Source: Bacteroidaceae bacterium
Lineage (GTDB): Bacteria; Bacteroidota; Bacteroidia; Bacteroidales; Bacteroidaceae
Reading direction: 5' to 3'
Assembly: GCA_017503235.1 (NCBI GenBank)
Contig: JAFVTL010000035.1
Span: 1 to 62,673 of the forward strand
DNA length: 62,673 bases
This document shows, piece by piece, positions 1 through 62,673 of this stretch (the first letter of the stretch is position 1; each line of letters opens with the position of its first letter). Under the pieces are notes generated by a model, which worked only from the letters and a program-made list of their open reading frames with translations, did not search any database and was not told where the DNA came from. The translations under genes were made by a program, and so were the position numbers.

Positions 1-684
1 AATATGTTTAACTGCACCCTGTTCAGCTGTGAAGCGTCCGTAAGTACCTGTTACTTTCTTCAAAGCTTCGTTAGCGTCTGTACCCTTCTTGATTTCGTCC
101 ATGAACTTACCCATGTGGATGAATTCATAACCGCAAATCTGGTCGTCCTTGTCAAGGGCGATACGGTTGATGTAACCTTCTGCCATTTCCAAGTAACGAG
201 GACCCTTTGCCAATGTACCATACAAAGTACCTACCTGGCTACGGAGACCCTTACCCAAGTCTTCCAAACCGGCACCGATCATCAAACCGCCTTCTGAGAA
301 AGCTGACTGAGTACGGCCGTATACGATTTGAAGGAACAATTCACGCATAGCGGTGTTGATAGCGTCGCACACCAAGTCAGTGTTCAATGCTTCCAAAACT
401 GTCTTGCCCGGGAGGATTTCTGATGCCATAGCAGCAGAGTGAGTCATACCAGAGCAACCGATAGTTTCTACCAATGCTTCCTGGATGATACCTTCCTTCA
501 CGTTCAATGTCAACTTACAAGCACCTTGTTGAGGAGCACACCAACCAATACCGTGTGTCAAACCAGAGATGTCCTTGATTTCTTTTGATTTTACCCACTT
601 ACCTTCTTCAGGAATTGGAGCCGGTCCATGGTTAGGACCCTTCTTTACAACACACATGTGTTCAACTTCGTGTGAATAAACCAT
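1..684 (-). CDS. NifU-like iron-sulfur scaffold family protein (partial)
   Basis: The reading frame starts at the ATG at 684 and runs off the left edge after 228 codons, so the C-terminus is missing. The product begins MVYSHEVEHMCVV and carries Cys at about residues 11, 49, 56, 77 and 106, with a CSGMTHSAAM stretch around Cys77 that resembles the N-terminal scaffold domain of NifU/IscU. From memory of the family, this type is annotated as an iron-sulfur cluster assembly scaffold and is usually encoded beside the GGGtGRT protein, which would lie beyond the left edge. The actual biochemical role of the family is not established. A Bacteroidetes-type promoter lies just upstream. Family assignment fairly sure, function not. 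Confidence 0.8.
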   Translation of the reverse strand, partial: MVYSHEVEHMCVVKKGPNHGPAPIPEEGKWVKSKEIKDISGLTHGIGWCAPQQGACKLTLNVKEGIIQEALVETIGCSGMTHSAAMASEILPGKTVLEALNTDLVCDAINTAMRELFLQIVYGRTQSAFSEGGLMIGAGLEDLGKGLRSQVGTLYGTLAKGPRYLEMAEGYINRIALDKDDQICGYEFIHMGKFMDEIKKGTDANEALKKVTGTYGRFTAEQGAVKHI

Positions 685-759
685 ATTCTTTAAAAATTTT
701 AGTGATAAAAAAATATTCGTAACCACAAGTGAAATGGGCGTATCTACCCAATTCGCCTA

Positions 760-790
760 CAAAGTTACTTGTTTTATTCGTTTCTGCAAC
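760..790 (-). promoter_or_regulatory. Promoter of the NifU-like gene
   Basis: Read on the minus strand, the -7 box is TAACTTTG (760-767) and the -33 box GTTG (787-790), separated by 19 bp. This fits the Bacteroidetes consensus TTTG-N19/20-TAnnTTTG. The leader is about 70 nt. Confidence 0.7.
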
Positions 791-872
791 TGAAAATGTG
801 GTTCTTTTTGATAATATTTTTTAATAAAAAGGGGAATGCATAAGCTTTTGTAAACTGGAGTTGCCAAAAACT

Positions 873-904
873 ATTGCTGATTTCCTATAAAAGGTGTACT
901 TTTG
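873..904 (+). promoter_or_regulatory. Promoter of the DMP19-like gene
   Basis: ATTG (873-876), 20 bp spacer and TACTTTTG (897-904) match the Bacteroidetes promoter consensus. The start codon lies about 25 bp downstream. Confidence 0.65.
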
Positions 905-929
905 TGCCTTTGAATGCTAAGGAAGAATT

Positions 930-1442
930 ATGGAAACAAACAAGATAACAATAACTGATGAAGCCCTTCGTAAAGGGGCAGAAGAAGGGATGGACGGATT
1001 TCTGAAGGTCTTTACAGACAAATATCTGGAGGTGACCGGAGGAGTCATCAATGCCGAAACCATGCCCTTGCTCAACGGACATCAACATTCCTTGCTGGGC
1101 TATCACTTCTTCCGCGAGGAGGTGAATGAAGGCGGGTTCGTGCAACTCATCCAGAACGGTTACGGCCCTTACATCTTCGACAATCCTTTTGCCAAGGCCA
1201 TGCGCCTGTTCGGTGTAAAGGAGTTCTCCAAACTGGTATATGCAGCCAAGAAAATCTATGATGAGAACAAGGCCGACCTGGAGAAGGAGTGTGACGAGGA
1301 TGAATTCATGGCCATGTATGAGCAATACGAAGTGTTCGACGACCTGGAAGAGAAGTTCATGGACATGGAAGAGCTGGTGACCGCCAAACTGGCTGAGTTT
1401 GTGGACGAGAACCTGGAACTCTTTGCCACTGTGGTGGACTAA
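930..1442 (+). CDS. DMP19 family protein (DUF4375)
   Basis: The 170-residue acidic protein has the N-terminal helical segment and the GYHFFREEVNEGGFVQ and NGYGPYIF stretches that I associate with DUF4375/DMP19, named after a Neisseria DNA-mimic protein. The C-terminal third is strongly acidic (clusters of D/E such as ECDEDEF), consistent with, but not proof of, DNA mimicry. There is no signal peptide or membrane segment, so it should be cytoplasmic. It stands alone with its own promoter. A 224-codon reading frame on the opposite strand is a shadow. Function in this organism is unknown. Confidence 0.8.
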   Translation: METNKITITDEALRKGAEEGMDGFLKVFTDKYLEVTGGVINAETMPLLNGHQHSLLGYHFFREEVNEGGFVQLIQNGYGPYIFDNPFAKAMRLFGVKEFSKLVYAAKKIYDENKADLEKECDEDEFMAMYEQYEVFDDLEEKFMDMEELVTAKLAEFVDENLELFATVVD

Positions 1443-1594
1443 AAGGTGAAAATCCTTATAAAATGTTAAATATGGGTTCTGCTGATGCAGTATTTTAAGA
1501 CTTCTTGCGTTTATTCCTAAAACATTTAAAAAGAATGGGTCGTCTTGGGGTAAACTCAATTCTTTTGACTAAATTTGCAAACCTTTTAATAATT

Positions 1595-2353
1595 ATGATA
1601 GATAAAATGAAGAAAGTTAAATTTGCAGCCTTGTTCGCTGCTTTTGTATCCGTTATCGGATTCAGCTCTTGTCTGGGTGATGACAAGACCGAATCATACG
1701 ATTTGTACGATTATGTAACACTGACAGATGTCGCTGGTAGTACATCCAGACTGAAGTCTATGATAAGCGATACTTATGGCCTGACACTTGAGCCCCAGAA
1801 CGAATCGGTTATCAAGGCTTTGAAGCTTACTGACGGAACTTATTACGAACGTGCTTATGTAGGCGTGAAGCTGGTGGAAGATATCGAACCGACACGCACC
1901 AAGTATACGGTATCTGAAATGCAGGTAGTGGAAGCCATCCCATACCAAGGTTTCAACCAGAACCCCGATACGCTCGATGCCAAGGGTTATGGAAACCATG
2001 GTTTCACTGCTGTCAGCAAGAACACTTGGGCAAAGACAGGCTTCTTGACCGTTCCGTTCGAACTGAGAGTGTTGGACAAGCACGCGTCTACCTTCTACAA
2101 GGACATTCACATGTACATCGACAAGGCAAGCAACGATACTTTGTATACTCGCATGCGTTATGTCAGAGAAAACATGGAAGGAATGGCTTATCAGTTCCTG
2201 ATGAGCTTCAAGCTGCCGAAGGCCAATCCGATTTACTATCAGATGAGACCTAAGAACGACTCCATCATCATCAAGGTTACTGCACCTTACAACGAATTCC
2301 AGGACGTTGAGTCGTTTGCCAAGTGCCGATTCAGCGAGTTGGTGGCCTATTGA
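1595..2353 (+). CDS. Probable NigD-like lipoprotein
   Basis: The start is placed at the ATG at 1595; a second in-frame ATG at 1607 is equally possible. The longer frame opening at 1505 would run through the promoter and is not used. The N-terminus MKKVKFAALFAAFVSV followed by GFSSCLGDD is a lipoprotein signal peptide with a lipobox Cys and an acidic +2/+3 region typical of surface lipoproteins in Bacteroides. The mature part of about 225 residues looks beta-rich and resembles NigD-like proteins (OB-type N-terminal domain plus beta sandwich), though the match is distant. TAAATTTG at 1570-1577 is a plausible -7 box. A terminator follows immediately. The function of NigD-like proteins is unclear. 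Confidence 0.6.
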   Translation: MIDKMKKVKFAALFAAFVSVIGFSSCLGDDKTESYDLYDYVTLTDVAGSTSRLKSMISDTYGLTLEPQNESVIKALKLTDGTYYERAYVGVKLVEDIEPTRTKYTVSEMQVVEAIPYQGFNQNPDTLDAKGYGNHGFTAVSKNTWAKTGFLTVPFELRVLDKHASTFYKDIHMYIDKASNDTLYTRMRYVRENMEGMAYQFLMSFKLPKANPIYYQMRPKNDSIIIKVTAPYNEFQDVESFAKCRFSELVAY

Positions 2354-2372
2354 TGGTGCCGAACAGATAAAT

Positions 2373-2406
2373 ATCCTCTATCTGGCGACGGATAGAGGAT
2401 TTTTTT
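2373..2406 (+). terminator. Rho-independent terminator
   Basis: A perfect 10-bp stem (ATCCTCTATC / GATAGAGGAT) with an 8-nt loop is followed by six T. It ends the lipoprotein transcript. Confidence 0.9.
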
Positions 2407-2457
2407 ATAACTTTGCATCTCATTGCATGAAAGACAACTGCTAAGGAGGACGGAGAA

Positions 2458-3030
2458 TTGAACTATAAGGAACTATTCAACAGGGTCGTCCAGCTGATTT
2501 CATCTCCCGCCAATGCGTGGAAGGAAATCGCTGAGGAAACGGACAGACGCAAGGTGCTTGCCGCCTTTGTCTATCCTCTGATAGGCTTGTGCGGCCTTTC
2601 GGTTTTCTTCGGTACCTTCATTGGCAATACTGGAGAGGCGAATGCGGCCTTCCAGTTGGCCATGACCCGTTGTTGTGCCACCTGTGTATCCTTGTTCGGA
2701 GGCTTCTTCCTGGTTTCATATATCACCAATCTGGCCGGTGAGAAACTGTTGAAGCGGAAGGATGAAAGCGAACAATGCCAGCAGTTTGTCGGTTATGCCA
2801 TGGTGGTGACCTTTGTGCTCGAAATCATCAGCGGGCTGTTCTCCATCTCTATCTTGGGGTGGATTCTTCAGTTCTACACCGTGTTTGTCGTGTACGAAGG
2901 GGCTCGCGCTTTGATGAAGGTGGACGATGATGACCTGACGAAATATTCATTGCTTGTAGGCGTAGCAATCATTGTATGCCCGTACATCATCTCGAGCTTG
3001 TTTTATAAATTGTCATTGATAATGAACTGA
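2458..3030 (+). CDS. Yip1 family membrane protein
   Basis: The start is TTG at 2458; it is preferred because TAAGGAGGA sits about 10 bases upstream, an unusually strong Shine-Dalgarno for this lineage. The 190-residue protein opens with a short amphipathic region ([14 protein letters not shown], typical of the Yip1/DUF1282 family, where a conserved P..W..I stretch precedes the first helix) and has about five hydrophobic segments. It is predicted to be an inner-membrane protein of unknown function. Its stop overlaps the smpB start by one base (ATGA), so the two are translationally coupled and probably co-transcribed. Confidence 0.8.
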
Positions 3031-3482
3031 TGAAAGCGGCTTCTATCAACATAAAGAACAAACGGGCTTCGTTCGACTATGAATTCGTCGATACCTACAC
3101 TGCCGGCATTGTGCTTACGGGTACGGAAATCAAATCAATCCGTTTGGGCAAGGCGAGTCTGGTGGATACGTATTGCTATTTCGTGAGAGGGGAGTTGTGG
3201 GTGAAAAACATGCACATAGCCGAGTATTTCTATGGTTCATACAATAACCATGCCGCCCGTCGCGAACGTAAATTGCTCTTGAGCCGTAAGGAGCTCCGCA
3301 AACTTCAGGATGCGGAAAAGAATCCGGGCTTCACCATTGTGCCCACCCGTCTCTTCATCAATGAGAAGGGTTTGGCCAAGCTTGTCATTGCGTTGGCAAA
3401 GGGTAAGAAGCAGTACGACAAGCGCCAGTCACTCAAGGAAAAGGACGACCGCCGCGAAATGGACCGCATATTCAAGCGTTAA
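3030..3482 (+). CDS. smpB: SsrA-binding protein SmpB
   Basis: SmpB binds tmRNA and delivers it to stalled ribosomes for trans-translation. The 150-residue length is normal. Diagnostic stretches are [11 protein letters not shown] near the N-terminus, GTEIKSIR, and the positively charged C-terminal tail [18 protein letters not shown], which mimics the missing anticodon arm in the decoding centre. The start is fixed by the one-base overlap with the Yip1 gene. No tmRNA gene is seen in this window. Confidence 0.97.
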
Positions 3483-3519
3483 AGTAAGGGTGAGTATTCT
3501 TCCCCTTTTCTTTCATATA

Positions 3520-3945
3520 ATGCAACATTCAGATAAGAATTTCGATAGCAACCGAAAAGACAAGCGTTCTTTGCGGCGCCTCCTTCGACAGAATGCGACT
3601 TCTGCAGAAGCAGCATTATGGTGCATTCTTAAGGGGAAACAGATAGACGGATTGCAATGGCGTAGGCAATTTAGTGTAGGCCCTTATGTCTTGGATTTCT
3701 ATTGTCCTCGTATACGTTTGTGTATCGAATTGGATGGGGAATATCATTATGCATCTGAAGGGCTTGACCATGACAATGTTCGCACAGAATGGCTATGGCG
3801 TGAAAAGAGGATTTATGTTGTGCGTTTGGAAAATAGGGATGTGTTTACGCATCACGACCGCATTGTAAGTTTAATTCGGAATATTGTGAAAGAAATCCAG
3901 GCTGGGAATACTCCGCCGTCCATATTGATGCCTCCTTCTCAATGA
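3520..3945 (+). CDS. DUF559 (Vsr/endonuclease-like fold) protein
   Basis: I start this gene at the ATG at 3520 because the longer frame overlaps smpB heavily. The 141-residue product has the DUF559 pattern: an N-terminal LRRLLRQNATSAEAALW helix, WRRQFSVGPYVLDFYC, and LCIELDGEYH, followed by VRLENRDVF. The D, E-x-D residues resemble the PD-(D/E)XK-type core of very-short-patch-repair-like nucleases. It is usually annotated as an endonuclease-domain protein, with no demonstrated substrate. Base composition is like its neighbours. It follows smpB by 37 bp and may be read from the same transcript. Confidence 0.8.
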   Translation: MQHSDKNFDSNRKDKRSLRRLLRQNATSAEAALWCILKGKQIDGLQWRRQFSVGPYVLDFYCPRIRLCIELDGEYHYASEGLDHDNVRTEWLWREKRIYVVRLENRDVFTHHDRIVSLIRNIVKEIQAGNTPPSILMPPSQ

Positions 3946-4019
3946 GTAGGTAATGATATTGTCAAGTTTTTTATTCTGGGAATATGTATTTGCGGCTGTG
4001 TGTCAAATTATTGACTCTC

Positions 4020-4127
4020 CCTCTGTTTATAGAGGGAGTACCCTCGAAGAGGGGGAGGGAGTTTGGCCTTCATGTACATGCTAACAACTCCTCCGTCGCT
4101 TCGCGCCACCTCCTCTATAAACAGAGG
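4020..4127. repeat. Small inverted-repeat intergenic element
   Basis: Two perfect 16-bp inverted copies (CCTCTGTTTATAGAGG at 4020-4035 and its complement at 4112-4127) bound a 108-bp noncoding module with CT-rich/GA-rich inner blocks (GAGGGGGAGGGAG; CCTCCGTCGCTTCGCG). Each arm is itself a small hairpin (CCTCT/AGAGG). No coding capacity. It resembles a miniature inverted-repeat element. The inner GTCGCTTCGC block recurs in similar modules near 19.4 and 62.4-62.6 kb. Confidence 0.7.
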
Positions 4128-4132
4128 AGGAA

Positions 4133-4873
4133 TTATGAAAGTCCCTTTATAAATTCTTCCGCTTTTGCCAAAGTCTCGGGTTTCCCGATGTCTATCAATT
4201 GCAAATCTTCTTTGGCGTAGCCACCAAGATGAGCTTTCTGACAAGTCTGTAGGTAGAAGTCCATGATGGAGAATTTGCCTTCCCATTCCTTTCCCATGTA
4301 ATTGAAGAGGGCAGGAGAAATGACGTGAATGCCGCTGAAGGCATATTCCTTCTGCTCGTCCGGCTGGTAGACGAAGCCCTCGGGCTTGGTTTGTAACGTA
4401 TCCTTGTTCACCCATCCGCATAAACGGCTCTTGGTGTCGAACAACAGGTAACGCACCGTCTTGCGTGGGCTGACCAATAAGGTCGCATCATTCCCGCTGG
4501 CCAAATGATGTTCGTACAAGGCTTTCAGATCTACATTCGAAAGGATGTCGACATTGTGTACCAGAAAGGACTCTCCGTCGGTAAAGTAGGAGGCCGCCTT
4601 CTTGATGCCTCCGCCTGTGTCCAGCAAACAGTCCGATTCATCGCTGATGTGGATGGTAATGCCGAAGTTGTCCCTCTCCTTCAAAAAGTCAATGATTTGT
4701 CCGGCAAAGTGATGTACGTTGACCACCACTTCGTTGAATCCGGCCGCTTTCAGTTTCTCGATGACGTGTTCCAACATCGGCTTGCCGGCCACGGGTACCA
4801 GCGCTTTCGGCATGTGGTCGGTCAATGGTTTGAGGCGTGTGCCGAGCCCAGCGGCAAATATCATTGCTTTCAT
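4133..4873 (-). CDS. MurU-like sugar-1-phosphate nucleotidyltransferase
   Basis: The 246-residue protein is a single GT-A nucleotidyltransferase domain: FAAGLGTRLKPLTDHMPKAL near the N-terminus (nucleotide-binding loop with the R and K of the family), LLDTGGGIKKA, VHNVDILS (metal-binding Asp) and DIGKPETL at the end. Such enzymes make NDP-sugars from sugar-1-phosphate and NTP. It overlaps by one base (TAATG) with an upstream AmgK-like kinase gene. In Pseudomonas and Tannerella that kinase and MurU convert MurNAc to UDP-MurNAc for peptidoglycan recycling, so uridylylation of MurNAc-1-phosphate is the likely reaction. This is inferred from context; other sugar substrates are not excluded. Confidence 0.8.
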   Translation of the reverse strand: MKAMIFAAGLGTRLKPLTDHMPKALVPVAGKPMLEHVIEKLKAAGFNEVVVNVHHFAGQIIDFLKERDNFGITIHISDESDCLLDTGGGIKKAASYFTDGESFLVHNVDILSNVDLKALYEHHLASGNDATLLVSPRKTVRYLLFDTKSRLCGWVNKDTLQTKPEGFVYQPDEQKEYAFSGIHVISPALFNYMGKEWEGKFSIMDFYLQTCQKAHLGGYAKEDLQLIDIGKPETLAKAEEFIKGLS

Positions 4874-6300
4874 TACTTTGCTTCAAAGGTTTGTTCGATG
4901 TTCTGTTCGCGGTGTATCAGCTCCACCTTCACTCCGAATTTCTTGTTCAGGTGTTCGGCCATGTGCTGTGCCGAGTATACCGAACGGTGTTGTCCTCCGG
5001 TACATCCGAAGCACACCATCAGGTTGCTGAATCCCCGCTCTATGTATCGCTTCACATGGGCGTCCACCAGGGCATAGGCATGCTCCAGGAAGGGGAAGAT
5101 TTCGCCGTCGTCTTCCAAAAACTTGATGACAGGCTCTTCCAGTCCCGTGAAGGGCTTGTATCGCTCATACTTGCCGGGGTTGTTCACCGCTCTACAGTCG
5201 AATACATATCCGCCACCGTTTCCGGTCGGGTCGTAAGGGATGCCTTTCTTGTAAGCGAAGCTCATCACCTTTACGGTCAGTTGGCGTTTCTGCAGTTCGT
5301 CCTTGAACTGCTTCATTTCGGTCAGTTCGCGGAGTACGGCGCAGAGGTAGGGATATTCCGGATAGTCCTCCTTCAGCAGCTCGCGCAAGTTCTCGATGGC
5401 GTAAGGCACACTTTGTATGAAGTGAGGTTTCTTCTCAAAGTACCCCCTGAATCCATATGCGCCCAGTACTTGCAGGGTGCGGAACAGCACGAAGTGTCTC
5501 AGTTGGCTGAAGAAATAATTGCGGTCCACCGGCTTGTATTTGCATAGTGCCTTGATATATTCATCCAATAATTCGTTGCGCAGCGTTTCGGGATAGCGTG
5601 CCTTTGCTTGCCAGAGGAAAGAAGCTACGTCGTAGAAGAACGGTCCTTTGCGTCCGCCCTGGAAGTCGATGAACCATGGTTCTCCGTCCTTTATCATTAC
5701 GTTCCGGCTCTGGAAGTCGCGGTACATGAAAGTGGCCGATGAACTACGCAGCAGTACGTCGCTCATCTTCTGAAAATCATCCTCCAGCCGGTCTTCTTGA
5801 AATTCCAGTCCCGTAGCCTTCAGAAAGCAGTACTTGAAGTAGTTCAAGTCCCACAGAATCGAGCGTTGGTTGAACTCCGGTTGCGGGTAGCATCGGCCGA
5901 AGTCAAACCCGTCGGCCCCTGCGAACTGGATGGCCGGCAGCAGTCGGATGGTCTTTCGCAGCAGTTCCTTTTCCTCTTCCGAGAAGGAACTGGTTGCCCG
6001 TCCTTTTTCAATGGCGTTGAACAGCAGTGTATTACCCAAATCTTCCTGCAGATAGTAGGCTTTGTCTTCCGATGCGGCCACCACTTGTGGCACTGGCAGC
6101 CCTTTCTTCTTGAAGTGTGCGGCCATGTAGAGGAATGCTTCGTTCTCCTCTTTCGATGTGCCGTATACCCCAATCAAGTTCTCTACGCCAGTCAGTCGGA
6201 AGTAGCGTCGGTTGGATCCCGAGGCCGGCATTTCTTCAACGGCTTCGGCGCGTACGCCTGTATATTGCAGATATAGTTTCTGTAGGTTTTCTGTTATCAT
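4873..6300 (-). CDS. AmgK-like anomeric sugar kinase fused to RapZ C-terminal domain
   Basis: The start is the ATG at 6300 (475 residues); the frame extends upstream to 6378 but the added part is unconvincing. Residues 1-330 are an aminoglycoside-phosphotransferase-type kinase: SGSNRRYFRL nucleotide loop, QEDLGN hinge, catalytic MYRDFQSRN (Asp195) and WFIDFQGGRKGP (metal Asp212). Residues about 342-465 match the C-terminal domain of RapZ: VMSFAYKKGIPYD, YVFDCRAVNNPG, PFTGLEEPV and FGCTGGQHRSVY. The RapZ N-terminal P-loop domain is absent. AmgK phosphorylates MurNAc/GlcNAc at C1; the RapZ C domain in E. coli senses glucosamine-6-phosphate. The fusion next to MurU suggests metabolite-controlled cell-wall sugar salvage. 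TACATTTG (minus, 6325-6332) may be the -7 box. Confidence 0.85.
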   Translation of the reverse strand: MITENLQKLYLQYTGVRAEAVEEMPASGSNRRYFRLTGVENLIGVYGTSKEENEAFLYMAAHFKKKGLPVPQVVAASEDKAYYLQEDLGNTLLFNAIEKGRATSSFSEEEKELLRKTIRLLPAIQFAGADGFDFGRCYPQPEFNQRSILWDLNYFKYCFLKATGLEFQEDRLEDDFQKMSDVLLRSSSATFMYRDFQSRNVMIKDGEPWFIDFQGGRKGPFFYDVASFLWQAKARYPETLRNELLDEYIKALCKYKPVDRNYFFSQLRHFVLFRTLQVLGAYGFRGYFEKKPHFIQSVPYAIENLRELLKEDYPEYPYLCAVLRELTEMKQFKDELQKRQLTVKVMSFAYKKGIPYDPTGNGGGYVFDCRAVNNPGKYERYKPFTGLEEPVIKFLEDDGEIFPFLEHAYALVDAHVKRYIERGFSNLMVCFGCTGGQHRSVYSAQHMAEHLNKKFGVKVELIHREQNIEQTFEAK

Positions 6301-6554
6301 GGTCAACTTCGTTTGTTTTGTAGGCAAATGTACAGAAAAACTTCCAAGATAATGCGCGCGATGATAAATTCTAATCAATATTTTCTTCGTGAAAGTATTT
6401 CTCGGATGATTCGGTTGTTAATTCATACTCTGTGTTGACCGGATAAATCGCATCCTCATCTTTCGCTTGTAAGATAAGCATGCTGTTGCAGACACGTGCA
6501 GAGCTTGTTGGTGATACGTGCAGACGTATCTTTCGTAGTGAAAGGTTGCCGCAA
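6301..6554. other. Intergenic gap with one small palindrome
   Basis: I find no convincing gene here. It holds the upstream region of the kinase gene (minus strand) and a dyad GATACG-TGCAGA-CGTATC at 6513-6530, next to a partial direct copy of ACGTGCAGA at 6494-6502. The 64-codon frame on the minus strand lacks any recognisable feature. Confidence 0.4.
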
Positions 6555-6595
6555 GAAAAAAGCAAGGGAGCGTCTTCATAACGAACGCCCCCTTG
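6555..6595 (-). terminator. Rho-independent terminator of rng
   Basis: Read leftward, CAAGGGGGCGT pairs with ACGCTCCCTTG (one G-T pair) and is followed by GCTTTTTTC. It begins a few bases after the RNase G stop codon. Confidence 0.85.
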
Positions 6596-6598
6596 AAG

Positions 6599-8173
6599 TT
6601 ACTTGATTTCGATTTCCTCTTTCATGTCAATCTCTTCTTTCTTTCCGTCAGTAAACTTGTACTGGAGGAAGGCGAGACTCTGATCGGGGACAACCTTGAT
6701 GCCGAATCCGTATTTCATCTGCCACTTACGTTTCATGGAAATGAATCCTTGGTTGACAAAGGCAGCGATGTACGGATGGATGTACAGGGTAAATTTCTTG
6801 ATCTTCAGTTTGTTGACCAGGTAGTCAATTTTGCTTTCCAATGTGTCCGTAAAGAGTATGGACGATTTGATGGTTCCTTTTCCGAAGCAGGTGGGGCAGG
6901 TTTCGTCGGTGGTGACGTCCATGGCGGGACGTACACGCTGACGGGTTATCTGCATGAGGCCGAATTTGCTGAGTGGCAGGATGTTGTGCTTGGCACGGTC
7001 TTTCTGCATGTTCTGACACATGCGTTCGTAGAGTTTCTGCCTGTTCTCGGCCAGGTTCATGTCGATGAAGTCGATAACGATGATGCCACCCATATCGCGC
7101 AGGCGCAGTTGGCGTGCGATTTCGTCGGCGGCTCCTAAGTTCACTTCCATGGCGTTGGCTTCTTGGCCGTTGGCGGATTTGGCCCGGTTGCCGCTGTTCA
7201 CGTCCACTACGTGAAGGGCTTCGGTGTGTTCGATGATGAGATAGGCTCCGCTCTTGTAGGAAATGGTCTTGCCGAACGACGATTTCAGTTGCTTGGTGAC
7301 GGCAAAGTTATCGAAGATGGGAAGTTCGCCTTTGTAGAGCTTGACAATGTCCGCCCGGTCGGGGGCGATGAGTGTGACGTAGTCCTTGATTTCGTGGAAC
7401 ACGTTCTCGTCATTTACATAGATGTTCTCGTACGAAGGGTTGAAAAGGTCGCGCAGCATCCCTACCGTGCGGCTGGTTTCTTCGTATACCAGGGTAGGGA
7501 GTTTGGTGTGCTTCTGCACCTTGGTAATCATTTCTTCCCAGTGTCTCAGCAATACTTTCAACTCTGCATCGAGTTCGGCCACTCTTTTACCTTCAGCTAC
7601 GGTCCGTACAATGACGCCGAAGTTTTTCGGCTTGATGCTTTGCAGGAGCTGCTTCAGGCGGGCTCGTTCTTCACCCGATTTAATTTTTGATGATACGGAA
7701 ACCTTGTCGTTGAACGGGATGAGGACCAGGTAGCGTCCGGCGAAGGATAGTTCGCAGGTGAGACGCGGTCCTTTGGTCGAGATAGGTTCCTTGACGATTT
7801 GCACAATGACTTCCTGTCCTTGCTGAAGGGTGTTGGCGATGGTGCCTTCCTTGTCTATTTCGGGCAGCATGGAAGCCTTGGCCATGGGGTAGAGTTTCTT
7901 CTTGTCGCTGACGACTTGCTTCAGATACTTCTGATAGGAACTGAATTGGGGACCCAGGTCAAGATAATGAAGAAAAGCGTCTTTACCGAAACCGACATCC
8001 ACGAAGCATGCGTTCAGGCCGGGCATGATTTTCTTCACCTTGCCTAAATACATGTTGCCCACGTTGAAGGAGGCCGTCTGGCTTTCCTTCTGAAACTCCA
8101 CCAAGTTCTTGTCTTCGAGCAGGGCGATGGAAATTTCTTTGGGCTGTACGTCAATTACAAGTTCGCTTGTCAC
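6599..8173 (-). CDS. rng: Ribonuclease G/E family
   Basis: The 524-residue endoribonuclease matures rRNA and decays mRNA. An S1 domain occupies about residues 37-126 (NMYLGKVKKIMPGLNACFVD), followed by the RNase H-like catalytic region with metal ligands in HVVDVNSG (Asp324) and VIVIDFIDM-type Asp368, and the zinc link CPTC (Cys426, Cys429). The length matches RNase G; there is no long degradosome scaffold tail as in E. coli RNase E. Translation starts with GTG at 8171-8173, with an AAGAAAAGAA purine run upstream. It lies downstream of HU and the 29-residue protein on the same strand, separated from the latter by a large hairpin. Confidence 0.95.
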   Translation of the reverse strand: MTSELVIDVQPKEISIALLEDKNLVEFQKESQTASFNVGNMYLGKVKKIMPGLNACFVDVGFGKDAFLHYLDLGPQFSSYQKYLKQVVSDKKKLYPMAKASMLPEIDKEGTIANTLQQGQEVIVQIVKEPISTKGPRLTCELSFAGRYLVLIPFNDKVSVSSKIKSGEERARLKQLLQSIKPKNFGVIVRTVAEGKRVAELDAELKVLLRHWEEMITKVQKHTKLPTLVYEETSRTVGMLRDLFNPSYENIYVNDENVFHEIKDYVTLIAPDRADIVKLYKGELPIFDNFAVTKQLKSSFGKTISYKSGAYLIIEHTEALHVVDVNSGNRAKSANGQEANAMEVNLGAADEIARQLRLRDMGGIIVIDFIDMNLAENRQKLYERMCQNMQKDRAKHNILPLSKFGLMQITRQRVRPAMDVTTDETCPTCFGKGTIKSSILFTDTLESKIDYLVNKLKIKKFTLYIHPYIAAFVNQGFISMKRKWQMKYGFGIKVVPDQSLAFLQYKFTDGKKEEIDMKEEIEIK

Positions 8174-8205
8174 TTCTTTTCTTTTTTATCTTCCTTTTTT
8201 TAAAC

Positions 8206-8254
8206 AAAGAACAAACCTTGAAACTGCTTTGTTGTTTCGTCAGGTTTGTTCTTT
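8206..8254. promoter_or_regulatory. Long hairpin in the rng leader
   Basis: A perfect 13-bp inverted repeat (AAAGAACAAACCT at 8206-8218, complement at 8242-8254) encloses a second 5-bp stem (GAAAC/GTTTC) with a 9-nt loop. It lies between the small ribosomal-type gene and the GTG start of RNase G. On the minus-strand transcript no U-run follows, so it is not a canonical terminator for the leftward operon; the T-run (8255-8261) is on the wrong side. A leader cleavage or autoregulation structure is an inference. Confidence 0.5.
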
Positions 8255-8286
8255 ATTTTTTGTTGTCTCGTACAGACTACAAATGC

Positions 8287-8376
8287 TTATTTGCTTTTAT
8301 GTCTGTTCTTGCGCAGTCTTTTTTTACGCTTGTGTGTAGACATTTTATGTCTTTTTTTCTTCTTTCCGCTTGGCAT
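8287..8376 (-). CDS. 29-residue COX24/AURKAIP1 (mS38)-like ribosomal-type protein
   Basis: A very short gene: ATG at 8376, TAA ending at 8287. The product is MPSGKKKKRHKMSTHKRKKR followed by LRKNRHKSK, almost entirely Lys, Arg and His. The KKRHKMSTHKRKKRLRKNRHK core is the signature of the COX24/AURKAIP1 C-terminal motif found in mitochondrial small-subunit protein mS38 and in tiny bacterial proteins of Bacteroidetes. It probably binds rRNA on the small ribosomal subunit. It lies 35 bp downstream of the HU gene on the same strand and upstream of RNase G. The motif is clear; the ribosome location is inferred from the mitochondrial homologue. Confidence 0.85.
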   Translation of the reverse strand: MPSGKKKKRHKMSTHKRKKRLRKNRHKSK

Positions 8377-8411
8377 AGCTTCAAAATTTTATAGGGTTAA
8401 TACTAAGTTTG

Positions 8412-8687
8412 TTATTTCTTTACGGCAATGGTAAATGTCTTTGCTGGTTTGAACGCCGGAATGTTGTGCTCTGGAATGATGATGGTAGTGTTCTTTGAAA
8501 TGTTTCGAGCTGTCTTTTGAGCTCTCTTCTTTACGATGAAACTACCGAAACCGCGCAAATATACGTTTTCTTCTTCTGCCAAAGCTTCCTTTACGGTTTC
8601 CATAAAGGCTTCGATGGTGTTCAAGATCTCTGCTTTTTCAGCACCAGTCTTCTTAGCAATTTCATTTACAACTTCTGCTTTAGTCAT
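8412..8687 (-). CDS. HU/IHF family DNA-binding protein
   Basis: The 91-residue protein has the full HU fold: MTKAEVVNEIAKKTG helix pair, LRGFGSFIVKKRAQKTARN at the base of the beta arm, and IPEHNIPAFKPAKTF closing it. It bends and compacts DNA as a dimer. It has its own good promoter and heads a leftward group with the small ribosomal-type protein and RNase G. It could be HU or an IHF-type subunit; the sequence alone does not decide. Confidence 0.95.
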   Translation of the reverse strand: MTKAEVVNEIAKKTGAEKAEILNTIEAFMETVKEALAEEENVYLRGFGSFIVKKRAQKTARNISKNTTIIIPEHNIPAFKPAKTFTIAVKK

Positions 8688-8732
8688 ATTGCTTATAATT
8701 AAATGTTATACGTTCTTTAAATTTTCGGAGTG

Positions 8733-8764
8733 CAAATATACAGATTTTCTGTATCTTAAAGAAA
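8733..8764 (-). promoter_or_regulatory. Promoter of the HU gene
   Basis: On the minus strand, TTTC (8761-8764), a 20-bp spacer and TATATTTG (8733-8740) match the Bacteroidetes consensus; the ATG lies about 45 bp downstream. Confidence 0.75.
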
Positions 8765-8906
8765 CTTATTCAAAATAAATTTCATAAAAAGTCTTCGTTT
8801 CTCTGTTTCTTGCCTTATTTTTGTGGAGAAAATGCTCGGGAGTACATTCGATGTTGCATGTTGTCCCGTATTTTCCGTTATGATGACTTGAAATATCCCA
8901 ATCCGC

Positions 8907-10013
8907 ATGAACCGCTTTTCCGACACACTCCTGCTATGGTATGACGAACACAAGCGCGACCTTCCGTGGCGCCATACTCGCGACCCGTATCTGATATGGA
9001 TATCCGAGATTATCCTGCAACAGACGCGTGTCGCTCAAGGTTATGACTATTACCAGCGTTTTGTGAACCGTTTCCCCGATGTGTTTTCCCTGGCGGAAGC
9101 CGACGAGGACGAAGTGCTGAAGTATTGGCAGGGTCTCGGCTATTATTCGCGCGCAAGGAATCTGCATGCGGCTGCATGCAACATGGCCGAAGCTGGAGGA
9201 TTCCCCGACACTTACGAAGGGGTGTTGGCGCTGAAGGGGGTAGGCGGATATACGGCTGCGGCCATCTGTTCCTTTGCATACGACATGCCATATGCCGTGG
9301 TGGATGGGAATGTGTATCGGGTGTTGTCCCGATGGCTGGGCATTGATTTGCCCATCGATTCGACGTCGGGGAAGAAGGCATTTGCCGAAGCGGCCGATGC
9401 GTTGCTTGACAAGTCGCGGCCGGCTTTGTACAATCAGGCGGTCATGGAGTTCGGTGCCTTGCAATGCACTCCTCAGTCTCCTGATTGCCAAGCATGTCCT
9501 CTTGCTTCGGGTTGTGCCGCCCTCCAACAAGGAAGGGTTCACGAACTGCCCGTCAAGGCGCATAAGACCAAGGTGACTCATCGCTATTTCAATTATATAT
9601 ATGTACGTATAGGTGAAGATACCTTGCTTAGGAAACGTAGTGGTGAGGATGTATGGAAGAATCTGTATGAACCGCTCCTGATAGAAACGAATGAAGATGT
9701 GGCGGACAATGAACTTCCGCTCGTCGAGGCGCTTGATGCACTTTTTGACAAAACGTCGCTTTACGACTCGCAAAGCAATGCTTTACAGAAAGGAAAACGT
9801 TACTTTCTGATGCTGAAGAGGCGGGGATTGAAACATGTACTTTCCCATCGGGTCATTCATACCAATTTTTATGAAATGACGATGCCGGAAGAAGGCCCGA
9901 TTCCGGATGGCTATTTCAAGGTGTCTGCAAAAGATTTACAGAAATATGCCGTATCGAATTTGGTTTCTCAGTTTTTTTCGTTATTTTTGAGCCCTGATAA
10001 CTTAAATGAATGA
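8907..10013 (+). CDS. mutY: A/G-specific adenine glycosylase MutY
   Basis: MutY removes adenine mispaired with 8-oxoguanine. The 368-residue protein has WISEIILQQTRV with the catalytic Glu34, the helix-hairpin-helix LKGVGGYTA (109-117) followed by VVDGNVYRVL with catalytic Asp133, and the [4Fe-4S] cluster ligands Cys187, Cys194, Cys197 and Cys203 in the usual C-x6-C-x2-C-x5-C spacing. The C-terminal NUDIX-like domain (residues about 225-355) is present. The ssb start follows the stop by four bases, so both are likely in one operon with gldE and the PPTase gene. Confidence 0.97.
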   Translation: MNRFSDTLLLWYDEHKRDLPWRHTRDPYLIWISEIILQQTRVAQGYDYYQRFVNRFPDVFSLAEADEDEVLKYWQGLGYYSRARNLHAAACNMAEAGGFPDTYEGVLALKGVGGYTAAAICSFAYDMPYAVVDGNVYRVLSRWLGIDLPIDSTSGKKAFAEAADALLDKSRPALYNQAVMEFGALQCTPQSPDCQACPLASGCAALQQGRVHELPVKAHKTKVTHRYFNYIYVRIGEDTLLRKRSGEDVWKNLYEPLLIETNEDVADNELPLVEALDALFDKTSLYDSQSNALQKGKRYFLMLKRRGLKHVLSHRVIHTNFYEMTMPEEGPIPDGYFKVSAKDLQKYAVSNLVSQFFSLFLSPDNLNE

Positions 10014-10017
10014 AACT

Positions 10018-10446
10018 ATGTCAGTCAACAAAGTCATATTGATTGGTAATGTCGGCAAGGACCCCGACGTGAGATACTTGGATAGTGGTGTAGCGGTAGC
10101 GACTTTCTCTTTGGCTACTACCGAACGTGGATATACGCTCGCTAATGGTACACAGGTGCCTGAACGTACTGAGTGGCACAATATCGTGCTTTGGCGCGGA
10201 TTGGCTCAAACCGCAGAAAAGTATGTGCGCAAGGGTGACAAGCTCTTCATCGAAGGAAAGATCAAGAGCCGTTCCTACGACGACCAAAATGGTATCAAAC
10301 GCACCATCGTCGAAATCTTTGCGGACAATATGGAAATGTTGACTCCACGTGGTACTGGTCAGAACCAATCGGCCGCTCCCCAGCCAGCCGCCCAACCGGC
10401 AGCACAGGCAGCACCGGCCGATGCAGCTGAAGACCTGCCGTTTTGA
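10018..10446 (+). CDS. ssb: Single-stranded DNA-binding protein
   Basis: The ATG at 10018 gives MSVNKVILIGNVGKDP, the standard SSB N-terminus; an earlier in-frame ATG at 10006 overlaps mutY and is less likely. The 142-residue protein has an OB fold (VRYLDSGVAVATFSLATTE, WHNIVLWRGLA, KGDKLFIEGKI), a Gln/Ala/Pro-rich linker and the acidic C-terminal tip EDLPF that docks partner proteins. It coats single-stranded DNA during replication and repair. Confidence 0.97.
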   Translation: MSVNKVILIGNVGKDPDVRYLDSGVAVATFSLATTERGYTLANGTQVPERTEWHNIVLWRGLAQTAEKYVRKGDKLFIEGKIKSRSYDDQNGIKRTIVEIFADNMEMLTPRGTGQNQSAAPQPAAQPAAQAAPADAAEDLPF

Positions 10447-10478
10447 TGCTAACAGATGTCTAACTAATACTTGATTCC

Positions 10479-11825
10479 TTGGATCCAGATTCGTATTTAT
10501 GCCAGTTGGCAGATTTATTTGATAGTGTAACCGTAACGGCTCCTTCCATAGGAGCCATTGTGGCCATTACTTTGGCCGTACTCCTTTTGTTTGCTTCGGG
10601 CTTTGTGTCCGCCTCTGAAATAGCCTTCTTCTCCTTGTCGCCCAGCGACTTGAACGAGATAGAAGAAGAAAGCCATACTTCCGACAAATACATCAAGTCG
10701 TTGCTGAATGATTCGGAAACGTTGCTTGCTACGATTCTCATCTCCAACAACTTTGTGAACGTAACCATCATTATGCTGTGCAACTATTTCTTTGCCAGTG
10801 TAATAGACTTCGGCAATGCGGTGATATTGGAATTTCTGGTCATTACCGTCATTCTGACCTATCTGTTGTTGCTCTTCGGCGAAATCATGCCAAAAATCTA
10901 TTCGGCACAGCACACGTTGAGCTTTGCGCGTATGGCAGCTCCCGTCATCAATGTCTTGCGTAAAGTGTTTTATCCCATTTCGTGCCTGTTGGTGAAATCT
11001 ACTTTTATTGTCAACAAGCTGGTTTCGAAAAAGAATTATAACCTCTCCGTTGATGACCTTTCACAAGCACTCGAACTGACCGACAAGAATGAGATTTCGG
11101 AAGAAAGCAACATCTTGGAAGGGATTATCCGTTTTGGCGGAGAAACCGCGGTTGAAGTCATGACTTCCCGTTTGGATATGGTCGACCTTGAAATCAACAC
11201 TCCTTTCTCCGAAGTGTTGAAGTGTGTGGTTGAAAATGCCTATTCACGTATCCCCGTTTATGCCGGTTCTCGCGACAATATCAAGGGTATACTCTATATC
11301 AAGGACCTGTTGCCCCATTTAGGCAAAGGGGATAATTTCCGTTGGCAGACACTTGTCCGACCGGCCTTCTTTGTGCCTGAAACCAAGAAGATTGATGACC
11401 TTTTGCGTGACTTCCAGGCTTCCAAAATCCACATCGCCATTGTGGTGGATGAGTTTGGAGGTACTTCGGGCATCGTGACCATGGAAGACATCATCGAGGA
11501 AATCGTAGGGGAAATCAACGACGAATACGATGAAGAAGAACGTCCGTATGTCAAGTTGAACGATTACACCTATGTATTCGAAGCCAAAACTTTATTGACC
11601 GACTTCTACAAGGTGTTGAAGATAGATTCCGACGAGTTTGACGAAGTGGCAGGCGAAGCCGATACATTGGCCGGTATGTTGCTTGAAATCAAGGGGGAAT
11701 TTCCAGCCTTGCATGAAAAACTGGATTTCAGGAACTATCATTTTGAAATACTTGAAATGGATGCACGCCGCATCCGCAAGGTGAAGGTGGTGGTTGACCA
11801 ACCGGAAGAAGCGTCCAAATCCTGA
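10479..11825 (+). CDS. gldE: GldE-like CNNM/CorC transporter-associated protein
   Basis: The start is TTG at 10479; no ATG or GTG lies in frame before a stop at 10461, and the next ATG would delete the first helices. The 448-residue protein has an N-terminal DUF21/CNNM membrane domain ([20 protein letters not shown], several hydrophobic helices), paired CBS domains ([51 protein letters not shown]) and a C-terminal CorC/HlyC domain. Gliding bacteria call this protein GldE; in non-gliding Bacteroidales it is probably a metal-ion transport factor. It sits between ssb and the PPTase gene, whose start follows its stop by four bases. Confidence 0.88.
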
Positions 11826-11829
11826 CAAT

Positions 11830-12462
11830 ATGCCTCTATACCGCAAATATCAACAAGATGGAATGACGGTAGGCGTGTGGAAAGTGGAGGAAAGCCACGA
11901 ATGCTTGCGTTCCATGTTTCAAGACTTTTCCATCTACGAAGAAGGATATGCGCGTTTTACTTCCGACAAACGGAAAGTGGAGTGGTTGGCTGTCCGTGCT
12001 TTGCTCAAGGAACTTTGTGGTGAAGAAAAATCCGTGTCCTATTATCCTTCGGGGAAACCCTATCTGACGGATGGGAGTGCCCGTATCAGCTTTTCGCATA
12101 CCCAAGGGTATGTGGCCGTAGCCGTCCATCCTTGCAAGGAAGTGGCGGTGGACATTGAACAATACGGCACTCGTGTAAAGCGGGTAGCCCATAAGTTCAT
12201 TCGTGAAGATGAACGGATTCCTACCGAACCGCATCAAGAAATACAAGCCTTGTTGCTTCATTGGTCAGCCAAAGAAACACTCTATAAGTTATTGGATAAG
12301 GAGGGAGTTGACTTTATCCGGCATCTACAAGTCTTTCCTTTCGAACTTTTGGAAGAAGGGGAGTTTATTGCATGCGAACACCTTACGGAGCAGAACGAGT
12401 GCTTTCCCGTTCATTATCATACCCATCCGCATTATGTGTTGACCTACGCCTCTCGGCCATAG
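11830..12462 (+). CDS. 4'-phosphopantetheinyl transferase
   Basis: The ATG at 11830 gives 210 residues. The enzyme transfers the phosphopantetheine arm of CoA to carrier proteins. Motifs: YPSGKPYLTDGSARISFSHT (substrate loop and conserved FSHT), AVAVHPCKEVAVDIEQYG (Mg-binding Asp/Glu) and LLHWSAKETLYKLLDKEG (W-x-x-KE-x-x-x-K). The length fits the Sfp-type superfamily rather than the small AcpS type. It is the last gene of the mutY-ssb-gldE group and converges on asparaginase with only 16 bp between the two stops. Confidence 0.92.
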   Translation: MPLYRKYQQDGMTVGVWKVEESHECLRSMFQDFSIYEEGYARFTSDKRKVEWLAVRALLKELCGEEKSVSYYPSGKPYLTDGSARISFSHTQGYVAVAVHPCKEVAVDIEQYGTRVKRVAHKFIREDERIPTEPHQEIQALLLHWSAKETLYKLLDKEGVDFIRHLQVFPFELLEEGEFIACEHLTEQNECFPVHYHTHPHYVLTYASRP

Positions 12463-12478
12463 TGCATGACATTTCCTG

Positions 12479-13522
12479 CTATGCTTTCGTTATTTCACCG
12501 GCTATGGGCACATCCATGAGCTGGCGGATTTCTTCTGCCGACTTGCCATGTCCCAGCATGAACATCAATTTGGTCAGAATAGATTCTACAGTACTGTCAT
12601 AACCGCTTACTACACCGGCATCGAGCAGGTGAAGTCCCGTTTCGTAACGTCCCATTTCCACCATGCCGGTGGGACATTGTGAGATATTTACAATGACAAT
12701 ACCTCTTTCCGTAGCTTCCTTCAAAGCTTGGATAAACCAAGGTTTTTGAGGGGCGTTTCCCGAACCATATGTCTTCAATACTACAGCCCGCAAGCCGGGG
12801 GTCTGCAATACGTTGCGTATCAGATTCTCCTGAATGCCGGGGAACAAGGTAAGAACAATGACATTGGTGTCGTACACATAGTGCGGCTTCAAGGGCAAGG
12901 CAGGGTCTGCCTTATGGATTTTGTCGTATTCATACTTGATGTGAATGCCGGCGGTGGCCAATATGGGATAGTTGTAGGAACGGAATGCGTTGAAGTTCTC
13001 GGCATTGATTTTGGTTGTACGGTTTCCTCTGAGCAGGTGGTTTTCGAAGAAGATGCAGACTTCGGGTACGATAGGCGTTCCGTCCGGATGCTTGGCCGCT
13101 GCTATCTCTACGGATGTAATCAGATTTTCCTTTCCGTCCGTGCGCAACATGCCGATGGGCAATTGGCTACCCGTCAGAATGACCGGTTTGCTCAGATTCT
13201 CGAGCATGAAGCTCAAGGCCGATGCTGTATATGCCATGGTATCTGTGCCATGAAGGATGACAAAACCATCGTATAAATCGTAGTTCTCGGTAATGATCTT
13301 TACCAGTTTCGCCCACAAAGCAGGTTCCATGTCCGATGAGTCGATAGGAGATGAAAACTGATAGGAGTTGATGTGGCAATTGAAGCGTTTCAGCTCTGGT
13401 ACATTCTCTATCAGTTGGTCAAAATCAAATGCTTCCAAGGCACCTGTTTCCGGATTCTCAATCATTCCGATGGTTCCTCCTGTATATATTAGCAAAACGG
13501 AAGGATAATTGCTTTTCTTCAT
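12479..13522 (-). CDS. ansA: Type I (cytoplasmic) L-asparaginase
   Basis: The start is the ATG at 13522; the frame continues upstream through the promoter and is not coding there. The 347-residue enzyme hydrolyses asparagine to aspartate and ammonia. The two catalytic threonine motifs are VLLIYTGGTIGM (Thr14 region) and VILHGTDTMAYTASAL. There is no signal peptide, consistent with the cytoplasmic type I form. It is a single-gene unit with its own promoter. Confidence 0.95.
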   Translation of the reverse strand: MKKSNYPSVLLIYTGGTIGMIENPETGALEAFDFDQLIENVPELKRFNCHINSYQFSSPIDSSDMEPALWAKLVKIITENYDLYDGFVILHGTDTMAYTASALSFMLENLSKPVILTGSQLPIGMLRTDGKENLITSVEIAAAKHPDGTPIVPEVCIFFENHLLRGNRTTKINAENFNAFRSYNYPILATAGIHIKYEYDKIHKADPALPLKPHYVYDTNVIVLTLFPGIQENLIRNVLQTPGLRAVVLKTYGSGNAPQKPWFIQALKEATERGIVIVNISQCPTGMVEMGRYETGLHLLDAGVVSGYDSTVESILTKLMFMLGHGKSAEEIRQLMDVPIAGEITKA

Positions 13523-13548
13523 AGGGTTGATATTGGCTTTTGTTGGCA

Positions 13549-13580
13549 CAAAGGTAGTTATAAAATAGGAATCCGACAAT
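13549..13580 (-). promoter_or_regulatory. Promoter of asparaginase
   Basis: On the minus strand, ATTG (13577-13580), 20 bp and TACCTTTG (13549-13556) match the Bacteroidetes promoter; the ATG is 26 bp downstream. Confidence 0.7.
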
Positions 13581-13737
13581 AATTTATAGCTATTTTGACT
13601 TTTTGTCTTTGCGTATAAAGGATAGTGAAGAGATGTAAAATATGCATTACCCATTGATAAACCCTTGTTCCGTCATGAACATTTCTTCTTTGCGGATGGT
13701 TTCATAGGCTAAACGCAAATTCTAAAACAAGAACTTT

Positions 13738-13872
13738 ATGAGACAAAGAATCTGGACACGCGTGTTGGTCACCCTGATGGTGGCTTTGTTGTTGTGGTGG
13801 CTATTTTGGGCCATTCTGATTGATGAAGATGAAAATGAAGTGAACATCCCGGAAACGGAAATCGTGGAGTAG
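13738..13872 (+). CDS. 44-residue membrane peptide heading the RND operon
   Basis: ATG at 13738 to TAG at 13872. The product starts MRQRIWTRVLVTLMVALLLW, continues as WLFWAIL and ends in an acidic tail (IDEDENEVNIPETEIVE). That is one transmembrane helix with a positively charged N-terminus and a short acidic C-terminus. The ATG of the efflux adaptor follows only three bases after the stop, so it is the first gene of that operon. I recognise no family. Small single-helix partners of RND pumps exist (AcrZ in E. coli), but equivalence here is only a guess. Confidence 0.6.
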   Translation: MRQRIWTRVLVTLMVALLLWWLFWAILIDEDENEVNIPETEIVE

Positions 13873-13875
13873 GCT

Positions 13876-14937
13876 ATGAAAGCATCAGATTATGGTCTCA
13901 TTATGCTTGTAGCCGGTTTGTTAGGATTTTCTTGCAAGGAACAGGAAACGGCCGAACAAGTTGTACGACCGGTCAAACTGGTTGAAGTCGCTTCTTTGGG
14001 CAGTGTGCAGAAATCGTTCTCAGGTATTGTTTCGGCCAATCAGTTCAGTGACTTGGCTTTTCCGCTCTCCGGCACCATCCGACGGATGAATGTAGAGGTG
14101 GGAGAACATGTCCGCCAAGGAACGGTAGTGGCCGAAATCAATCCTTCGACTTATCAGTTGGATTACGAGGCGAAGAAGGTGGCATATCAGAAAGCGGAAG
14201 CACAATTGCAAAGGGCTGTAAACTTGCTTTCCAAGAATGCCATTTCCAAGCAGGAATATGAGTCGAATCAGGCAACCTACGCCAATGCCAAAGCCATGTA
14301 TGAGAATGCATCGAATAATTTGACTGATACCCGTCTGAAAGCTCCTTTTGATGGATTCATACAGAAGAAGTATGTGGAAAATTACCAACGTATCCAATCT
14401 GGGCAGGGGGTGGTTTGCCTGATAAACCCCGATAGCTTGCAGATAGTCTTTACCTTGCCTGAAGACAATGTCGCTTACATCACTACCGACCATAGCGAAA
14501 TACAGGTGGAGTTTGATGCTTACAAAGGAAGGCTTTTCCGCACACGAATCAAGGAATATGTGGAGGCCTCACCTGATGGGGCGGGGATTCCTGTATATCT
14601 GACCATGGATGATCCTACTTTTGATTTGGAGAAATATCGGGTGTCCGTCGGGTTTTCTTGTCGGGTAGTGGTGACCATTGAAAACGATTGGACAAAACGA
14701 GGCATGAGTGTTCCGCTTTCGGCCGTATTCTATGACAATCATCTGCATTGCAAGACGGTGTTTGTATATATTCCCGCTACCGGAAGTGTAGAGCAACGCA
14801 TGATCAGGGATGAAGGTTATCTGATAGGACGAGGATACTTGGTGGTATCCGGCAATCTGCATGTAGGCGAGCAAGTGGTAGCTGCCGGTGCTTCCTACCT
14901 GACGGACGGGCAAAGGGTGAAGGTCCTTGTTGAGTAA
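13876..14937 (+). CDS. RND efflux periplasmic adaptor (membrane fusion) lipoprotein
   Basis: The 353-residue protein has a lipoprotein signal (VAGLLGFSC, Cys20), followed by a typical adaptor: barrel-sandwich/lipoyl half (LSGTIRRMNVEVGEHVRQGT), an alpha-hairpin (KAEAQLQRAVNLLSKNAISK), second lipoyl half (LKAPFDGFIQKKYVENYQRI), beta-barrel and membrane-proximal domain ending in DGQRVKVLVE. It links the inner-membrane pump to the outer-membrane channel. It lies in a tight operon: small peptide, adaptor, RND pump, TolC-like channel. Confidence 0.93.
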   Translation: MKASDYGLIMLVAGLLGFSCKEQETAEQVVRPVKLVEVASLGSVQKSFSGIVSANQFSDLAFPLSGTIRRMNVEVGEHVRQGTVVAEINPSTYQLDYEAKKVAYQKAEAQLQRAVNLLSKNAISKQEYESNQATYANAKAMYENASNNLTDTRLKAPFDGFIQKKYVENYQRIQSGQGVVCLINPDSLQIVFTLPEDNVAYITTDHSEIQVEFDAYKGRLFRTRIKEYVEASPDGAGIPVYLTMDDPTFDLEKYRVSVGFSCRVVVTIENDWTKRGMSVPLSAVFYDNHLHCKTVFVYIPATGSVEQRMIRDEGYLIGRGYLVVSGNLHVGEQVVAAGASYLTDGQRVKVLVE

Positions 14938-14983
14938 TTGCCTTGTCTTAGTTTCAAAGAACCGTTTAAAGAAGTGTGTTGAT

Positions 14984-17900
14984 ATGAATATTCCTGAATA
15001 CGCCATGCGGAATCGCAAGGTTGTCTATTTCTTTCTGGCTATCTTATTGATTGGAGGTGTCATTTCGTTTTTCCAGTTGCCTAAGAAAGAGGATTCGCCG
15101 TTTGTCATCAAGACGGCCGTGTTGGTGACCCAATATCCCGGTGCCACTCCTCAAGAAGTGGAGGAACTGATAACGGAACCCATTGAACGCGAAATCCAGT
15201 CGATGAGCGATGTACATCTAATCAAGTCGGATTCTTATTTCGGAGTGTCGAAGATATCCATTGAATTGGAGCCGACCATTGATGCCGGCTATATGCCCGT
15301 GAAGTGGGACGAGCTTCGTCGTAAGGTGGAGAACATACAACCCAAACTACCTTCAGGAGCTTCTTCCATTGCGGTAAGTGATGACTTTGGCGATGTGTAC
15401 GGCATTTACTATGGGTTGACGGCCGACGAAGGTTTCACTTATAGTGACTTGCGCCATTGGGCACAACGTATCCGCACCCAACTCACTCCATTGGATGGAG
15501 TACAGAAAGTAATGCTTTATGGAGAGCAGACGGAAGTGGTGAATGTGGAGATATCCAATGCGCGTCTTTCCGTGCTGAATCTGAACCCTTCCGTCATTAC
15601 GAATGTGATTCGTGAACAGAATGTGCAGGTGAATACCGGTGAGATAACGGCCGATGTCTATCAACTCCGCCTTCGCACCGATGGCACCTATTCCGATTTG
15701 GAAGACATCAGAAGTCAGATTATCTTCAGCAAGGATGGACGTGAAATCCGTTTGGGCGATGTGGCCGAAGTCGAAAAGGGATATTATGACCCACCTTCCA
15801 CGTTGATGCGTGTCAATGGAAAAAGGGCGATAGGCATCGGTATAGCCAGTGGTGCCGATGCCAATGTGGTGGAAGTGGGCAGAGAGGTAGATGCCGCTTT
15901 GTCCAGATTGGCCAATCTCTTGCCGATAGGAATGGAATTGGTGTCCATCTATCCGGAAGACAAGATAGCCGATGAGGCTAATAACGGATTTGTCATCAAC
16001 CTGATAGAATCCTTGTGCATCGTCATTTTTGTCATTTTCTTGGTGATGGGCTATCGTGCCGGCATCCTGATAGGAAGTTCATTGCTTTTCTCGGTAGGCG
16101 GCACCCTGCTCATTATGCAACAAATGGATGTGGGGTTGAACCGTACGTCATTGGCCGCTTTTATCATAGCCATGGGGATGTTGGTGGATAATGCCATCGT
16201 GGTGACCGACAATGCGCAAGTAGGTATTCAATTGGGCAAGTCCAGGTATCAGTCGTTGATTGATGGCGCCTCCAAACCTCAATGGGCCTTGTTGGGAGCT
16301 ACTTTCATAGCTGTCTGTTCTTTTCTTCCACTTTATTTGGCACCGGCTTCCGTAGCTGAAATTGTCAAGCCGCTATTTATAGTCTTGGCGGTTTCGTTGA
16401 CTTTAAGTTGGGTGTTGGCTTTGAGCCAAACCACCACATTCGGCAATTTCATCTTGCATGAAAGGGTCTTGAATGATTCCCGGAATCCGTATGATACTCC
16501 CTTGTACCATCGTTTCGAACGAATCTTGGGAGCGCTTATCCGTCGGCGCTATCTCCTTTTGTCAGGGGTGGTAGGCGTCCTGATTCTTTCGTTGGTTGTC
16601 ATGTCATTGATGCCTCAGAGCTTTTTCCCGAAGATGGACAAGCCCTATTTCAGAGCGGACTTGTTTTTCCCCGAAGGCTTCAGCATACATACGGTGGAAG
16701 ATCATATCGTGAAGGCCGAAACGTACTTACGTGATGATGAAAGGATAAAGACGTATTCCGTAACCCTTGGAGGGACACCGTTGAGGTATTACTTGGCCAG
16801 TTCTTCGTATGGGCCTAAGTCCAATTATGCCAACGTATTGATAGAGACCGAAGAAGGAGCGGATGTGGTGGAAGTGGAACAGGAGTTTTATGACTATATG
16901 AGTACTCATTATCCCGATGTGATTACCCGTTCTTCCTTGTTTGCTTTGTCGCCCGTCCCCGAATCGGCTATCGAGGTAGGTTTTATCGGTCAGAATGTGG
17001 ATACGTTGACGGCTTTGGTAGAACAAGCCAAGGACATTGCCCGCCAGTTTTCTTCCGTCACGAATGTCCGTTCGAGCTGGGGGGACAAGGTGCCGGTATG
17101 GAAACCTTCCTTCTCCCAACAGAAAGGCCTCCGCTTGGGTATCACCCGTTATCAGGTGGCCAATTCTTTTCGGACGGCAACCAATGGATTGCCGATAGGT
17201 GAATATCGGGAGGGGGATTTGTCCATGCCCATTCTGCTGATGAACAACGGCCTTGACACCTTGAATCTGAACGACATCAAGAGCATCCCCGTATTCAGCA
17301 CGAAAGGCCAGTCGGTAAAGGTGGAACAGGTGACCGACCGCTTTCTGCTCGATTATGACTATAACATGGTGCGCCGTTATAACCGTGAGCGTTGTATGAT
17401 GATGCAATGCGACCCCGTCCGTGGCCAAAATACGATGGCCGCTTTCCGTGAGGTGTGGGAAGCTGTACAGAAACAAGTGGAGGTGCCTGAAGGCTATCAG
17501 ATGAAGTACTTCGGCGAACAACATACGCAAGATGTCAGCAATGCGGCTTTGGGAAAGTATCTTCCACTGACCTTTCTGCTCATATACCTGGTTTTGCTTT
17601 TCCTTTTCCCGGATTACTATCGCAAGCCCGTACTCATCCTATTGATGCTTCCGCTGATATTCATCGGCGTGGTTTGGGGGCTTGTCCTGCTTGGCAAGTC
17701 GCTCGATTTTTTCGCCATATTGGGGTTGTTGGGGCTTATAGGCATGAATATCAAGAATGCCATCGTGCTGGTGGATGAGATAGGCATCCGATTGCACGAA
17801 GAGGGGAGCCCCGTGAGGGCGGTCATTGAAGCGACCAAGACGCGTGTCGTGCCCGTTACGATGGCATCGGGCACTACCATTATGGGGATGCTCCCTTTGT

Positions 17901-18028
17901 TGGGCGATTCGATGTTTGCGGGTATGGCCGCAACGATTATGGGTGGTTTGTTCGCATCGACCATACTGACCATCTTCGTGTTGCCGGTAGCTTATTGTGT
18001 ACTTTTTAAAATCAAGGCAAATTCATGA
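14984..18028 (+). CDS. RND efflux transporter permease
   Basis: The ATG at 14984 (MNIPEYAMRNRKVVYF) gives 1014 residues, the usual RND size; the frame opens earlier at 14927 but overlaps the adaptor. Twelve transmembrane helices are expected; visible are the first (FFLAILLIGGVISFF), the central block after about residue 340 and the C-terminal block. Porter-domain features include VTQYPGATPQEVEELITEPI. TM4 contains GMLVDNAIVVTDNAQ with the acidic proton-relay residue. It exports hydrophobic compounds using the proton gradient; the substrate cannot be read from the sequence. The start of the TolC-like gene overlaps its end by four bases. Confidence 0.94.
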   Translation: MNIPEYAMRNRKVVYFFLAILLIGGVISFFQLPKKEDSPFVIKTAVLVTQYPGATPQEVEELITEPIEREIQSMSDVHLIKSDSYFGVSKISIELEPTIDAGYMPVKWDELRRKVENIQPKLPSGASSIAVSDDFGDVYGIYYGLTADEGFTYSDLRHWAQRIRTQLTPLDGVQKVMLYGEQTEVVNVEISNARLSVLNLNPSVITNVIREQNVQVNTGEITADVYQLRLRTDGTYSDLEDIRSQIIFSKDGREIRLGDVAEVEKGYYDPPSTLMRVNGKRAIGIGIASGADANVVEVGREVDAALSRLANLLPIGMELVSIYPEDKIADEANNGFVINLIESLCIVIFVIFLVMGYRAGILIGSSLLFSVGGTLLIMQQMDVGLNRTSLAAFIIAMGMLVDNAIVVTDNAQVGIQLGKSRYQSLIDGASKPQWALLGATFIAVCSFLPLYLAPASVAEIVKPLFIVLAVSLTLSWVLALSQTTTFGNFILHERVLNDSRNPYDTPLYHRFERILGALIRRRYLLLSGVVGVLILSLVVMSLMPQSFFPKMDKPYFRADLFFPEGFSIHTVEDHIVKAETYLRDDERIKTYSVTLGGTPLRYYLASSSYGPKSNYANVLIETEEGADVVEVEQEFYDYMSTHYPDVITRSSLFALSPVPESAIEVGFIGQNVDTLTALVEQAKDIARQFSSVTNVRSSWGDKVPVWKPSFSQQKGLRLGITRYQVANSFRTATNGLPIGEYREGDLSMPILLMNNGLDTLNLNDIKSIPVFSTKGQSVKVEQVTDRFLLDYDYNMVRRYNRERCMMMQCDPVRGQNTMAAFREVWEAVQKQVEVPEGYQMKYFGEQHTQDVSNAALGKYLPLTFLLIYLVLLFLFPDYYRKPVLILLMLPLIFIGVVWGLVLLGKSLDFFAILGLLGLIGMNIKNAIVLVDEIGIRLHEEGSPVRAVIEATKTRVVPVTMASGTTIMGMLPLLGDSMFAGMAATIMGGLFASTILTIFVLPVAYCVLFKIKANS

Positions 18029-19320
18029 TGAAATCTATATTCTATTCTTTAGCCATGTTTGTGTTGTCCGGTCAACTCGTTGCTCAGAATACGGTAGACT
18101 TTACCGAATTCAAACAACGGGTGCTGGATAACAGCAACCAGTTGAAAGGAAGCATTGCCGAGCGTAAGGCTTTGGTGGAGGCCATGAAATTGGCACGTAC
18201 CTCATTCTTCCCTGCCATTGATGCGACGGGAAATTACCAGTATAGCCTTCAATCGGCTTCTTTGTCTTTGGGTGAAGTGAATGTTCCGCTTAAGCGTAAC
18301 TCGTACGACATCGAAGTGGGAATCGTACAACCCCTGTACGCCGGCGGAAGTATCCGTCATCAGTATGCCGTGTCGAGGATACAAGCCGATATGGGAGAGG
18401 CAAGAGTAGAACTGACGACCGACAATGTGCTTCATGAAGCCGAGGTGGGTTATTGGGGAACGGTGGCTCAGAAAGCGATGTATGCCACCATGTGTCGCTA
18501 TGTAGGCATCATCAGCCAATTGCTTGATGTACTTCAGGAGAGGTACGAGGATGGATATATCAGCCGTACGGACTTGGTGCAGATGGAAACCCGTATGAAG
18601 GAGGCCGAGTTGCAACAATCCGCCAGCTTCCAGTCCTATCAGCTTGCCCTTCAAAACTTGAATGTGATGATGGGCATGCCCCCACGCACTTCGTTGGAGG
18701 TGTCCGATTCCATATTCAAGCCCCAGCCGATGCCCTCCTATGTTCCTTTGGAAGAAGTGTTGGCCGTGCGCCCTGACTATCTGTTGTCCTTGCTTGAAGT
18801 GCAATCCCAGAAACATCAGGTGGGGTTGGCCGTTTCGTCCTACAATCCTTCCTTGTCGGTAGGTTTTAAAGAAGGGTGGGGCACTTCGTCCTTCAATGTG
18901 TCGGGCAAGGCCGGATTCGGTGGCACTTTGTTTGCAACGCTCCGTGTGCCGGTGTTTCACTGGGGAGCGCGTATCAAGGCGAAGGCGGCTCAGAAAGCCC
19001 TTCTCTTGGGGAAAGAATTTGCTTTGGCCGATACGTTCGACCGGGTGAGTCAGGAGTTGGCAAGGGCATGGAGCAACTTGCAGGAAAACGAGCGCCAGCT
19101 CGCTCTTGCCGAAGAAAACAAGCGCCTTGCCGAAGTGAACCTCGACTTGAATACTTACAGCTACAATCAAGGAAGTCTGACCATACTCGATGTCCTTTCC
19201 GCGCAACTCACCTGGATACAGGCCTACACCAATCTGATTCAGAAATACTACGAACAGAAAGTATACGTGGCCGACTATCGGAAGGTGGCGGGGCTTCGTT
19301 ATCAGCCTTCAGATTTCTGA
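18025..19320 (+). CDS. TolC family outer-membrane efflux channel
   Basis: The 431-residue protein has a signal peptide (SIFYSLAMFVLSGQLVAQ), then two repeats of the TolC fold: long helices with QSASFQSYQLALQNLNVMMG and LNTYSYNQGSLTILDVLSAQ (the conserved G-x-x-x-x-x-D-V-L near the end of the second repeat), and short beta segments such as VGIVQPLYAGGS. A trimer would form the outer-membrane exit of the RND pump encoded just upstream (ATGA overlap). No clear terminator is visible after it; a repeat-rich gap follows. Confidence 0.92.
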   Translation: MMKSIFYSLAMFVLSGQLVAQNTVDFTEFKQRVLDNSNQLKGSIAERKALVEAMKLARTSFFPAIDATGNYQYSLQSASLSLGEVNVPLKRNSYDIEVGIVQPLYAGGSIRHQYAVSRIQADMGEARVELTTDNVLHEAEVGYWGTVAQKAMYATMCRYVGIISQLLDVLQERYEDGYISRTDLVQMETRMKEAELQQSASFQSYQLALQNLNVMMGMPPRTSLEVSDSIFKPQPMPSYVPLEEVLAVRPDYLLSLLEVQSQKHQVGLAVSSYNPSLSVGFKEGWGTSSFNVSGKAGFGGTLFATLRVPVFHWGARIKAKAAQKALLLGKEFALADTFDRVSQELARAWSNLQENERQLALAEENKRLAEVNLDLNTYSYNQGSLTILDVLSAQLTWIQAYTNLIQKYYEQKVYVADYRKVAGLRYQPSDF

Positions 19321-19413
19321 AATATCTATAAAAGAAACCGCTTGGAGAAGTAAAGAAGAAAATATTCATTATATTCGCAATATAATTTAATTATTTTGCA
19401 AGTGATAACTTAT

Positions 19414-19579
19414 GAAGGAGTTAAAGGAGTTAAAGGAGATATCGCTTCGCTCGCCCTTCGGGCAGGGAGTTAAAGCCGATAGTCCTGTGGATGTATTCAT
19501 TAGTCGAAACTATTGGCTAACGAGCGAAGCGAAGTGATAACTTCTATAACTACTGGCGGAGCGATAACTCCTTTAACTT
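19414..19579. repeat. Nested inverted-repeat intergenic module
   Basis: The 306-bp gap has no gene. GTTAAAGGAGATATCGC (19429-19445) pairs with GCGATAACTCCTTTAAC (19561-19577) with one mismatch, and inside it CGCTTCGCTCG (19443-19453) pairs with CGAGCGAAGCG (19521-19531). The left arm contains a short tandem GGAGTTAAA. A partial copy of the left arm, GGAGTTAAAAGGAGATAGTCGCTTCGCTC, recurs at about 62396-62423, so this is a dispersed repeat family. Confidence 0.7.
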
Positions 19580-19626
19580 TCCCAAAATAAAAGAAACTTA
19601 CGAAACATAAATAAATACATATAAGT

Positions 19627-20193
19627 ATGAAAACCATGAATCACTCCATTGTGAGATGCATTTGCGCCATCATTGTCGGCGTATTGTTGGTGGCTTGGCC
19701 CGAAGCGGCTATCGTTTATCTGGTGATTGCCATAGGTGCCTTGTTCTTCCTTCCGGGAATCTATGCCGTGTTGAGCTATTTGCTTAAAGGGAAACAACTG
19801 GGGATGCCCTTCCCATTGGTCAGTATAGGTAGCGGCTTGTTCGGCTTGTGGCTGATGATAAGCCCTGCTTTCTTTGTCAATATCTTGATGTATGTGTTGG
19901 GCGCTATCCTTGCCTTTGCAGGCATCAGCCAGTTGGTCAATCTTTTTGCCGCCAAGAAGTGGACAGAAGTGCCGGTGGGCTATTATGTTGTACCTGTTCT
20001 GGTGTTGCTGGCAGGTTTGTTGGTGTTGGCCAACCCGTTTGCCGCCGCCTCCGTTCCTTTCCTGATTCTGGGTGTGAGCAGCATTGTCTATGGTGTGTCT
20101 GAACTGATCAACCAGCTTCGTTTCAGGAAGCAGGAAGAGACTCCCGTGATAGAGGATGCCGAAATCGTGGAGGTCACTCCGATAGAAGAATAA
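19627..20193 (+). CDS. HdeD/DUF308 family membrane protein
   Basis: The 188-residue protein has six hydrophobic helices in three pairs, with the repeated pattern of the HdeD family (IIVGVLLVAWPEAAIVYLVI; GLFGLWLMISPAFFVNIL; LAGLLVLANPFAAASV, each with a W/N-P turn). The C-terminal 20 residues are acidic and cytosolic. HdeD is linked to acid resistance in E. coli, but many homologues have unknown roles. The next gene begins 34 bp downstream and may be co-transcribed. Confidence 0.85.
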   Translation: MKTMNHSIVRCICAIIVGVLLVAWPEAAIVYLVIAIGALFFLPGIYAVLSYLLKGKQLGMPFPLVSIGSGLFGLWLMISPAFFVNILMYVLGAILAFAGISQLVNLFAAKKWTEVPVGYYVVPVLVLLAGLLVLANPFAAASVPFLILGVSSIVYGVSELINQLRFRKQEETPVIEDAEIVEVTPIEE

Positions 20194-20227
20194 AGCGAAA
20201 ATTGTAACTATAAAATCTAATCGAAAC

Positions 20228-22678
20228 ATGAAAAAACAAATTCTTTTGGCGGGCGCTCTATGTATGAGTGTCATGGCCGCCTCGGCGGAAACGATTGAAG
20301 TCAAGTCGTTCCGTTATGCCGGGCCTTATGCGGTGCAGAAACCATTTATGGTGGATAGTGTGGATGTCCATTCGAAGGCATTCTCCTTGAAGTCGATGCT
20401 CGACACACCATTTTCGTCGGAGGTGCTCAAGCAAGCGGAACTTACTTCTGCCGATGCCCTTCCAGCTTTCTCGGGAGATGCCTTGCATGTATTGGGCTTC
20501 CATGTGCAGAATACCGCCTATACCAAGGCACAGCTGAAGGTGGAAGGCCTCACCAGCTATCAGGTATATGTGGACGGAAAGAAGGTGGACGGAAAGGAAA
20601 TCGCCTTGAATCCCGCTACGCACGATGTGGTCATCAAGTGCCTTTCCGAAGCAGGAAAGTCTGAATCCGTCAAGGTCAGCCTTGAAACCGAAAAGGACGG
20701 AATCCTCACGCTTCGCGAGGATGGAAGCCGCCTCTATACGTTGGCCGACGTGCTTCATGGCACTCGCTTCTCGGGTGTTCGTGTTTCTCCTGACGGCAAA
20801 TATCTCATGACATCCTATCGCACCTCTCGCGAAGGAGGCAAGACCTCATCGGTGACCAAGATTACGGAATTGTCCACCGGTAAGGTGTTGGCTGAACGTG
20901 GCGAACCATTGCAATGGATGCCGAAGAGCAACCTCTATTATTATACCCGTACGGGTGTGGACGGACGCCAGTTGGTAACGGTCGACCCTGTTAGCGGTAA
21001 GGAAAATGTGTTGGTTGAGGCTTTGCCCGATGGATACTTTGAAGTGGCACCGACAGAAGACTGGTTGTTGTATTCACTGACTCAGGAAGGTCCCAAGGAA
21101 AGAAAGGAAATCTATGAAGTCATTGAACCCGATGACCGCCAACCCGGTTGGCGCGACCGCTCTTACTTGGCTAAATACGATTTGAAGACAGGAGTGATGC
21201 AGCCTTTGACCTTCGGCTATCACAATGCGTGGGGAAGTGACATTTCCCAAGACGGCCGTCACGTGTTGGTGATGACCAGCGAAAGCCGCCTTACCCAGCG
21301 CCCCACCACGTTGTCATCCCTCTATCTGCTCGATGTACAGACGATGCAAGTAGAACCTTTGGTGCTGAAGGATGGATTTATGGGAGGTGCCCAGTTCTCG
21401 CCCGACGGCACACAAGTGCTGCTTACCGGTTCGCCCGAATCATTCGGCGGCATCGGCAAGAATGTGAAGGAAGGCCAGACACCGAGCACCGTGGACACTC
21501 AGTTGTATCTGATGAACCTTGCCGACAAACAGATCACTCCGCTGACCAAGCACTTCAATCCTTGTGTGCAACGTGCGGTGTGGAGCACTGCCGACGGACA
21601 GGTCTATTTCACCGCCGAAAACCGCGACTATATCAGCTTCTACCGCCTCAATCCGAAGAACGGAAAGATTCAACAGATTGATGTGAAGGAAGACCTGGTG
21701 ACCGGTTTCTCTTTGGCACAAAGCGCTCCGGTAGCCGCTTATTACGGACAAGGTGCCTCCAACTCCGACCGCCTCTATACATTGGACACCAAGAAGATGA
21801 AGCAGGCGCTGGTGGAAGACTTGAGCAAGGACATCCTTGAAGGCATCCAGTTGGGCGAATGCCGTTCTTGGGACTTTGTCAATGCCAAGGGCGATACCAT
21901 CTATGGCCGCTATTATTTGCCTCCTCATTTCGATGCTTCGAAGAAATATCCGCTCATTGTGAACTACTATGGTGGATGTAGCCCTACCGAACGTTATTTC
22001 GAAAGCCGCTATCCGCATCATGCCTATGCCGCTTTGGGTTATGTGGTTTACGTAGTGAATCCCAGCGGTGCCACCGGCTTCGGTCAGGAGTTCTCTGCTC
22101 GCCATGTCAACACGGCGGGCGACGGCCCTGCACAGGACATCATCGAAGGAACCAAGAAGTTCTGCGCGGCACACGATTTCGTCAATGCCAAGAAGATTGG
22201 TTGTATCGGTGCTTCCTACGGAGGATTCATGAGCCAATACCTTCAGACACAAACCGACATCTTCGCAGCTGCCATTTCACATGCCGGCATCAGCGACCAC
22301 ACCAGCTACTGGGGCGAAGGCTATTGGGGCTATTCCTATAGCGAAGTGTCGATGGCAAACAGCTATCCGTGGACACGCAAGGACCTTTATGTAGAGCAAA
22401 GTCCGTTGTTCAATGCCCATAAGATCAATACTCCCATTCTGTTCCTTCATGGCGATGTGGACATGAATGTGCCGGTGGGTGAAAGTATACAGATGTATAC
22501 CGCCCTGAAGCTGTTGGGCAAGGAAACCGCCATGGTGCTGGTCGATGGTCAGGACCATCACATCCTCGAGTATGGCCGCCGCGTACAATGGCAGAACACC
22601 ATCTGGGCATGGTTCGCCAAGTGGTTGAAGGATGATGCTACCTGGTGGGATGCCATCTATGCTCCGAAGTCGTTGTAA
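20228..22678 (+). CDS. S9 family serine peptidase (DPP-IV/prolyl oligopeptidase type)
   Basis: The 816-residue protein has a signal peptide (LAGALCMSVMAASA), a beta-propeller middle with several WD-like strands (SPDGKYLMTSYRTS, FSPDGTQVLLTG) and a C-terminal alpha/beta-hydrolase domain. Catalytic residues: GASYGGF with nucleophile Ser663, LHGDVDMNVP with Asp745, and DGQDHHILE with His777 or His778. These enzymes cleave dipeptides or short peptides, often after proline. It should be periplasmic. It is closed by a good terminator. Confidence 0.93.
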   Translation: MKKQILLAGALCMSVMAASAETIEVKSFRYAGPYAVQKPFMVDSVDVHSKAFSLKSMLDTPFSSEVLKQAELTSADALPAFSGDALHVLGFHVQNTAYTKAQLKVEGLTSYQVYVDGKKVDGKEIALNPATHDVVIKCLSEAGKSESVKVSLETEKDGILTLREDGSRLYTLADVLHGTRFSGVRVSPDGKYLMTSYRTSREGGKTSSVTKITELSTGKVLAERGEPLQWMPKSNLYYYTRTGVDGRQLVTVDPVSGKENVLVEALPDGYFEVAPTEDWLLYSLTQEGPKERKEIYEVIEPDDRQPGWRDRSYLAKYDLKTGVMQPLTFGYHNAWGSDISQDGRHVLVMTSESRLTQRPTTLSSLYLLDVQTMQVEPLVLKDGFMGGAQFSPDGTQVLLTGSPESFGGIGKNVKEGQTPSTVDTQLYLMNLADKQITPLTKHFNPCVQRAVWSTADGQVYFTAENRDYISFYRLNPKNGKIQQIDVKEDLVTGFSLAQSAPVAAYYGQGASNSDRLYTLDTKKMKQALVEDLSKDILEGIQLGECRSWDFVNAKGDTIYGRYYLPPHFDASKKYPLIVNYYGGCSPTERYFESRYPHHAYAALGYVVYVVNPSGATGFGQEFSARHVNTAGDGPAQDIIEGTKKFCAAHDFVNAKKIGCIGASYGGFMSQYLQTQTDIFAAAISHAGISDHTSYWGEGYWGYSYSEVSMANSYPWTRKDLYVEQSPLFNAHKINTPILFLHGDVDMNVPVGESIQMYTALKLLGKETAMVLVDGQDHHILEYGRRVQWQNTIWAWFAKWLKDDATWWDAIYAPKSL

Positions 22679-22698
22679 GAACGTATAAACATAAAAAA

Positions 22699-22731
22699 GG
22701 ACAGACACTAAATTTAGCGTCTGTCTTTTTT
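22699..22731 (+). terminator. Rho-independent terminator of the S9 peptidase gene
   Basis: GACAGACACTAA pairs with TTAGCGTCTGTC (one A/C mismatch) and is followed by TTTTTT. It is partly symmetrical (AAAAAA precedes the stem), so it may also serve the convergent Crp-like gene. Confidence 0.88.
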
Positions 22732-22773
22732 ATTATATAGGTTATCATGTTTCTTCCGGAGGGCTTGAAAGAC

Positions 22774-23475
22774 TTATCCGATTTTGCTGATTTTCTTTAT
22801 CTTTTCTTCGTCGATAATCTTGATTTTCCTTCCGTCGATGGCTATGAGCTTCTCGGTAGCGAAATTGGACAAGGTGCGGATGGCGTTTGAAGTGGTCATG
22901 TTCGACAGGTTTGCTAAATCTTCGCGCGAAAGATAGATGCTGAGTGTAGAGCCGTCTTCTTCCAATCCGTAAGTGTCCTTCAAGAAGAGTAATGATTCAG
23001 CCAGACGGCCACGGATATGTTTTTGGGTGAGGTTTACGGTGCGTTCGTCGGAAATGCCCAAGTCGATGGAAAGCTGGCGGATGAAGAAAAGACCGAGCTC
23101 AGCATTTTCCTTCAGCAGCTTCATGATGGTGGGCATCGGGATGTGGCAGATGGTGCAAGGTTCAAACGCGGCGGCGGCAGTTACGAAATTGCCGTTTGCA
23201 AAATAGGCACGATAGGCAAAGTATTCTTTGTCTTTTATGACGCGGATAATCTGGCTTCTGCCTCCGACGCCTTCCTTGAAAATCTTGACTTTTCCGCTGA
23301 GAAGGCACATCAAATGCATGGGTGTTTCACCTTCGCAATAGATTGTTTCGTTTTTCTTGTACTTCTGTATTGTGAAGTCCTGAATCAGGATTTCTTTTTG
23401 CTCGGGTGTCAGAGGTTGCCACAAGTCGGGGATACTTTCGGCAATTTCCTGTTCTGTCATTTCCTTCTTGACCAT
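22774..23475 (-). CDS. Crp/Fnr family transcription regulator
   Basis: The 233-residue protein has an N-terminal cyclic-nucleotide-binding beta-barrel (YKKNETIYCEGETPMHLMCL, SGKVKIFKEGVGGR), a dimerisation helix and a C-terminal winged helix-turn-helix (YLSREDLANLSNMTTSNAIR). It lies directly downstream of type III glutamine synthetase on the same strand, with a terminator between. From memory, the B. thetaiotaomicron carbon-utilisation regulator Cur (BT4338) sits next to a glutamine synthetase gene (BT4339), so this may be its orthologue; that is inference from context. Its effector is not readable from the sequence, since the Bacteroides relatives do not follow the E. coli cAMP pattern. Confidence 0.9.
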   Translation of the reverse strand: MVKKEMTEQEIAESIPDLWQPLTPEQKEILIQDFTIQKYKKNETIYCEGETPMHLMCLLSGKVKIFKEGVGGRSQIIRVIKDKEYFAYRAYFANGNFVTAAAAFEPCTICHIPMPTIMKLLKENAELGLFFIRQLSIDLGISDERTVNLTQKHIRGRLAESLLFLKDTYGLEEDGSTLSIYLSREDLANLSNMTTSNAIRTLSNFATEKLIAIDGRKIKIIDEEKIKKISKIG

Positions 23476-23555
23476 AAACTGCTAAAAAAATATGTTATAG
23501 AGCACAAAGGTAGAAATAAAAATGCAAATGGAAAAAATAATGTAATTAAAAATAA

Positions 23556-23581
23556 CAAAAGGAGGAAAAATCCTCCTTTTG
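23556..23581 (-). terminator. Rho-independent terminator of glnN
   Basis: A perfect stem CAAAAGGAGGA / TCCTCCTTTTG with a 4-nt loop lies two bases past the glutamine synthetase stop and runs leftward into TTATTTTTAATT. It separates glnN from the downstream Crp-like gene. Confidence 0.8.
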
Positions 23582-23583
23582 CT

Positions 23584-25773
<2,190 letters not shown>

Positions 25774-25962
25774 CGGGTCTTTTTATTTAATGGTTATTGA
25801 CCGCAAAATTACTGCTTTTACCCCAATAAATTGCAAAGTAGGGAGCATTTTCTTTTCATCGTAGGGGCGGAAGTGGGGGGGATGTGATGTGGTTTGTAAG
25901 AAAAATGGGTCGGAGTTGTTTTTTCTCCGCTTCCTTTCACTATATTTGTACAAATTTGAGGA

Positions 25963-28173
25963 ATGAGATTCATTGGTTGCTTTCGAGTGTTGTTGCTTCT
26001 GGGCATGTGGCTTCCGTCGGTGCTTCATGCAGAAGTGGACAGGAGGTCGCTCCCGGAGAGGGGGATGACGTCCGATTCCATCATGCAGCATGTGTTCCAT
26101 TTCTCACCGCTTTATTCGAAAATCATTGACGAATATCGCGCCGATGTCTACATGAAGGGCAGGGTGCAGGTACATAAGAGCAACAAGCTGGTGCGTTACA
26201 TCCCCTCCATGTTCCGACTCGAGAAAGGGGTGAATGACTATATCATCGAGTCGGTGAGCGAAATGCACTATCGCGCTCCTGACATCTATGACCGGAAGGT
26301 GAAGGCGGTGTCGAGCACTTTCCCGCGCGACCGTGGCCAACTGACGGACATCACGGAGTTTCTGAACATGAACGTCTATTCATCGTCGCTGATGCCCGAC
26401 AGATTGCTTTCTCCGTTGGACAAGGAGTCGGGCAAGTATTACACCTATCTGCTCGATTCGGTGGCCGAGGTGGACGACGAACTGCTTTACAAGATATCGA
26501 TTGTACCCAAGCATCGGGGCACCCAACTGGTGAGCGGATACATGTGGGTCAGTGACCAGATATGGAGTGTGAGGGAACTTTGTATCGAGGGAGAATTTGA
26601 CATGGTGCATTTCAAGCAGCGCACCCTCATGGGCGACAAGGAGGGGGAGGAGTTCCTGCCCGTGACTTTCGATTTGAACCTCGACTTCAAGTTCATGGGA
26701 AACCATTTGGAGATGGACATCCGCTCGAGCATGAAGTACAACGAAGTGAAGCTTTTCCAAGGCGGCAAGCGAAGGAAGTCGACCAAGAAACATTCGCATG
26801 ACCTGACGGAATTCTATACACTGACGTGCGATTCTACGCGCCTTGTGACGGACAAGGAGAAGTTTGCCTTGCTGCGCCCGACACCTCTTTCAGAGGAGGA
26901 AGATTCGCTCTACAAGAGCTTCCAATGGAGGAGGGATACCTTGCAGGTGCGGAGAGGGGCCGAAACCGAAAGACGGAAGAAGAGTGCCGTATTCTGGGGA
27001 CAGCTGGGTGATATGCTGATCAGCAACTACAACTTGAACTTGGCCGGCATAGGAAGCGTGCGTTGTTCGCCGCTCATCAACCCGGTGATGCTTAGCTATA
27101 GCCATAGCAACGGGGTGTCGTACAAGCAGAAGTTCAAGTACAACAAGATTTTTGAAAGCGGGCGGTTGCTTCGTGTCACCCCCCAGATAGGCTATAACTT
27201 TACCCACAAGGAACTCTATGTGAAGGCCGATGTTGAATGGATGTACTGGCCGGAAAAGCTGGGCTCCTTCAATGTGGGGGTAGGTAACGGCAACCGTATA
27301 TATAGTAGTGTGGTGCTGGATGAATTGAAGCAGCATCCCGATAGCACGTTCAATTTTGACCGGATGGATTTGGATTATTTCAAGGATGTCTATTTGAATC
27401 TCTTCCACACCATCGAACCGGCCAACTGCTTGCTTGTCAAGGCCGGTGTGTCCATGCATTGGCGACACCTGATTGAAGGCTCGGGTACGGATATGAAGCT
27501 TCCTATCCCTCAGGAGGACTGGCTGAAGCTGAAGGGCATCCGGACGGAATACAACAGTTTTGCTCCACGCATCCGCATCGAGTGGACTCCCGGCATGTAT
27601 TACTACATGAACGGAAAGCGAAAGATGAATGTAGGCTCGGACCTTCCCACTTTCTCCATCGACTATGAAATAGGTCTGAAGGGAGTGCTCGGAAGTACGG
27701 ATGTGCATGAACGATTTGAGTTTGACATGCAACACAAGTTGGAACTCGGAGGAATCCGCACCTTGGCCTATCGGGTGGGAGGAGGTATGTTTACCCGTAC
27801 GGACAACATGTATTTTGTAGACTTCGTGAACTTCTCGCGGAGCAACCTGCCTGAAGGATGGAATGACGAAATAGGGGGTACTTTCCAATTGCTCGACCGC
27901 CGTTGGTATAACTCTTCGCGCAACTATGTGCGTGGCAATCTCACCTACGAATCGCCGTTCATCCTCCTTCGCCCCCTGAACCGTTGGCTGGGGATGATAC
28001 AACACGAAAGACTATATGCGGGCATCCTCTTCATGCCCCGCCTGAATCCCTACATCGAATTGGGTTACGGGCTTGGCACCCATGTGTTTGATGTGGGTGC
28101 ATTTGTGAGCTCCATCAATGGCGAATTCGACACCGTCGGATTCAAGTTCACATTCGAACTTTTCAATGATTGA
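25963..28173 (+). CDS. DUF5686 family outer-membrane protein
   Basis: The 736-residue protein has a signal peptide (GCFRVLLLLGMWLPSVLHA), then a region with ...YRADVYMKGRVQV...KSNKLVRYIPS, as in the DUF5686 family (carboxypeptidase-like or surface-antigen-like N-terminal domain), and a C-terminal half of about 350 residues of alternating hydrophobic strands (GSFNVGVGNGNRIYS; RTLAYRVGGGMFTRTDN; YIELGYGLGTHVFDVGAFVS) ending in FKFTFELFND, a typical outer-membrane beta-barrel. Its role is unknown. It usually has an N-terminal TonB-receptor-like plug-related domain in longer relatives; none is obvious here. Confidence 0.85.
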   Translation: MRFIGCFRVLLLLGMWLPSVLHAEVDRRSLPERGMTSDSIMQHVFHFSPLYSKIIDEYRADVYMKGRVQVHKSNKLVRYIPSMFRLEKGVNDYIIESVSEMHYRAPDIYDRKVKAVSSTFPRDRGQLTDITEFLNMNVYSSSLMPDRLLSPLDKESGKYYTYLLDSVAEVDDELLYKISIVPKHRGTQLVSGYMWVSDQIWSVRELCIEGEFDMVHFKQRTLMGDKEGEEFLPVTFDLNLDFKFMGNHLEMDIRSSMKYNEVKLFQGGKRRKSTKKHSHDLTEFYTLTCDSTRLVTDKEKFALLRPTPLSEEEDSLYKSFQWRRDTLQVRRGAETERRKKSAVFWGQLGDMLISNYNLNLAGIGSVRCSPLINPVMLSYSHSNGVSYKQKFKYNKIFESGRLLRVTPQIGYNFTHKELYVKADVEWMYWPEKLGSFNVGVGNGNRIYSSVVLDELKQHPDSTFNFDRMDLDYFKDVYLNLFHTIEPANCLLVKAGVSMHWRHLIEGSGTDMKLPIPQEDWLKLKGIRTEYNSFAPRIRIEWTPGMYYYMNGKRKMNVGSDLPTFSIDYEIGLKGVLGSTDVHERFEFDMQHKLELGGIRTLAYRVGGGMFTRTDNMYFVDFVNFSRSNLPEGWNDEIGGTFQLLDRRWYNSSRNYVRGNLTYESPFILLRPLNRWLGMIQHERLYAGILFMPRLNPYIELGYGLGTHVFDVGAFVSSINGEFDTVGFKFTFELFND

Positions 28174-28185
28174 CGCCAGTAAAGC

Positions 28186-28217
28186 AGCTGATTTCCCACT
28201 AAAAACAGCTTTTTTTT
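28186..28217 (+). terminator. Weak possible terminator of the DUF5686 gene
   Basis: AGCTG (28186-28190) can pair with CAGCT (28206-28210), followed by seven T. The stem is short and the loop long, so this is only tentative. Confidence 0.35.
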
Positions 28218-28236
28218 AAAATAATTTCCATTTTAA

Positions 28237-28267
28237 TTTCACTTTCCATAAATAATATTTAATTTTG
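28237..28267 (+). promoter_or_regulatory. Promoter of the glycogen operon
   Basis: TTTC (28237-28240), 19 bp and TAATTTTG (28260-28267) resemble the Bacteroidetes consensus; the chosen ATG is about 62 bp downstream. Confidence 0.55.
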
Positions 28268-28329
28268 AGGTGGTATATAATGTCCGTATGGACAAAGTGA
28301 AAAATAATTATAACCTTAATATAACAACT

Positions 28330-30270
28330 ATGAGTTACTTACGATTTGACAAGACTCTGATGACGAATCTCGAAGAAACTCTCCCTAGAGAGATTCTCCG
28401 TACGAATCGTTCAGGAGCTTACCATTGTACCACCATCGTTGATTGTAACACAAGAAAGTACCATGGACTGCTTGTTATCCCCATCCCAGAATTGGATGAT
28501 GAAAACCACGTGCTGCTTTCTTCTTTGGACGCAACGGTGATTCAGCATGGTGCCGAGTTCAATTTGGGCCTTCACAAGTATCAGGGAGATAACTACGCCC
28601 CCCGAGGCCACAAGTACATTCGTGAATATGAATGTGAAAATGTGCCGACAACCTTGTATCGTGTAGGTGGTGTAATCCTGAAGAAAGAAACCCTGTTCGT
28701 TCATCATGAAAACAGAATCCTGATTCGTTACACATTGGTTGACGCCCATTCGGCTACTACCTTGCGTTTCCGTCCTTTCCTCGCTTTCCGTAGTGTACGT
28801 CAGTATACCCACGAAAATGCACAGGCCAGTCGCGATTATCAGCTGGTAGACAATGGCATCAAGACCTGCATGTATCCGGGATACCCGGAACTCTTCATGC
28901 AGTTCAACAAGAAGAATGAATTCCATTTCCAACCCGATTGGTATCGCGGTATGGAATACCCGAAAGAACAGGAAAGAGGCTATGACTTCAATGAAGACCT
29001 CTATGTACCCGGTTACTTTGAAGTGAGCATCAAGAAGGGCGAAAGCGTTGTCTTCTCGGGTGGTGTGTCTGAAGTCAGCTCCCGCTCCTTGAAGACCACA
29101 TTCGAGTTTGAAAAAGACAAGCGAATCCCTCGCGACAACTTCCAACATTGCTTGATCAATGCCGCACACCAGTTCCTCAACAAGCAAGGTGACGAATCCT
29201 ATATCCTGGCCGGCTATCCTTGGTTCAAGTGCCGCGCACGCGACATGTTCATTTCCTTGCCGGGCTTGACATTGGCCATCAATGAAGTGGAAAAGTTCGA
29301 AATGCTGATGGAGACGGCTTGCAAGGCTGTCCGCGCCTTCATCAATGACGAACCTACAGACTTGAAGATATACGAAATAGAACATCCCGATATTCTGCTC
29401 TGGGCAGTTTGGTGTATCCAACAATATGCTAAGATGGTTTCCCGCGAAAAGTGTCGTGAGAAATATGGCGAAATCCTTGAAGAAATCATGGAATTCCTGC
29501 GCCACGAAAACCATCCGAACTTGTTCATCCATTCCAACGGATTGCTTTACACCAACGGACACGACAAGGCGGTTACATGGATGAACTCTACGGCAAACGG
29601 ACGCCCCGTTATCCCACGTACGGGCTATGTCGTTGAAATCAATGCTTTGTGGTACAATGCATTACGATTTGTAGCAGACTTGCTGGGCGAAAAAGGAAGC
29701 ACCATGCTGACCGAGGCTTTGAACAAGCAAGCTGAACAGACAGGCGCTTCGTTTGTTAATGTATTCTTGAATGAACATGGTTACCTGCTCGACTATGTGG
29801 ATGGTATCATGATGGATTGGAGCGTTCGCCCGAACATGATTTTTGCGGCTGCCTTCGATTATTCTCCGCTCGATACCCGTCAGAAGAAAGGCATCGTTGA
29901 CATCTGTACAAAGGAATTGCTTACTCCGAAGGGACTCCGCTCGCTGAGTCCGAAGAGTGGAGGCTATAATCCGAATTATGTAGGTCCTCAAAGTCAGCGC
30001 GACTATGCCTATCATCAAGGTACGGCATGGCCATGGCTTGCCGGATTCTATTTTGAAGCCTATCTGCGTATTTATAAGATGAGCGCTTTGGGCTTCATTG
30101 AACGTCAGCTTATCGGTTACGAAGATGAAATGACATCGCACTGTATCGGTTCAATGCCCGAATTGTTTGACGGTAACCCACCGTTCAAGGGACGTGGTGC
30201 TGTGTCGTTCGCCATGAATGTGGCCGAAATTCTGCGTACATTGTATCTGTTGAGTAAGTATAATTATTGA
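28330..30270 (+). CDS. Glycogen debranching enzyme family protein (amylo-alpha-1,6-glucosidase)
   Basis: The ATG at 28330 gives 646 residues; the frame extends 20 codons upstream but overlaps the promoter region. The N-terminal third (REILRTNRSGAYHCTTIVDCNTRKYHGLLV) is the archaeal/bacterial-type debranching-enzyme N domain, followed by an (alpha/alpha)6 catalytic domain with GYPWFKCRARDMFISLPGL, IHSNGLLYT and YHQGTAWPWLAGFYFEA. It removes alpha-1,6 branches from glycogen. It opens an operon with a GT4 transferase 15 bp downstream and a GH57 enzyme after that, so the three probably remodel storage glucan together in the cytoplasm. Confidence 0.9.
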   Translation: MSYLRFDKTLMTNLEETLPREILRTNRSGAYHCTTIVDCNTRKYHGLLVIPIPELDDENHVLLSSLDATVIQHGAEFNLGLHKYQGDNYAPRGHKYIREYECENVPTTLYRVGGVILKKETLFVHHENRILIRYTLVDAHSATTLRFRPFLAFRSVRQYTHENAQASRDYQLVDNGIKTCMYPGYPELFMQFNKKNEFHFQPDWYRGMEYPKEQERGYDFNEDLYVPGYFEVSIKKGESVVFSGGVSEVSSRSLKTTFEFEKDKRIPRDNFQHCLINAAHQFLNKQGDESYILAGYPWFKCRARDMFISLPGLTLAINEVEKFEMLMETACKAVRAFINDEPTDLKIYEIEHPDILLWAVWCIQQYAKMVSREKCREKYGEILEEIMEFLRHENHPNLFIHSNGLLYTNGHDKAVTWMNSTANGRPVIPRTGYVVEINALWYNALRFVADLLGEKGSTMLTEALNKQAEQTGASFVNVFLNEHGYLLDYVDGIMMDWSVRPNMIFAAAFDYSPLDTRQKKGIVDICTKELLTPKGLRSLSPKSGGYNPNYVGPQSQRDYAYHQGTAWPWLAGFYFEAYLRIYKMSALGFIERQLIGYEDEMTSHCIGSMPELFDGNPPFKGRGAVSFAMNVAEILRTLYLLSKYNY

Positions 30271-30285
30271 TAAGGAGGAACCTAT

Positions 30286-31551
30286 ATGAAAGTTTTAATG
30301 TTTGGATGGGAATTTCCTCCCAAAATTTTAGGAGGTCTTGCCGTAGCATCGTATGGCATTACCAAGGGATTGAGTGTCCAAGGTGATGTTGAAACAACAT
30401 TCTGCTTGCCCAAGCCTACTGGTGAAGAAGAGAAATTCCTGAAAATTATCGGTATGAATCAGGTACCTGTCGTATGGCGTGATGTGAATTATGACTATCT
30501 CAAGTCACGTCTGCCCGATTACACTTCACCTGAAGAATATTATTCTTTCCGCGACCATATTTATGCAGACTTTTCATACATGCATGTCAACGATTTGGGT
30601 TGCATGGAGTTTGCTGGCGGCTATCCGAAGAATCTGCATGAAGAGATCAACAACTATTCCATCATAGCCGGTGTGGTTGCACGTCGTCAGGAATTTGATA
30701 TCATTCATGCTCATGACTGGTTGACTTATCCGGCCGGTGTGCATGCCAAGATGGTTAGTGGAAAACCACTCTGTATCCATGTTCATGCTACAGATTTCGA
30801 CCGTTCGCGCGGACAGGTTAACCCTACTGTCTACTCCATCGAAAAGAACGGTATGGACCATGCTGATTGCATTATGTGTGTGTCCGAACTTACCCGTCAG
30901 ACGGTTATCAACCAATATCATCAGGATCCACGCAAGTGTGTAGCCATGCACAATGCGGTTTATCCATTGTCTCAGGAACTCCAAGACATCCCACGTGTAG
31001 AGCATCCGCAGGAAAAGGTAGTTACATTCTTGGGACGTATCACCATGCAGAAGGGACCTGAATACTTCGTTGAAGCGGCAGCCCTTGTATTGAAGCGTAC
31101 CCGCAACATCCGTTTCGTGATGGCTGGCTCGGGTGACAAATTGGAAGAAATGATTCATTTGGCCGCCGAACGCGGTATTGCTGACCGTTTCCACTTCCCG
31201 GGATTCCAACGAGGCAAACAGGTATACGAGGCTTACAAGAATAGTGATGTGTTTGTGATGCCTTCCGTTTCCGAACCATTCGGTATCGCTCCGCTCGAAG
31301 CCATGCAATGTGGTACACCTTCCATCATTTCCAAGCAGTCGGGATGTGGTGAAATCCTGACGAATGTCATTAAGGTGGATTATTGGGACATCAATGCCAT
31401 GGCGGATGCCATCTATTCCATCTGTACCAATCCTTCACTCTTCAAGTATCTTCAGGAAGAAGGTATCAAGGAAGTGGACGGTATTACTTGGGAAAAGGTA
31501 GGTTTGAAACACCGTGCCATCTATGAAGAATTAATAAGAAACAATGGGTAA
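30286..31551 (+). CDS. GT4 family glycosyltransferase (glycogen operon)
   Basis: The 421-residue protein is a two-domain GT-B enzyme. The N domain starts MKVLMFGWEFPPKILGGLAV (acceptor loop) and includes DIIHAHDWLTYPAGV. The C domain has VVTFLGRITMQKGPEYFVEA (nucleotide-sugar-binding loop) and VMPSVSEPFGIAPLEAMQCG (the EPFG-x5-E motif for the donor sugar). It lies between the debranching enzyme and GH57 with short gaps. A glucan-extending activity is likely from context, but the donor is not proven. It differs from classical GlgA, which has a KTGGL motif. Confidence 0.88.
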   Translation: MKVLMFGWEFPPKILGGLAVASYGITKGLSVQGDVETTFCLPKPTGEEEKFLKIIGMNQVPVVWRDVNYDYLKSRLPDYTSPEEYYSFRDHIYADFSYMHVNDLGCMEFAGGYPKNLHEEINNYSIIAGVVARRQEFDIIHAHDWLTYPAGVHAKMVSGKPLCIHVHATDFDRSRGQVNPTVYSIEKNGMDHADCIMCVSELTRQTVINQYHQDPRKCVAMHNAVYPLSQELQDIPRVEHPQEKVVTFLGRITMQKGPEYFVEAAALVLKRTRNIRFVMAGSGDKLEEMIHLAAERGIADRFHFPGFQRGKQVYEAYKNSDVFVMPSVSEPFGIAPLEAMQCGTPSIISKQSGCGEILTNVIKVDYWDINAMADAIYSICTNPSLFKYLQEEGIKEVDGITWEKVGLKHRAIYEELIRNNG

Positions 31552-31572
31552 ATCTAAAAACATCAATCAGAT

Positions 31573-32964
31573 ATGAAAACAATTTGTCTTTATTTCGAAA
31601 TACACCAAATCATCCATCTGAAACGTTACCGTTGCTTTGACATCGGCCGTGACCATTATTATTTTGATGATTATGAAAACGAACGGAGTATCACTGATAT
31701 AGCCGAACGTTCATACATTCCTGCTCTTACTACACTGATTCAGATGGCGGAAGCCAATAAGGGAGCTTTCAAGGTAGCTCTTTCACTCTCAGGGGTAGGT
31801 CTTGAACAGCTTGAAATGTATGCTCCATCCGTAATTGAACTTCTCCACCAGTTGAATGACACCGGTTGTTGTGAATTCCTTTGCGAACCTTATTCACACG
31901 GCCTCTCTTCTTTGGCTAATGAAGAATGCTTCCGCGAAGATGTGGAAAGAATGCGCTTGAAGGTTAAGCAGATGTTTGGCAAGACTCCGAAGGTATTCCG
32001 TAACTCCAGCTTGATATACTCCAATGAAATTGGTGCCATGGTAGCTGATATGGGCTTCAAGGGTATTCTGACAGAAGGCGCAAAGCACGTGTTGGGTTGG
32101 AAGAGTCCTCATTACCTGTATCATTGTGCCGGCAATCCGAATTTGAAGGTATTGTTGCGTGACTTTAAGTTGTCGGATGATATCAGTCTTCGCTTTAACA
32201 ACTCTGAATGGAATGAATATCCTCTGTTCGCCGACAAATACATCGGATGGATTGCTGATATGCCTGAAGAAGAACAGGTTATCAACATCTTCATGGAACT
32301 TTCGGCTTTGGGTATCGCACAACCTCTTTCATCCAACATCCTTGAATTCCTCCGTGCACTTCCTGCATGTGCCAAGGAAAAGGGAATCACATTCTCAACT
32401 CCGAGCGAAGTTATCAGCAAGTTGAAGTCTGTTGACCAAGTGGATGTTCCTTATCCAATGTCTTGGGTAGATGAAGAAAGAGACATCAGCTGTTGGTTGG
32501 GTAATGTAATGCAACGTGAAGCTTTCGATAAACTCTATAGTGTGGCCGAACGCGTTCATCTTTGCACCGATCGTCGCATCAAGCAGGATTGGAGCTACAT
32601 GCAGGCAAGTAACAACTTCCGTTTCATGACCACAAAGAATACAGGTATTCAATTGAATCGTGGCATCTATGATTCTCCATTCGATGCATTTACCAACTAT
32701 ATGAATATCCTAGGCGATTTCATTAGCCGTGTGAATTCGTTGTATCCGGTGGATATGGACAATGAAGAATTGAATTCATTGCTTACAACCATCAAAAATC
32801 AAGGTGAAGAAATCGTTGTCTTGAATAAGGAATTGGAAAAGCTTCAGGAAAAGTTGGAAAAACTTCAACCGAAGGAAGAAAAGAAGCCGGCCAAGAAAGC
32901 TGCTCCGAAAAAGGAACCCGCTAAAAAACCAGCTGCTAAGAAGACTACAAAGAAAGCGGAATAA
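31573..32964 (+). CDS. GH57 family glycoside hydrolase with Lys/Ala/Pro-rich tail
   Basis: The 463-residue enzyme starts MKTICLYFEIHQIIHLKRYR, the GH57 N-terminal His-containing strand. Later stretches EFLCEPYSHGLSSL (candidate catalytic Glu) and TEGAKHVLGWKSPHYLYHC are typical of the (beta/alpha)7 barrel. The catalytic domain ends at about residue 385, followed by a helical Glu/Lys/Leu segment (ELEKLQEKLEKLQPKEEKK) and a tail of repeated KKPAKKAAPKK, PAKKPAAKK and TTKKAE, resembling histone-H1-like tails. It probably acts as an alpha-amylase or branching-type enzyme on the glucan of this operon. The tail is unusual for GH57. Confidence 0.88.
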   Translation: MKTICLYFEIHQIIHLKRYRCFDIGRDHYYFDDYENERSITDIAERSYIPALTTLIQMAEANKGAFKVALSLSGVGLEQLEMYAPSVIELLHQLNDTGCCEFLCEPYSHGLSSLANEECFREDVERMRLKVKQMFGKTPKVFRNSSLIYSNEIGAMVADMGFKGILTEGAKHVLGWKSPHYLYHCAGNPNLKVLLRDFKLSDDISLRFNNSEWNEYPLFADKYIGWIADMPEEEQVINIFMELSALGIAQPLSSNILEFLRALPACAKEKGITFSTPSEVISKLKSVDQVDVPYPMSWVDEERDISCWLGNVMQREAFDKLYSVAERVHLCTDRRIKQDWSYMQASNNFRFMTTKNTGIQLNRGIYDSPFDAFTNYMNILGDFISRVNSLYPVDMDNEELNSLLTTIKNQGEEIVVLNKELEKLQEKLEKLQPKEEKKPAKKAAPKKEPAKKPAAKKTTKKAE

Positions 32965-32987
32965 ATAGCTTTTTGTAAGCGAAAAGG

Positions 32988-33018
32988 AAAAGGTGTGGCG
33001 TAGAGGCTACACCTTTTT
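32988..33018 (+). terminator. Rho-independent terminator of the glycogen operon
   Basis: AAAAGGTGTGGC pairs with GGCTACACCTTTT (one mismatch) and is followed by a T-rich run (TTTTTCTCTTTTC). It closes the debranching/GT4/GH57 operon. Confidence 0.8.
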
Positions 33019-33086
33019 CTCTTTTCTGTTGTTCCTTTCACTCAAGATTCCTATTTTTGTAAGTTGTTAATAGGATAGTATACATT

Positions 33087-33641
33087 ATGAATCAAGAATA
33101 TTTGGAAAGATTTGAAGGCGTGTTGCAAGAAGAATTGTTGCGTTTGTGTACTTCGGGCAAGATGCTCGATGGTTCGTTGCTTGCAACAGAAGACATTGAT
33201 GGACGTTGGAATGATTTCGCACCCGAATATATGGCTGATGCCGTTCCTCAGATAGCCGATTATCCTACCGTTTCGGTCGCTTGGGCAGCTTATTTAGGTA
33301 TGGCGGTAGCTTTCGGATGGGATAAGGATTGGAAAGAATGTTCGCAGATGAGTTACACTTCTTATTATGGCGAACAAGGATTTGACGATATGGATGAACA
33401 GATTGTACATAAAGTGCTTGGATTGTTGCCCGATGGATACGAAACACGTGCGTTGGAAGATATGATTCGTCGTTGTGGAGAAGCTACCGTGTCACGTATT
33501 CGTCATGAACATATCGAACCTCAAAGTCCGATGGCGTTTTATGTTTTTGCCCGTTCTTGTAAAGTTATGTATCGGATAGGAGCCGCGATTGAATTGAAAC
33601 GCTTGGGATATAAATTTGAGAAAGTGGATTTGAATCATTGA
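33087..33641 (+). CDS. Conserved-looking protein of unknown function
   Basis: I do not recognise this 184-residue protein. It has no signal peptide or clear membrane helix, is rich in Trp, Met and acidic residues (VSVAWAAYLGMAVAFGW; MSYTSYYGEQGFDDMD) and ends in a basic stretch (AIELKRLGYKFEKVDLNH). It looks like a soluble alpha-helical protein. Codon use and start context are like neighbouring genes. It sits between the glycogen operon and a convergent methyltransferase gene whose end it overlaps by 7 bp. Confidence 0.75.
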   Translation: MNQEYLERFEGVLQEELLRLCTSGKMLDGSLLATEDIDGRWNDFAPEYMADAVPQIADYPTVSVAWAAYLGMAVAFGWDKDWKECSQMSYTSYYGEQGFDDMDEQIVHKVLGLLPDGYETRALEDMIRRCGEATVSRIRHEHIEPQSPMAFYVFARSCKVMYRIGAAIELKRLGYKFEKVDLNH

Positions 33642-34441
33642 TTCTTTTTTCTCAATTCCCAGAAGGCTACGGCCGATGCTGCTGCTACATTCAGTGAATC
33701 CACTTCATTCGACATGGGGATGCGTACCACATAATCGGCTTCTTCGATGGTCTTATGTGATAGCCCGTCGCCTTCAGTGCCCATGATAAGTGCCAATCTT
33801 TCTTCTTCTTTCAACGAAGGATGGTCAAGTGGAATGGATTTGTCCGTCAAGGCCATAGCTGCCGTCTTGAATCCCCATTTATGAAGGTAGGGAATCGGTT
33901 CTTCTAACCATGTCCATGGAACGAGAAATACGGACCCCATTGAGACGCGGACGGCTCGTCGGTTAAGCGGGTCGCATGAAGACGGGGTAAGCAGTACGGC
34001 ATCTATTCCTAAGGCTGCCGCCGAACGGAAGATAGCTCCAATGTTTGTTGTGTCCACAACACCGTCAATGATAACTATCCGTTGACTATTCCTACAAATT
34101 TCCTCAATTTGGGGAGGAATGGGTCTTCGCATCGCACATAATACTCCTCGAGTTAGTGTATATCCTGTTAGCGAAGATAAAATCTCTCTCTCCCCTGTAT
34201 AGATAGGTATATCTCCACATTGTTCGATGATGCTTGCCGCATCGCCATTAATATGCTTTTGTTCGCAGAGTAAGGCGAGCGGAGTGTATCCGGCTTTTAA
34301 TGCAACTTGGATGACTTTGGGGCTTTCAGCTATGAAGATTCCTTTTTCAGGTTCTATCCGATTGCGTAGTTGTGATTCGGTTAGGGTAGAGAATACTTCC
34401 ACTCCTGGATGCGCTAAAGATGATAGGTGGATAATAGCCAT
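33635..34441 (-). CDS. SpoU/TrmH family RNA 2'-O-methyltransferase
   Basis: The 268-residue protein has an N-terminal substrate-binding half and a C-terminal SPOUT knot with the three family motifs: GVVDTTNIGAIFRSAAALG, LIMGTEGDGLS and PMSNEVDSLNVAAASAV. It methylates ribose in rRNA or tRNA using S-adenosylmethionine; the target base is not readable. The stop overlaps the convergent 184-residue gene by 7 bp. Confidence 0.93.
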   Translation of the reverse strand: MAIIHLSSLAHPGVEVFSTLTESQLRNRIEPEKGIFIAESPKVIQVALKAGYTPLALLCEQKHINGDAASIIEQCGDIPIYTGEREILSSLTGYTLTRGVLCAMRRPIPPQIEEICRNSQRIVIIDGVVDTTNIGAIFRSAAALGIDAVLLTPSSCDPLNRRAVRVSMGSVFLVPWTWLEEPIPYLHKWGFKTAAMALTDKSIPLDHPSLKEEERLALIMGTEGDGLSHKTIEEADYVVRIPMSNEVDSLNVAAASAVAFWELRKKNQ

Positions 34442-34576
34442 GCTTCTTTTGTATTTTGTGTAAAGATACGGATTATAATGGATATTTCTTTGTACATGCG
34501 ATAAAGAATTTATACGTTAATCCATTTCTATTCAAATTTTATTATCTTTACACCCGAACAATAAAAATAGAATGCC

Positions 34577-36793
34577 ATGAAAAAACAAATCCTTTGTGCG
34601 ACAACCGCTTGTGCTTTGTCATTATTGGTTGCATGTGCCCCGCAAACGGAGCAGCCGAAAGAGTCTCAATTGTTGAAATATGAAGACAAGATTACAGAAA
34701 TTATCTCCCAAATGACCTTGGAGGAGAAAGTGAATATGCTGCATGGGAAGAATATGTTCTCTTCGGCGGGAGTAGAACGTTTGGGCATTCCAGACATTGA
34801 GTATGCAGACGGTCCTTTCGGTATTCGTGAAGAAATGGAACCCCATTCATGGAATTCATTGGGATTGGCCAACGATTCGGCGACTTTCTTTCCGACAGGT
34901 TCTGCTTTAGCGGCTACCTGGAGTGAGGAGATGGCTTATGAATATGGTAAAGGAATGGCGAAGGAAGCCCGCTTGCGTGGTAAAGATATGATTTTAGGTC
35001 CTGCCATAAACATTCAACGTATCCCGACTGGGGGAAGAACTTATGAGTATCTGAGTGAAGACCCTCAATTGAGTGCCGCTTTATCTGTGAAATATACTCA
35101 AGGAGTTCAGGATAATGGAGTAGCGGTATGTTTGAAGCATTATGCATTGAACAACCAGGAAAATGACAGAGGAAGCATTGATGTGAAGGTTTCTGAAAGA
35201 GCCATGCACGAACTTTATCTTCCTCCGTTTGAGGCGGCCGTCAGAGAAGCGGACGCTTATGGAGTCATGGCCGCTTATAATAAGGTGGAAGGATATTGGT
35301 GCTCGGAAAACGACCTGCTGTTGAATAAGATTTTGCGTGATATGTGGGGATTTCATGGTATTGTCATTTCGGATTGGGGAGGAGTACATTCTACCGTGGG
35401 AGCCGCTATGAACGGATTGGACGTGGAAATGCCTGGCAATCAGTATATGGGAGAAGCTTTGTTAGATTCAGTTAAGGCAGGTGTAGTTCCTGAATCAGTA
35501 ATTGATAGTAAAGTGCGTAACCTGCTTCGTGTACGATTGGCTATCCAACCGATACCAAAGGAAGAAGCAAACAAAGTGATGACTGCCCAACCAGAGCAAC
35601 GAGATATTGCTTATAGAGTGGCCAGCAAGTCAATTGTCTTGTTGAAGAACGAAGGGGAACTTCTTCCTATCTTGCCGGGAAAATATAAAAAGATAGCCGT
35701 TATTGGTGACAATGCCATTCGTGAACAAGCACAAGGTGGAGTAGGTGCAGGTGTGAAGGCTTTGAATGAAATTACTCCTTTGGAAGGTATTCAAAGCAAA
35801 TTACAAGGCGTAGAAATCAAATGGGCGCAAGGCTATCGTAATTTTACTCGTGAAGATCGTTACAAACGTATCTCGCCTTATCAAGAAGCCGACAAGAAAC
35901 TGATGGCTGAAGCTGTACAATTGGCCAAAGAATCCGATTTGGTGATTTTTATAGCAGGAAACAACCGTGAAGTGGAAACCGAAGGTAGTGATAGAGTAAG
36001 TATTACCTTGCCTATGGGACAGGATGAATTGGCGAAGGCTTTAGCGGAAGCCAATCCTAATTTGGTGACTGTTCTTGTGAGCGGTGCACCAACCGATTTG
36101 CGTGTAGTCAAGGAAGTTTCTCCTGCAATTCTTGTATCATGGTTTAACGGTTCGGAAGGTGGTAATGCATTGGCTGATGTCCTTTCAGGAACTATATCTC
36201 CATCCGGTAAGTTGCCTTTTACTTATCCTGTCAAGTTGGAAGACAATCAGGCGTATAGCTTGAACGTTTATCCACAAATCACAGAAGAAGAACGGGAAGA
36301 CATATTTGTGAATTTGGTCAATCGAAAAGATGCGCGTGAGCGGAAAAGTCCGACAGCTGAATATTCTGAAGGTATTTTTGTGGGCTATCGTTGGTTTGAA
36401 AACAAGCAGATTCCGGTGGCTTATCCGTTTGGTCATGGTCTTTCATATACTACATTTGAATATGCAGATTTGCAATTGACGCCTGTAACTGAAGGTTTCG
36501 AAGTCTCTTTGCAAATAAGCAATACCGGCCAATTCGATGCAGAAGAAGTGGTGCAGCTTTATATCGGTCGTCCTGATTCGAAAGTTGAACGCCCTATGAA
36601 AGAATTGAAGGCTTTCCAACGAGTGGCGTTGAAGGCAGGCGAAAGCAAAACTGTTCGTATTCTGGTGCCTAAGGATCGGTTGCGTCATTGGGATGAAACG
36701 ACTCACGGATGGGCAATTGAAGCGGGTAAAGCCGATGTCTATGTTGGAAGTTCTTCACAGGATATTCGTTTGAATGGCTCGATAGAAATTTAA
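34577..36793 (+). CDS. GH3 family beta-glucosidase-type lipoprotein
   Basis: The 738-residue protein has a lipobox (LSLLVAC, Cys20), a GH3 N-terminal barrel with KHYALNNQE (Lys187-His188), GIVISDWGGVH with nucleophile Asp266, the GH3 C domain (VTVLVSGAPTDLR, GNALADVLSGTISPSGKLPFT) and a C-terminal fibronectin-type III-like domain (VEEVVQLY-like EVVQLYIGRPDSKVERP, KELKAFQRV). Such enzymes hydrolyse terminal beta-D-glucosides or xylosides. The gene stands alone, not in a recognisable polysaccharide locus (no SusC/SusD nearby). The exact substrate cannot be told. Confidence 0.94.
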   Translation: MKKQILCATTACALSLLVACAPQTEQPKESQLLKYEDKITEIISQMTLEEKVNMLHGKNMFSSAGVERLGIPDIEYADGPFGIREEMEPHSWNSLGLANDSATFFPTGSALAATWSEEMAYEYGKGMAKEARLRGKDMILGPAINIQRIPTGGRTYEYLSEDPQLSAALSVKYTQGVQDNGVAVCLKHYALNNQENDRGSIDVKVSERAMHELYLPPFEAAVREADAYGVMAAYNKVEGYWCSENDLLLNKILRDMWGFHGIVISDWGGVHSTVGAAMNGLDVEMPGNQYMGEALLDSVKAGVVPESVIDSKVRNLLRVRLAIQPIPKEEANKVMTAQPEQRDIAYRVASKSIVLLKNEGELLPILPGKYKKIAVIGDNAIREQAQGGVGAGVKALNEITPLEGIQSKLQGVEIKWAQGYRNFTREDRYKRISPYQEADKKLMAEAVQLAKESDLVIFIAGNNREVETEGSDRVSITLPMGQDELAKALAEANPNLVTVLVSGAPTDLRVVKEVSPAILVSWFNGSEGGNALADVLSGTISPSGKLPFTYPVKLEDNQAYSLNVYPQITEEEREDIFVNLVNRKDARERKSPTAEYSEGIFVGYRWFENKQIPVAYPFGHGLSYTTFEYADLQLTPVTEGFEVSLQISNTGQFDAEEVVQLYIGRPDSKVERPMKELKAFQRVALKAGESKTVRILVPKDRLRHWDETTHGWAIEAGKADVYVGSSSQDIRLNGSIEI

Positions 36794-36807
36794 GGAACAT
36801 TGATAAA

Positions 36808-36850
36808 AAGACAAAGGCACTGCGTCATTTGATGCAGTGCCTTTGTTGTA
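36808..36850. terminator. Bidirectional terminator
   Basis: A perfect 13-bp stem (ACAAAGGCACTGC 36811-36823, complement 36834-36846), extendable inward, lies between convergent genes. T-rich runs flank it on both strands (TTGTTG to the right; CTTTTTATC on the minus strand). It can end both the GH3 and the YccF transcripts. Confidence 0.85.
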
Positions 36851-36865
36851 TGTGGGGGAAATGAT

Positions 36866-37240
36866 TTATTTTTCCACGATTTGTTTTCCGAAGGGAGTCA
36901 GAGCAATGGCGGCCAATTTGAAATGTTGGCGGCCGAAAGGTATACCGATGATGGTAATGCAGAGAAACAAACCGAACAAAACATGTGCCAAGCAAGTTTC
37001 AATGCCTCCGAAAAGTAACCAGAGTATGTTCATGATAATGTTCAGACAACCACCGGCTTGTGGTGTGGTATGCACTTCCTTGCCGAAAGGGCAAAGCGCT
37101 AACAAGGACAATTTCAAGGTCTGTATGCCAAAGGGAATGCCAATGATAGTAATCATCAGTCCCAAACTGGCAACGAGATAGCCAATGGCGGTTATGATAC
37201 CGCCAAATAGTATCCAAAGGAGGTTCATCAGTATGTTCAT
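36866..37240 (-). CDS. YccF domain membrane protein
   Basis: The 124-residue protein has two copies of the YccF module: MNLLWILFGGIITAIGYLVA...ITIIGIPFG and IMNILWLLFGGIETCLAHVL...ITIIGIPFGRQ, each with the conserved N-x-x-W-x-x-x-G-G and G-I-P-x-G signatures. It is an inner-membrane protein of unknown function. It is 10 bp downstream of the outer-membrane protein gene on the same strand. Confidence 0.9.
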   Translation of the reverse strand: MNILMNLLWILFGGIITAIGYLVASLGLMITIIGIPFGIQTLKLSLLALCPFGKEVHTTPQAGGCLNIIMNILWLLFGGIETCLAHVLFGLFLCITIIGIPFGRQHFKLAAIALTPFGKQIVEK

Positions 37241-37250
37241 GACAATTCGT

Positions 37251-37958
37251 TTAGAAACTTAAACCGAAGGTGATGTAACTTTGTTCGCTTGCCGGATTGA
37301 AAGTCACCTTGGCATAAGCGGGAACTTGGAAAGAATCCGTTATCTTGATTTCTTTGGATGCTGTCAAGCTCAAATCGCATACGGCAAATCCGTTGGCATC
37401 AGCATAATAGTCTGTTGCCCATGGGGTGGCACCCGCTTCTGCTTTCCATTCCACTCCTCCCAAACTGAATGGCGCTGAAAGTTGGATGTACGAGCTGTAG
37501 GCTCTTTCTCCATCTTTGTTCACTCCGTCAGCGCCGGCGATGTTCGTATACCAGTTTACCGCCAATACTCCGAAGTCATAGCCTATCTGTGCTTCGAATA
37601 CATGCGAGGTACTGTGTGCACCATATTTGAAATATTTGGCCTCGTCGCCAGATGCTACCGCCCAAAAATCCGTCAGCGAAATGCTGAAGCCTTCGTTTTC
37701 GTAACCTACGATAAGGTCCACTTCACGACTGTCTTCCTTATCCAGCCCGATGCTTCCCCATACGTTGAGGTACAATCCTTTGTAGGATACGGTAAGCGAT
37801 GGTTGTACACTTACACCACCCAAATCCTGACCACGCCAAATATATCCGCTGACAAAGTCTGCTCCCAATTCTGTTTCGACTTCATCTTGTGCTTGACTGG
37901 TCATTGGCAATAAAGCCATGCAGAGAATACCTGCCCATTTCTTCCAATTATTCTTCAT
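37251..37958 (-). CDS. Outer-membrane beta-barrel protein, unknown
   Basis: The 235-residue protein has a signal peptide (AGILCMALLPMTSQAQ) and an extended mature part of alternating strands (GADFVSGYIWRGQDLGGVS, LNVWGSIGLD, VDLIVGYENEGFSIS) ending in SYITFGLSF, the aromatic C-terminus of an outer-membrane barrel. It resembles the TorF-type or Gcw_chp-type small barrel proteins that start with YVWRG/YIWRG, but the assignment to a named family is uncertain. TATATTTG (minus, 37980-37987) is a good -7 box. YccF follows it in one transcript. Confidence 0.75.
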   Translation of the reverse strand: MKNNWKKWAGILCMALLPMTSQAQDEVETELGADFVSGYIWRGQDLGGVSVQPSLTVSYKGLYLNVWGSIGLDKEDSREVDLIVGYENEGFSISLTDFWAVASGDEAKYFKYGAHSTSHVFEAQIGYDFGVLAVNWYTNIAGADGVNKDGERAYSSYIQLSAPFSLGGVEWKAEAGATPWATDYYADANGFAVCDLSLTASKEIKITDSFQVPAYAKVTFNPASEQSYITFGLSF

Positions 37959-38078
37959 TTTCTTTTATCTATTTTGGCGCAAATATATAACAATTGGTTG
38001 GTATTTTTTATATTTATTCCAATTTAATGTCGGCAAAGTTGCGTATAATTTGCTAATTTTGCAACCGAAATAGACAAA

Positions 38079-38663
38079 ATGATGATGACGAATAGTCTGG
38101 ATATAGCTCGTCGGATAGCCCAGTTGTACTATCCTTTGTCCAACGAAAGTTTGGCCGCTTTCGCTGATATTCTGGTATGTCGTAAATATAAGAAAGGGGT
38201 ACGGATATTGGATGAAGGTGAAGTCTGCAAGTCTATGTTGTTCATTGAGAAGGGCATGACTCGTCAGTTCTATTTCAAGTACGGCAAGGACATGACTGAG
38301 CACATCGGTTATGAAAATGGAATCATTATTTGTCTGGAGAGTTATTTCATGCAAGAACCCACTAACTTGGTGGTGGAGGCATTGGAGCCTGTGGTGGTTT
38401 GGGAAATTCCGAAGGCAGGTATTGATTATTTGTCAGAAAGCTATAAGGATATAGGTATTCTTTATCGGAAGTTTATGGAAGTGTCGTTGATTATTTCCCA
38501 ACAAAAGGCGGATACCCTCCGTTTTGAATCTGCTCAGGAACGCTATGCAAAACTTCTGAAGCAACATCCTGAGATTTTGAAACGCGCTCCTTTGCTGTAC
38601 ATCGCTTCCCTTTTGCAGATGTCTCCCGAAACCTTGAGTCGGGTACGTTCTATTAAAGCATAA
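38079..38663 (+). CDS. Crp/Fnr-type regulator (second)
   Basis: The 194-residue protein has a cyclic-nucleotide-binding-type barrel (KKGVRILDEGEVCKSMLFI, GIIICLESYFMQEP) and a helical C-terminal part with a truncated winged helix-turn-helix (IASLLQMSPETLSRVRS). This length and layout are frequent among Bacteroidetes Crp-like regulators. It is divergent from the outer-membrane protein and YccF genes, so it may control them. TAATTTTG just upstream (about 40 bp before the ATG) is a possible -7 box. Confidence 0.85.
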   Translation: MMMTNSLDIARRIAQLYYPLSNESLAAFADILVCRKYKKGVRILDEGEVCKSMLFIEKGMTRQFYFKYGKDMTEHIGYENGIIICLESYFMQEPTNLVVEALEPVVVWEIPKAGIDYLSESYKDIGILYRKFMEVSLIISQQKADTLRFESAQERYAKLLKQHPEILKRAPLLYIASLLQMSPETLSRVRSIKA

Positions 38664-38686
38664 TCGGGGCATCCTCCATCTTTCAA

Positions 38687-40147
38687 TCAAAATTCATAGG
38701 TGAGTCCTATTCGTGTCTCTACCAATTGCGTTTCTACATCCTGATGATAGGAGTAGTGGGTATGTCGAAGATAATAGGCCACTTCAAAGGATACCTTTAA
38801 ATGTTTTTTGAAGCGTAGATTGTATGTTGGATTCAATACAAAAAAGAGGGTGTTTCCTTTATCTCCTTGTGCATTCAAAAAGAGAGGATCCGTATACTGG
38901 TAATCCTTTTTTTCGTAACCTTTCCAAGTGAATATCTGGTAGAGGTGGGCTTTGAAATTGATGTCTGCCCATTTTCCTATCTCAAGTTTCGTGAGGCTTT
39001 TGGCACTGTATCCGCTTCCCATATTGTAGTTTCGGTCAATAACATTGTAGTAGTCCGTCAGTCCTCCTCCCAAGAGGATTCCGCTCAAGAAGAAGTCTTG
39101 TTGCAGATTAATATGAGGGAAGATTTCAGGAAACCGGCTGATGATGCCGGGGCCTATACTGGCGGCTTCGGATATTTTGTAGGGAATGACTCCGTCGTCA
39201 CTCACTTTTTCTGAATCGTAATAATTGAAATGCTGGAAGATACCGAACATCATTTCATTGTCTCCTTTTGTAGGGATGGGAGTGCTCCATATCTTACCCA
39301 ACAGATTTACATGGTTGATGATGGGCTGGTTGGGGGAAAGCCCGAAAGTAATCGAAGCCTCCATGTAATCGTAAGGTTGGCTGTTCTTATTTTCGAATGG
39401 ATTTCCATAAAGGGTCTGTATCTTGATGTAGGGATTATGTTCGCCTCTGAACAATCGGGTGCTGTTGGCCAGATATCGGTTTCCCGAACTGATTGATAGT
39501 TTTACGGGTATTTGTTCATAATCATGATATGAATACCCCCGATTTCTGACTTTCCACATATCACCGCTGATAAGTCGGTTCATTCCTCGGATGGGAGAGA
39601 GGAGTGTTCCCAGAAATTCCCGGGCAAAGCGGGGAAAACCTCGCTTTGAGTCGTCGAGCACCAGCGATGACATCCTGTAGGTAAATTCCCCCAAAGCTAT
39701 GCCTCCCAACGTTGTGGCTATCAAGTCATTGATGGCAGGTGGCTCTCGTTCGGCTGCTATTTCCCACATCAAACTTCCTCCAAGTGCATACGGTGCGGAT
39801 TCCCAAAAGTTCATTCCGTTGCTACGGGCTGTGTTGAAATAGAGGCTTCCGTGATAGGGATGTGCAAACAGGTTGGTGGAGAACTTGTCGTTATCCCAAA
39901 CGAATCCGTTGCGGATATTGTCCTTGATGGTGTGTATGCTGATTCGGGCAAAGTCTTCGTTGAGGATGTATCTGTCGAAGGCCCATACTCCGATGTTCAA
40001 TCCGATGGTTTGTACGGTTGCTTTCCAGGGTTGCTTTTTCGTGGGCGTGACCATTTCGGGCAGGTCGAGCGAGTCGGTTGGTTGGATGTTTTGGGCCATT
40101 GTGGTGGATAGCCCAAGCAAGAAGAAGAGAAGGAAGATTTGTTTCAT
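38687..40147 (-). CDS. DUF3943 family protein
   Basis: The ATG at 40147 gives 486 residues with a signal peptide (IFLLFFLLGLSTTMAQ). The mature part has NIGVWAFDRYIL, PYHGSLYFNTARSNGMNFW and EFTYRMSSLVLDDS, typical of DUF3943, and ends in a beta-rich region finishing with ETRIGLTYEF, the C-terminal signature of an outer-membrane barrel. A membrane lipid- or surface-associated role is possible but unproven. It is convergent with the Crp-like gene (23 bp between). Confidence 0.85.
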   Translation of the reverse strand: MKQIFLLFFLLGLSTTMAQNIQPTDSLDLPEMVTPTKKQPWKATVQTIGLNIGVWAFDRYILNEDFARISIHTIKDNIRNGFVWDNDKFSTNLFAHPYHGSLYFNTARSNGMNFWESAPYALGGSLMWEIAAEREPPAINDLIATTLGGIALGEFTYRMSSLVLDDSKRGFPRFAREFLGTLLSPIRGMNRLISGDMWKVRNRGYSYHDYEQIPVKLSISSGNRYLANSTRLFRGEHNPYIKIQTLYGNPFENKNSQPYDYMEASITFGLSPNQPIINHVNLLGKIWSTPIPTKGDNEMMFGIFQHFNYYDSEKVSDDGVIPYKISEAASIGPGIISRFPEIFPHINLQQDFFLSGILLGGGLTDYYNVIDRNYNMGSGYSAKSLTKLEIGKWADINFKAHLYQIFTWKGYEKKDYQYTDPLFLNAQGDKGNTLFFVLNPTYNLRFKKHLKVSFEVAYYLRHTHYSYHQDVETQLVETRIGLTYEF

Positions 40148-40163
40148 ATTTCCGTCAAATAAA

Positions 40164-40198
40164 TATGCCAACAAAATTAGAACTAATCTTGTTGGCAT
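40164..40198 (-). terminator. Strong hairpin between acyl-CoA ligase and DUF3943 genes
   Basis: A 17-bp stem with one mismatch and a 2-nt loop lies between the ligase stop and the DUF3943 start. Leftward it runs into TTTATTTG rather than a pure U-run, so it is a probable terminator or attenuator of the ligase transcript. Confidence 0.6.
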
Positions 40199-40230
40199 AA
40201 ATTATGATAACGGTGGATTCTCTGTCCGTT

Positions 40231-41889
40231 TTATCTCACTTCCTGATAGAGGAAACGTTTGATGCTCTTCTTCGGAGTCTTTTCAAATTCTTCGTGATAA
40301 ATCTTGATGCGTGCAATCTGTTCGTAGGCGGGAAGTTCGGTGTTCAAATTCACACGGTTTTCTTCCATTGCATTTTCTACGGCCTTGTCATCCAATCCGT
40401 GAGCGAATGCGTCATCAAAGTCCGGATAAATCAGGGCGGCCAGCTTGCCGTCTGCCTGTTGGATAATGATGCTTTCCGATACGAATGGCATGTTGTTCAG
40501 TTTGTCTTCGATTTCTTCCGGATAGATGTTCTGTCCAGATGAGCCAAGTATCATGTTCTTGCTACGTCCCTTGATGGTAATGTTGCCTTCTGTGTCCATC
40601 ACGCCAAGGTCGCCGGTATGCAACCAACCGTCCTTGTCAATAGCTTCTGCGGTAGCTTCCGGATTCTTGTAATAGCCCAACATCATATTGTCTCCCTTGC
40701 ATACGATTTCGCCTACAATGTTTTGTGGGTCGGGGCTCAGAATCTTCACTTCCATGCGGTGTACGGGCTTTCCGCAAGATGCTTGTTTGAATTCCTTCCA
40801 GTCTTCGTATGCGATGAGCGGAGCACATTCGGTCATACCGTAACCCACGGTATATGGGAAGTTGATGCTACGCATGAATTGTTCGATTTCCTGATTGAAA
40901 GCGGCACCACCCACGACAATTTCGTAAAAGTTGCCTCCGAAGGCTTGCATAATCTGTTCGCGTACCTTTTCTTTGATCTTGTCGCTTACAATAGGAACTT
41001 TCAGCAGGAATTTCATGGTCGGCGTTTCGAGTTTCGGAAGCACGTTCTTCTTGATAATCTTTTCGATGATGAGAGGAACGGCGATGACCAACTCGGGCTT
41101 GACCTCAGCAAAGGCCTGAAGGATAATCTTCGGGCTCGGTGTACGGGTGAGGAAGTAGATGTGGCAACCGAAGCACAGAGGGTAGAGGAACTCGAAGGCG
41201 AGACCATACATGTGTGCCATCGGCAACATGGATACCAGTCTGTTGCCCGGCTTCAGCGGAAGGACGTCCAATGCAAAACGAATGTTTGACCAAACGGCTC
41301 TATAGGGGAGCATGACGCCTTTTGAATAGCTGGTTGTACCTGATGTGTAGTTCAATACGGCCAGTTCATCGGGGGCTTCCTTGTGGTATTCAACATGTTG
41401 GCGACGGAAGTTGCGTGGGAATTTCTTGCCGAACATTTCGTTGAGGTGGGCACGTGCATAGTCCAACTTTTCGCTTCGTGATACGAGGATGGTGAAGTCG
41501 TTCATCAGCAGGATACCTTCCAGATTCGGCATGGCATTTTCGTTCAGGTTTTCCCATACCATGTCGCCCACGAACAGAAGCTTGGCTTCGGAGTGGTTGA
41601 CAATGTTGTGTACGTTGTCGGCCTTGAATTCATGAAGAATGGGCACTGCCACACCGCCATAGGTCAATATGGCCAGGAAGGTGACTCCCCAATGAGAACT
41701 GTTGCGTCCGCAGATGGCAATCTTGTCGCCTTTCTGTACTCCGCTTTCTTCCAGTATGATGTGGATTTTCTCTATCTTACGGGCTACATCCTTGTATTGC
41801 AGGGTGGCACCTTTGTAGTCGGTCAGGGCATCGAGGTCCCAGTTCTTTTTGATGCTTTCTTCAATGAGAGCAATGAAACTATTGTCCAT
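40231..41889 (-). CDS. Long-chain acyl-CoA/AMP-forming ligase, copy 1
   Basis: The 552-residue adenylating enzyme activates a carboxylate with ATP and joins it to CoA or another thiol. Motifs: LNYTSGTTSYSKGVMLP (P-loop, residues about 180-195), GYGMTECAPL (A5), WLHTGDLGVMD (A7), GRSKNMILGSSGQNIYPEEIE (A8) and TPKKSIKRFL near the C-terminus with the catalytic Lys. Fatty acid or long-chain substrate is likely from overall similarity, but not certain. It is closely related to the tandem copy to the right (about 80% identical by eye). It has its own promoter and lies 84 bp upstream of the DUF3943 gene. Confidence 0.93.
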   Translation of the reverse strand: MDNSFIALIEESIKKNWDLDALTDYKGATLQYKDVARKIEKIHIILEESGVQKGDKIAICGRNSSHWGVTFLAILTYGGVAVPILHEFKADNVHNIVNHSEAKLLFVGDMVWENLNENAMPNLEGILLMNDFTILVSRSEKLDYARAHLNEMFGKKFPRNFRRQHVEYHKEAPDELAVLNYTSGTTSYSKGVMLPYRAVWSNIRFALDVLPLKPGNRLVSMLPMAHMYGLAFEFLYPLCFGCHIYFLTRTPSPKIILQAFAEVKPELVIAVPLIIEKIIKKNVLPKLETPTMKFLLKVPIVSDKIKEKVREQIMQAFGGNFYEIVVGGAAFNQEIEQFMRSINFPYTVGYGMTECAPLIAYEDWKEFKQASCGKPVHRMEVKILSPDPQNIVGEIVCKGDNMMLGYYKNPEATAEAIDKDGWLHTGDLGVMDTEGNITIKGRSKNMILGSSGQNIYPEEIEDKLNNMPFVSESIIIQQADGKLAALIYPDFDDAFAHGLDDKAVENAMEENRVNLNTELPAYEQIARIKIYHEEFEKTPKKSIKRFLYQEVR

Positions 41890-41930
41890 GTCTAAGTCAA
41901 TTACGATTGCACAATTTCTTTTGATTTGTG

Positions 41931-41961
41931 CAAATATAGGACTTTATTATTAGCGGACAAA
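41931..41961 (-). promoter_or_regulatory. Promoter of acyl-CoA ligase copy 1
   Basis: On the minus strand TTTG (41958-41961), a 19-bp spacer and TATATTTG (41931-41938) form a near-perfect Bacteroidetes promoter. Confidence 0.85.
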
Positions 41962-42049
41962 GAAAAACGTATAAAAATGTTATGATTGGATTTTGCCGTT
42001 TTTAGTGAATAATGAAATATCCTTATTCAGATAAATTAAGACAGTGTGC

Positions 42050-42089
42050 CCAAAAAATAAGTGGATGTGTATTTTCGACACATCCACTT
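42050..42089 (-). terminator. Terminator of acyl-CoA ligase copy 2
   Basis: A perfect 10-bp stem (GTGGATGTGT 42061-42070, complement 42078-42087) is followed leftward by TTATTTTTTGGG. It isolates copy 2 from copy 1. Confidence 0.85.
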
Positions 42090-42105
42090 TATTAAGCTTC
42101 TTGAT

Positions 42106-43776
42106 TTATCGTGCTTCCTGATAGAGGAATCGTTTGATGCTCTTCTTCGGAGTCTTTTCGAATTCTTCGTGATAAATCTTCACACGCGCAATTTGTTCGT
42201 ATGCCGGACGTTCTGCATTTAGTGCCACGCGGTTGGCTTCCATCTGTTCTTCCACCTGCTTTTCAGTCATTCCGTTGCTGAAGGCCAGGTCAAAGTCGGG
42301 ATATATCAAAGCAGCCAACTTACCATCGAGTGCCTGGATGATGATGCTTTCATTAACGTATGGCATATTGTTCAGCTTGTCCTCGATTTCTTCCGGATAG
42401 ATGTTTTGTCCCGAAGGTCCGAGAAGCATGTTCTTCGAGCGTCCCTTGATGGTAAGATTGCCTTCTTCGTCCATGACGGCGAGGTCGCCGGTATGTAACC
42501 ATCCCTCTTCATCGATAACTTCATTGGTGGCTTCCTGATTCTTGTAGTATCCTAACATTACATTGTCGCCACGAGTTACAATTTCGCCTGGGATGTTCTG
42601 TGGGTCGCGACTCAAAATCTTTACTTCCATGCGTGGGGCAGCTTTGCCACACGAACCTTGCTTGAAGATTTGCCAGTCTTCGTAAGTGATGATTGGGGCA
42701 CATTCAGTCATGCCATATCCCACGGTATAAGGGAAATTGATTCTATGTAGGAAGGCTTCGACTTCTTGGTTGAATGCGGCGCCACCTACAATGATTTCGT
42801 AGAATTCGCCACCGAAGGCGTTTATCAGCTGTTCGCGTACTTTGGCCTTGATTTTGTCGTTCACAAGAGGCACACGCATCAAGAACCGCATGGTCGGCCT
42901 TTCGAGCTTCGGCAATACGTTCTTCTTGATAATCTTTTCGATGATAAGAGGTACGGCGATGACGATTTTCGGTTTCACTTCGGCAAATGCCTGAAGGATA
43001 ATCTTCGGGCTCGGCGTACGGGTGAGGAAGTACACATGGCATCCGGCGCAGAATTCGTAAAGGAATTCGAATGCAAGACCGTACATGTGTGCCATCGGCA
43101 GCATGGATACGATTTTGTCGCCGGCCTTCAAAGCCTTGCCTAATTTTTCCTTACCGAATTCGACGTTTGACCACAAGGCACGGCTTGGCAGCATAACCCC
43201 TTTCGAGAAGCTGGTGGTGCCCGATGTGTAGTTGAGAACGAGCATTTCTTCGGAGCTGTCCTTGTGATAGCTGATGTGTTCCTTACGGAAGTTTCTCGGA
43301 TATTTCTGGCCGAACAAAGCGTTGAGGTTCTCACGTGCGTGATTCAGCTTTTCGCTTCGTGATACGAGGAGGGTGAAATCGTTCATCAGCAGGATGCCTT
43401 CGAGGTTCGGCATGGCACTTTCATCCAGGTTTTCCCATACCACATCTCCTACAAAAAGAAGCTTGGCTTCGGAATGGTTGACGATATTGTGTACTTGGTC
43501 GGGCTTGAATTCGTGGAGGATGGGAACAATGACTGCTCCATAGGTTACAACGGACAGGAAGGTGACTCCCCAATGGGAACTATTACGTCCACAGATGGCT
43601 ATTTTATCACCTTTCTTTACGCCGCTTTCTTCCAGTATGATGTGTATTTTTTCAATTTTGCGGGCTACGTCTTTGTATTGTAGGGTAGCTCCTTTGTAAT
43701 CGGTCAATGCATCTGCATCCCAGTTTTTCTTGATACTTTCTTCGATTAAAGCTATGAAACTCTTTTCGCTCTCCAT
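42106..43776 (-). CDS. Long-chain acyl-CoA/AMP-forming ligase, copy 2
   Basis: The 556-residue paralogue has the same motifs as its neighbour: LNYTSGTTSFSKGVMLP, GYGMTECAPI, GWLHTGDLAVMD, GRSKNMLLGPSGQNIYPEE and TPKKSIKRFLYQEAR. Long blocks are identical (ALTDYKGATLQYKDVARKIE; TRTPSPKIILQAFAEVKP), while differences concentrate in the acyl-binding half (GKEKLGKALKAGDK versus ALDVLPLKPGN, MRFLMRVPL versus MKFLLKVPI) and the C-terminal domain, suggesting a duplication with possible change of substrate. It has its own promoter and terminator, so the two copies are separately regulated. Confidence 0.93.
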   Translation of the reverse strand: MESEKSFIALIEESIKKNWDADALTDYKGATLQYKDVARKIEKIHIILEESGVKKGDKIAICGRNSSHWGVTFLSVVTYGAVIVPILHEFKPDQVHNIVNHSEAKLLFVGDVVWENLDESAMPNLEGILLMNDFTLLVSRSEKLNHARENLNALFGQKYPRNFRKEHISYHKDSSEEMLVLNYTSGTTSFSKGVMLPSRALWSNVEFGKEKLGKALKAGDKIVSMLPMAHMYGLAFEFLYEFCAGCHVYFLTRTPSPKIILQAFAEVKPKIVIAVPLIIEKIIKKNVLPKLERPTMRFLMRVPLVNDKIKAKVREQLINAFGGEFYEIIVGGAAFNQEVEAFLHRINFPYTVGYGMTECAPIITYEDWQIFKQGSCGKAAPRMEVKILSRDPQNIPGEIVTRGDNVMLGYYKNQEATNEVIDEEGWLHTGDLAVMDEEGNLTIKGRSKNMLLGPSGQNIYPEEIEDKLNNMPYVNESIIIQALDGKLAALIYPDFDLAFSNGMTEKQVEEQMEANRVALNAERPAYEQIARVKIYHEEFEKTPKKSIKRFLYQEAR

Positions 43777-43819
43777 AATTATAGATGTCTGATAATTGCA
43801 CGTTTTTTTTAAGATTGTG

Positions 43820-43850
43820 CAAAAATAGTCTTTAAATATGAATTGACAAA
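43820..43850 (-). promoter_or_regulatory. Promoter of acyl-CoA ligase copy 2
   Basis: On the minus strand TTTG (43847-43850), a 19-bp spacer and TATTTTTG (43820-43827) match the Bacteroidetes consensus. Confidence 0.8.
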
Positions 43851-43858
43851 GAGAAAAT

Positions 43859-43881
43859 GCACAAAAAGTTTTATTTTGTGC
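43859..43881 (-). terminator. Probable terminator of the YggS gene
   Basis: An 8-bp stem GCACAAAA / TTTTGTGC with a 7-nt loop lies just past the YggS stop and is followed leftward by ATTTTCTCTTTG. The stem is weak in G/C. Confidence 0.45.
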
Positions 43882-43892
43882 AAATGATTGGT

Positions 43893-44561
43893 TTAATAGT
43901 TTCTTTCTCCGAAGATGCGGCTTCCCACTCTGACAAGGGTGCTGCCGTGCTCGATGGCGATGGGATAATCGTCTGACATGCCCATGGAGATTTCCTTGAA
44001 ACTAGGCTCGTCGGCGAAGTGTTTCTGCTTGATTTCCAGGAAGAAGTCACCCAGCGATTGGAACTCCCGTGCCGTTTCTTCGCGGTCGTCGGTGAAGGTT
44101 CCCATTCCCATTACTCCGGCCAGGGTGATGTTCTTCAGTTTCTTCCATTCGCCTTGCTCAAGCATTTCCCTGCATTCGTCGAAGCTGAAGCCGAATTTCG
44201 TTTCTTCTTGTGCGATGTGTATCTGTAGCAGGCAGGGGATGATGCGTCCCGCCTTGGCGGCCTGCTTGTCGATTTCTGCCAGCAGCTTGAAGGAATCCAC
44301 TCCGTGAATCATGGCTACATAGGGAGCCATGTATTTGATTTTGTTGGTTTGCAGGTGTCCGATGAAGTGCCATTCGATGTCTTTCGGCAGAGCCTCATAC
44401 TTTTGGGTCATCTCCTGCACCTTCGATTCGCCGAAGACGCGCTGACCGGCATCGTAGGCTTCCTGCAAAGATTCGATGGGGTGAAACTTCGATACGGCCA
44501 CCAGCCTTATGTGCGGTGGCAGGGTGGATTGCACTTCTTTCAGATTTGCTTGAATACTCAT
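43893..44561 (-). CDS. YggS/PLPBP family pyridoxal-phosphate homeostasis protein
   Basis: The ATG at 44561 gives 222 residues; the extra 11 codons upstream enter a repeat and are not used. The single alanine-racemase-like barrel binds PLP through the Lys of LVAVSKFHP, and has VFGESKVQEM, WHFIGHLQTNKIKYM, SMGMSDDYPIAIEHGST and VRVGSRIFGERNY, all diagnostic. It controls free PLP and amino-acid balance rather than catalysing a known reaction. The gene precedes the DUF4494 gene's region only in orientation; transcription is separate because of a repeat hairpin between them. Confidence 0.95.
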   Translation of the reverse strand: MSIQANLKEVQSTLPPHIRLVAVSKFHPIESLQEAYDAGQRVFGESKVQEMTQKYEALPKDIEWHFIGHLQTNKIKYMAPYVAMIHGVDSFKLLAEIDKQAAKAGRIIPCLLQIHIAQEETKFGFSFDECREMLEQGEWKKLKNITLAGVMGMGTFTDDREETAREFQSLGDFFLEIKQKHFADEPSFKEISMGMSDDYPIAIEHGSTLVRVGSRIFGERNY

Positions 44562-44577
44562 TGTTGTAAATGTAGAT

Positions 44578-44635
44578 TTCACCACAGATGACACTATCTT
44601 GTTTTTCTGTGTAAATCTGTGTAATCTGTGGTGAA
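44578..44635. repeat. Dispersed CACCACAGAT hairpin repeat, copy 1
   Basis: TTCACCACAGAT (44578-44589) and ATCTGTGGTGAA (44624-44635) are perfect inverted arms around a 34-bp core containing TCTGTGTAAATCTGTG. The 19-mer ATCTGTGTAATCTGTGGTG (44615-44633) recurs exactly at 55839-55857. It sits between the YggS start and the DUF4494 stop. Confidence 0.85.
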
Positions 44636-44642
44636 GAAAAGA

Positions 44643-45113
44643 TTATGCTTGTGGAAACTCCGGCTTCACATCAGGGTCGGCGCTGAACGGAAATACATCC
44701 ATGATGGCGGTTTCGGCCATGGATGAAATGACGTAATCCATCATGCTTCCCTTCATGCCTTCGTCCAGTTTCTTTACCGCGTCGCGCAAGTCGGCTGCCT
44801 GCACCAGTACGTTGGACGATGTCTTCTTTTCGGCACCGCTCTTTTCGTCGAGTGAGATGAAAGTGAGCTTGCACTTGAACCAACGGTCGGCACTGTCCTC
44901 TTCGCAGAAGAACAGTTCGGTATAGTTGGCGCGCTTGATGTCGGCGATGGTAAATTCACCGCTGATGTAGGGAGACACTTCCTCGATGATGCGAGCTTCG
45001 GCTTCAGTAAAGCTGAGCGCATCCACCAGATAAGGTTCGGTCACTTTCTTGTTCATTCCGTTTTCGAGGGTCTTTTCATAACGGACCTTGCATTCAAACC
45101 ATGTATGCATCAT
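44643..45113 (-). CDS. DUF4494 family protein
   Basis: The 156-residue protein opens MMHTWFECKVRYEKTLENG and repeats a similar pattern in its second half (DRWFKCKLTFISLDEKSG), i.e. two copies of a W/F-C-K-V module as expected for DUF4494. The C-terminus includes MAETAIMDVFPF. No signal peptide or membrane segment; it should be cytosolic. The start could be the first or the second Met. Function unknown. Confidence 0.85.
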   Translation of the reverse strand: MMHTWFECKVRYEKTLENGMNKKVTEPYLVDALSFTEAEARIIEEVSPYISGEFTIADIKRANYTELFFCEEDSADRWFKCKLTFISLDEKSGAEKKTSSNVLVQAADLRDAVKKLDEGMKGSMMDYVISSMAETAIMDVFPFSADPDVKPEFPQA

Positions 45114-45156
45114 AATAGATATGTCTTAATGTGTAAATACTCTTTTTTCTGCCTCG

Positions 45157-45187
45157 CAAAGGTAAACCAATAATTTAAATGGGCAAA
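45157..45187 (-). promoter_or_regulatory. Promoter of the DUF4494 gene
   Basis: On the minus strand TTTG (45184-45187), a 19-bp spacer and TACCTTTG (45157-45164) match the Bacteroidetes consensus. Confidence 0.8.
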
Positions 45188-45280
45188 ACAATGGGGCCGA
45201 AAAACACCTCCCCAATAAAAACGTATACAAATGCTTTCACACGTTTCACGCATCGTTAATTCCTTGGGTGCCAGTGCGTA

Positions 45281-45697
45281 GAGATGAAAGGAGTGGGGAA
45301 AATCGCCTTCCACACGTTTCACCTCAACGATTGGTGGGCATTATCTGCACACTTTGTCATGCGGCGGAAGGGGTGACGAAGCATAGAAAGTTTTTTGAAC
45401 TTCCATAGGAAGTATTAAGAACTTTCATAGGAAGTTCATGATATTTCCTATCGTGCGTTTTGATATTTCCATAGGAACGTCTTGCACTTTGCAAAGCATT
45501 GAGTTATGATTCGTAAAGCATTGAGTTACGACTCGTAAAACGTTGAGTTACGATTCGTAGTATGCCGTACCGCGACCCGTAGTATGCCGTACCGCGACCC
45601 GTAGGATGCCGAGTTACGAGTCTTGGTACGTTGAGGTAGGATTTCCATCCACTTTGTGAAACGTGTGAATGCCGGATTTCCGTCTTCCTTTCATCTA
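45281..45697. repeat. 417-bp element: imperfect 42-bp inverted ends around a 22-bp-period array
   Basis: The 750-bp gap between DUF4494 and DUF554 holds no convincing gene. Its core (45396-45659) divides into 12 consecutive 22-bp units with no gap, plus a weaker unit at 45374-45395. Units 45550-45571 and 45572-45593 share 20 of 22 bases; others are diverged, yet most contain a short dyad: ACTTCC-ATA-GGAAGT (centre 45406), next centres 45428 and 45472, TTATGATTCGTAA (45510), TTACGACTCGTAA (45532) and TACGATTCGTA (45554). Inverted arms 45281-45322 and 45656-45697 match at 32 of 42 positions, including a perfect 12-bp CACACGTTTCAC block and a perfect 11-bp AGATGAAAGGA block. A third CACACGTTTCAC lies at 45238-45249. 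Since 22 is not a multiple of three, a protein repeat is unlikely. Confidence 0.85.
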
Positions 45698-45802
45698 TAT
45701 CCTTTGACAATCAGCAACTTGAATGGCCTTGAAACGTATGAAAGCAGTTGGATACTATTTCTTTAGTAGGGGAGTTAAATGCAAAATCCATCCGCATTTC
45801 CA

Positions 45803-45832
45803 TTTGTCATGTGTAAATTATAGCTACATTTG
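45803..45832 (+). promoter_or_regulatory. Promoter of the DUF554 gene
   Basis: TTTG (45803-45806), 18 bp and TACATTTG (45825-45832) resemble the Bacteroidetes consensus with a slightly short spacer; the ATG is 32 bp downstream. Confidence 0.6.
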
Positions 45833-45864
45833 CGCTATCAATCAAGTTAAGGTATTAAGGGAAA

Positions 45865-46554
45865 ATGATAGGAACCATCGTAAACACTTGCACGATTATC
45901 GTGGGCAGTATTGTAGGCGCCGTAATGAATCGGGGAATCAAGGAAAAGTATAAGGATACATTGTATACAGGATTGGGATTGGCTTGCTTGGGCATTGGCC
46001 TGAATGCCGTGATAAGCAATTTCGGCAAGAGCGAGTATCCGGTGTTGTTTATTGTATCGATTGCCATAGGGAGTGTGGTCGGCACAGCACTGAACCTCGA
46101 TGGACGGTTTGCCGACTTGATTAACAAACGCTCAAAGGGGAATCAGAACAACAACCTTGCCGACGGGCTTTCCACGGCCATCCTGCTCTATTGCATCGGC
46201 CCTCTTGCCATGCTTGGGCCGGTCATCAGTGCATTGAAGGGCGACAATACTTTCCTCTATACCAATGCGACACTCGACTTGGTGACATCGACCGTCTTTG
46301 CCAGCACTTATGGCGTCTGGATGATATTGGCTGCACCCGTCCTCTTTTGTTGGCAGGGCATGTTCTATCTGGTAGCAAAGGTGTCGAGTACTGCCATCAG
46401 TGAGGCGCTTATGGCGGAACTGCTGATTGTCGGGGGATTGATGATAGTCGCTTCGGGACTCTCTCTGCTCAAGCTGAAAGATTGCAAGACACTGAACATG
46501 TTGCCTTCGTTGCTCGTGCCCGTCGTGTGGTTTTTGGTGAAAAGTATTTTATAG
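45865..46554 (+). CDS. DUF554 family membrane protein
   Basis: The 229-residue protein begins MIGTIVNTCTIIVGSIVGAV and has about seven hydrophobic segments with the family's GTxxN and LYCIGPLAMLGPVISALKGD stretches (small-residue-rich, typical of DUF554/YqgA). It is an inner-membrane protein, function unknown, possibly a transporter. It is flanked on both sides by noncoding arrays with 22-bp period. Confidence 0.88.
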   Translation: MIGTIVNTCTIIVGSIVGAVMNRGIKEKYKDTLYTGLGLACLGIGLNAVISNFGKSEYPVLFIVSIAIGSVVGTALNLDGRFADLINKRSKGNQNNNLADGLSTAILLYCIGPLAMLGPVISALKGDNTFLYTNATLDLVTSTVFASTYGVWMILAAPVLFCWQGMFYLVAKVSSTAISEALMAELLIVGGLMIVASGLSLLKLKDCKTLNMLPSLLVPVVWFLVKSIL

Positions 46555-46609
46555 GGAGTTTTTGGATAAGAAAGAGTGATTGAAACTCCACCTACCAGTA
46601 GCGGCTTTT

Positions 46610-46735
46610 TCTGGTGACCAGGAGAAGCCGTTGCTGGTGACCAGGAGAGCACTCTCCTGCTCGGAGGAAAGTACTTTCCTGCTCGGAGCATGTTAATATC
46701 CTGCTCGGAGGAGATTAATATACTGGTCGGTACTA
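46610..46735. repeat. Second 22-bp-period array of short palindromes
   Basis: Six units follow the DUF554 gene: CTGGTGACCAG (46611-46621 and 46634-46644, a perfect dyad around one G), then TCCTGCTCGGAGGA-type units starting at 46655, 46677, 46699 and a variant TACTGGTCGGTACT at 46721, spaced exactly 22 bp. Between units lie further dyads, GGAGAG-CA-CTCTCC and the perfect palindrome GGAAAGTACTTTCC. The architecture (period 22, dyad in each unit, pairwise sequence drift) is the same as in the array upstream of DUF554 although the sequences differ. Confidence 0.8.
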
Positions 46736-46785
46736 TTTTGTCGTTTTATAAACGGCTGAAAATGAATAAAATACATTTCGGTATT

Positions 46786-47994
46786 CTATTCTTCTTTCTT
46801 CCTCAGTTTCTTCATGCTTTCCTGCGTCAGCTCTGAAATGACGTCGGAGGAGAGGCGCATGGCCAGAATAGGGTCGAGGTTGAACTGTTCGGCCAGTTCG
46901 CGTTGGATTTTGTCCAGCTCGTTGAATTGTCCCAAACTCTGTCTCTGGAAATCCTTGTCCTCCAGACTCATGTTTTGAGGAGTATAGATGCCGGCAATGA
47001 TTTTCTCCGCCCGTTTGCGCAGTTCTTTCTTGAACAGGCGTTCGGTGGTTTGTTGGTATTCCTTGCTTTTTTGGTCGAGTTCCTCTTGTTGGGTTTGCGA
47101 TAATTGTGCGACCGAATCCGAAGGAGTCGGTATCACGTAGTAGCTTTCGTGGGTATCTTCAGCCCGATTGCTGGGAGGAAGTTCCTTTTGGTTGGCCGAT
47201 GTTTCCTGAGCAAACTGGATGCTCTCTTCAGAAGCCGGTTCGTCCTTGAATCCGTAGTAAACCAATCCCAACAACAACCCTACGGCGGCTACTTTACCGA
47301 TAGAGATTCCAAGGTCGATGGAGGTGGATTGCTGAAGTGCCTTTCTCATCTCGGCAATGTTGGCATATCGTTTCTCGGGAGCCTTTTGGGTAGCCTTGTG
47401 AATAACCCGTTGGATGCCTGCCGACAAGTTGCAGAAACTGAACAGATATTCCATGACCTTCCCCAAGGAATAGATGTCGCACGCCTTGTAGTTGATAGAC
47501 GCCTGATCCTCGAAAAGCTCGGGAGCCGTGTACTTTTCCTTGATTAGGAAGAAGGAGGGCTGGCAATGGAGGTACGTCCACGCCGGGTTGGCCAGTTTCA
47601 CATCGTGTGCCTTGCGGGTGATGAAGATGTTCTCCGGACGTATGTTGAGGTGACACAACTCTTTTGTATGTAGGTATTCCACCGCATCGAGCAGTTGACT
47701 CATCAGAAATTTGGCTTCTTTCACGCTATGGATATCCAATGAATCTTCCACCAAGGCCAGGTTGAGGGGAAGCGACGGGGTATACTCCAATGCGATGTAG
47801 CTGCCCTGCTCATCCTGCTCAAGCCCGAGATAGCGAAGCAGGTTCGGGTGGTTGCATTGCAAGCCGGTTTCAGCTTCATCGGCAAATGCTTTCCGATAAG
47901 CATTTATTCCGGCGAACTCCTTGAGCGGGCGCTTGATGTAGAAACGCTGCTTGTTGGTGTCGGTTCCTATGGTCATGGATTCTGTGATTTTCAT
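46786..47994 (-). CDS. Membrane pseudokinase (Ser/Thr-kinase-like)
   Basis: The 402-residue protein has a eukaryotic-type kinase fold at residues 1-225: beta-3 Lys in RFYIKRPL (Lys21), helix-C Glu in FADEAE, IALEYTP hinge, catalytic-loop HLNIRPENI (115-123), YTAPELFE and CDIYSLGKVMEYL. The HRD Asp is Asn (HLN) and DFG is replaced by ANP (135-137), so phosphotransfer is unlikely. A single membrane helix follows (KVAAVGLLLGLVYYGF, about 234-249), then a periplasmic linker and a long charged helical C-terminus. It may be a sensor or scaffold. It is divergent from an aminotransferase gene with both promoters visible. Confidence 0.85.
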   Translation of the reverse strand: MKITESMTIGTDTNKQRFYIKRPLKEFAGINAYRKAFADEAETGLQCNHPNLLRYLGLEQDEQGSYIALEYTPSLPLNLALVEDSLDIHSVKEAKFLMSQLLDAVEYLHTKELCHLNIRPENIFITRKAHDVKLANPAWTYLHCQPSFFLIKEKYTAPELFEDQASINYKACDIYSLGKVMEYLFSFCNLSAGIQRVIHKATQKAPEKRYANIAEMRKALQQSTSIDLGISIGKVAAVGLLLGLVYYGFKDEPASEESIQFAQETSANQKELPPSNRAEDTHESYYVIPTPSDSVAQLSQTQQEELDQKSKEYQQTTERLFKKELRKRAEKIIAGIYTPQNMSLEDKDFQRQSLGQFNELDKIQRELAEQFNLDPILAMRLSSDVISELTQESMKKLRKKEE

Positions 47995-48016
47995 ATGGAC
48001 AATCTATAACGTGCGA

Positions 48017-48048
48017 CAAACTTACGGCATTTTTCTTAATTAAACAAG
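48017..48048 (-). promoter_or_regulatory. Promoter of the pseudokinase gene
   Basis: On the minus strand CTTG (48045-48048), a 20-bp spacer and TAAGTTTG (48017-48024) match the Bacteroidetes consensus; the ATG is about 22 bp downstream. Confidence 0.65.
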
Positions 48049-48054
48049 AATTTG

Positions 48055-48086
48055 TTTGCTCGGTTGGCTCCGATGCTGTATCTTTG
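48055..48086 (+). promoter_or_regulatory. Promoter of the aminotransferase operon
   Basis: TTTG (48055-48058), a 20-bp spacer and TATCTTTG (48079-48086) match the consensus exactly. It lies back to back with the pseudokinase promoter, only 6 bp apart. Confidence 0.85.
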
Positions 48087-48115
48087 CATTTTATTTATAT
48101 AGAAACATAAACAAT

Positions 48116-49318
48116 ATGCCAACAATATCCATCCGAGGAAACGAAATGCCGGCATCGCCTATTCGAAAGCTGGCTCCGCTGGCTGATGCAGCCAAGCAGA
48201 AAGGAATTCATGTGTACCACCTGAATATCGGTCAGCCCGACCTGCCTACTCCGCGAGCGGCCCTCGATGCGATTCATAATATCGGCCGCAAGGTGTTGGA
48301 ATATAGCCCCAGCCAGGGTTATCGCAGCTATCGCGAAAAATTGGTGGGTTACTACAAGAAGTACGACATCAACCTTACGGCTGATGACATTATCATTACA
48401 ACAGGAGGCTCGGAAGCGGTGCTTTTCGCATTCTTGAGTTGCTTGAATCCGGGCGATGAAATCATCGTTCCCGAACCGGCATATGCCAACTACATGGCTT
48501 TCGCCATTTCGGCAGGAGCGGTTATCCGTACGGTGACCACTACCATCGAAGAAGGTTTCTCCCTTCCGAAGGTGGAGAAGTTCGAAGAACTCATCAACGA
48601 ACGCACCAAGGCTATCCTCATCTGTAACCCCAATAACCCCACCGGTTATCTGTATACCCGTCGGGAAATGAATCAGATTCGGGACATGGTGAAGAAGTAC
48701 GACCTCTACTTGTTCTCCGACGAGGTATATCGTGAATTCATCTATACCGGTTCTCCTTACATTTCGGCCTGCCATTTGGAAGGTATCGAACAGAATGTGG
48801 TGCTGATTGACTCAGTGTCCAAACGTTATTCGGAATGTGGTATCCGTATTGGTGCCCTTATCACCAAGAACGAAGAAGTCCGCAAGGCGGTCATGAAGTT
48901 CTGTCAGGCTCGTTTGAGTCCTCCGTTGATTGGTCAGATTGCAGCTGAGGCTTCGCTCGATGCTCCTGAAGAGTATGCACGCGAAACTTACGATGAATAT
49001 GTAGAACGCCGTAAGTGCCTGATTGATGGATTGAACCGCATCCCTGGGGTGTATTCACCCATCCCTATGGGAGCATTCTATACTGTAGCCAAATTACCGG
49101 TCGATGATTGTGAAAAGTTCTGTGCCTGGTGTTTGTCCGACTTCAATTACGAAGGTGAAACTGTCATGATGGCTCCGGCTACAGGTTTCTATACCACACC
49201 GGGTGCCGGCAAGAATGAAGTCCGCATTGCCTATGTCCTGAAGAAGGAAGACTTGGTTCGTGCCTTGTTCGTACTTCGTAAGGCCCTTGAAGCATATCCG
49301 GGTAGGGTAGAAGAATAA
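48116..49318 (+). CDS. Class I/II pyridoxal-phosphate aminotransferase
   Basis: The ATG at 48116 gives 400 residues; the frame opens earlier but includes the promoter. Fold-type I PLP enzyme: IGQPDLPTPRAALDAI, TTGGSEAVLFAF (cofactor phosphate site), CNPNNPTGYL, YLFSDEVYREF and SVSKRYSECGIRIG with the PLP Lys, plus a C-terminal Arg in EVRIAYVLK. It transfers an amino group between an amino acid and a 2-oxo acid; aspartate or aromatic substrates are common for this group. It is separated by two bases from the LolE-like permease gene, so they are co-transcribed. Confidence 0.93.
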   Translation: MPTISIRGNEMPASPIRKLAPLADAAKQKGIHVYHLNIGQPDLPTPRAALDAIHNIGRKVLEYSPSQGYRSYREKLVGYYKKYDINLTADDIIITTGGSEAVLFAFLSCLNPGDEIIVPEPAYANYMAFAISAGAVIRTVTTTIEEGFSLPKVEKFEELINERTKAILICNPNNPTGYLYTRREMNQIRDMVKKYDLYLFSDEVYREFIYTGSPYISACHLEGIEQNVVLIDSVSKRYSECGIRIGALITKNEEVRKAVMKFCQARLSPPLIGQIAAEASLDAPEEYARETYDEYVERRKCLIDGLNRIPGVYSPIPMGAFYTVAKLPVDDCEKFCAWCLSDFNYEGETVMMAPATGFYTTPGAGKNEVRIAYVLKKEDLVRALFVLRKALEAYPGRVEE

Positions 49319-49320
49319 TC

Positions 49321-50568
49321 ATGGATTGGAAACTCTTTGTTGCCCGGCGCATCTACGGTAGCAGGGAGGGTGGGAAAGAAATCTCAAAGCCTGCCGTCCG
49401 CATTGCTACGGCCGGTATATCTGTTGGCTTGGCCGTTATGATTGTGGCGGTAGCGGTAGTCATTGGCTTCAAGCATCAGGTTCGCGACAAAGTGGTAGGG
49501 TTGGGTTCGGACATTGTCATCACCAACTTCGATCAGCAGAAATCTTATGAAACGGTTCCTATTGCGGTAGGTGATACCTTGCTTCAGGAACTCGGCGACT
49601 TGGAAGGCGTTCGTCAGGTACAGCGCTATTCTACCAAGCCGGGTATGATAATGACGGATGACAACTTCCTGGGGATGGTGCTGAAGGGAGTGTCTTCCGA
49701 ATACAATTTCGACTTCTTGAATCGTCACATGGTAGAAGGGGAAATACCAGTTTTCTCCGATACCGTTTCCTCCAATCTTGTGCTGGTGTCAAAAACTATA
49801 GCCGACAAACTTCAAGTGAAAACCGGCGAGCGGCTGTATACTTATTACATTGAAGGAAAGAATGTAAGGGCACGACGATTGGAGATAGCTGGCATTTATC
49901 AGACGAACTTCACTCAGTATGATGACCTTTTCCTGATTACTGATCTTTATACGGTAAACCGTTTGAATGCTTGGGAGCCCCAGCAGGTGAGTGGGGTGGA
50001 ACTGGAAGTGGAGGACTACAATCATCTGGATGAAGTCTATGGGCGTGTATGCGGTCAGGTAGACATGAAGACTGATGCCTTTGGGAATACTTATTATGTA
50101 CAGACGGTGGAAGAAACGAATGTACAGATTTTTGCCTGGCTGGATTTGTTGGACATGAATGTTTGGGTCATCCTTATACTGATGGTTGGTGTGGCTGGTT
50201 TTACGATGATATCAGGATTGCTCATCATCATCCTTGAACGTACGAATATGATTGGTATCCTGAAGGCTATGGGTGCAGACAATTCATCCATCCGTAAAGT
50301 CTTCCTTACCTTTTCGGTGTTCTTGATAGGACGTGGTATGCTATGGGGGAATATCATCGGATTGTCGTTTATTGTCCTTCAATCGCAATTCAGCCTTTTC
50401 TCACTGGATCCTTCCATTTATTATGTTGACCATGTGCCGGTGGAATTCAATTTTTGGCTATGGCTACTGCTGAATGTATGTACGCTTCTGGTTTCTGTCT
50501 TGATGCTGGTAGGCCCGTCGTACTTGATTGCTCATATCCATCCGGCTAAATCCATCCGTTTTGAGTAA
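49321..50568 (+). CDS. LolC/LolE-type ABC transporter permease (FtsX domain)
   Basis: The 415-residue protein begins MDWKLFVARRIYGSREGGKE, has a first membrane helix (GISVGLAVMIVAVAVVIGF), a large periplasmic domain and three C-terminal helices (VILILMVGVAGFTMISGLLI; VFLIGRGMLWGNIIGL; LWLLLNVCTLLVSVLML) with ILERTNMIGILKAMGA between them, the FtsX/MacB signature. LolC/LolE release lipoproteins from the inner membrane. No ATPase gene of the Lol type is adjacent. Confidence 0.85.
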   Translation: MDWKLFVARRIYGSREGGKEISKPAVRIATAGISVGLAVMIVAVAVVIGFKHQVRDKVVGLGSDIVITNFDQQKSYETVPIAVGDTLLQELGDLEGVRQVQRYSTKPGMIMTDDNFLGMVLKGVSSEYNFDFLNRHMVEGEIPVFSDTVSSNLVLVSKTIADKLQVKTGERLYTYYIEGKNVRARRLEIAGIYQTNFTQYDDLFLITDLYTVNRLNAWEPQQVSGVELEVEDYNHLDEVYGRVCGQVDMKTDAFGNTYYVQTVEETNVQIFAWLDLLDMNVWVILILMVGVAGFTMISGLLIIILERTNMIGILKAMGADNSSIRKVFLTFSVFLIGRGMLWGNIIGLSFIVLQSQFSLFSLDPSIYYVDHVPVEFNFWLWLLLNVCTLLVSVLMLVGPSYLIAHIHPAKSIRFE

Positions 50569-50570
50569 GT

Positions 50571-51566
50571 ATGAATATTAAGAGTATCTTATATCGTTGC
50601 ATACAGTATTTGTCTTTTGTTACATTTACATTACTGATTGCTATATATTTAAAAATGGGTGGATTCCCCTTCTTTTTGGTGATAATGTCGTGGTGGTTCT
50701 TGACATTGCCACTTCTTATAGTTTTGATTATAACGTTAATTACTTCTTTGCGTTTTAAGAAGAAGGAGCATTATATCTTTTCTATTTGGGGATTTATACT
50801 TGTTGTTTTGTTCTTACTTCCTTTTCCAAAAAATGGGAATAAAACTTATAAGGGAAATCATGCTTTTATAATGGAAGAACAGTATGAAAAGTATAAGGGG
50901 AATATGTTTCAGTTGGTAGAGTATGTTCAACATGCAATTGATGATAACTGTGGAATAGAAGTGGAGTTTGAAGATGGAAGGATAAAAGAGTTTCATATTA
51001 TGGAAGCTGATAGTAACACCTGGCTATTTCATTGGAATGATGATATTGCTGTTGAAATGCTAATGAAAAAAGTTGGTCTGGATGCTTTAGAATTGGAATA
51101 TATTCATAAAACTTTGAATAAAATGAGTTGTATGTCTGTTGAGGTCCTTAATCGTGATAGTAGAAATTATTCTATTATTGGATTTAGAAGAGTTGGTATG
51201 GGGAAGTATTATTATAGGATTTATGAAGGAGGTATGTCTGAAGATGAAATGAAACAGATTTATAATGATTATACTATGATATATTACAATGATAGTGTTG
51301 CTTTTGAATATGGCGCAGGTGCAATTGGTAATCTTAATTTTTCTGGTAAAAATGAATATATGGATTATAGAAGAAAACAAGGAAAGGACTCAATATATTG
51401 GAATGTATATAAAATGGGTGATTTAGAATGTGATAGTATATATCTTTATCCGAATCAAAGTTATAGTTTGATTAATCATATTCTTGATAACCCTAAACTC
51501 GAGATAAAGGGTATTGAGATGTTGGATAACGGTGTCCAACTTATTAAGTATGTTATTCACAAATAA
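50571..51566 (+). CDS. AT-rich gene of unknown function with N-terminal membrane helices
   Basis: The 331-residue protein starts two bases after the LolE-like stop, has three hydrophobic helices in the first 85 residues (YLSFVTFTLLIAIYL, FFLVIMSWWFLTLPLLIVLI, FSIWGFILVVLFLLPF) and a soluble, Tyr/Asp/Glu-rich C-terminal domain of about 230 residues. I recognise no family. Base use is strikingly different from the neighbours: long runs of A/T and mostly A/T third positions, suggesting recent acquisition. The frame stays open after its TAA up to 51803, see next entry. The open start is the first ATG; it could also be co-transcribed with the permease. Confidence 0.7.
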   Translation: MNIKSILYRCIQYLSFVTFTLLIAIYLKMGGFPFFLVIMSWWFLTLPLLIVLIITLITSLRFKKKEHYIFSIWGFILVVLFLLPFPKNGNKTYKGNHAFIMEEQYEKYKGNMFQLVEYVQHAIDDNCGIEVEFEDGRIKEFHIMEADSNTWLFHWNDDIAVEMLMKKVGLDALELEYIHKTLNKMSCMSVEVLNRDSRNYSIIGFRRVGMGKYYYRIYEGGMSEDEMKQIYNDYTMIYYNDSVAFEYGAGAIGNLNFSGKNEYMDYRRKQGKDSIYWNVYKMGDLECDSIYLYPNQSYSLINHILDNPKLEIKGIEMLDNGVQLIKYVIHK

Positions 51567-51635
51567 TTATTTTATAGACCCCGATATGCCAAGTCGCAAA
51601 TAGATGAAGATATTTATTATTATGAGTTTATAGGA

Positions 51636-51803
51636 ATGAAGTTAAATCGAGTCGCTATTTATATTTCAGTTGATAATGTATGGTCATCGGATATGGAAGA
51701 TATGCACGATACATTGTCGGATATTGATGTCAAAGATTCAGATTTTTCTTCTGTATTTATAACTTCCGATGAATTTGAAGAAGTATATAGTAATATAAAC
51801 TAA
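51636..51803 (+). pseudogene. Short AT-rich open frame, in frame with the preceding gene; possible remnant
   Basis: From the ATG at 51636 a 55-residue acidic peptide (MKLNRVAIYISVDNV... ending DEFEEVYSNIN) is encoded, and the same frame is open back to the TAA (51564-51566) of the AT-rich gene. It looks protein-like (IDEDIYYYEFIGMKLNRVAI), so it may be the end of a gene disrupted by deletion or a separate small gene; I cannot decide. Composition matches the AT-rich gene, so they probably arrived together. Confidence 0.45.
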
Positions 51804-51806
51804 CTA

Positions 51807-52877
51807 TTATTGTATTCGTTTGATTGCCAAATGATGTCCTTCTTCTGCCGCTTTGTGATACCATTTCATAGCTAATACTATATTGGGCTCACCTATCCAT
51901 CCTTCTTCATAGGCTTGTCCGATGCGGTAATGGGCATACGGGTCGGTGGATAGTTGGTAGGCTTCAAAAGCTTTCTTTAAATTAGGCTTTACTTTACCGC
52001 ATCCTTTACGATAGAGGTCGCCCAAGTTGGTGGGAGCGTAGAGCGTATCGCCGGCTTGATAAGCCTCTGTAAACCAATAAACAGCTTTTTCTCCATCCAT
52101 AGGCATTCCGATACCTTCCTGATGGATAGTACCTATATCGTTGAGCACTACTCCCGGCAGTTGCAAGCCGCCATCATATTCATCCGCCAATTCAAGCAAA
52201 TGGTCTACGTCTTCTTGTGAATAGGTTTCGTAAGTCTCAGAACCATCCAGTTGCCAGGACTTTACCCGTCCGATGGGATGGTGTTGCGGTATATCCACTT
52301 CCACTTCTTCATCGGGATAATCGACCGGTATATCATCCCAATCGTTGAAGCGGGGAAGCAGCTCGTTTCTCATCATATATTGGATATAGCCATAGATGCG
52401 GGGTGTAGACGAATGCAAGTTTACCCCAAACGGATAGAGCGTATCTTCGGATACATAGGAAAAATCATTGAAGGCTTGGGCGAAGAAGTAATGAGGTACC
52501 ACGGTCAGGGTTCCTTTCAGTCGGGCAATCTCGTCGGCGATGGTTTCTTCTATCCAATTATCGTCCAATTCTTCATAGATGTTGGCAATCTCCAGTTTCC
52601 CATCTAAATATTTGGCGAGCGAATCGGCCAGGTAGGGAAAGAATTTCAAATCATCGTATGCTGCCAGATTATCTACACTGAGGGTGTAGACGTCCGATAG
52701 GTTGTAAGTGAGTGCAAAAAGGGTAGTGGATATCCCTTCGCGGTGAAACAACCAGTTGATGCTTTCTCCCGGAACTTCGAAATGGTGGTCAATCATCATT
52801 TTGGAAATGTCCAGGTAGTCGATAAAATCCTGAAAATGGAATATCTTTGATGAACGGATGATTATTGGCGTATTCAT
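51807..52877 (-). CDS. Protein with C-terminal Sel1-like repeats
   Basis: The ATG at 52877 gives 356 residues; 35 earlier codons are not used because the first Met there sits in an AT-rich promoter-like stretch. The N-terminal 250 residues are of unknown fold. The C-terminal part has Sel1-like repeats (GIGMPMDGEKAVYWFTEAY, GCGKVKPNLKKAFEAYQLS, GWIGEPNIVLAMKWYHKAA), helical pairs that mediate protein contacts. No signal peptide. It converges on the AT-rich gene and remnant, with four bases between ends. Confidence 0.7.
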   Translation of the reverse strand: MNTPIIIRSSKIFHFQDFIDYLDISKMMIDHHFEVPGESINWLFHREGISTTLFALTYNLSDVYTLSVDNLAAYDDLKFFPYLADSLAKYLDGKLEIANIYEELDDNWIEETIADEIARLKGTLTVVPHYFFAQAFNDFSYVSEDTLYPFGVNLHSSTPRIYGYIQYMMRNELLPRFNDWDDIPVDYPDEEVEVDIPQHHPIGRVKSWQLDGSETYETYSQEDVDHLLELADEYDGGLQLPGVVLNDIGTIHQEGIGMPMDGEKAVYWFTEAYQAGDTLYAPTNLGDLYRKGCGKVKPNLKKAFEAYQLSTDPYAHYRIGQAYEEGWIGEPNIVLAMKWYHKAAEEGHHLAIKRIQ

Positions 52878-53009
52878 ACCGCAAAGATAATGCTTTTCTT
52901 TTATAGGACCCATAGATGCAGAAACACAATGCTTTTTATAATTGTCTGATAATTGAGTAGATATTATGTTGCGTCTCTGCATCTTTGGGTGAATTGGAAT
53001 CAGCGGTCA

Positions 53010-54515
53010 TCACGAAGCGGTAATGCGCAACCGTTCTTCTTCGCTCAGTGAAGCCAGGTGCTCTACCCATGTCATGTCCAGATACATGGCTTTTGCCAGA
53101 CGGGTGCCATATTCCTTGTCGGCCAAGTAGCAATGGGCGGCGTGTCGGAACTTGATGTTGTCAGTTACCGGTTTCATGTCAGCGACTGTATTCTGTATCA
53201 ACAATTCGCGTTTGTCTTCGGTCATCAGGCGATAAAGGTTTCCTGGTTGATAGAAACAATCATCGGTCCGGTCTTCGTAGGGATTGTAGCGCATGGAGAT
53301 TCCTTCGGTTGGTGAAGCGGGATACGAAACGCCCGGTTGGGTTTTCCATTCTCCGATGCTATTGGGTGAATAGCCTTTGGTAGCTCCATTGTTACCATCT
53401 ACACGCATCTGTCCGTCACGATGAAAGCTGTGCATGGGGCATCGGGGACGGTTTACGGGTATCTGGTCGTGATTGACGCCTAAACGGTAGCGTTGAGCAT
53501 CGCCATACGAGAATAGTCTTCCTTGTAATAACTTGTCGGGAGATAGTCCCAATCCCGGTACAAGATGTGTGGGGTTGAAGGCTGCTTGTTCTACATCGGC
53601 AAAGTAGTTGTCCGGATTACGGTTCAGTTCCATTACGCCGACTTCAATGAGTGGGTATTCCTTGTGGCTCCATACTTTGGTGATGTCGAATGGATTTTCC
53701 TTGTAGGTGGTTGCTTGTTCCTCCGTCATGATTTGGAAACAGAGTGTCCAGCGTGGATAATCACCTCGTTCGATGGCATTGAACAGGTCACGTTGATGGC
53801 TCTCACGGTCGTGTGCCACGATGTTGGCGGCTTCCTCATTGCTCAGATTTTTAATGCCTTGCTGTGTGCGCCAATGATACTTCACCCATACTCGTTTCCC
53901 TTCTTTGTTGATGAGGCTGTAGGTGTGCGAACCGAAACCATGCATGTGCCGGTAACTGGCTGGGATGCCTCGGTCGGACATCACGATGGTGACTTGGTGA
54001 AGTGCTTCGGGGAGCATGGTCCAAAAGTCCCAGTTGGTTTGTGGTGACCGAAGGTTGGTCTGTGGGTCGCGCTTTACGGAGTGATTCAAGTCAGGAAATT
54101 GCAACGGGTCGCGGATAAAGAAGACAGGCGTATTATTCCCTACCAAATCCCAATTCCCGTCTTCGGTATAGAACTTCACGGCAAAGCCTCGGATATCCCG
54201 TTCGGCATCGGCGGCACCCCGTTCTCCGGCTACGGTAGAGAAACGTACAAATACGTCCGTCTGCTTTCCTATCTCTGAGAAAAGCTTAGCTGAGGTATAC
54301 TGGGTTACATCGTGGGTAACGGTAAAGGTTCCGAATGCCCCGCTTCCTTTGGCATGCATCCGTCGTTCGGGGATGACTTCCCGGTCGAAATGAGCCAATT
54401 TTTCGAGGAGCCATGTATCTTCCAACAATACCGGTCCTCGTTGTCCGGCGGTGAGTGAATTCGTGTTGTTCTCTACGGGAGCCCCATTTTCGTGAGTCAG
54501 GATTTTCTCTTCCAT
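53010..54515 (-). CDS. Catalase (monofunctional haem)
   Basis: The 501-residue enzyme dismutates hydrogen peroxide. Motifs: [16 protein letters not shown] with the distal His, [14 protein letters not shown] with the distal Asn, and [16 protein letters not shown] with the proximal Tyr that ligates haem. The length fits small-subunit clade 3 catalases such as KatA/KatB of Bacteroides. No signal peptide. It starts only 41 bp from the lysA terminator, so its regulatory region must overlap it. Confidence 0.96.
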
Positions 54516-54552
54516 AATAAAGTCTGTTTAGTGGTTATTTATAATCTATAAC

Positions 54553-54595
54553 AAAAAAGATGTCGGCTTTGTTTGTATGATAAAGCCGACATCTT
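54553..54595 (-). terminator. Terminator of lysA
   Basis: A perfect 14-bp stem (AAGATGTCGGCTTT / AAAGCCGACATCTT) with an 11-nt loop is followed leftward by a run of T. It ends the lysC-lysA transcript. Confidence 0.9.
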
Positions 54596-54613
54596 GATAG
54601 GTCTTATGGGGTC

Positions 54614-55777
54614 TTACACCAATTCTTCGGAAGTATATCCTTTGGGGAGTTCTCGACAGTTATATCCTGAAGCCATAATCTCGCCATAGGCACCGGCCGA
54701 ACGGAGAGCGAACAAGTCACCTCGGTGTGCCTTGTTCAAGTCGACGGCCTTCAGGAATACGTCGCTCGATTCACAGATAGGTCCTACTACGTCGTATGTT
54801 TCTTCAGCTTCGTCGGAAGTCAGGTTCTCGATACGATGATAGGCCTGATAAAGTGCCGGACGGATAAGGTCGGGAAAACCGGCGTCCAGGATGGCGAACT
54901 GTTTGTTCGTACCTTTCTTTACATAGGTCACCCTGCTGATGAGGCTGCCGCATTGGGCTACCACAGCACGTCCCAATTCGAAATGCAATGTCTGTCCGGG
55001 GTAGAGGCGCAGATGTTTGTGGTACACTGCAAAGTATTCCGCCAAGTTGGGGACAGGGAAATGATTCGGATGATGGTAGTCAACACCCAATCCGCCACCT
55101 ACGTTGATGTGTTCGCAAATGATATGTCGTTTCATGAGGCGTTCTTGCAATTCGTTTACACGATTGCAGAGAGCTACGAAATCGTTCATCTCCAGTATCT
55201 GTGAGCCGATGTGGAAGTGGAGTCCGACGAATTTTACATTTTTCAATTCATTGGCGCGTTCAATGACCGTTTCCATATCTTCCATGCTGATGCCGAACTT
55301 GTTTTCAGCCAGTCCTGTAGTGATGTTGGCATGCGTATGGGCACCCACATCAGGGTTGATGCGGAAAGCTACATGCGCCACTTTGTTCTTGGCTTCAGCC
55401 AGTTCGTTGATAACCTCCAGCTCCGGAATGGATTCTACATTGAAACAGAAAATGTCGTGGTCCAGGCTATAATTGATTTCCTTGTCGGTTTTCCCTACAC
55501 CGGCATATACAATTTTGTTGTTAGGGAAACCCGCTTCAACGGAAGCACGAACTTCACCGCCACTTACACAGTCGGCACCCAATCCGGCTTCGCGAATGAC
55601 GCGAAGAATCTTGGGATTGGCGTTTGCCTTCACGGCGTAGTGTACCACGAAATTATCGTACTTGCCTGCCTCTTGACGGATGGTGTCGAGAGTTTGGCGT
55701 AGCACAGCCATGTCGTAGTAATAGAACGGTGTTTCTATTTGTTGGAACTTGTTTATAGGGAAGGTTCCTTTAATCAT
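54614..55777 (-). CDS. lysA: Diaminopimelate decarboxylase
   Basis: The ATG at 55777 gives 387 residues; the frame upstream enters the dispersed repeat. Last step of lysine synthesis: meso-diaminopimelate to lysine plus CO2. PLP Lys in HYAVKANANP (Lys50), substrate and cofactor motifs GADCVSGGEVRAS, FHIGSQI, HINVGGGLGVDY, ELGRAVVA and ICESSDVF with the active-site Cys. It lies 86 bp downstream of lysC, with the repeat between them. Confidence 0.97.
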   Translation of the reverse strand: MIKGTFPINKFQQIETPFYYYDMAVLRQTLDTIRQEAGKYDNFVVHYAVKANANPKILRVIREAGLGADCVSGGEVRASVEAGFPNNKIVYAGVGKTDKEINYSLDHDIFCFNVESIPELEVINELAEAKNKVAHVAFRINPDVGAHTHANITTGLAENKFGISMEDMETVIERANELKNVKFVGLHFHIGSQILEMNDFVALCNRVNELQERLMKRHIICEHINVGGGLGVDYHHPNHFPVPNLAEYFAVYHKHLRLYPGQTLHFELGRAVVAQCGSLISRVTYVKKGTNKQFAILDAGFPDLIRPALYQAYHRIENLTSDEAEETYDVVGPICESSDVFLKAVDLNKAHRGDLFALRSAGAYGEIMASGYNCRELPKGYTSEELV

Positions 55778-55795
55778 AGGTATTGTGGAATTGCT

Positions 55796-55857
55796 CACCA
55801 CAGATTAACACAGATGTTTTTAAAATCAATCTGTGAGAATCTGTGTAATCTGTGGTG
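55796..55857. repeat. Dispersed CACCACAGAT hairpin repeat, copy 2
   Basis: CACCACAGATTAACACAGAT (55796-55815) pairs with ATCTGTGTAATCTGTGGTG (55839-55857) with one bulged base. The right arm is identical over 19 bases to the repeat near 44.6 kb. It sits inside the lysC-lysA intergenic space and would form a strong hairpin in the joint transcript. Confidence 0.85.
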
Positions 55858-55863
55858 AAAGGA

Positions 55864-57180
55864 TTAGTGATTGAACAAGTGGTCGCTGAGTGACTGCAAT
55901 GCCTTTTTCTTGTCTGATTCACGAATCAGGAAGGAAATGTTGTAGTTGCTTCCTCCAAATGAAATCATACGTACAGGGATGTCGCGCATTGCATCGAGCG
56001 CCTTGGCTTCGAAACCTACATTTTCCCATTCCAAGTCGCCTACAACGCATACGATACACATGTCGTGGTCAACGGTCACTGTACCATATTTCTTCAAATC
56101 GTTCAATATTTCATTCAAGTGCTTGGTATTGTCGATAGAAACAGATACACCGACTTCGGATGTACAGATCATATCGATGGAAGTCTGATAGCTTTCAAAG
56201 ATTTCGAACACCTTGCGGAGGAAACCGTATGCAAGCAACATACGTCCTGACTTGATTTTGATGGCGGTAATGTTGTCCTTGGCAGCTACAGCCTTGATTT
56301 TGCCCTTTTCAGTGTCGTTTGAAATCAACGTACCAGGAGCTGTCGGGTCCATGGTGTTGAGCAGACGCACGGGGATGTTGGCATATTTGGCCGGTTGGAT
56401 ACAAGTCGGGTGCAGAATCTTGGCACCGAAATAAGCCAACTCGGCAGCTTCTTCGAAGTGCAACTGGCGAACAGGTGAAGTCTTGTCAACAATGCGTGGG
56501 TCGTTGTCATGCATTCCGTCGATGTCTGTCCAGATTTGGATTTCAGAAGCTCCTACGGCAGCTCCAATCAAAGAGGCGCTATAGTCACTTCCTCCGCGTT
56601 GCAGATTGTCGATTTCTCCGTATGCATTGCGGCAGATGAATCCTTGTGTGATATAGATATCCGCATCAGGATGAAGTTCCAGTTGCGCAGCCAACTTGTT
56701 CTTGATGTAGGTTGGGTCGGGTTCAGCGTTCTTGTCGGTACGCATGAATTCCAAAGCCGGAAGCAATACGGCCTTTACACCCTGTTCCTGCAGGTAGTTG
56801 GTTACCATGTTGGTGGAAATCAATTCACCTTGAGCCAAGATTACTTTTTCTTCAAACAAAGTGAAGATGTCCTTGGTATACGAACGGATGTAGTTGAACT
56901 GTGCCTTGATGAATTCCAGTGTCTTCTGTTTGAATTCTTCGGTAGAGTAAAGTTCATTGACATGCTGTTTGTATTTGCTTTCCAGCTTGTTGATGATTTC
57001 ATTGGCACCTTCCGGATTCTTCTTGTACAGATAGTCTGAAATTTCAACCAAAGTATTGGTTGTACCCGACATGGCTGAGAGAACTACAATCTTCTGTTCA
57101 CCGTCGGCAATCAATTTGGCAACTTCCTTCATTCTTTGCGGTGAGCCTACGGAAGTTCCTCCAAACTTTAAAACTTTCAT
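55864..57180 (-). CDS. lysC: Aspartate kinase (lysine-sensitive type)
   Basis: The 438-residue enzyme phosphorylates aspartate, the first step to lysine, methionine and threonine. N-terminal kinase domain: KFGGTSVGSPQRM, GGSDYSASLIGAAVGASE and WTDIDGM; C-terminal tandem ACT domains (KIKSGRMLLAYGFLRKVFEI, TVDHDMCIVCVVGD) for feedback control. It is monofunctional, without a homoserine dehydrogenase domain. It lies upstream of lysA on the same strand, an arrangement suggesting joint control of lysine supply. Confidence 0.96.
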   Translation of the reverse strand: MKVLKFGGTSVGSPQRMKEVAKLIADGEQKIVVLSAMSGTTNTLVEISDYLYKKNPEGANEIINKLESKYKQHVNELYSTEEFKQKTLEFIKAQFNYIRSYTKDIFTLFEEKVILAQGELISTNMVTNYLQEQGVKAVLLPALEFMRTDKNAEPDPTYIKNKLAAQLELHPDADIYITQGFICRNAYGEIDNLQRGGSDYSASLIGAAVGASEIQIWTDIDGMHDNDPRIVDKTSPVRQLHFEEAAELAYFGAKILHPTCIQPAKYANIPVRLLNTMDPTAPGTLISNDTEKGKIKAVAAKDNITAIKIKSGRMLLAYGFLRKVFEIFESYQTSIDMICTSEVGVSVSIDNTKHLNEILNDLKKYGTVTVDHDMCIVCVVGDLEWENVGFEAKALDAMRDIPVRMISFGGSNYNISFLIRESDKKKALQSLSDHLFNH

Positions 57181-57237
57181 CTTTCGTTTCGTATTAAATG
57201 GTTTATAATTATTGTTTTTTATTCGCTATTGTATGTA

Positions 57238-57972
57238 TTACTCCAATGATTGTCCGGTTTCTTCCTCGTCCGGTTGTTCGGTAGAGGCGTATTCTTGTTC
57301 GGGAGTTTCACAAGTGATGCGCTTGTTCTCGAAACTGTATACCTTGCCCGGATATTCGTTGAGCAGATTCAGATTGTGCGTGGTCATCATGACGGCAGAA
57401 CCCGATTCGCTGATGCTCCTCAGCAACTCAACAATCTTGCGTCCGGTTTCTACATCCAGATTTCCGGTAGGTTCATCGGCCAATATCAGTTCGGGCTTGT
57501 TGAGGATGGCGCGTGCAATGACAATACGCTGCTGTTCTCCGCCAGACAATTCATTAGGCATCTTGTAGCCTTTGTTTGCCATGCCCACTTGTTCCAACAC
57601 CTCCTCAATGCGAAATTCGATTTCACGCTTGTCTTTCCATCCGGTGGCCCGCAGAACAAATTCCAGATTCGCATGAACGGTGCGGTCTGTCAGGAGTTGG
57701 AAATCCTGAAAGACGATACCCAACCGGCGACGTAAGTCGGGGATATGCTTCTGCTTGATGGTGTTCAGGTTGTATCCCAACACTTCGGCTTCACCTGAAT
57801 GGATTTCCAATTCTCCGTAAACCGTCTTGAGCAAGGAGGTCTTTCCTGAACCAACTTTCCCAATCAGATAGACAAATTCCCCTTTGTCCAGCTCAAGGTT
57901 TACGTCATTCAGAATCTCGAGGCCTTGTTGATGGATGCAGACATCTTTGTATCGGATCAGCGTTTCACTCAT
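57238..57972 (-). CDS. ftsE: Cell-division ATP-binding protein FtsE
   Basis: The 244-residue ABC ATPase has Walker A (GKVGSGKTSLL), Q-loop (VFQDFQLLTDRTV), signature (ELSGGEQQRIV), Walker B (LILADEPTGNLD) and the switch His (MMTTHNLNLL). FtsE partners the membrane protein FtsX to drive peptidoglycan remodelling at division. No ftsX gene is adjacent. Assignment to FtsE rather than another small ABC ATPase rests on the short FtsE-like C-terminus and the DxxTGNLD pattern; the acidic Glu/Gln-rich tail is unusual. Confidence 0.85.
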   Translation of the reverse strand: MSETLIRYKDVCIHQQGLEILNDVNLELDKGEFVYLIGKVGSGKTSLLKTVYGELEIHSGEAEVLGYNLNTIKQKHIPDLRRRLGIVFQDFQLLTDRTVHANLEFVLRATGWKDKREIEFRIEEVLEQVGMANKGYKMPNELSGGEQQRIVIARAILNKPELILADEPTGNLDVETGRKIVELLRSISESGSAVMMTTHNLNLLNEYPGKVYSFENKRITCETPEQEYASTEQPDEEETGQSLE

Positions 57973-58023
57973 ATCTTTCTTTGTTGGATTGTTGGAGTAA
58001 TGTTTCTCATCAACCGGTTGGAA

Positions 58024-58635
58024 TCAATGCTTCTTCCAAGTTGCACTGTGGCGTTCCTTCAGTTCGCGTGCCAAGTCTTCAATCCGGTATCCTTTTGAAG
58101 TCAGCAATACGATGAGGTGGTAGATGAGGTCGGCACTTTCGTAGATGAGTCGGTCATCGGTACCATTGCAAGCTTCGATAACGGCTTCTACAGCTTCTTC
58201 GCCTACCTTCTGTGCCATCTTGTTGACTCCGCTTTGGAAAAGACTGGTAGTGTACGAGCCTTCGGGCATCTCTTCATGACGTTTGTCGATGAAGTCCTGC
58301 AATACTTTCAGGAACATGATGTCCTGAGAGTTCTTTTCTCCCCAGCAAGTGTCGGTTCCCGTGTGGCATACCGGTCCTACAGGGTCAGCCTGTATCAACA
58401 GCGTGTCGTTGTCGCAATCGGCTTTGATGTCCACTACATTCAGGAAGTTTCCGCTTTCTTCGCCCTTCGTCCAAAGACGGTTCTTGGTGCGGCTGAAGAA
58501 TGTTACTTTGCCGGTTTCTATTGTTTTGTTGTAGGCCTCTTCGTTCATGAAGCCCAACATCAGTACCTTTTGCGTATAACTGTCTTGTATGATGGCAGGA
58601 ATCAGTCCGCCCATCTTTTCAAAGTCCAATTTCAT
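58024..58635 (-). CDS. hisIE: Bifunctional HisIE
   Basis: Fused phosphoribosyl-AMP cyclohydrolase and phosphoribosyl-ATP pyrophosphatase, steps 2 and 3 of histidine synthesis. The HisI half (1-110) has GLIPAIIQDSYTQKVLMLGF, ADCDNDTLLIQADPVGPVCH and the metal-binding CHTGTDTCW; the HisE half has ...EEAVEAVIEACNGTDDRLI...ESADLIYHLIVLLTSKG. The 203-residue size is right for the fusion. It ends the his block to the left; ftsE begins just 51 bp downstream of its stop on the same strand. Confidence 0.97.
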   Translation of the reverse strand: MKLDFEKMGGLIPAIIQDSYTQKVLMLGFMNEEAYNKTIETGKVTFFSRTKNRLWTKGEESGNFLNVVDIKADCDNDTLLIQADPVGPVCHTGTDTCWGEKNSQDIMFLKVLQDFIDKRHEEMPEGSYTTSLFQSGVNKMAQKVGEEAVEAVIEACNGTDDRLIYESADLIYHLIVLLTSKGYRIEDLARELKERHSATWKKH

Positions 58636-58662
58636 TGTATGTATTCTTTCTAATAATTGTTT

Positions 58663-59418
58663 CTATAGTCTTACATTGATACCTTCGGCACAAAGATAGT
58701 GTTTTAATTCGGGAATCTTTATCTCTCCGAAATGAAAAACACTGGCAGCCAGGGCTGCATCCGCTTTCCCCTTCACGAATGTGTCCTTGAAATGTTCCAT
58801 ATTTCCAGCACCTCCCGATGCAATGACGGGTATGGTAAGCAGGTCGGAGAGGGTAGCAAGCGCTTCGTTGGCATAGCCGGTCTTCACTCCGTCGTGATCC
58901 ATGCTGGTAAAGAGTATTTCTCCGGCTCCACGTTCGTTGGCTTCTTTCGCCCAATCAAACAAATCCTTGTCCGTTTCTATACGTCCACCGTTCAGAAAAC
59001 ACTTCCATCCGAATTTGGTTTGTTTGGCATCGATAGCAACCACACACACCTGTGCTCCGAAATGCTTGGCTATGTCGTCAATCAGTTGCGGATTCTTGAT
59101 GGCCGATGAGTTGATGGATACCTTGTCGGCACCGGCGCTCAACAAACGGTCCACGTCGCTCAGTTCATGGATTCCTCCTCCCACGGTGAAGGGAATGCTG
59201 ATATTGGCTGCCACCCGCTTTACCAGATCGGTAAAGGTCTTGCGTCCTTCGTGGCTGGCGGTAATGTCCAGATACACCAGTTCGTCCGCTCCTTGTTCGC
59301 TATAGGCTCGTCCCAATTCGACCGGGTCGCCTGCTTTCCGCAGGTTCACGAAGTTGGTTCCCTTTACGGTTTGCCCGTCCTTGATGTCGAGGCATGGTAT
59401 AATTCGTTTTGCTAACAT
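58663..59418 (-). CDS. hisF: Imidazole glycerol phosphate synthase, cyclase subunit HisF
   Basis: The 251-residue (beta/alpha)8 barrel closes the imidazole ring using ammonia delivered from HisH. Catalytic Asp in [15 protein letters not shown] (Asp11) and in [13 protein letters not shown] (Asp130 region); phosphate loops [13 protein letters not shown] and [12 protein letters not shown] are present. It pairs with HisH encoded three genes to the right. It follows hisA by 10 bp in the operon. Confidence 0.98.
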
Positions 59419-59428
59419 AAATTCTTTA

Positions 59429-60148
59429 TTACATGAATCGGTTCAAGTCTTTCATCGTTATTCTCCCTTCGTATAGTGCCTTGCCGAATACGACGGCAGG
59501 GATACCCGCCTCTTCCAAGGCAATAAGGTCTTGCAGACAGCTTACTCCGCCGCTTGCAATGAGATGCATTTCGGGAAACTCCTTCATAATCTCCTTGTAG
59601 AGTGCAATGGAAGGCCCTTGCAACATACCGTCTTTGCTGATGTCCGTACAGAGCACTTTGTAAATGCCTTCTTTTGTATAGTCGTGAAGGAAAGGTATCA
59701 GTTCCAGACTGCTGTCCTCCATCCAACCGCTTACGGCGATACGCTTGTCTTTGGCGTCCGCTCCAAGGATGATTTTTTCAGCACCATATTGATGCAGCCA
59801 TTTCTTGAAGAGGTCGGGATTCTTTACGGCCACACTACCAAGTGTCACCATCTGTGCCCCGTTCTCAAAGGCGATAAGCATGTCTTCATCCGTTTTGATG
59901 CCCCCACCGAAGTCAATGATTAAAGACGTACGGCTGGCTATCATGTCCAACACCCGATAGTTGACGATGTGATGCGAAGCTGCTCCATCCAGATCCACAA
60001 CATGCAGACGTCGGATGCCGTTGGCTTCAAACTCCTTCGCAACTTCCAACGGATTTTCGTTGTATATCTTCTTCGAATTATAGTCACCTTGCGACAAACG
60101 TACACATTTTCCGTCAATGATATCGATGGCAGGTATCAGTTCAATCAT
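59429..60148 (-). CDS. hisA: ProFAR isomerase HisA
   Basis: The 239-residue (beta/alpha)8 barrel isomerises the ProFAR intermediate. Catalytic Asp8 in [15 protein letters not shown] and the second catalytic Asp in [15 protein letters not shown] are visible, with phosphate loops [13 protein letters not shown] and [12 protein letters not shown]. It lies between hisH and hisF, closely spaced. Confidence 0.97.
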
Positions 60149-60169
60149 GTTCTTTCTTCTCTTATAAGG

Positions 60170-60760
60170 TTATAAGTCCAAAAAATTCCGCAAAATCCGT
60201 TCGCCTACCGCTCCGCTCTTTTCCGGATGAAACTGTGTGGCGTAGAAGTTGTCCTTGTGCAGGGCTGAGCTGTAGGGGAGGATATAGTCCGTCGTAGCGG
60301 CCGTATAATCATTCAATGGTACATAAAAGCTATGTACAAAATATACGAATTCCTCCTTCTCGAATCCCTTGAACAAGTCACTGTTGGTATTTGTCAGCGT
60401 GTTCCATCCCATGTGTGGCACCTTGTCTTCGTGGCGCTTTGGCTGGAATTTCTTCACGTCGATGTCGAAAATGCCCAAACAGTCGGCATTCCCCTCTTCC
60501 GAGTGACGGCACATCAATTGCATGCCCAGACAGATGCCCAGTGTCGGTTGTTTCAAATCCTTGATGAGCAAATCCAACTTCTGTTCACGCAGATAGTTCA
60601 TGGTCGTTTCCGCTTCACCTACTCCCGGGAAGATAACCTTGTCGGCCTTCGTCAGGATTTCCTTGTCGGAAGTAATGACCGCTTCCACTCCCAGGCGTTT
60701 CAATGCATAATCTACCGAGTAGATGTTCCCTGCATTATATTTTACAATTGCGATGTTCAT
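60170..60760 (-). CDS. hisH: Imidazole glycerol phosphate synthase, glutaminase subunit HisH
   Basis: The 196-residue class I glutaminase feeds ammonia to HisF. The triad is Cys in LGICLGMQLMC, His and Glu in ATQFHPEKSGAVG; the N-terminus IVKYNAGNIYSVDYAL is typical. Its ATG overlaps the purU stop by one base. Confidence 0.97.
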   Translation of the reverse strand: MNIAIVKYNAGNIYSVDYALKRLGVEAVITSDKEILTKADKVIFPGVGEAETTMNYLREQKLDLLIKDLKQPTLGICLGMQLMCRHSEEGNADCLGIFDIDVKKFQPKRHEDKVPHMGWNTLTNTNSDLFKGFEKEEFVYFVHSFYVPLNDYTAATTDYILPYSSALHKDNFYATQFHPEKSGAVGERILRNFLDL

Positions 60761-61617
60761 CAGTTGAATATTACGGTTTTGTTTTTATAAGCCAATACTT
60801 TGCGGTCGATGTGCTTCAATACAGCTCTTGAAAGCACAATTTTTTCCAGGTCTTTACCTTTGCTTACCAGATCCTGCACGGTGTCTTTGTGGGTAATTCT
60901 AACTACATCCTGCTCAATGATAGGTCCGGCGTCCAATTCGGTTGTTACATAATGGCTGGTTGCACCGATAATCTTCACCCCTCTCTCAAAAGCAGCATGG
61001 TAAGGCTTGGCGCCCACAAATGCCGGAAGGAAGGAATGGTGGATGTTGATGATGTGGTTCGGGTATGCTTCAATCATCTGTTCCGAAATCACTTGCATAT
61101 ATCTTGCCAATACAATGAAACTGACCTTGTGCTTTCTCAACAACTCCATTTCCGCTTTTTCCTGTTCCGCTTTGTTCTCTTTAGTGATGGGGAAGAGGTA
61201 GAAAGGAATGCCGAAACGGTCGGCCACATGCTGTAGGTCGGGATGGTTGCTGATGATGAGTGGTATCTCTACGTTCCATTCCCCGGCGGTGTATCGTGCC
61301 AGCATGTCGAACAGACAATGCGACATCTTCGACACGAAGATGGCCATGCGAGGCTTCACGTCCGAGAAGTACAGCTTGAACTTCATGTTATATTTTTGGG
61401 CGTAAAGCGTATCAAAGTAGTCTTGAATCTTGTCCTTGGGAATAAGGAAATCTTTCAATTCCCATTCTATTCGCATGAAGAATATATTTTCACCATGATC
61501 TACGTATTGGTCCAAGTAGACAATGTTTCCTTTATTTATAGTAATGAAGTTGGTCACCTCGGCCAATATACCCGGTTGGTCGGGGCAATGCAACAATAAT
61601 TTCGCGGTTGTATTCAT
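60760..61617 (-). CDS. purU: Formyltetrahydrofolate deformylase PurU
   Basis: The 285-residue enzyme has an N-terminal ACT domain (LLLHCPDQPGILAEVTNFI) and a formyltransferase-like domain (ARYTAGEWNVEIPLIISNHP, ARYMQVIS, INIHHSFLPAFVGAKPYH, ATSHYVTTELDAGPIIEQD with the His and Asp of the family). It releases formate from 10-formyl-THF to balance one-carbon units. As the first gene of the leftward block, it links folate to histidine and purine supply. Confidence 0.95.
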   Translation of the reverse strand: MNTTAKLLLHCPDQPGILAEVTNFITINKGNIVYLDQYVDHGENIFFMRIEWELKDFLIPKDKIQDYFDTLYAQKYNMKFKLYFSDVKPRMAIFVSKMSHCLFDMLARYTAGEWNVEIPLIISNHPDLQHVADRFGIPFYLFPITKENKAEQEKAEMELLRKHKVSFIVLARYMQVISEQMIEAYPNHIINIHHSFLPAFVGAKPYHAAFERGVKIIGATSHYVTTELDAGPIIEQDVVRITHKDTVQDLVSKGKDLEKIVLSRAVLKHIDRKVLAYKNKTVIFN

Positions 61618-61868
61618 TGATAAAAATCCGTTTGTTTTTTATTTAAGGCGCAAAAATAGCGAATTATTACTAATTTTCCTCATTTTGTAGCATGAAGTTT
61701 GCAAAAAAGATGAAAAATGCGACAAATTCCTAATTGTTCCGCTATAATTTCTGCTTTTTCGTTTGTTTTTACTCGTTTAATGCCATCTTTTACTATGTTT
61801 TGCGATGGATTCGCTTGATGAATGTAAAAGGCATTTTATGATTTATTCGATGATTTTTTAAGAAAACT
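61618..61868. other. Intergenic gap between purU and the tRNA promoter
   Basis: AT-rich DNA without a plausible gene. TATTTTTG on the minus strand (61651-61658) is a candidate -7 box for purU, about 30 bp from its ATG, but no good -33 box is seen at the right distance. Confidence 0.4.
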
Positions 61869-61899
61869 CTTGCAGATTTGAAAATAATGCGTACCTTTG
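61869..61899 (+). promoter_or_regulatory. Promoter of the tRNA pair
   Basis: CTTG (61869-61872), a 19-bp spacer and TACCTTTG (61892-61899) match the Bacteroidetes consensus; the first tRNA begins 28 bp downstream. Confidence 0.75.
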
Positions 61900-61926
61900 C
61901 ACTCGCAATCGGAAACGATGCCCAAT

Positions 61927-62003
61927 GGTGTGGTAGTTCAGCTGGTTAGAATACCTGCCTGTCACGCAGGGGGTCGCGGGTTCGAGTCCCGTCCATACCG
62001 CCA
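61927..62003 (+). tRNA. tRNA-Asp (GTC)
   Basis: A 77-nt cloverleaf with CCA encoded: acceptor GGTGTGG / CCATACC, discriminator G, D-arm AGTTCAGCTGGTTAGAAT, anticodon loop with GTC in CCTGCCTGTCACGCAGG and T-arm GGGTTCGAGTCCC. It reads aspartate codons GAC and GAU. Confidence 0.98.
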
Positions 62004-62026
62004 TTCGGAAGAATGAACATAGGTTT

Positions 62027-62102
62027 GATTCGCTAGCTCAGCAGGTAGAGCACAACACTTTTAATGTTGGGGTCTTGGGTTCGAGCCCCAAGCGGATCAC
62101 CA
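62027..62102 (+). tRNA. tRNA-Lys (TTT)
   Basis: A 76-nt cloverleaf with encoded CCA: acceptor GATTCGC / GCGGATC with G-T pair, D-arm AGCTCAGCAGGTAGAGC, anticodon stem CAACA/TGTTG around loop CTTTTAA (anticodon TTT), and T-arm GGGTTCGAGCCCC. It is 23 bp from tRNA-Asp and shares its transcript. Confidence 0.98.
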
Positions 62103-62147
62103 AACGAGAGAAGGACTTCAATTGAAGTCCTTCTCTCGTTTTTTTCA
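62102..62147 (+). terminator. Terminator of the tRNA pair
   Basis: A perfect 40-bp palindrome (AAACGAGAGAAGGACTTCAA and its complement, 62102-62141) is followed by T residues. It directly abuts the CCA end of tRNA-Lys. Confidence 0.92.
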
Positions 62148-62673
62148 CGAACTTCTCTAGTAAAAGAATCCTCCTATATATAGGGACTTGAAGTTGAAAT
62201 TCATCGTCACTAAGTTCAGTCTCGACTGATTCCCAGCAAGTTAGACTGAACTTCCTCGTTTTTTCATCCGCAGATGACGCGGATGACGCAGATTTTTCTT
62301 TTTCCATGTCACCTTAAGTGAAACAAAGAACCTGTGAACACCAACCAGTAGGGACGTAGCGTGCTGCGTCCGTGTTTGTTCATGGGAGATAGAGGGAGTT
62401 AAAAGGAGATAGTCGCTTCGCTCCTTGGGGAGATAAAGGCCAATAGTAGGGACGTAGCGTGCTGCGTCCGCCTTTCATTCCGCATAACTGTCCCCCAATT
62501 TAAGAGAAGTTGTATCCACAACTGTCCCCCAGACAGGGGGACGAGCGAAGCGGAGGGGGTGTAGCGACGAGTGGGTGTAGATCCCGCCGATGAATATCAC
62601 CCCTCCGTCCTACGGACACCTCCCCTGCCCGGGGAGGAGTTGTAGCATATTTTATAATTGTCCCCCAATTTGG
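62148..62673. repeat. Noncoding tail rich in dispersed repeats
   Basis: No gene is visible; the 89-codon frame here crosses the tRNA. It contains an inverted repeat AAGTTCAGTCT / AGACTGAACTT (62212-62222, 62243-62253); a module CCGCAGATGACGCGGATGACG (62268-62288); two direct copies of a 26-mer with an internal dyad, TAGGGACGTAGCGTGCTGCG core (62347-62372 and 62445-62470); a partial copy of the 19.4-kb repeat arm near 62396-62423; CCCCC/GGGGG hairpins around 62524-62541; and two copies of TGTCCCCCAATTT near 62489 and 62659. Related CT/GA-rich modules lie at 4.0 and 19.4 kb. These look like remnants of small mobile repeats. Confidence 0.65.

Follow-up and report, generated by a model that had tools for sequence, protein, structure and literature searches.

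BrickBuilt of Porphyromonas gingivalis, the closest described relative of the element reported here, is an intergenic non-coding MITE which, according to the account in PMC4596501, occupies 19 sites and is built of 23-nt tandem units without spacers. In the same account its units are imperfect within a copy, its flanks carry inverted ends, some copies consist of repeats only and stem-loops are predicted (PMC4596501); BrickBuilt is also named in a review (PMC10969869). That description further mentions 22-, 23- and 41-nt tandem repeats reported earlier in P. gingivalis W83, as well as MITE464/PgRS, a miniature element of the same species with an internal 41-nt tandem repeat (PMC4596501). Our literature search found no comparable mobile repeat class outside Porphyromonas. 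The REP/BIME and REPIN elements, with their RAYT transposases, are short intergenic palindromic repeats that are dispersed and often alternate in orientation.

Here we describe an element from a Bacteroidaceae bacterium, located in a DNA stretch of 62,673 nucleotides (contig JAFVTL010000035.1 of assembly GCA_017503235.1; hereafter the window), the features of which are collected in Table 1. By architecture this element is BrickBuilt-like: as in the description of BrickBuilt, it is intergenic, non-coding and multi-copy, consists of imperfect units without spacers, is flanked by inverted ends and has copies reduced to repeats. However, its units are 22 bp long and of another sequence, whereas those described for BrickBuilt are 23 nt; its inverted ends measure about 100 bp, whereas those given for BrickBuilt measure 12 nt; and it comes from another family, in which there are several array families and the inspected copies mostly lack long inverted ends. 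The 23-nt BrickBuilt consensus gave no match with up to two mismatches, either in the window's own genome or in 393 others from its order, a search run without a positive control and with no P. gingivalis genome known among those covered. MITE464/PgRS is likewise a miniature element carrying an internal tandem repeat, but by its description in PMC4596501, on which this comparison is based, the repeat is 41 nt long and of other sequence. REP, BIME and REPIN are similar as dispersed short intergenic palindromic repeats; however, 22-bp phased arrays are not REP doublets, and a RAYT-driven REP/BIME system was rejected, given that the Y1 transposase domain PF01797 was not found in the own genome (84% complete assembly; controls found in 6/14). 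A CRISPR array, which the original prediction had already set aside, was rejected since the 22-bp units are contiguous, unique spacers are absent and there was no Rfam match at cut-off. A known structured RNA was rejected as well, with 0 Rfam matches at cut-off in 16 loci; the 8 hits in the window stretch (best E 0.33) all fell well short of their cut-offs.

Table 1. Positions in the window of the element, of a second array and of the neighbouring genes.
Feature	Position	Strand	Remarks
Element as a whole	45223-45755		533 bp, non-coding, between the DUF4494 gene and the divergent DUF554 gene
Left imperfect inverted end	45223-45322	+	about 100 bp; 69/100 ungapped against the reverse complement of 45656-45755
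22-bp-phased array, family B	about 45374-45637	+	lag-22 clusters; about 12 diverged units
Right imperfect inverted end	45656-45755	+	about 100 bp; copies on contigs C12 (89%) and C28 (93%)
22-bp-phased array, family A	46596-46771	+	between two convergent genes; sequence unrelated to family B
DUF4494 gene (PF14902), flanking	44643-45113	-	
DUF554 gene (PF04474), flanking	45865-46554	+	
Gene with protein-kinase domain (PF00069), flanking	46786-47994	-	

The 22-bp period claimed from the sequence alone was upheld: over 45281-45697 the identity at lag 22 was 0.491, against a shuffle mean of 0.252 (sd 0.021) and a highest value of 0.338 at any lag from 1 to 60 in 500 dinucleotide shuffles. The best 110-bp stretch of the element reaches 77% identity at this lag, and TRF reports three 22-bp arrays here, with 0% indels. 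Adjacent units of the window array agree at 7-19 of 22 positions, the weakest two of the 11 joins, 45418 to 45440 and 45616 to 45638, having 7/22 each. The original prediction had described a 417-bp element at 45281-45697 with twelve indel-free units at 45396-45659 and inverted arms matching at 32/42 positions. A non-coding array within inverted ends is indeed present, but the true extent is larger (45223-45755) and the arms are longer than claimed, about 100 bp each, with 72% identity when gaps are allowed. The array itself is placed slightly to the left of the predicted units because the twelfth of them falls on the arm side of a break in the C28 copy. Three ORFs of 60 aa or more (70, 68 and 76 aa) overlap 45223-45755, all mechanical and none a transposase gene. 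The 533-bp element lies within the size range of MITEs (50-1000 bp, without a transposase gene inside) and, like its C12 copy, has terminal inverted repeats.

A search of its own assembly (2.6 Mb, 145 contigs) with 45200-45760 returned 44 matches in all at E up to 1; the several dispersed copies expected of a MITE are thus found in the own genome. A second near-full-length copy lies on C12 (query 33-550, 82%) and includes the inverted ends. The partial copy on C28 comprises the array plus the right end, separated by about 180 bp of other sequence, while C133 has an array-only match (77%) and C14, C39, C72 and others have shorter ones. In the C28 copy (L003, about 1790-1925) we also noted a different inverted repeat, GTCATCCAGAGCGTAACGAAGGATCTCGG ... 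GTCTGGATGAC, between array and right end. The three aligned family-B arrays (window, C12 and C28) are collinear in unit order and 88-91% identical from copy to copy, against 62-68% between adjacent units within a copy, which indicates that arrays already diverged were copied whole; the C12 array is one 22-bp unit shorter than the others. End sequences were located six times in this genome, spread over four loci, the further copies of the left end being on C12 (84-88%) and C129 (76-77%), the latter a solo end.

A transposase was not recognised among the ORFs of the window or around the C129 solo end, inspection by eye of the flanks of the C22 and C12 copies revealed no recognisable target-site duplication, and long inverted ends were not seen on the array-only copies inspected (C133, family A). 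The element had no match in a plasmid BLAST, and among 59 relatives, with up to 10 candidates scored per genome, BLAST found matches in one only, of 46 and 58 bp. Motifs of the type TTTCACC / GGTGAAAG, which resemble the ends of the element, adjoin arrays of other loci and species (L004 about 1780-1950, L192 12140-12460, L223 12166-12523); a GTGAAA/GTGAAAG motif near some arrays was matched 7 times in 2.1 Mb (two of these matches overlap), and control patterns had 0.

The family-A array is matched at about 30 places of the genome, its own among them. In the 28 copies that were oriented, the units follow one common order that starts with GC-centred and finishes with TA-centred ones, and most copies, read by eye, have the same outward terminal half-unit, often with a C-run and an A/T-run after it. 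As for the surroundings of the family-B element, sequences at about 45157-45164 (minus) and 45825-45832 (plus), read by eye against TAnnTTTG, which we take to be the promoter consensus, would place it upstream of both divergent promoters and probably outside them. Judged by the DUF4494 protein, the closest named loci come from gut MAGs, those of roe deer included, that bear the title Bacteroides or Bacteroidaceae; Phocaeicola follows next. The same assembly holds a second DUF554 gene, 93% identical to that of the window (G000:C99 2696-3382, L102), and the window has two adjacent similar ORFs of 552 and 556 aa (40231-41889 and 42106-43776), AMP-dependent ligase-like by eye, in apparent tandem duplication. 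Short intergenic inverted repeats of the type ATCTGTGTAATCTGTGGTG / CGGATTACACGGATT were seen in the window at 44581-44635 and in L306, a spacer of the relative G009, in one case at a place that is taken by a family-A array in the genome of the window.

To assess how frequent such arrays are, we counted the intergenic pieces (120 bp or longer) in which some 66-bp stretch reached 62% identity or more at a given lag. In 80 named loci, nearly all from Bacteroidaceae (some titles say only Bacteroidales or Prevotellaceae), 30 of 461 pieces qualified at lag 22, against 6 at lag 21, 3 at 23, 3 at 11, 14 at the harmonic 44 and at most one at every remaining lag from 8 to 60; these loci are a non-random set, as all surround DUF4494, hence with recurring spacers, and a few records are the same genome twice. 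With genes kept in, the same loci gave 34 clusters at lag 22, 7 at 21, 5 at 23 and 10 at 48, and those at lag 48 disappeared after ORF removal. The own-genome sample had 5/97 pieces at lag 22, yet 6/97 at lag 9. The 22 peak was not seen in the small samples from other families of the order (1/84 pieces at lag 22 and 2 at lag 23; 0/84 at lag 22 in more stretches of five other-family genomes) or from E. coli K-12 (0/47 at lag 22).

The arrays of this class comprise roughly 4-12 units of 22 bp (21-23), and most are intergenic: by a simple greedy ORF caller, a called ORF is overlapped by half or more in 3/58 named arrays and in 5/43 arrays of the own and related genomes. Convergent spacers hold 29 of the 83 arrays with both flanks present, against 134/761 in the background (odds ratio 2.5, one-sided p 0.0003), an excess in which the spacers are partly non-independent and some orthologous ones are counted repeatedly; for the own genome and relatives alone p was 0.055. 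Divergent spacers hold 21/83 arrays, which is the background rate (196/761).

Other species have array families of their own. The B. stercorirosoris array has 18 matching places in its genome, itself included, and the 9 aligned are all collinear; in two other genomes searched it matched one 24-bp stretch only (E 0.01). BLAST found the array of another Bacteroides MAG at 10 places at home, one being the array itself and two being short; in four further genomes it had no match below E 0.03. The arrays of families A, B and this B. stercorirosoris family are, then, collinear dispersed copies.

Orthologous spacers may have an array, none, or one of other sequence. Both genes of a convergent spacer that contains a family-A array lie side by side in 2 of 7 relatives searched, and the array is absent from both, G060 having a short spacer with one terminator-like hairpin and G009 a different sequence. 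Beyond the gene that adjoins the C133 array, G072 has a stretch that by eye resembles an array, one of another family. The DHODH/PhoH convergent spacer carries arrays in several species, some related but most of other sequence; among spacers shorter than 500 bp, 9/12 loci (103-206 bp) had no array, in a count that omitted some known array loci. The DUF4494 spacer showed no lag-22 signal in 27 of 29 relatives' loci, and weak lag-22 arrays, dyadic by eye and unlike the window's in sequence, lie just upstream of DUF4494 in L114 (about 2026-2130, 0.56) and L118 (about 1274-1371, 0.53). P. vulgatus (G011) had no lag-22 array in 160 kb, but one in its DUF4494 locus. Synteny through DUF554 was uninformative because its neighbours differ between genomes, and the LysO/MacB spacer clustering (P. 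vulgatus, P. sartorii, P. plebeius and one MAG) carries no claim, since just one locus had both genes together.

Taking into consideration that the copies are dispersed and collinear, that families are not shared between the genomes searched, that arrays are present or absent at orthologous places and that they avoid genes, we propose that they are miniature mobile elements. We put at about 0.6 the probability that the window element is a MITE-like non-coding composite, probably non-autonomous, and a member of a Bacteroidaceae-wide class of miniature intergenic elements; for the window copy, MITE-like follows from its inverted ends. Movement of the arrays we infer from their sequences, none having been observed between strains. 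Copying of the elements would fall to an enzyme, of the host or of a mobile element, that works in trans on the array or on its ends; the elements would insert where little harm results and would turn over fast. The units may have originated by tandem duplication of a short palindrome and then decayed by substitution, in which case the dyads would be mostly a relic of that origin. Of the three roles that the original prediction had offered, that of a mobile repeat expanding by duplication is the best supported as to mobility; expansion was seen only as the gain or loss of one 22-bp unit.

Mobility alone, however, gives no account of the sharp 22-bp period. Since 22 bp corresponds to two helical turns, every repeat would face the same side of the DNA for an array-bound protein. 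It is possible, if less than probable, that what is conserved across the Bacteroidaceae is the period and not the sequence, and that a protein "ruler", either one that coats the DNA or the enzyme that mobilises the arrays, produces or requires repeats at a distance of exactly two turns, with species-specific families evolving along with it.

Because the period is so sharply 22 (±1, across sequences of different families), the main rival is a phased protein-binding array, in which a dimeric protein (nucleoid, insulator or regulator) would occupy inverted half-sites every 22 bp on one helix face and selection would keep them; we consider this unlikely. In its favour is the enrichment of inverted halves. 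With a strict control that permutes unit columns and retains the period, 35 own-genome arrays had 62 strict dyads, against 15.5 expected, and 8 arrays of relatives had 11, against 2.4; by a second measure, 22/43 own and related arrays and 18/42 named arrays (the 58 minus periods 21 and 23, ORF overlaps and duplicates) exceeded 95% of 60 permutations. As 40/85 arrays beat 95% of the column shuffles, about half are measurably dyadic; the other 45/85 have no dyad above control, which speaks against binding. In the window array, dyads do exist at the six centres named in the original prediction, with 6 of 7 pairs at 45406, 5 at 45428, 4 at 45472, 5 at 45510, 6 at 45532 and 5 at 45554, but their significance failed the period-keeping control (2 centres with at least 6/7 pairs, against 0.91 expected, p 0.21).

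Neither did the idea that symmetry rather than sequence is conserved survive, as copies keep their sequence and, in both families tested (A and B), the halves vary almost independently except at three inner pairs of A. Family B has a clear dyad axis (0.585 paired, against 0.07-0.41 at other centres), but this value is hardly above the 0.563 of independent columns. Among 88 distinct family-A units of mixed orientation, pairs 7-14, 9-12 and 10-11 alone exceed shuffled partners, and the outermost linker pairs stay below the level of shuffled partners; in 98% of the distinct units the innermost pair is self-complementary, and most outer pairs are independent, which fits half-sites better than a hairpin. 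In one well-conserved family-A unit, the left half GAAAGT is kept in 24/28 copies and its perfect partner in 2 of these 24 (hand count). The common repertoire that left and right family-A half-units had seemed to share was set aside, because arrays of either orientation had gone into one pool; after orientation, similarity was 0.665 for core halves (null 0.542, maximum 0.722), 0.153 for 11-bp half-units (null 0.059, maximum 0.188) and 0.535 for linker halves (null 0.325, maximum 0.458), the sole measure above null.

Also in favour of a binding array, the dyad arrays just upstream of an HU-HIG DNA-binding protein gene (L202 7647-7797, L207 6673-6823, L209 7742-7904) are orthologous and retain the dyad through a stem change that is matched in every L209 unit relative to L202 and L207, the unit length being 23 in place of 22. 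Against it, families A and B of one genome have by eye no obvious half-site in common, so that a single sequence-specific protein could hardly read both, and one orthologous spacer lacks a family-A array.

A neutral minisatellite, arising by local slippage or hairpin-primed duplication and then decaying without mobility, is less probable still as a general explanation. The other-sequence arrays in orthologous spacers, the concerted change of all L209 units and the gain and loss of whole 22-bp units, by which copies differ, would all suit it; however, slippage supplies no reason for one sharp unit length, and whole arrays recur as collinear dispersed copies in two genomes. Such copies cannot arise locally, which contradicts a minisatellite as the sole cause for families A, B and that of B. 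stercorirosoris, although single-copy arrays could have originated in this way.

Least probable is a multi-hairpin RNA formed in transcripts (attenuator, terminator or stability element), for while the inverted arms are about 5 nt apart over the named arrays and both the convergent-spacer excess and the L209 stem change would agree with it, the near-independence of the halves in families A and B outside the three inner A pairs, the apparent terminator of the upstream gene (by eye) that precedes the array in several DHODH/PhoH spacers, the place of the window copy upstream of both divergent genes and the lack of Rfam matches at cut-off in the 16 loci all weigh against it, and for the window copy, where the original prediction had raised this role, the family-B halves show no stem-like covariation.

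Returning to the miniature mobile elements, these results suggest a little-described class in which related gut bacteria use the same 22-letter spacing with other letters. If the class holds, a visible share of the intergenic DNA of common gut bacteria, 30 of the 461 spacers (120 bp or longer) sampled, would be a fast-evolving and apparently mobile repeat, and this would matter for the annotation of promoters and small RNAs, for strain typing and for the question of what determines the repeat length of bacterial minisatellites.
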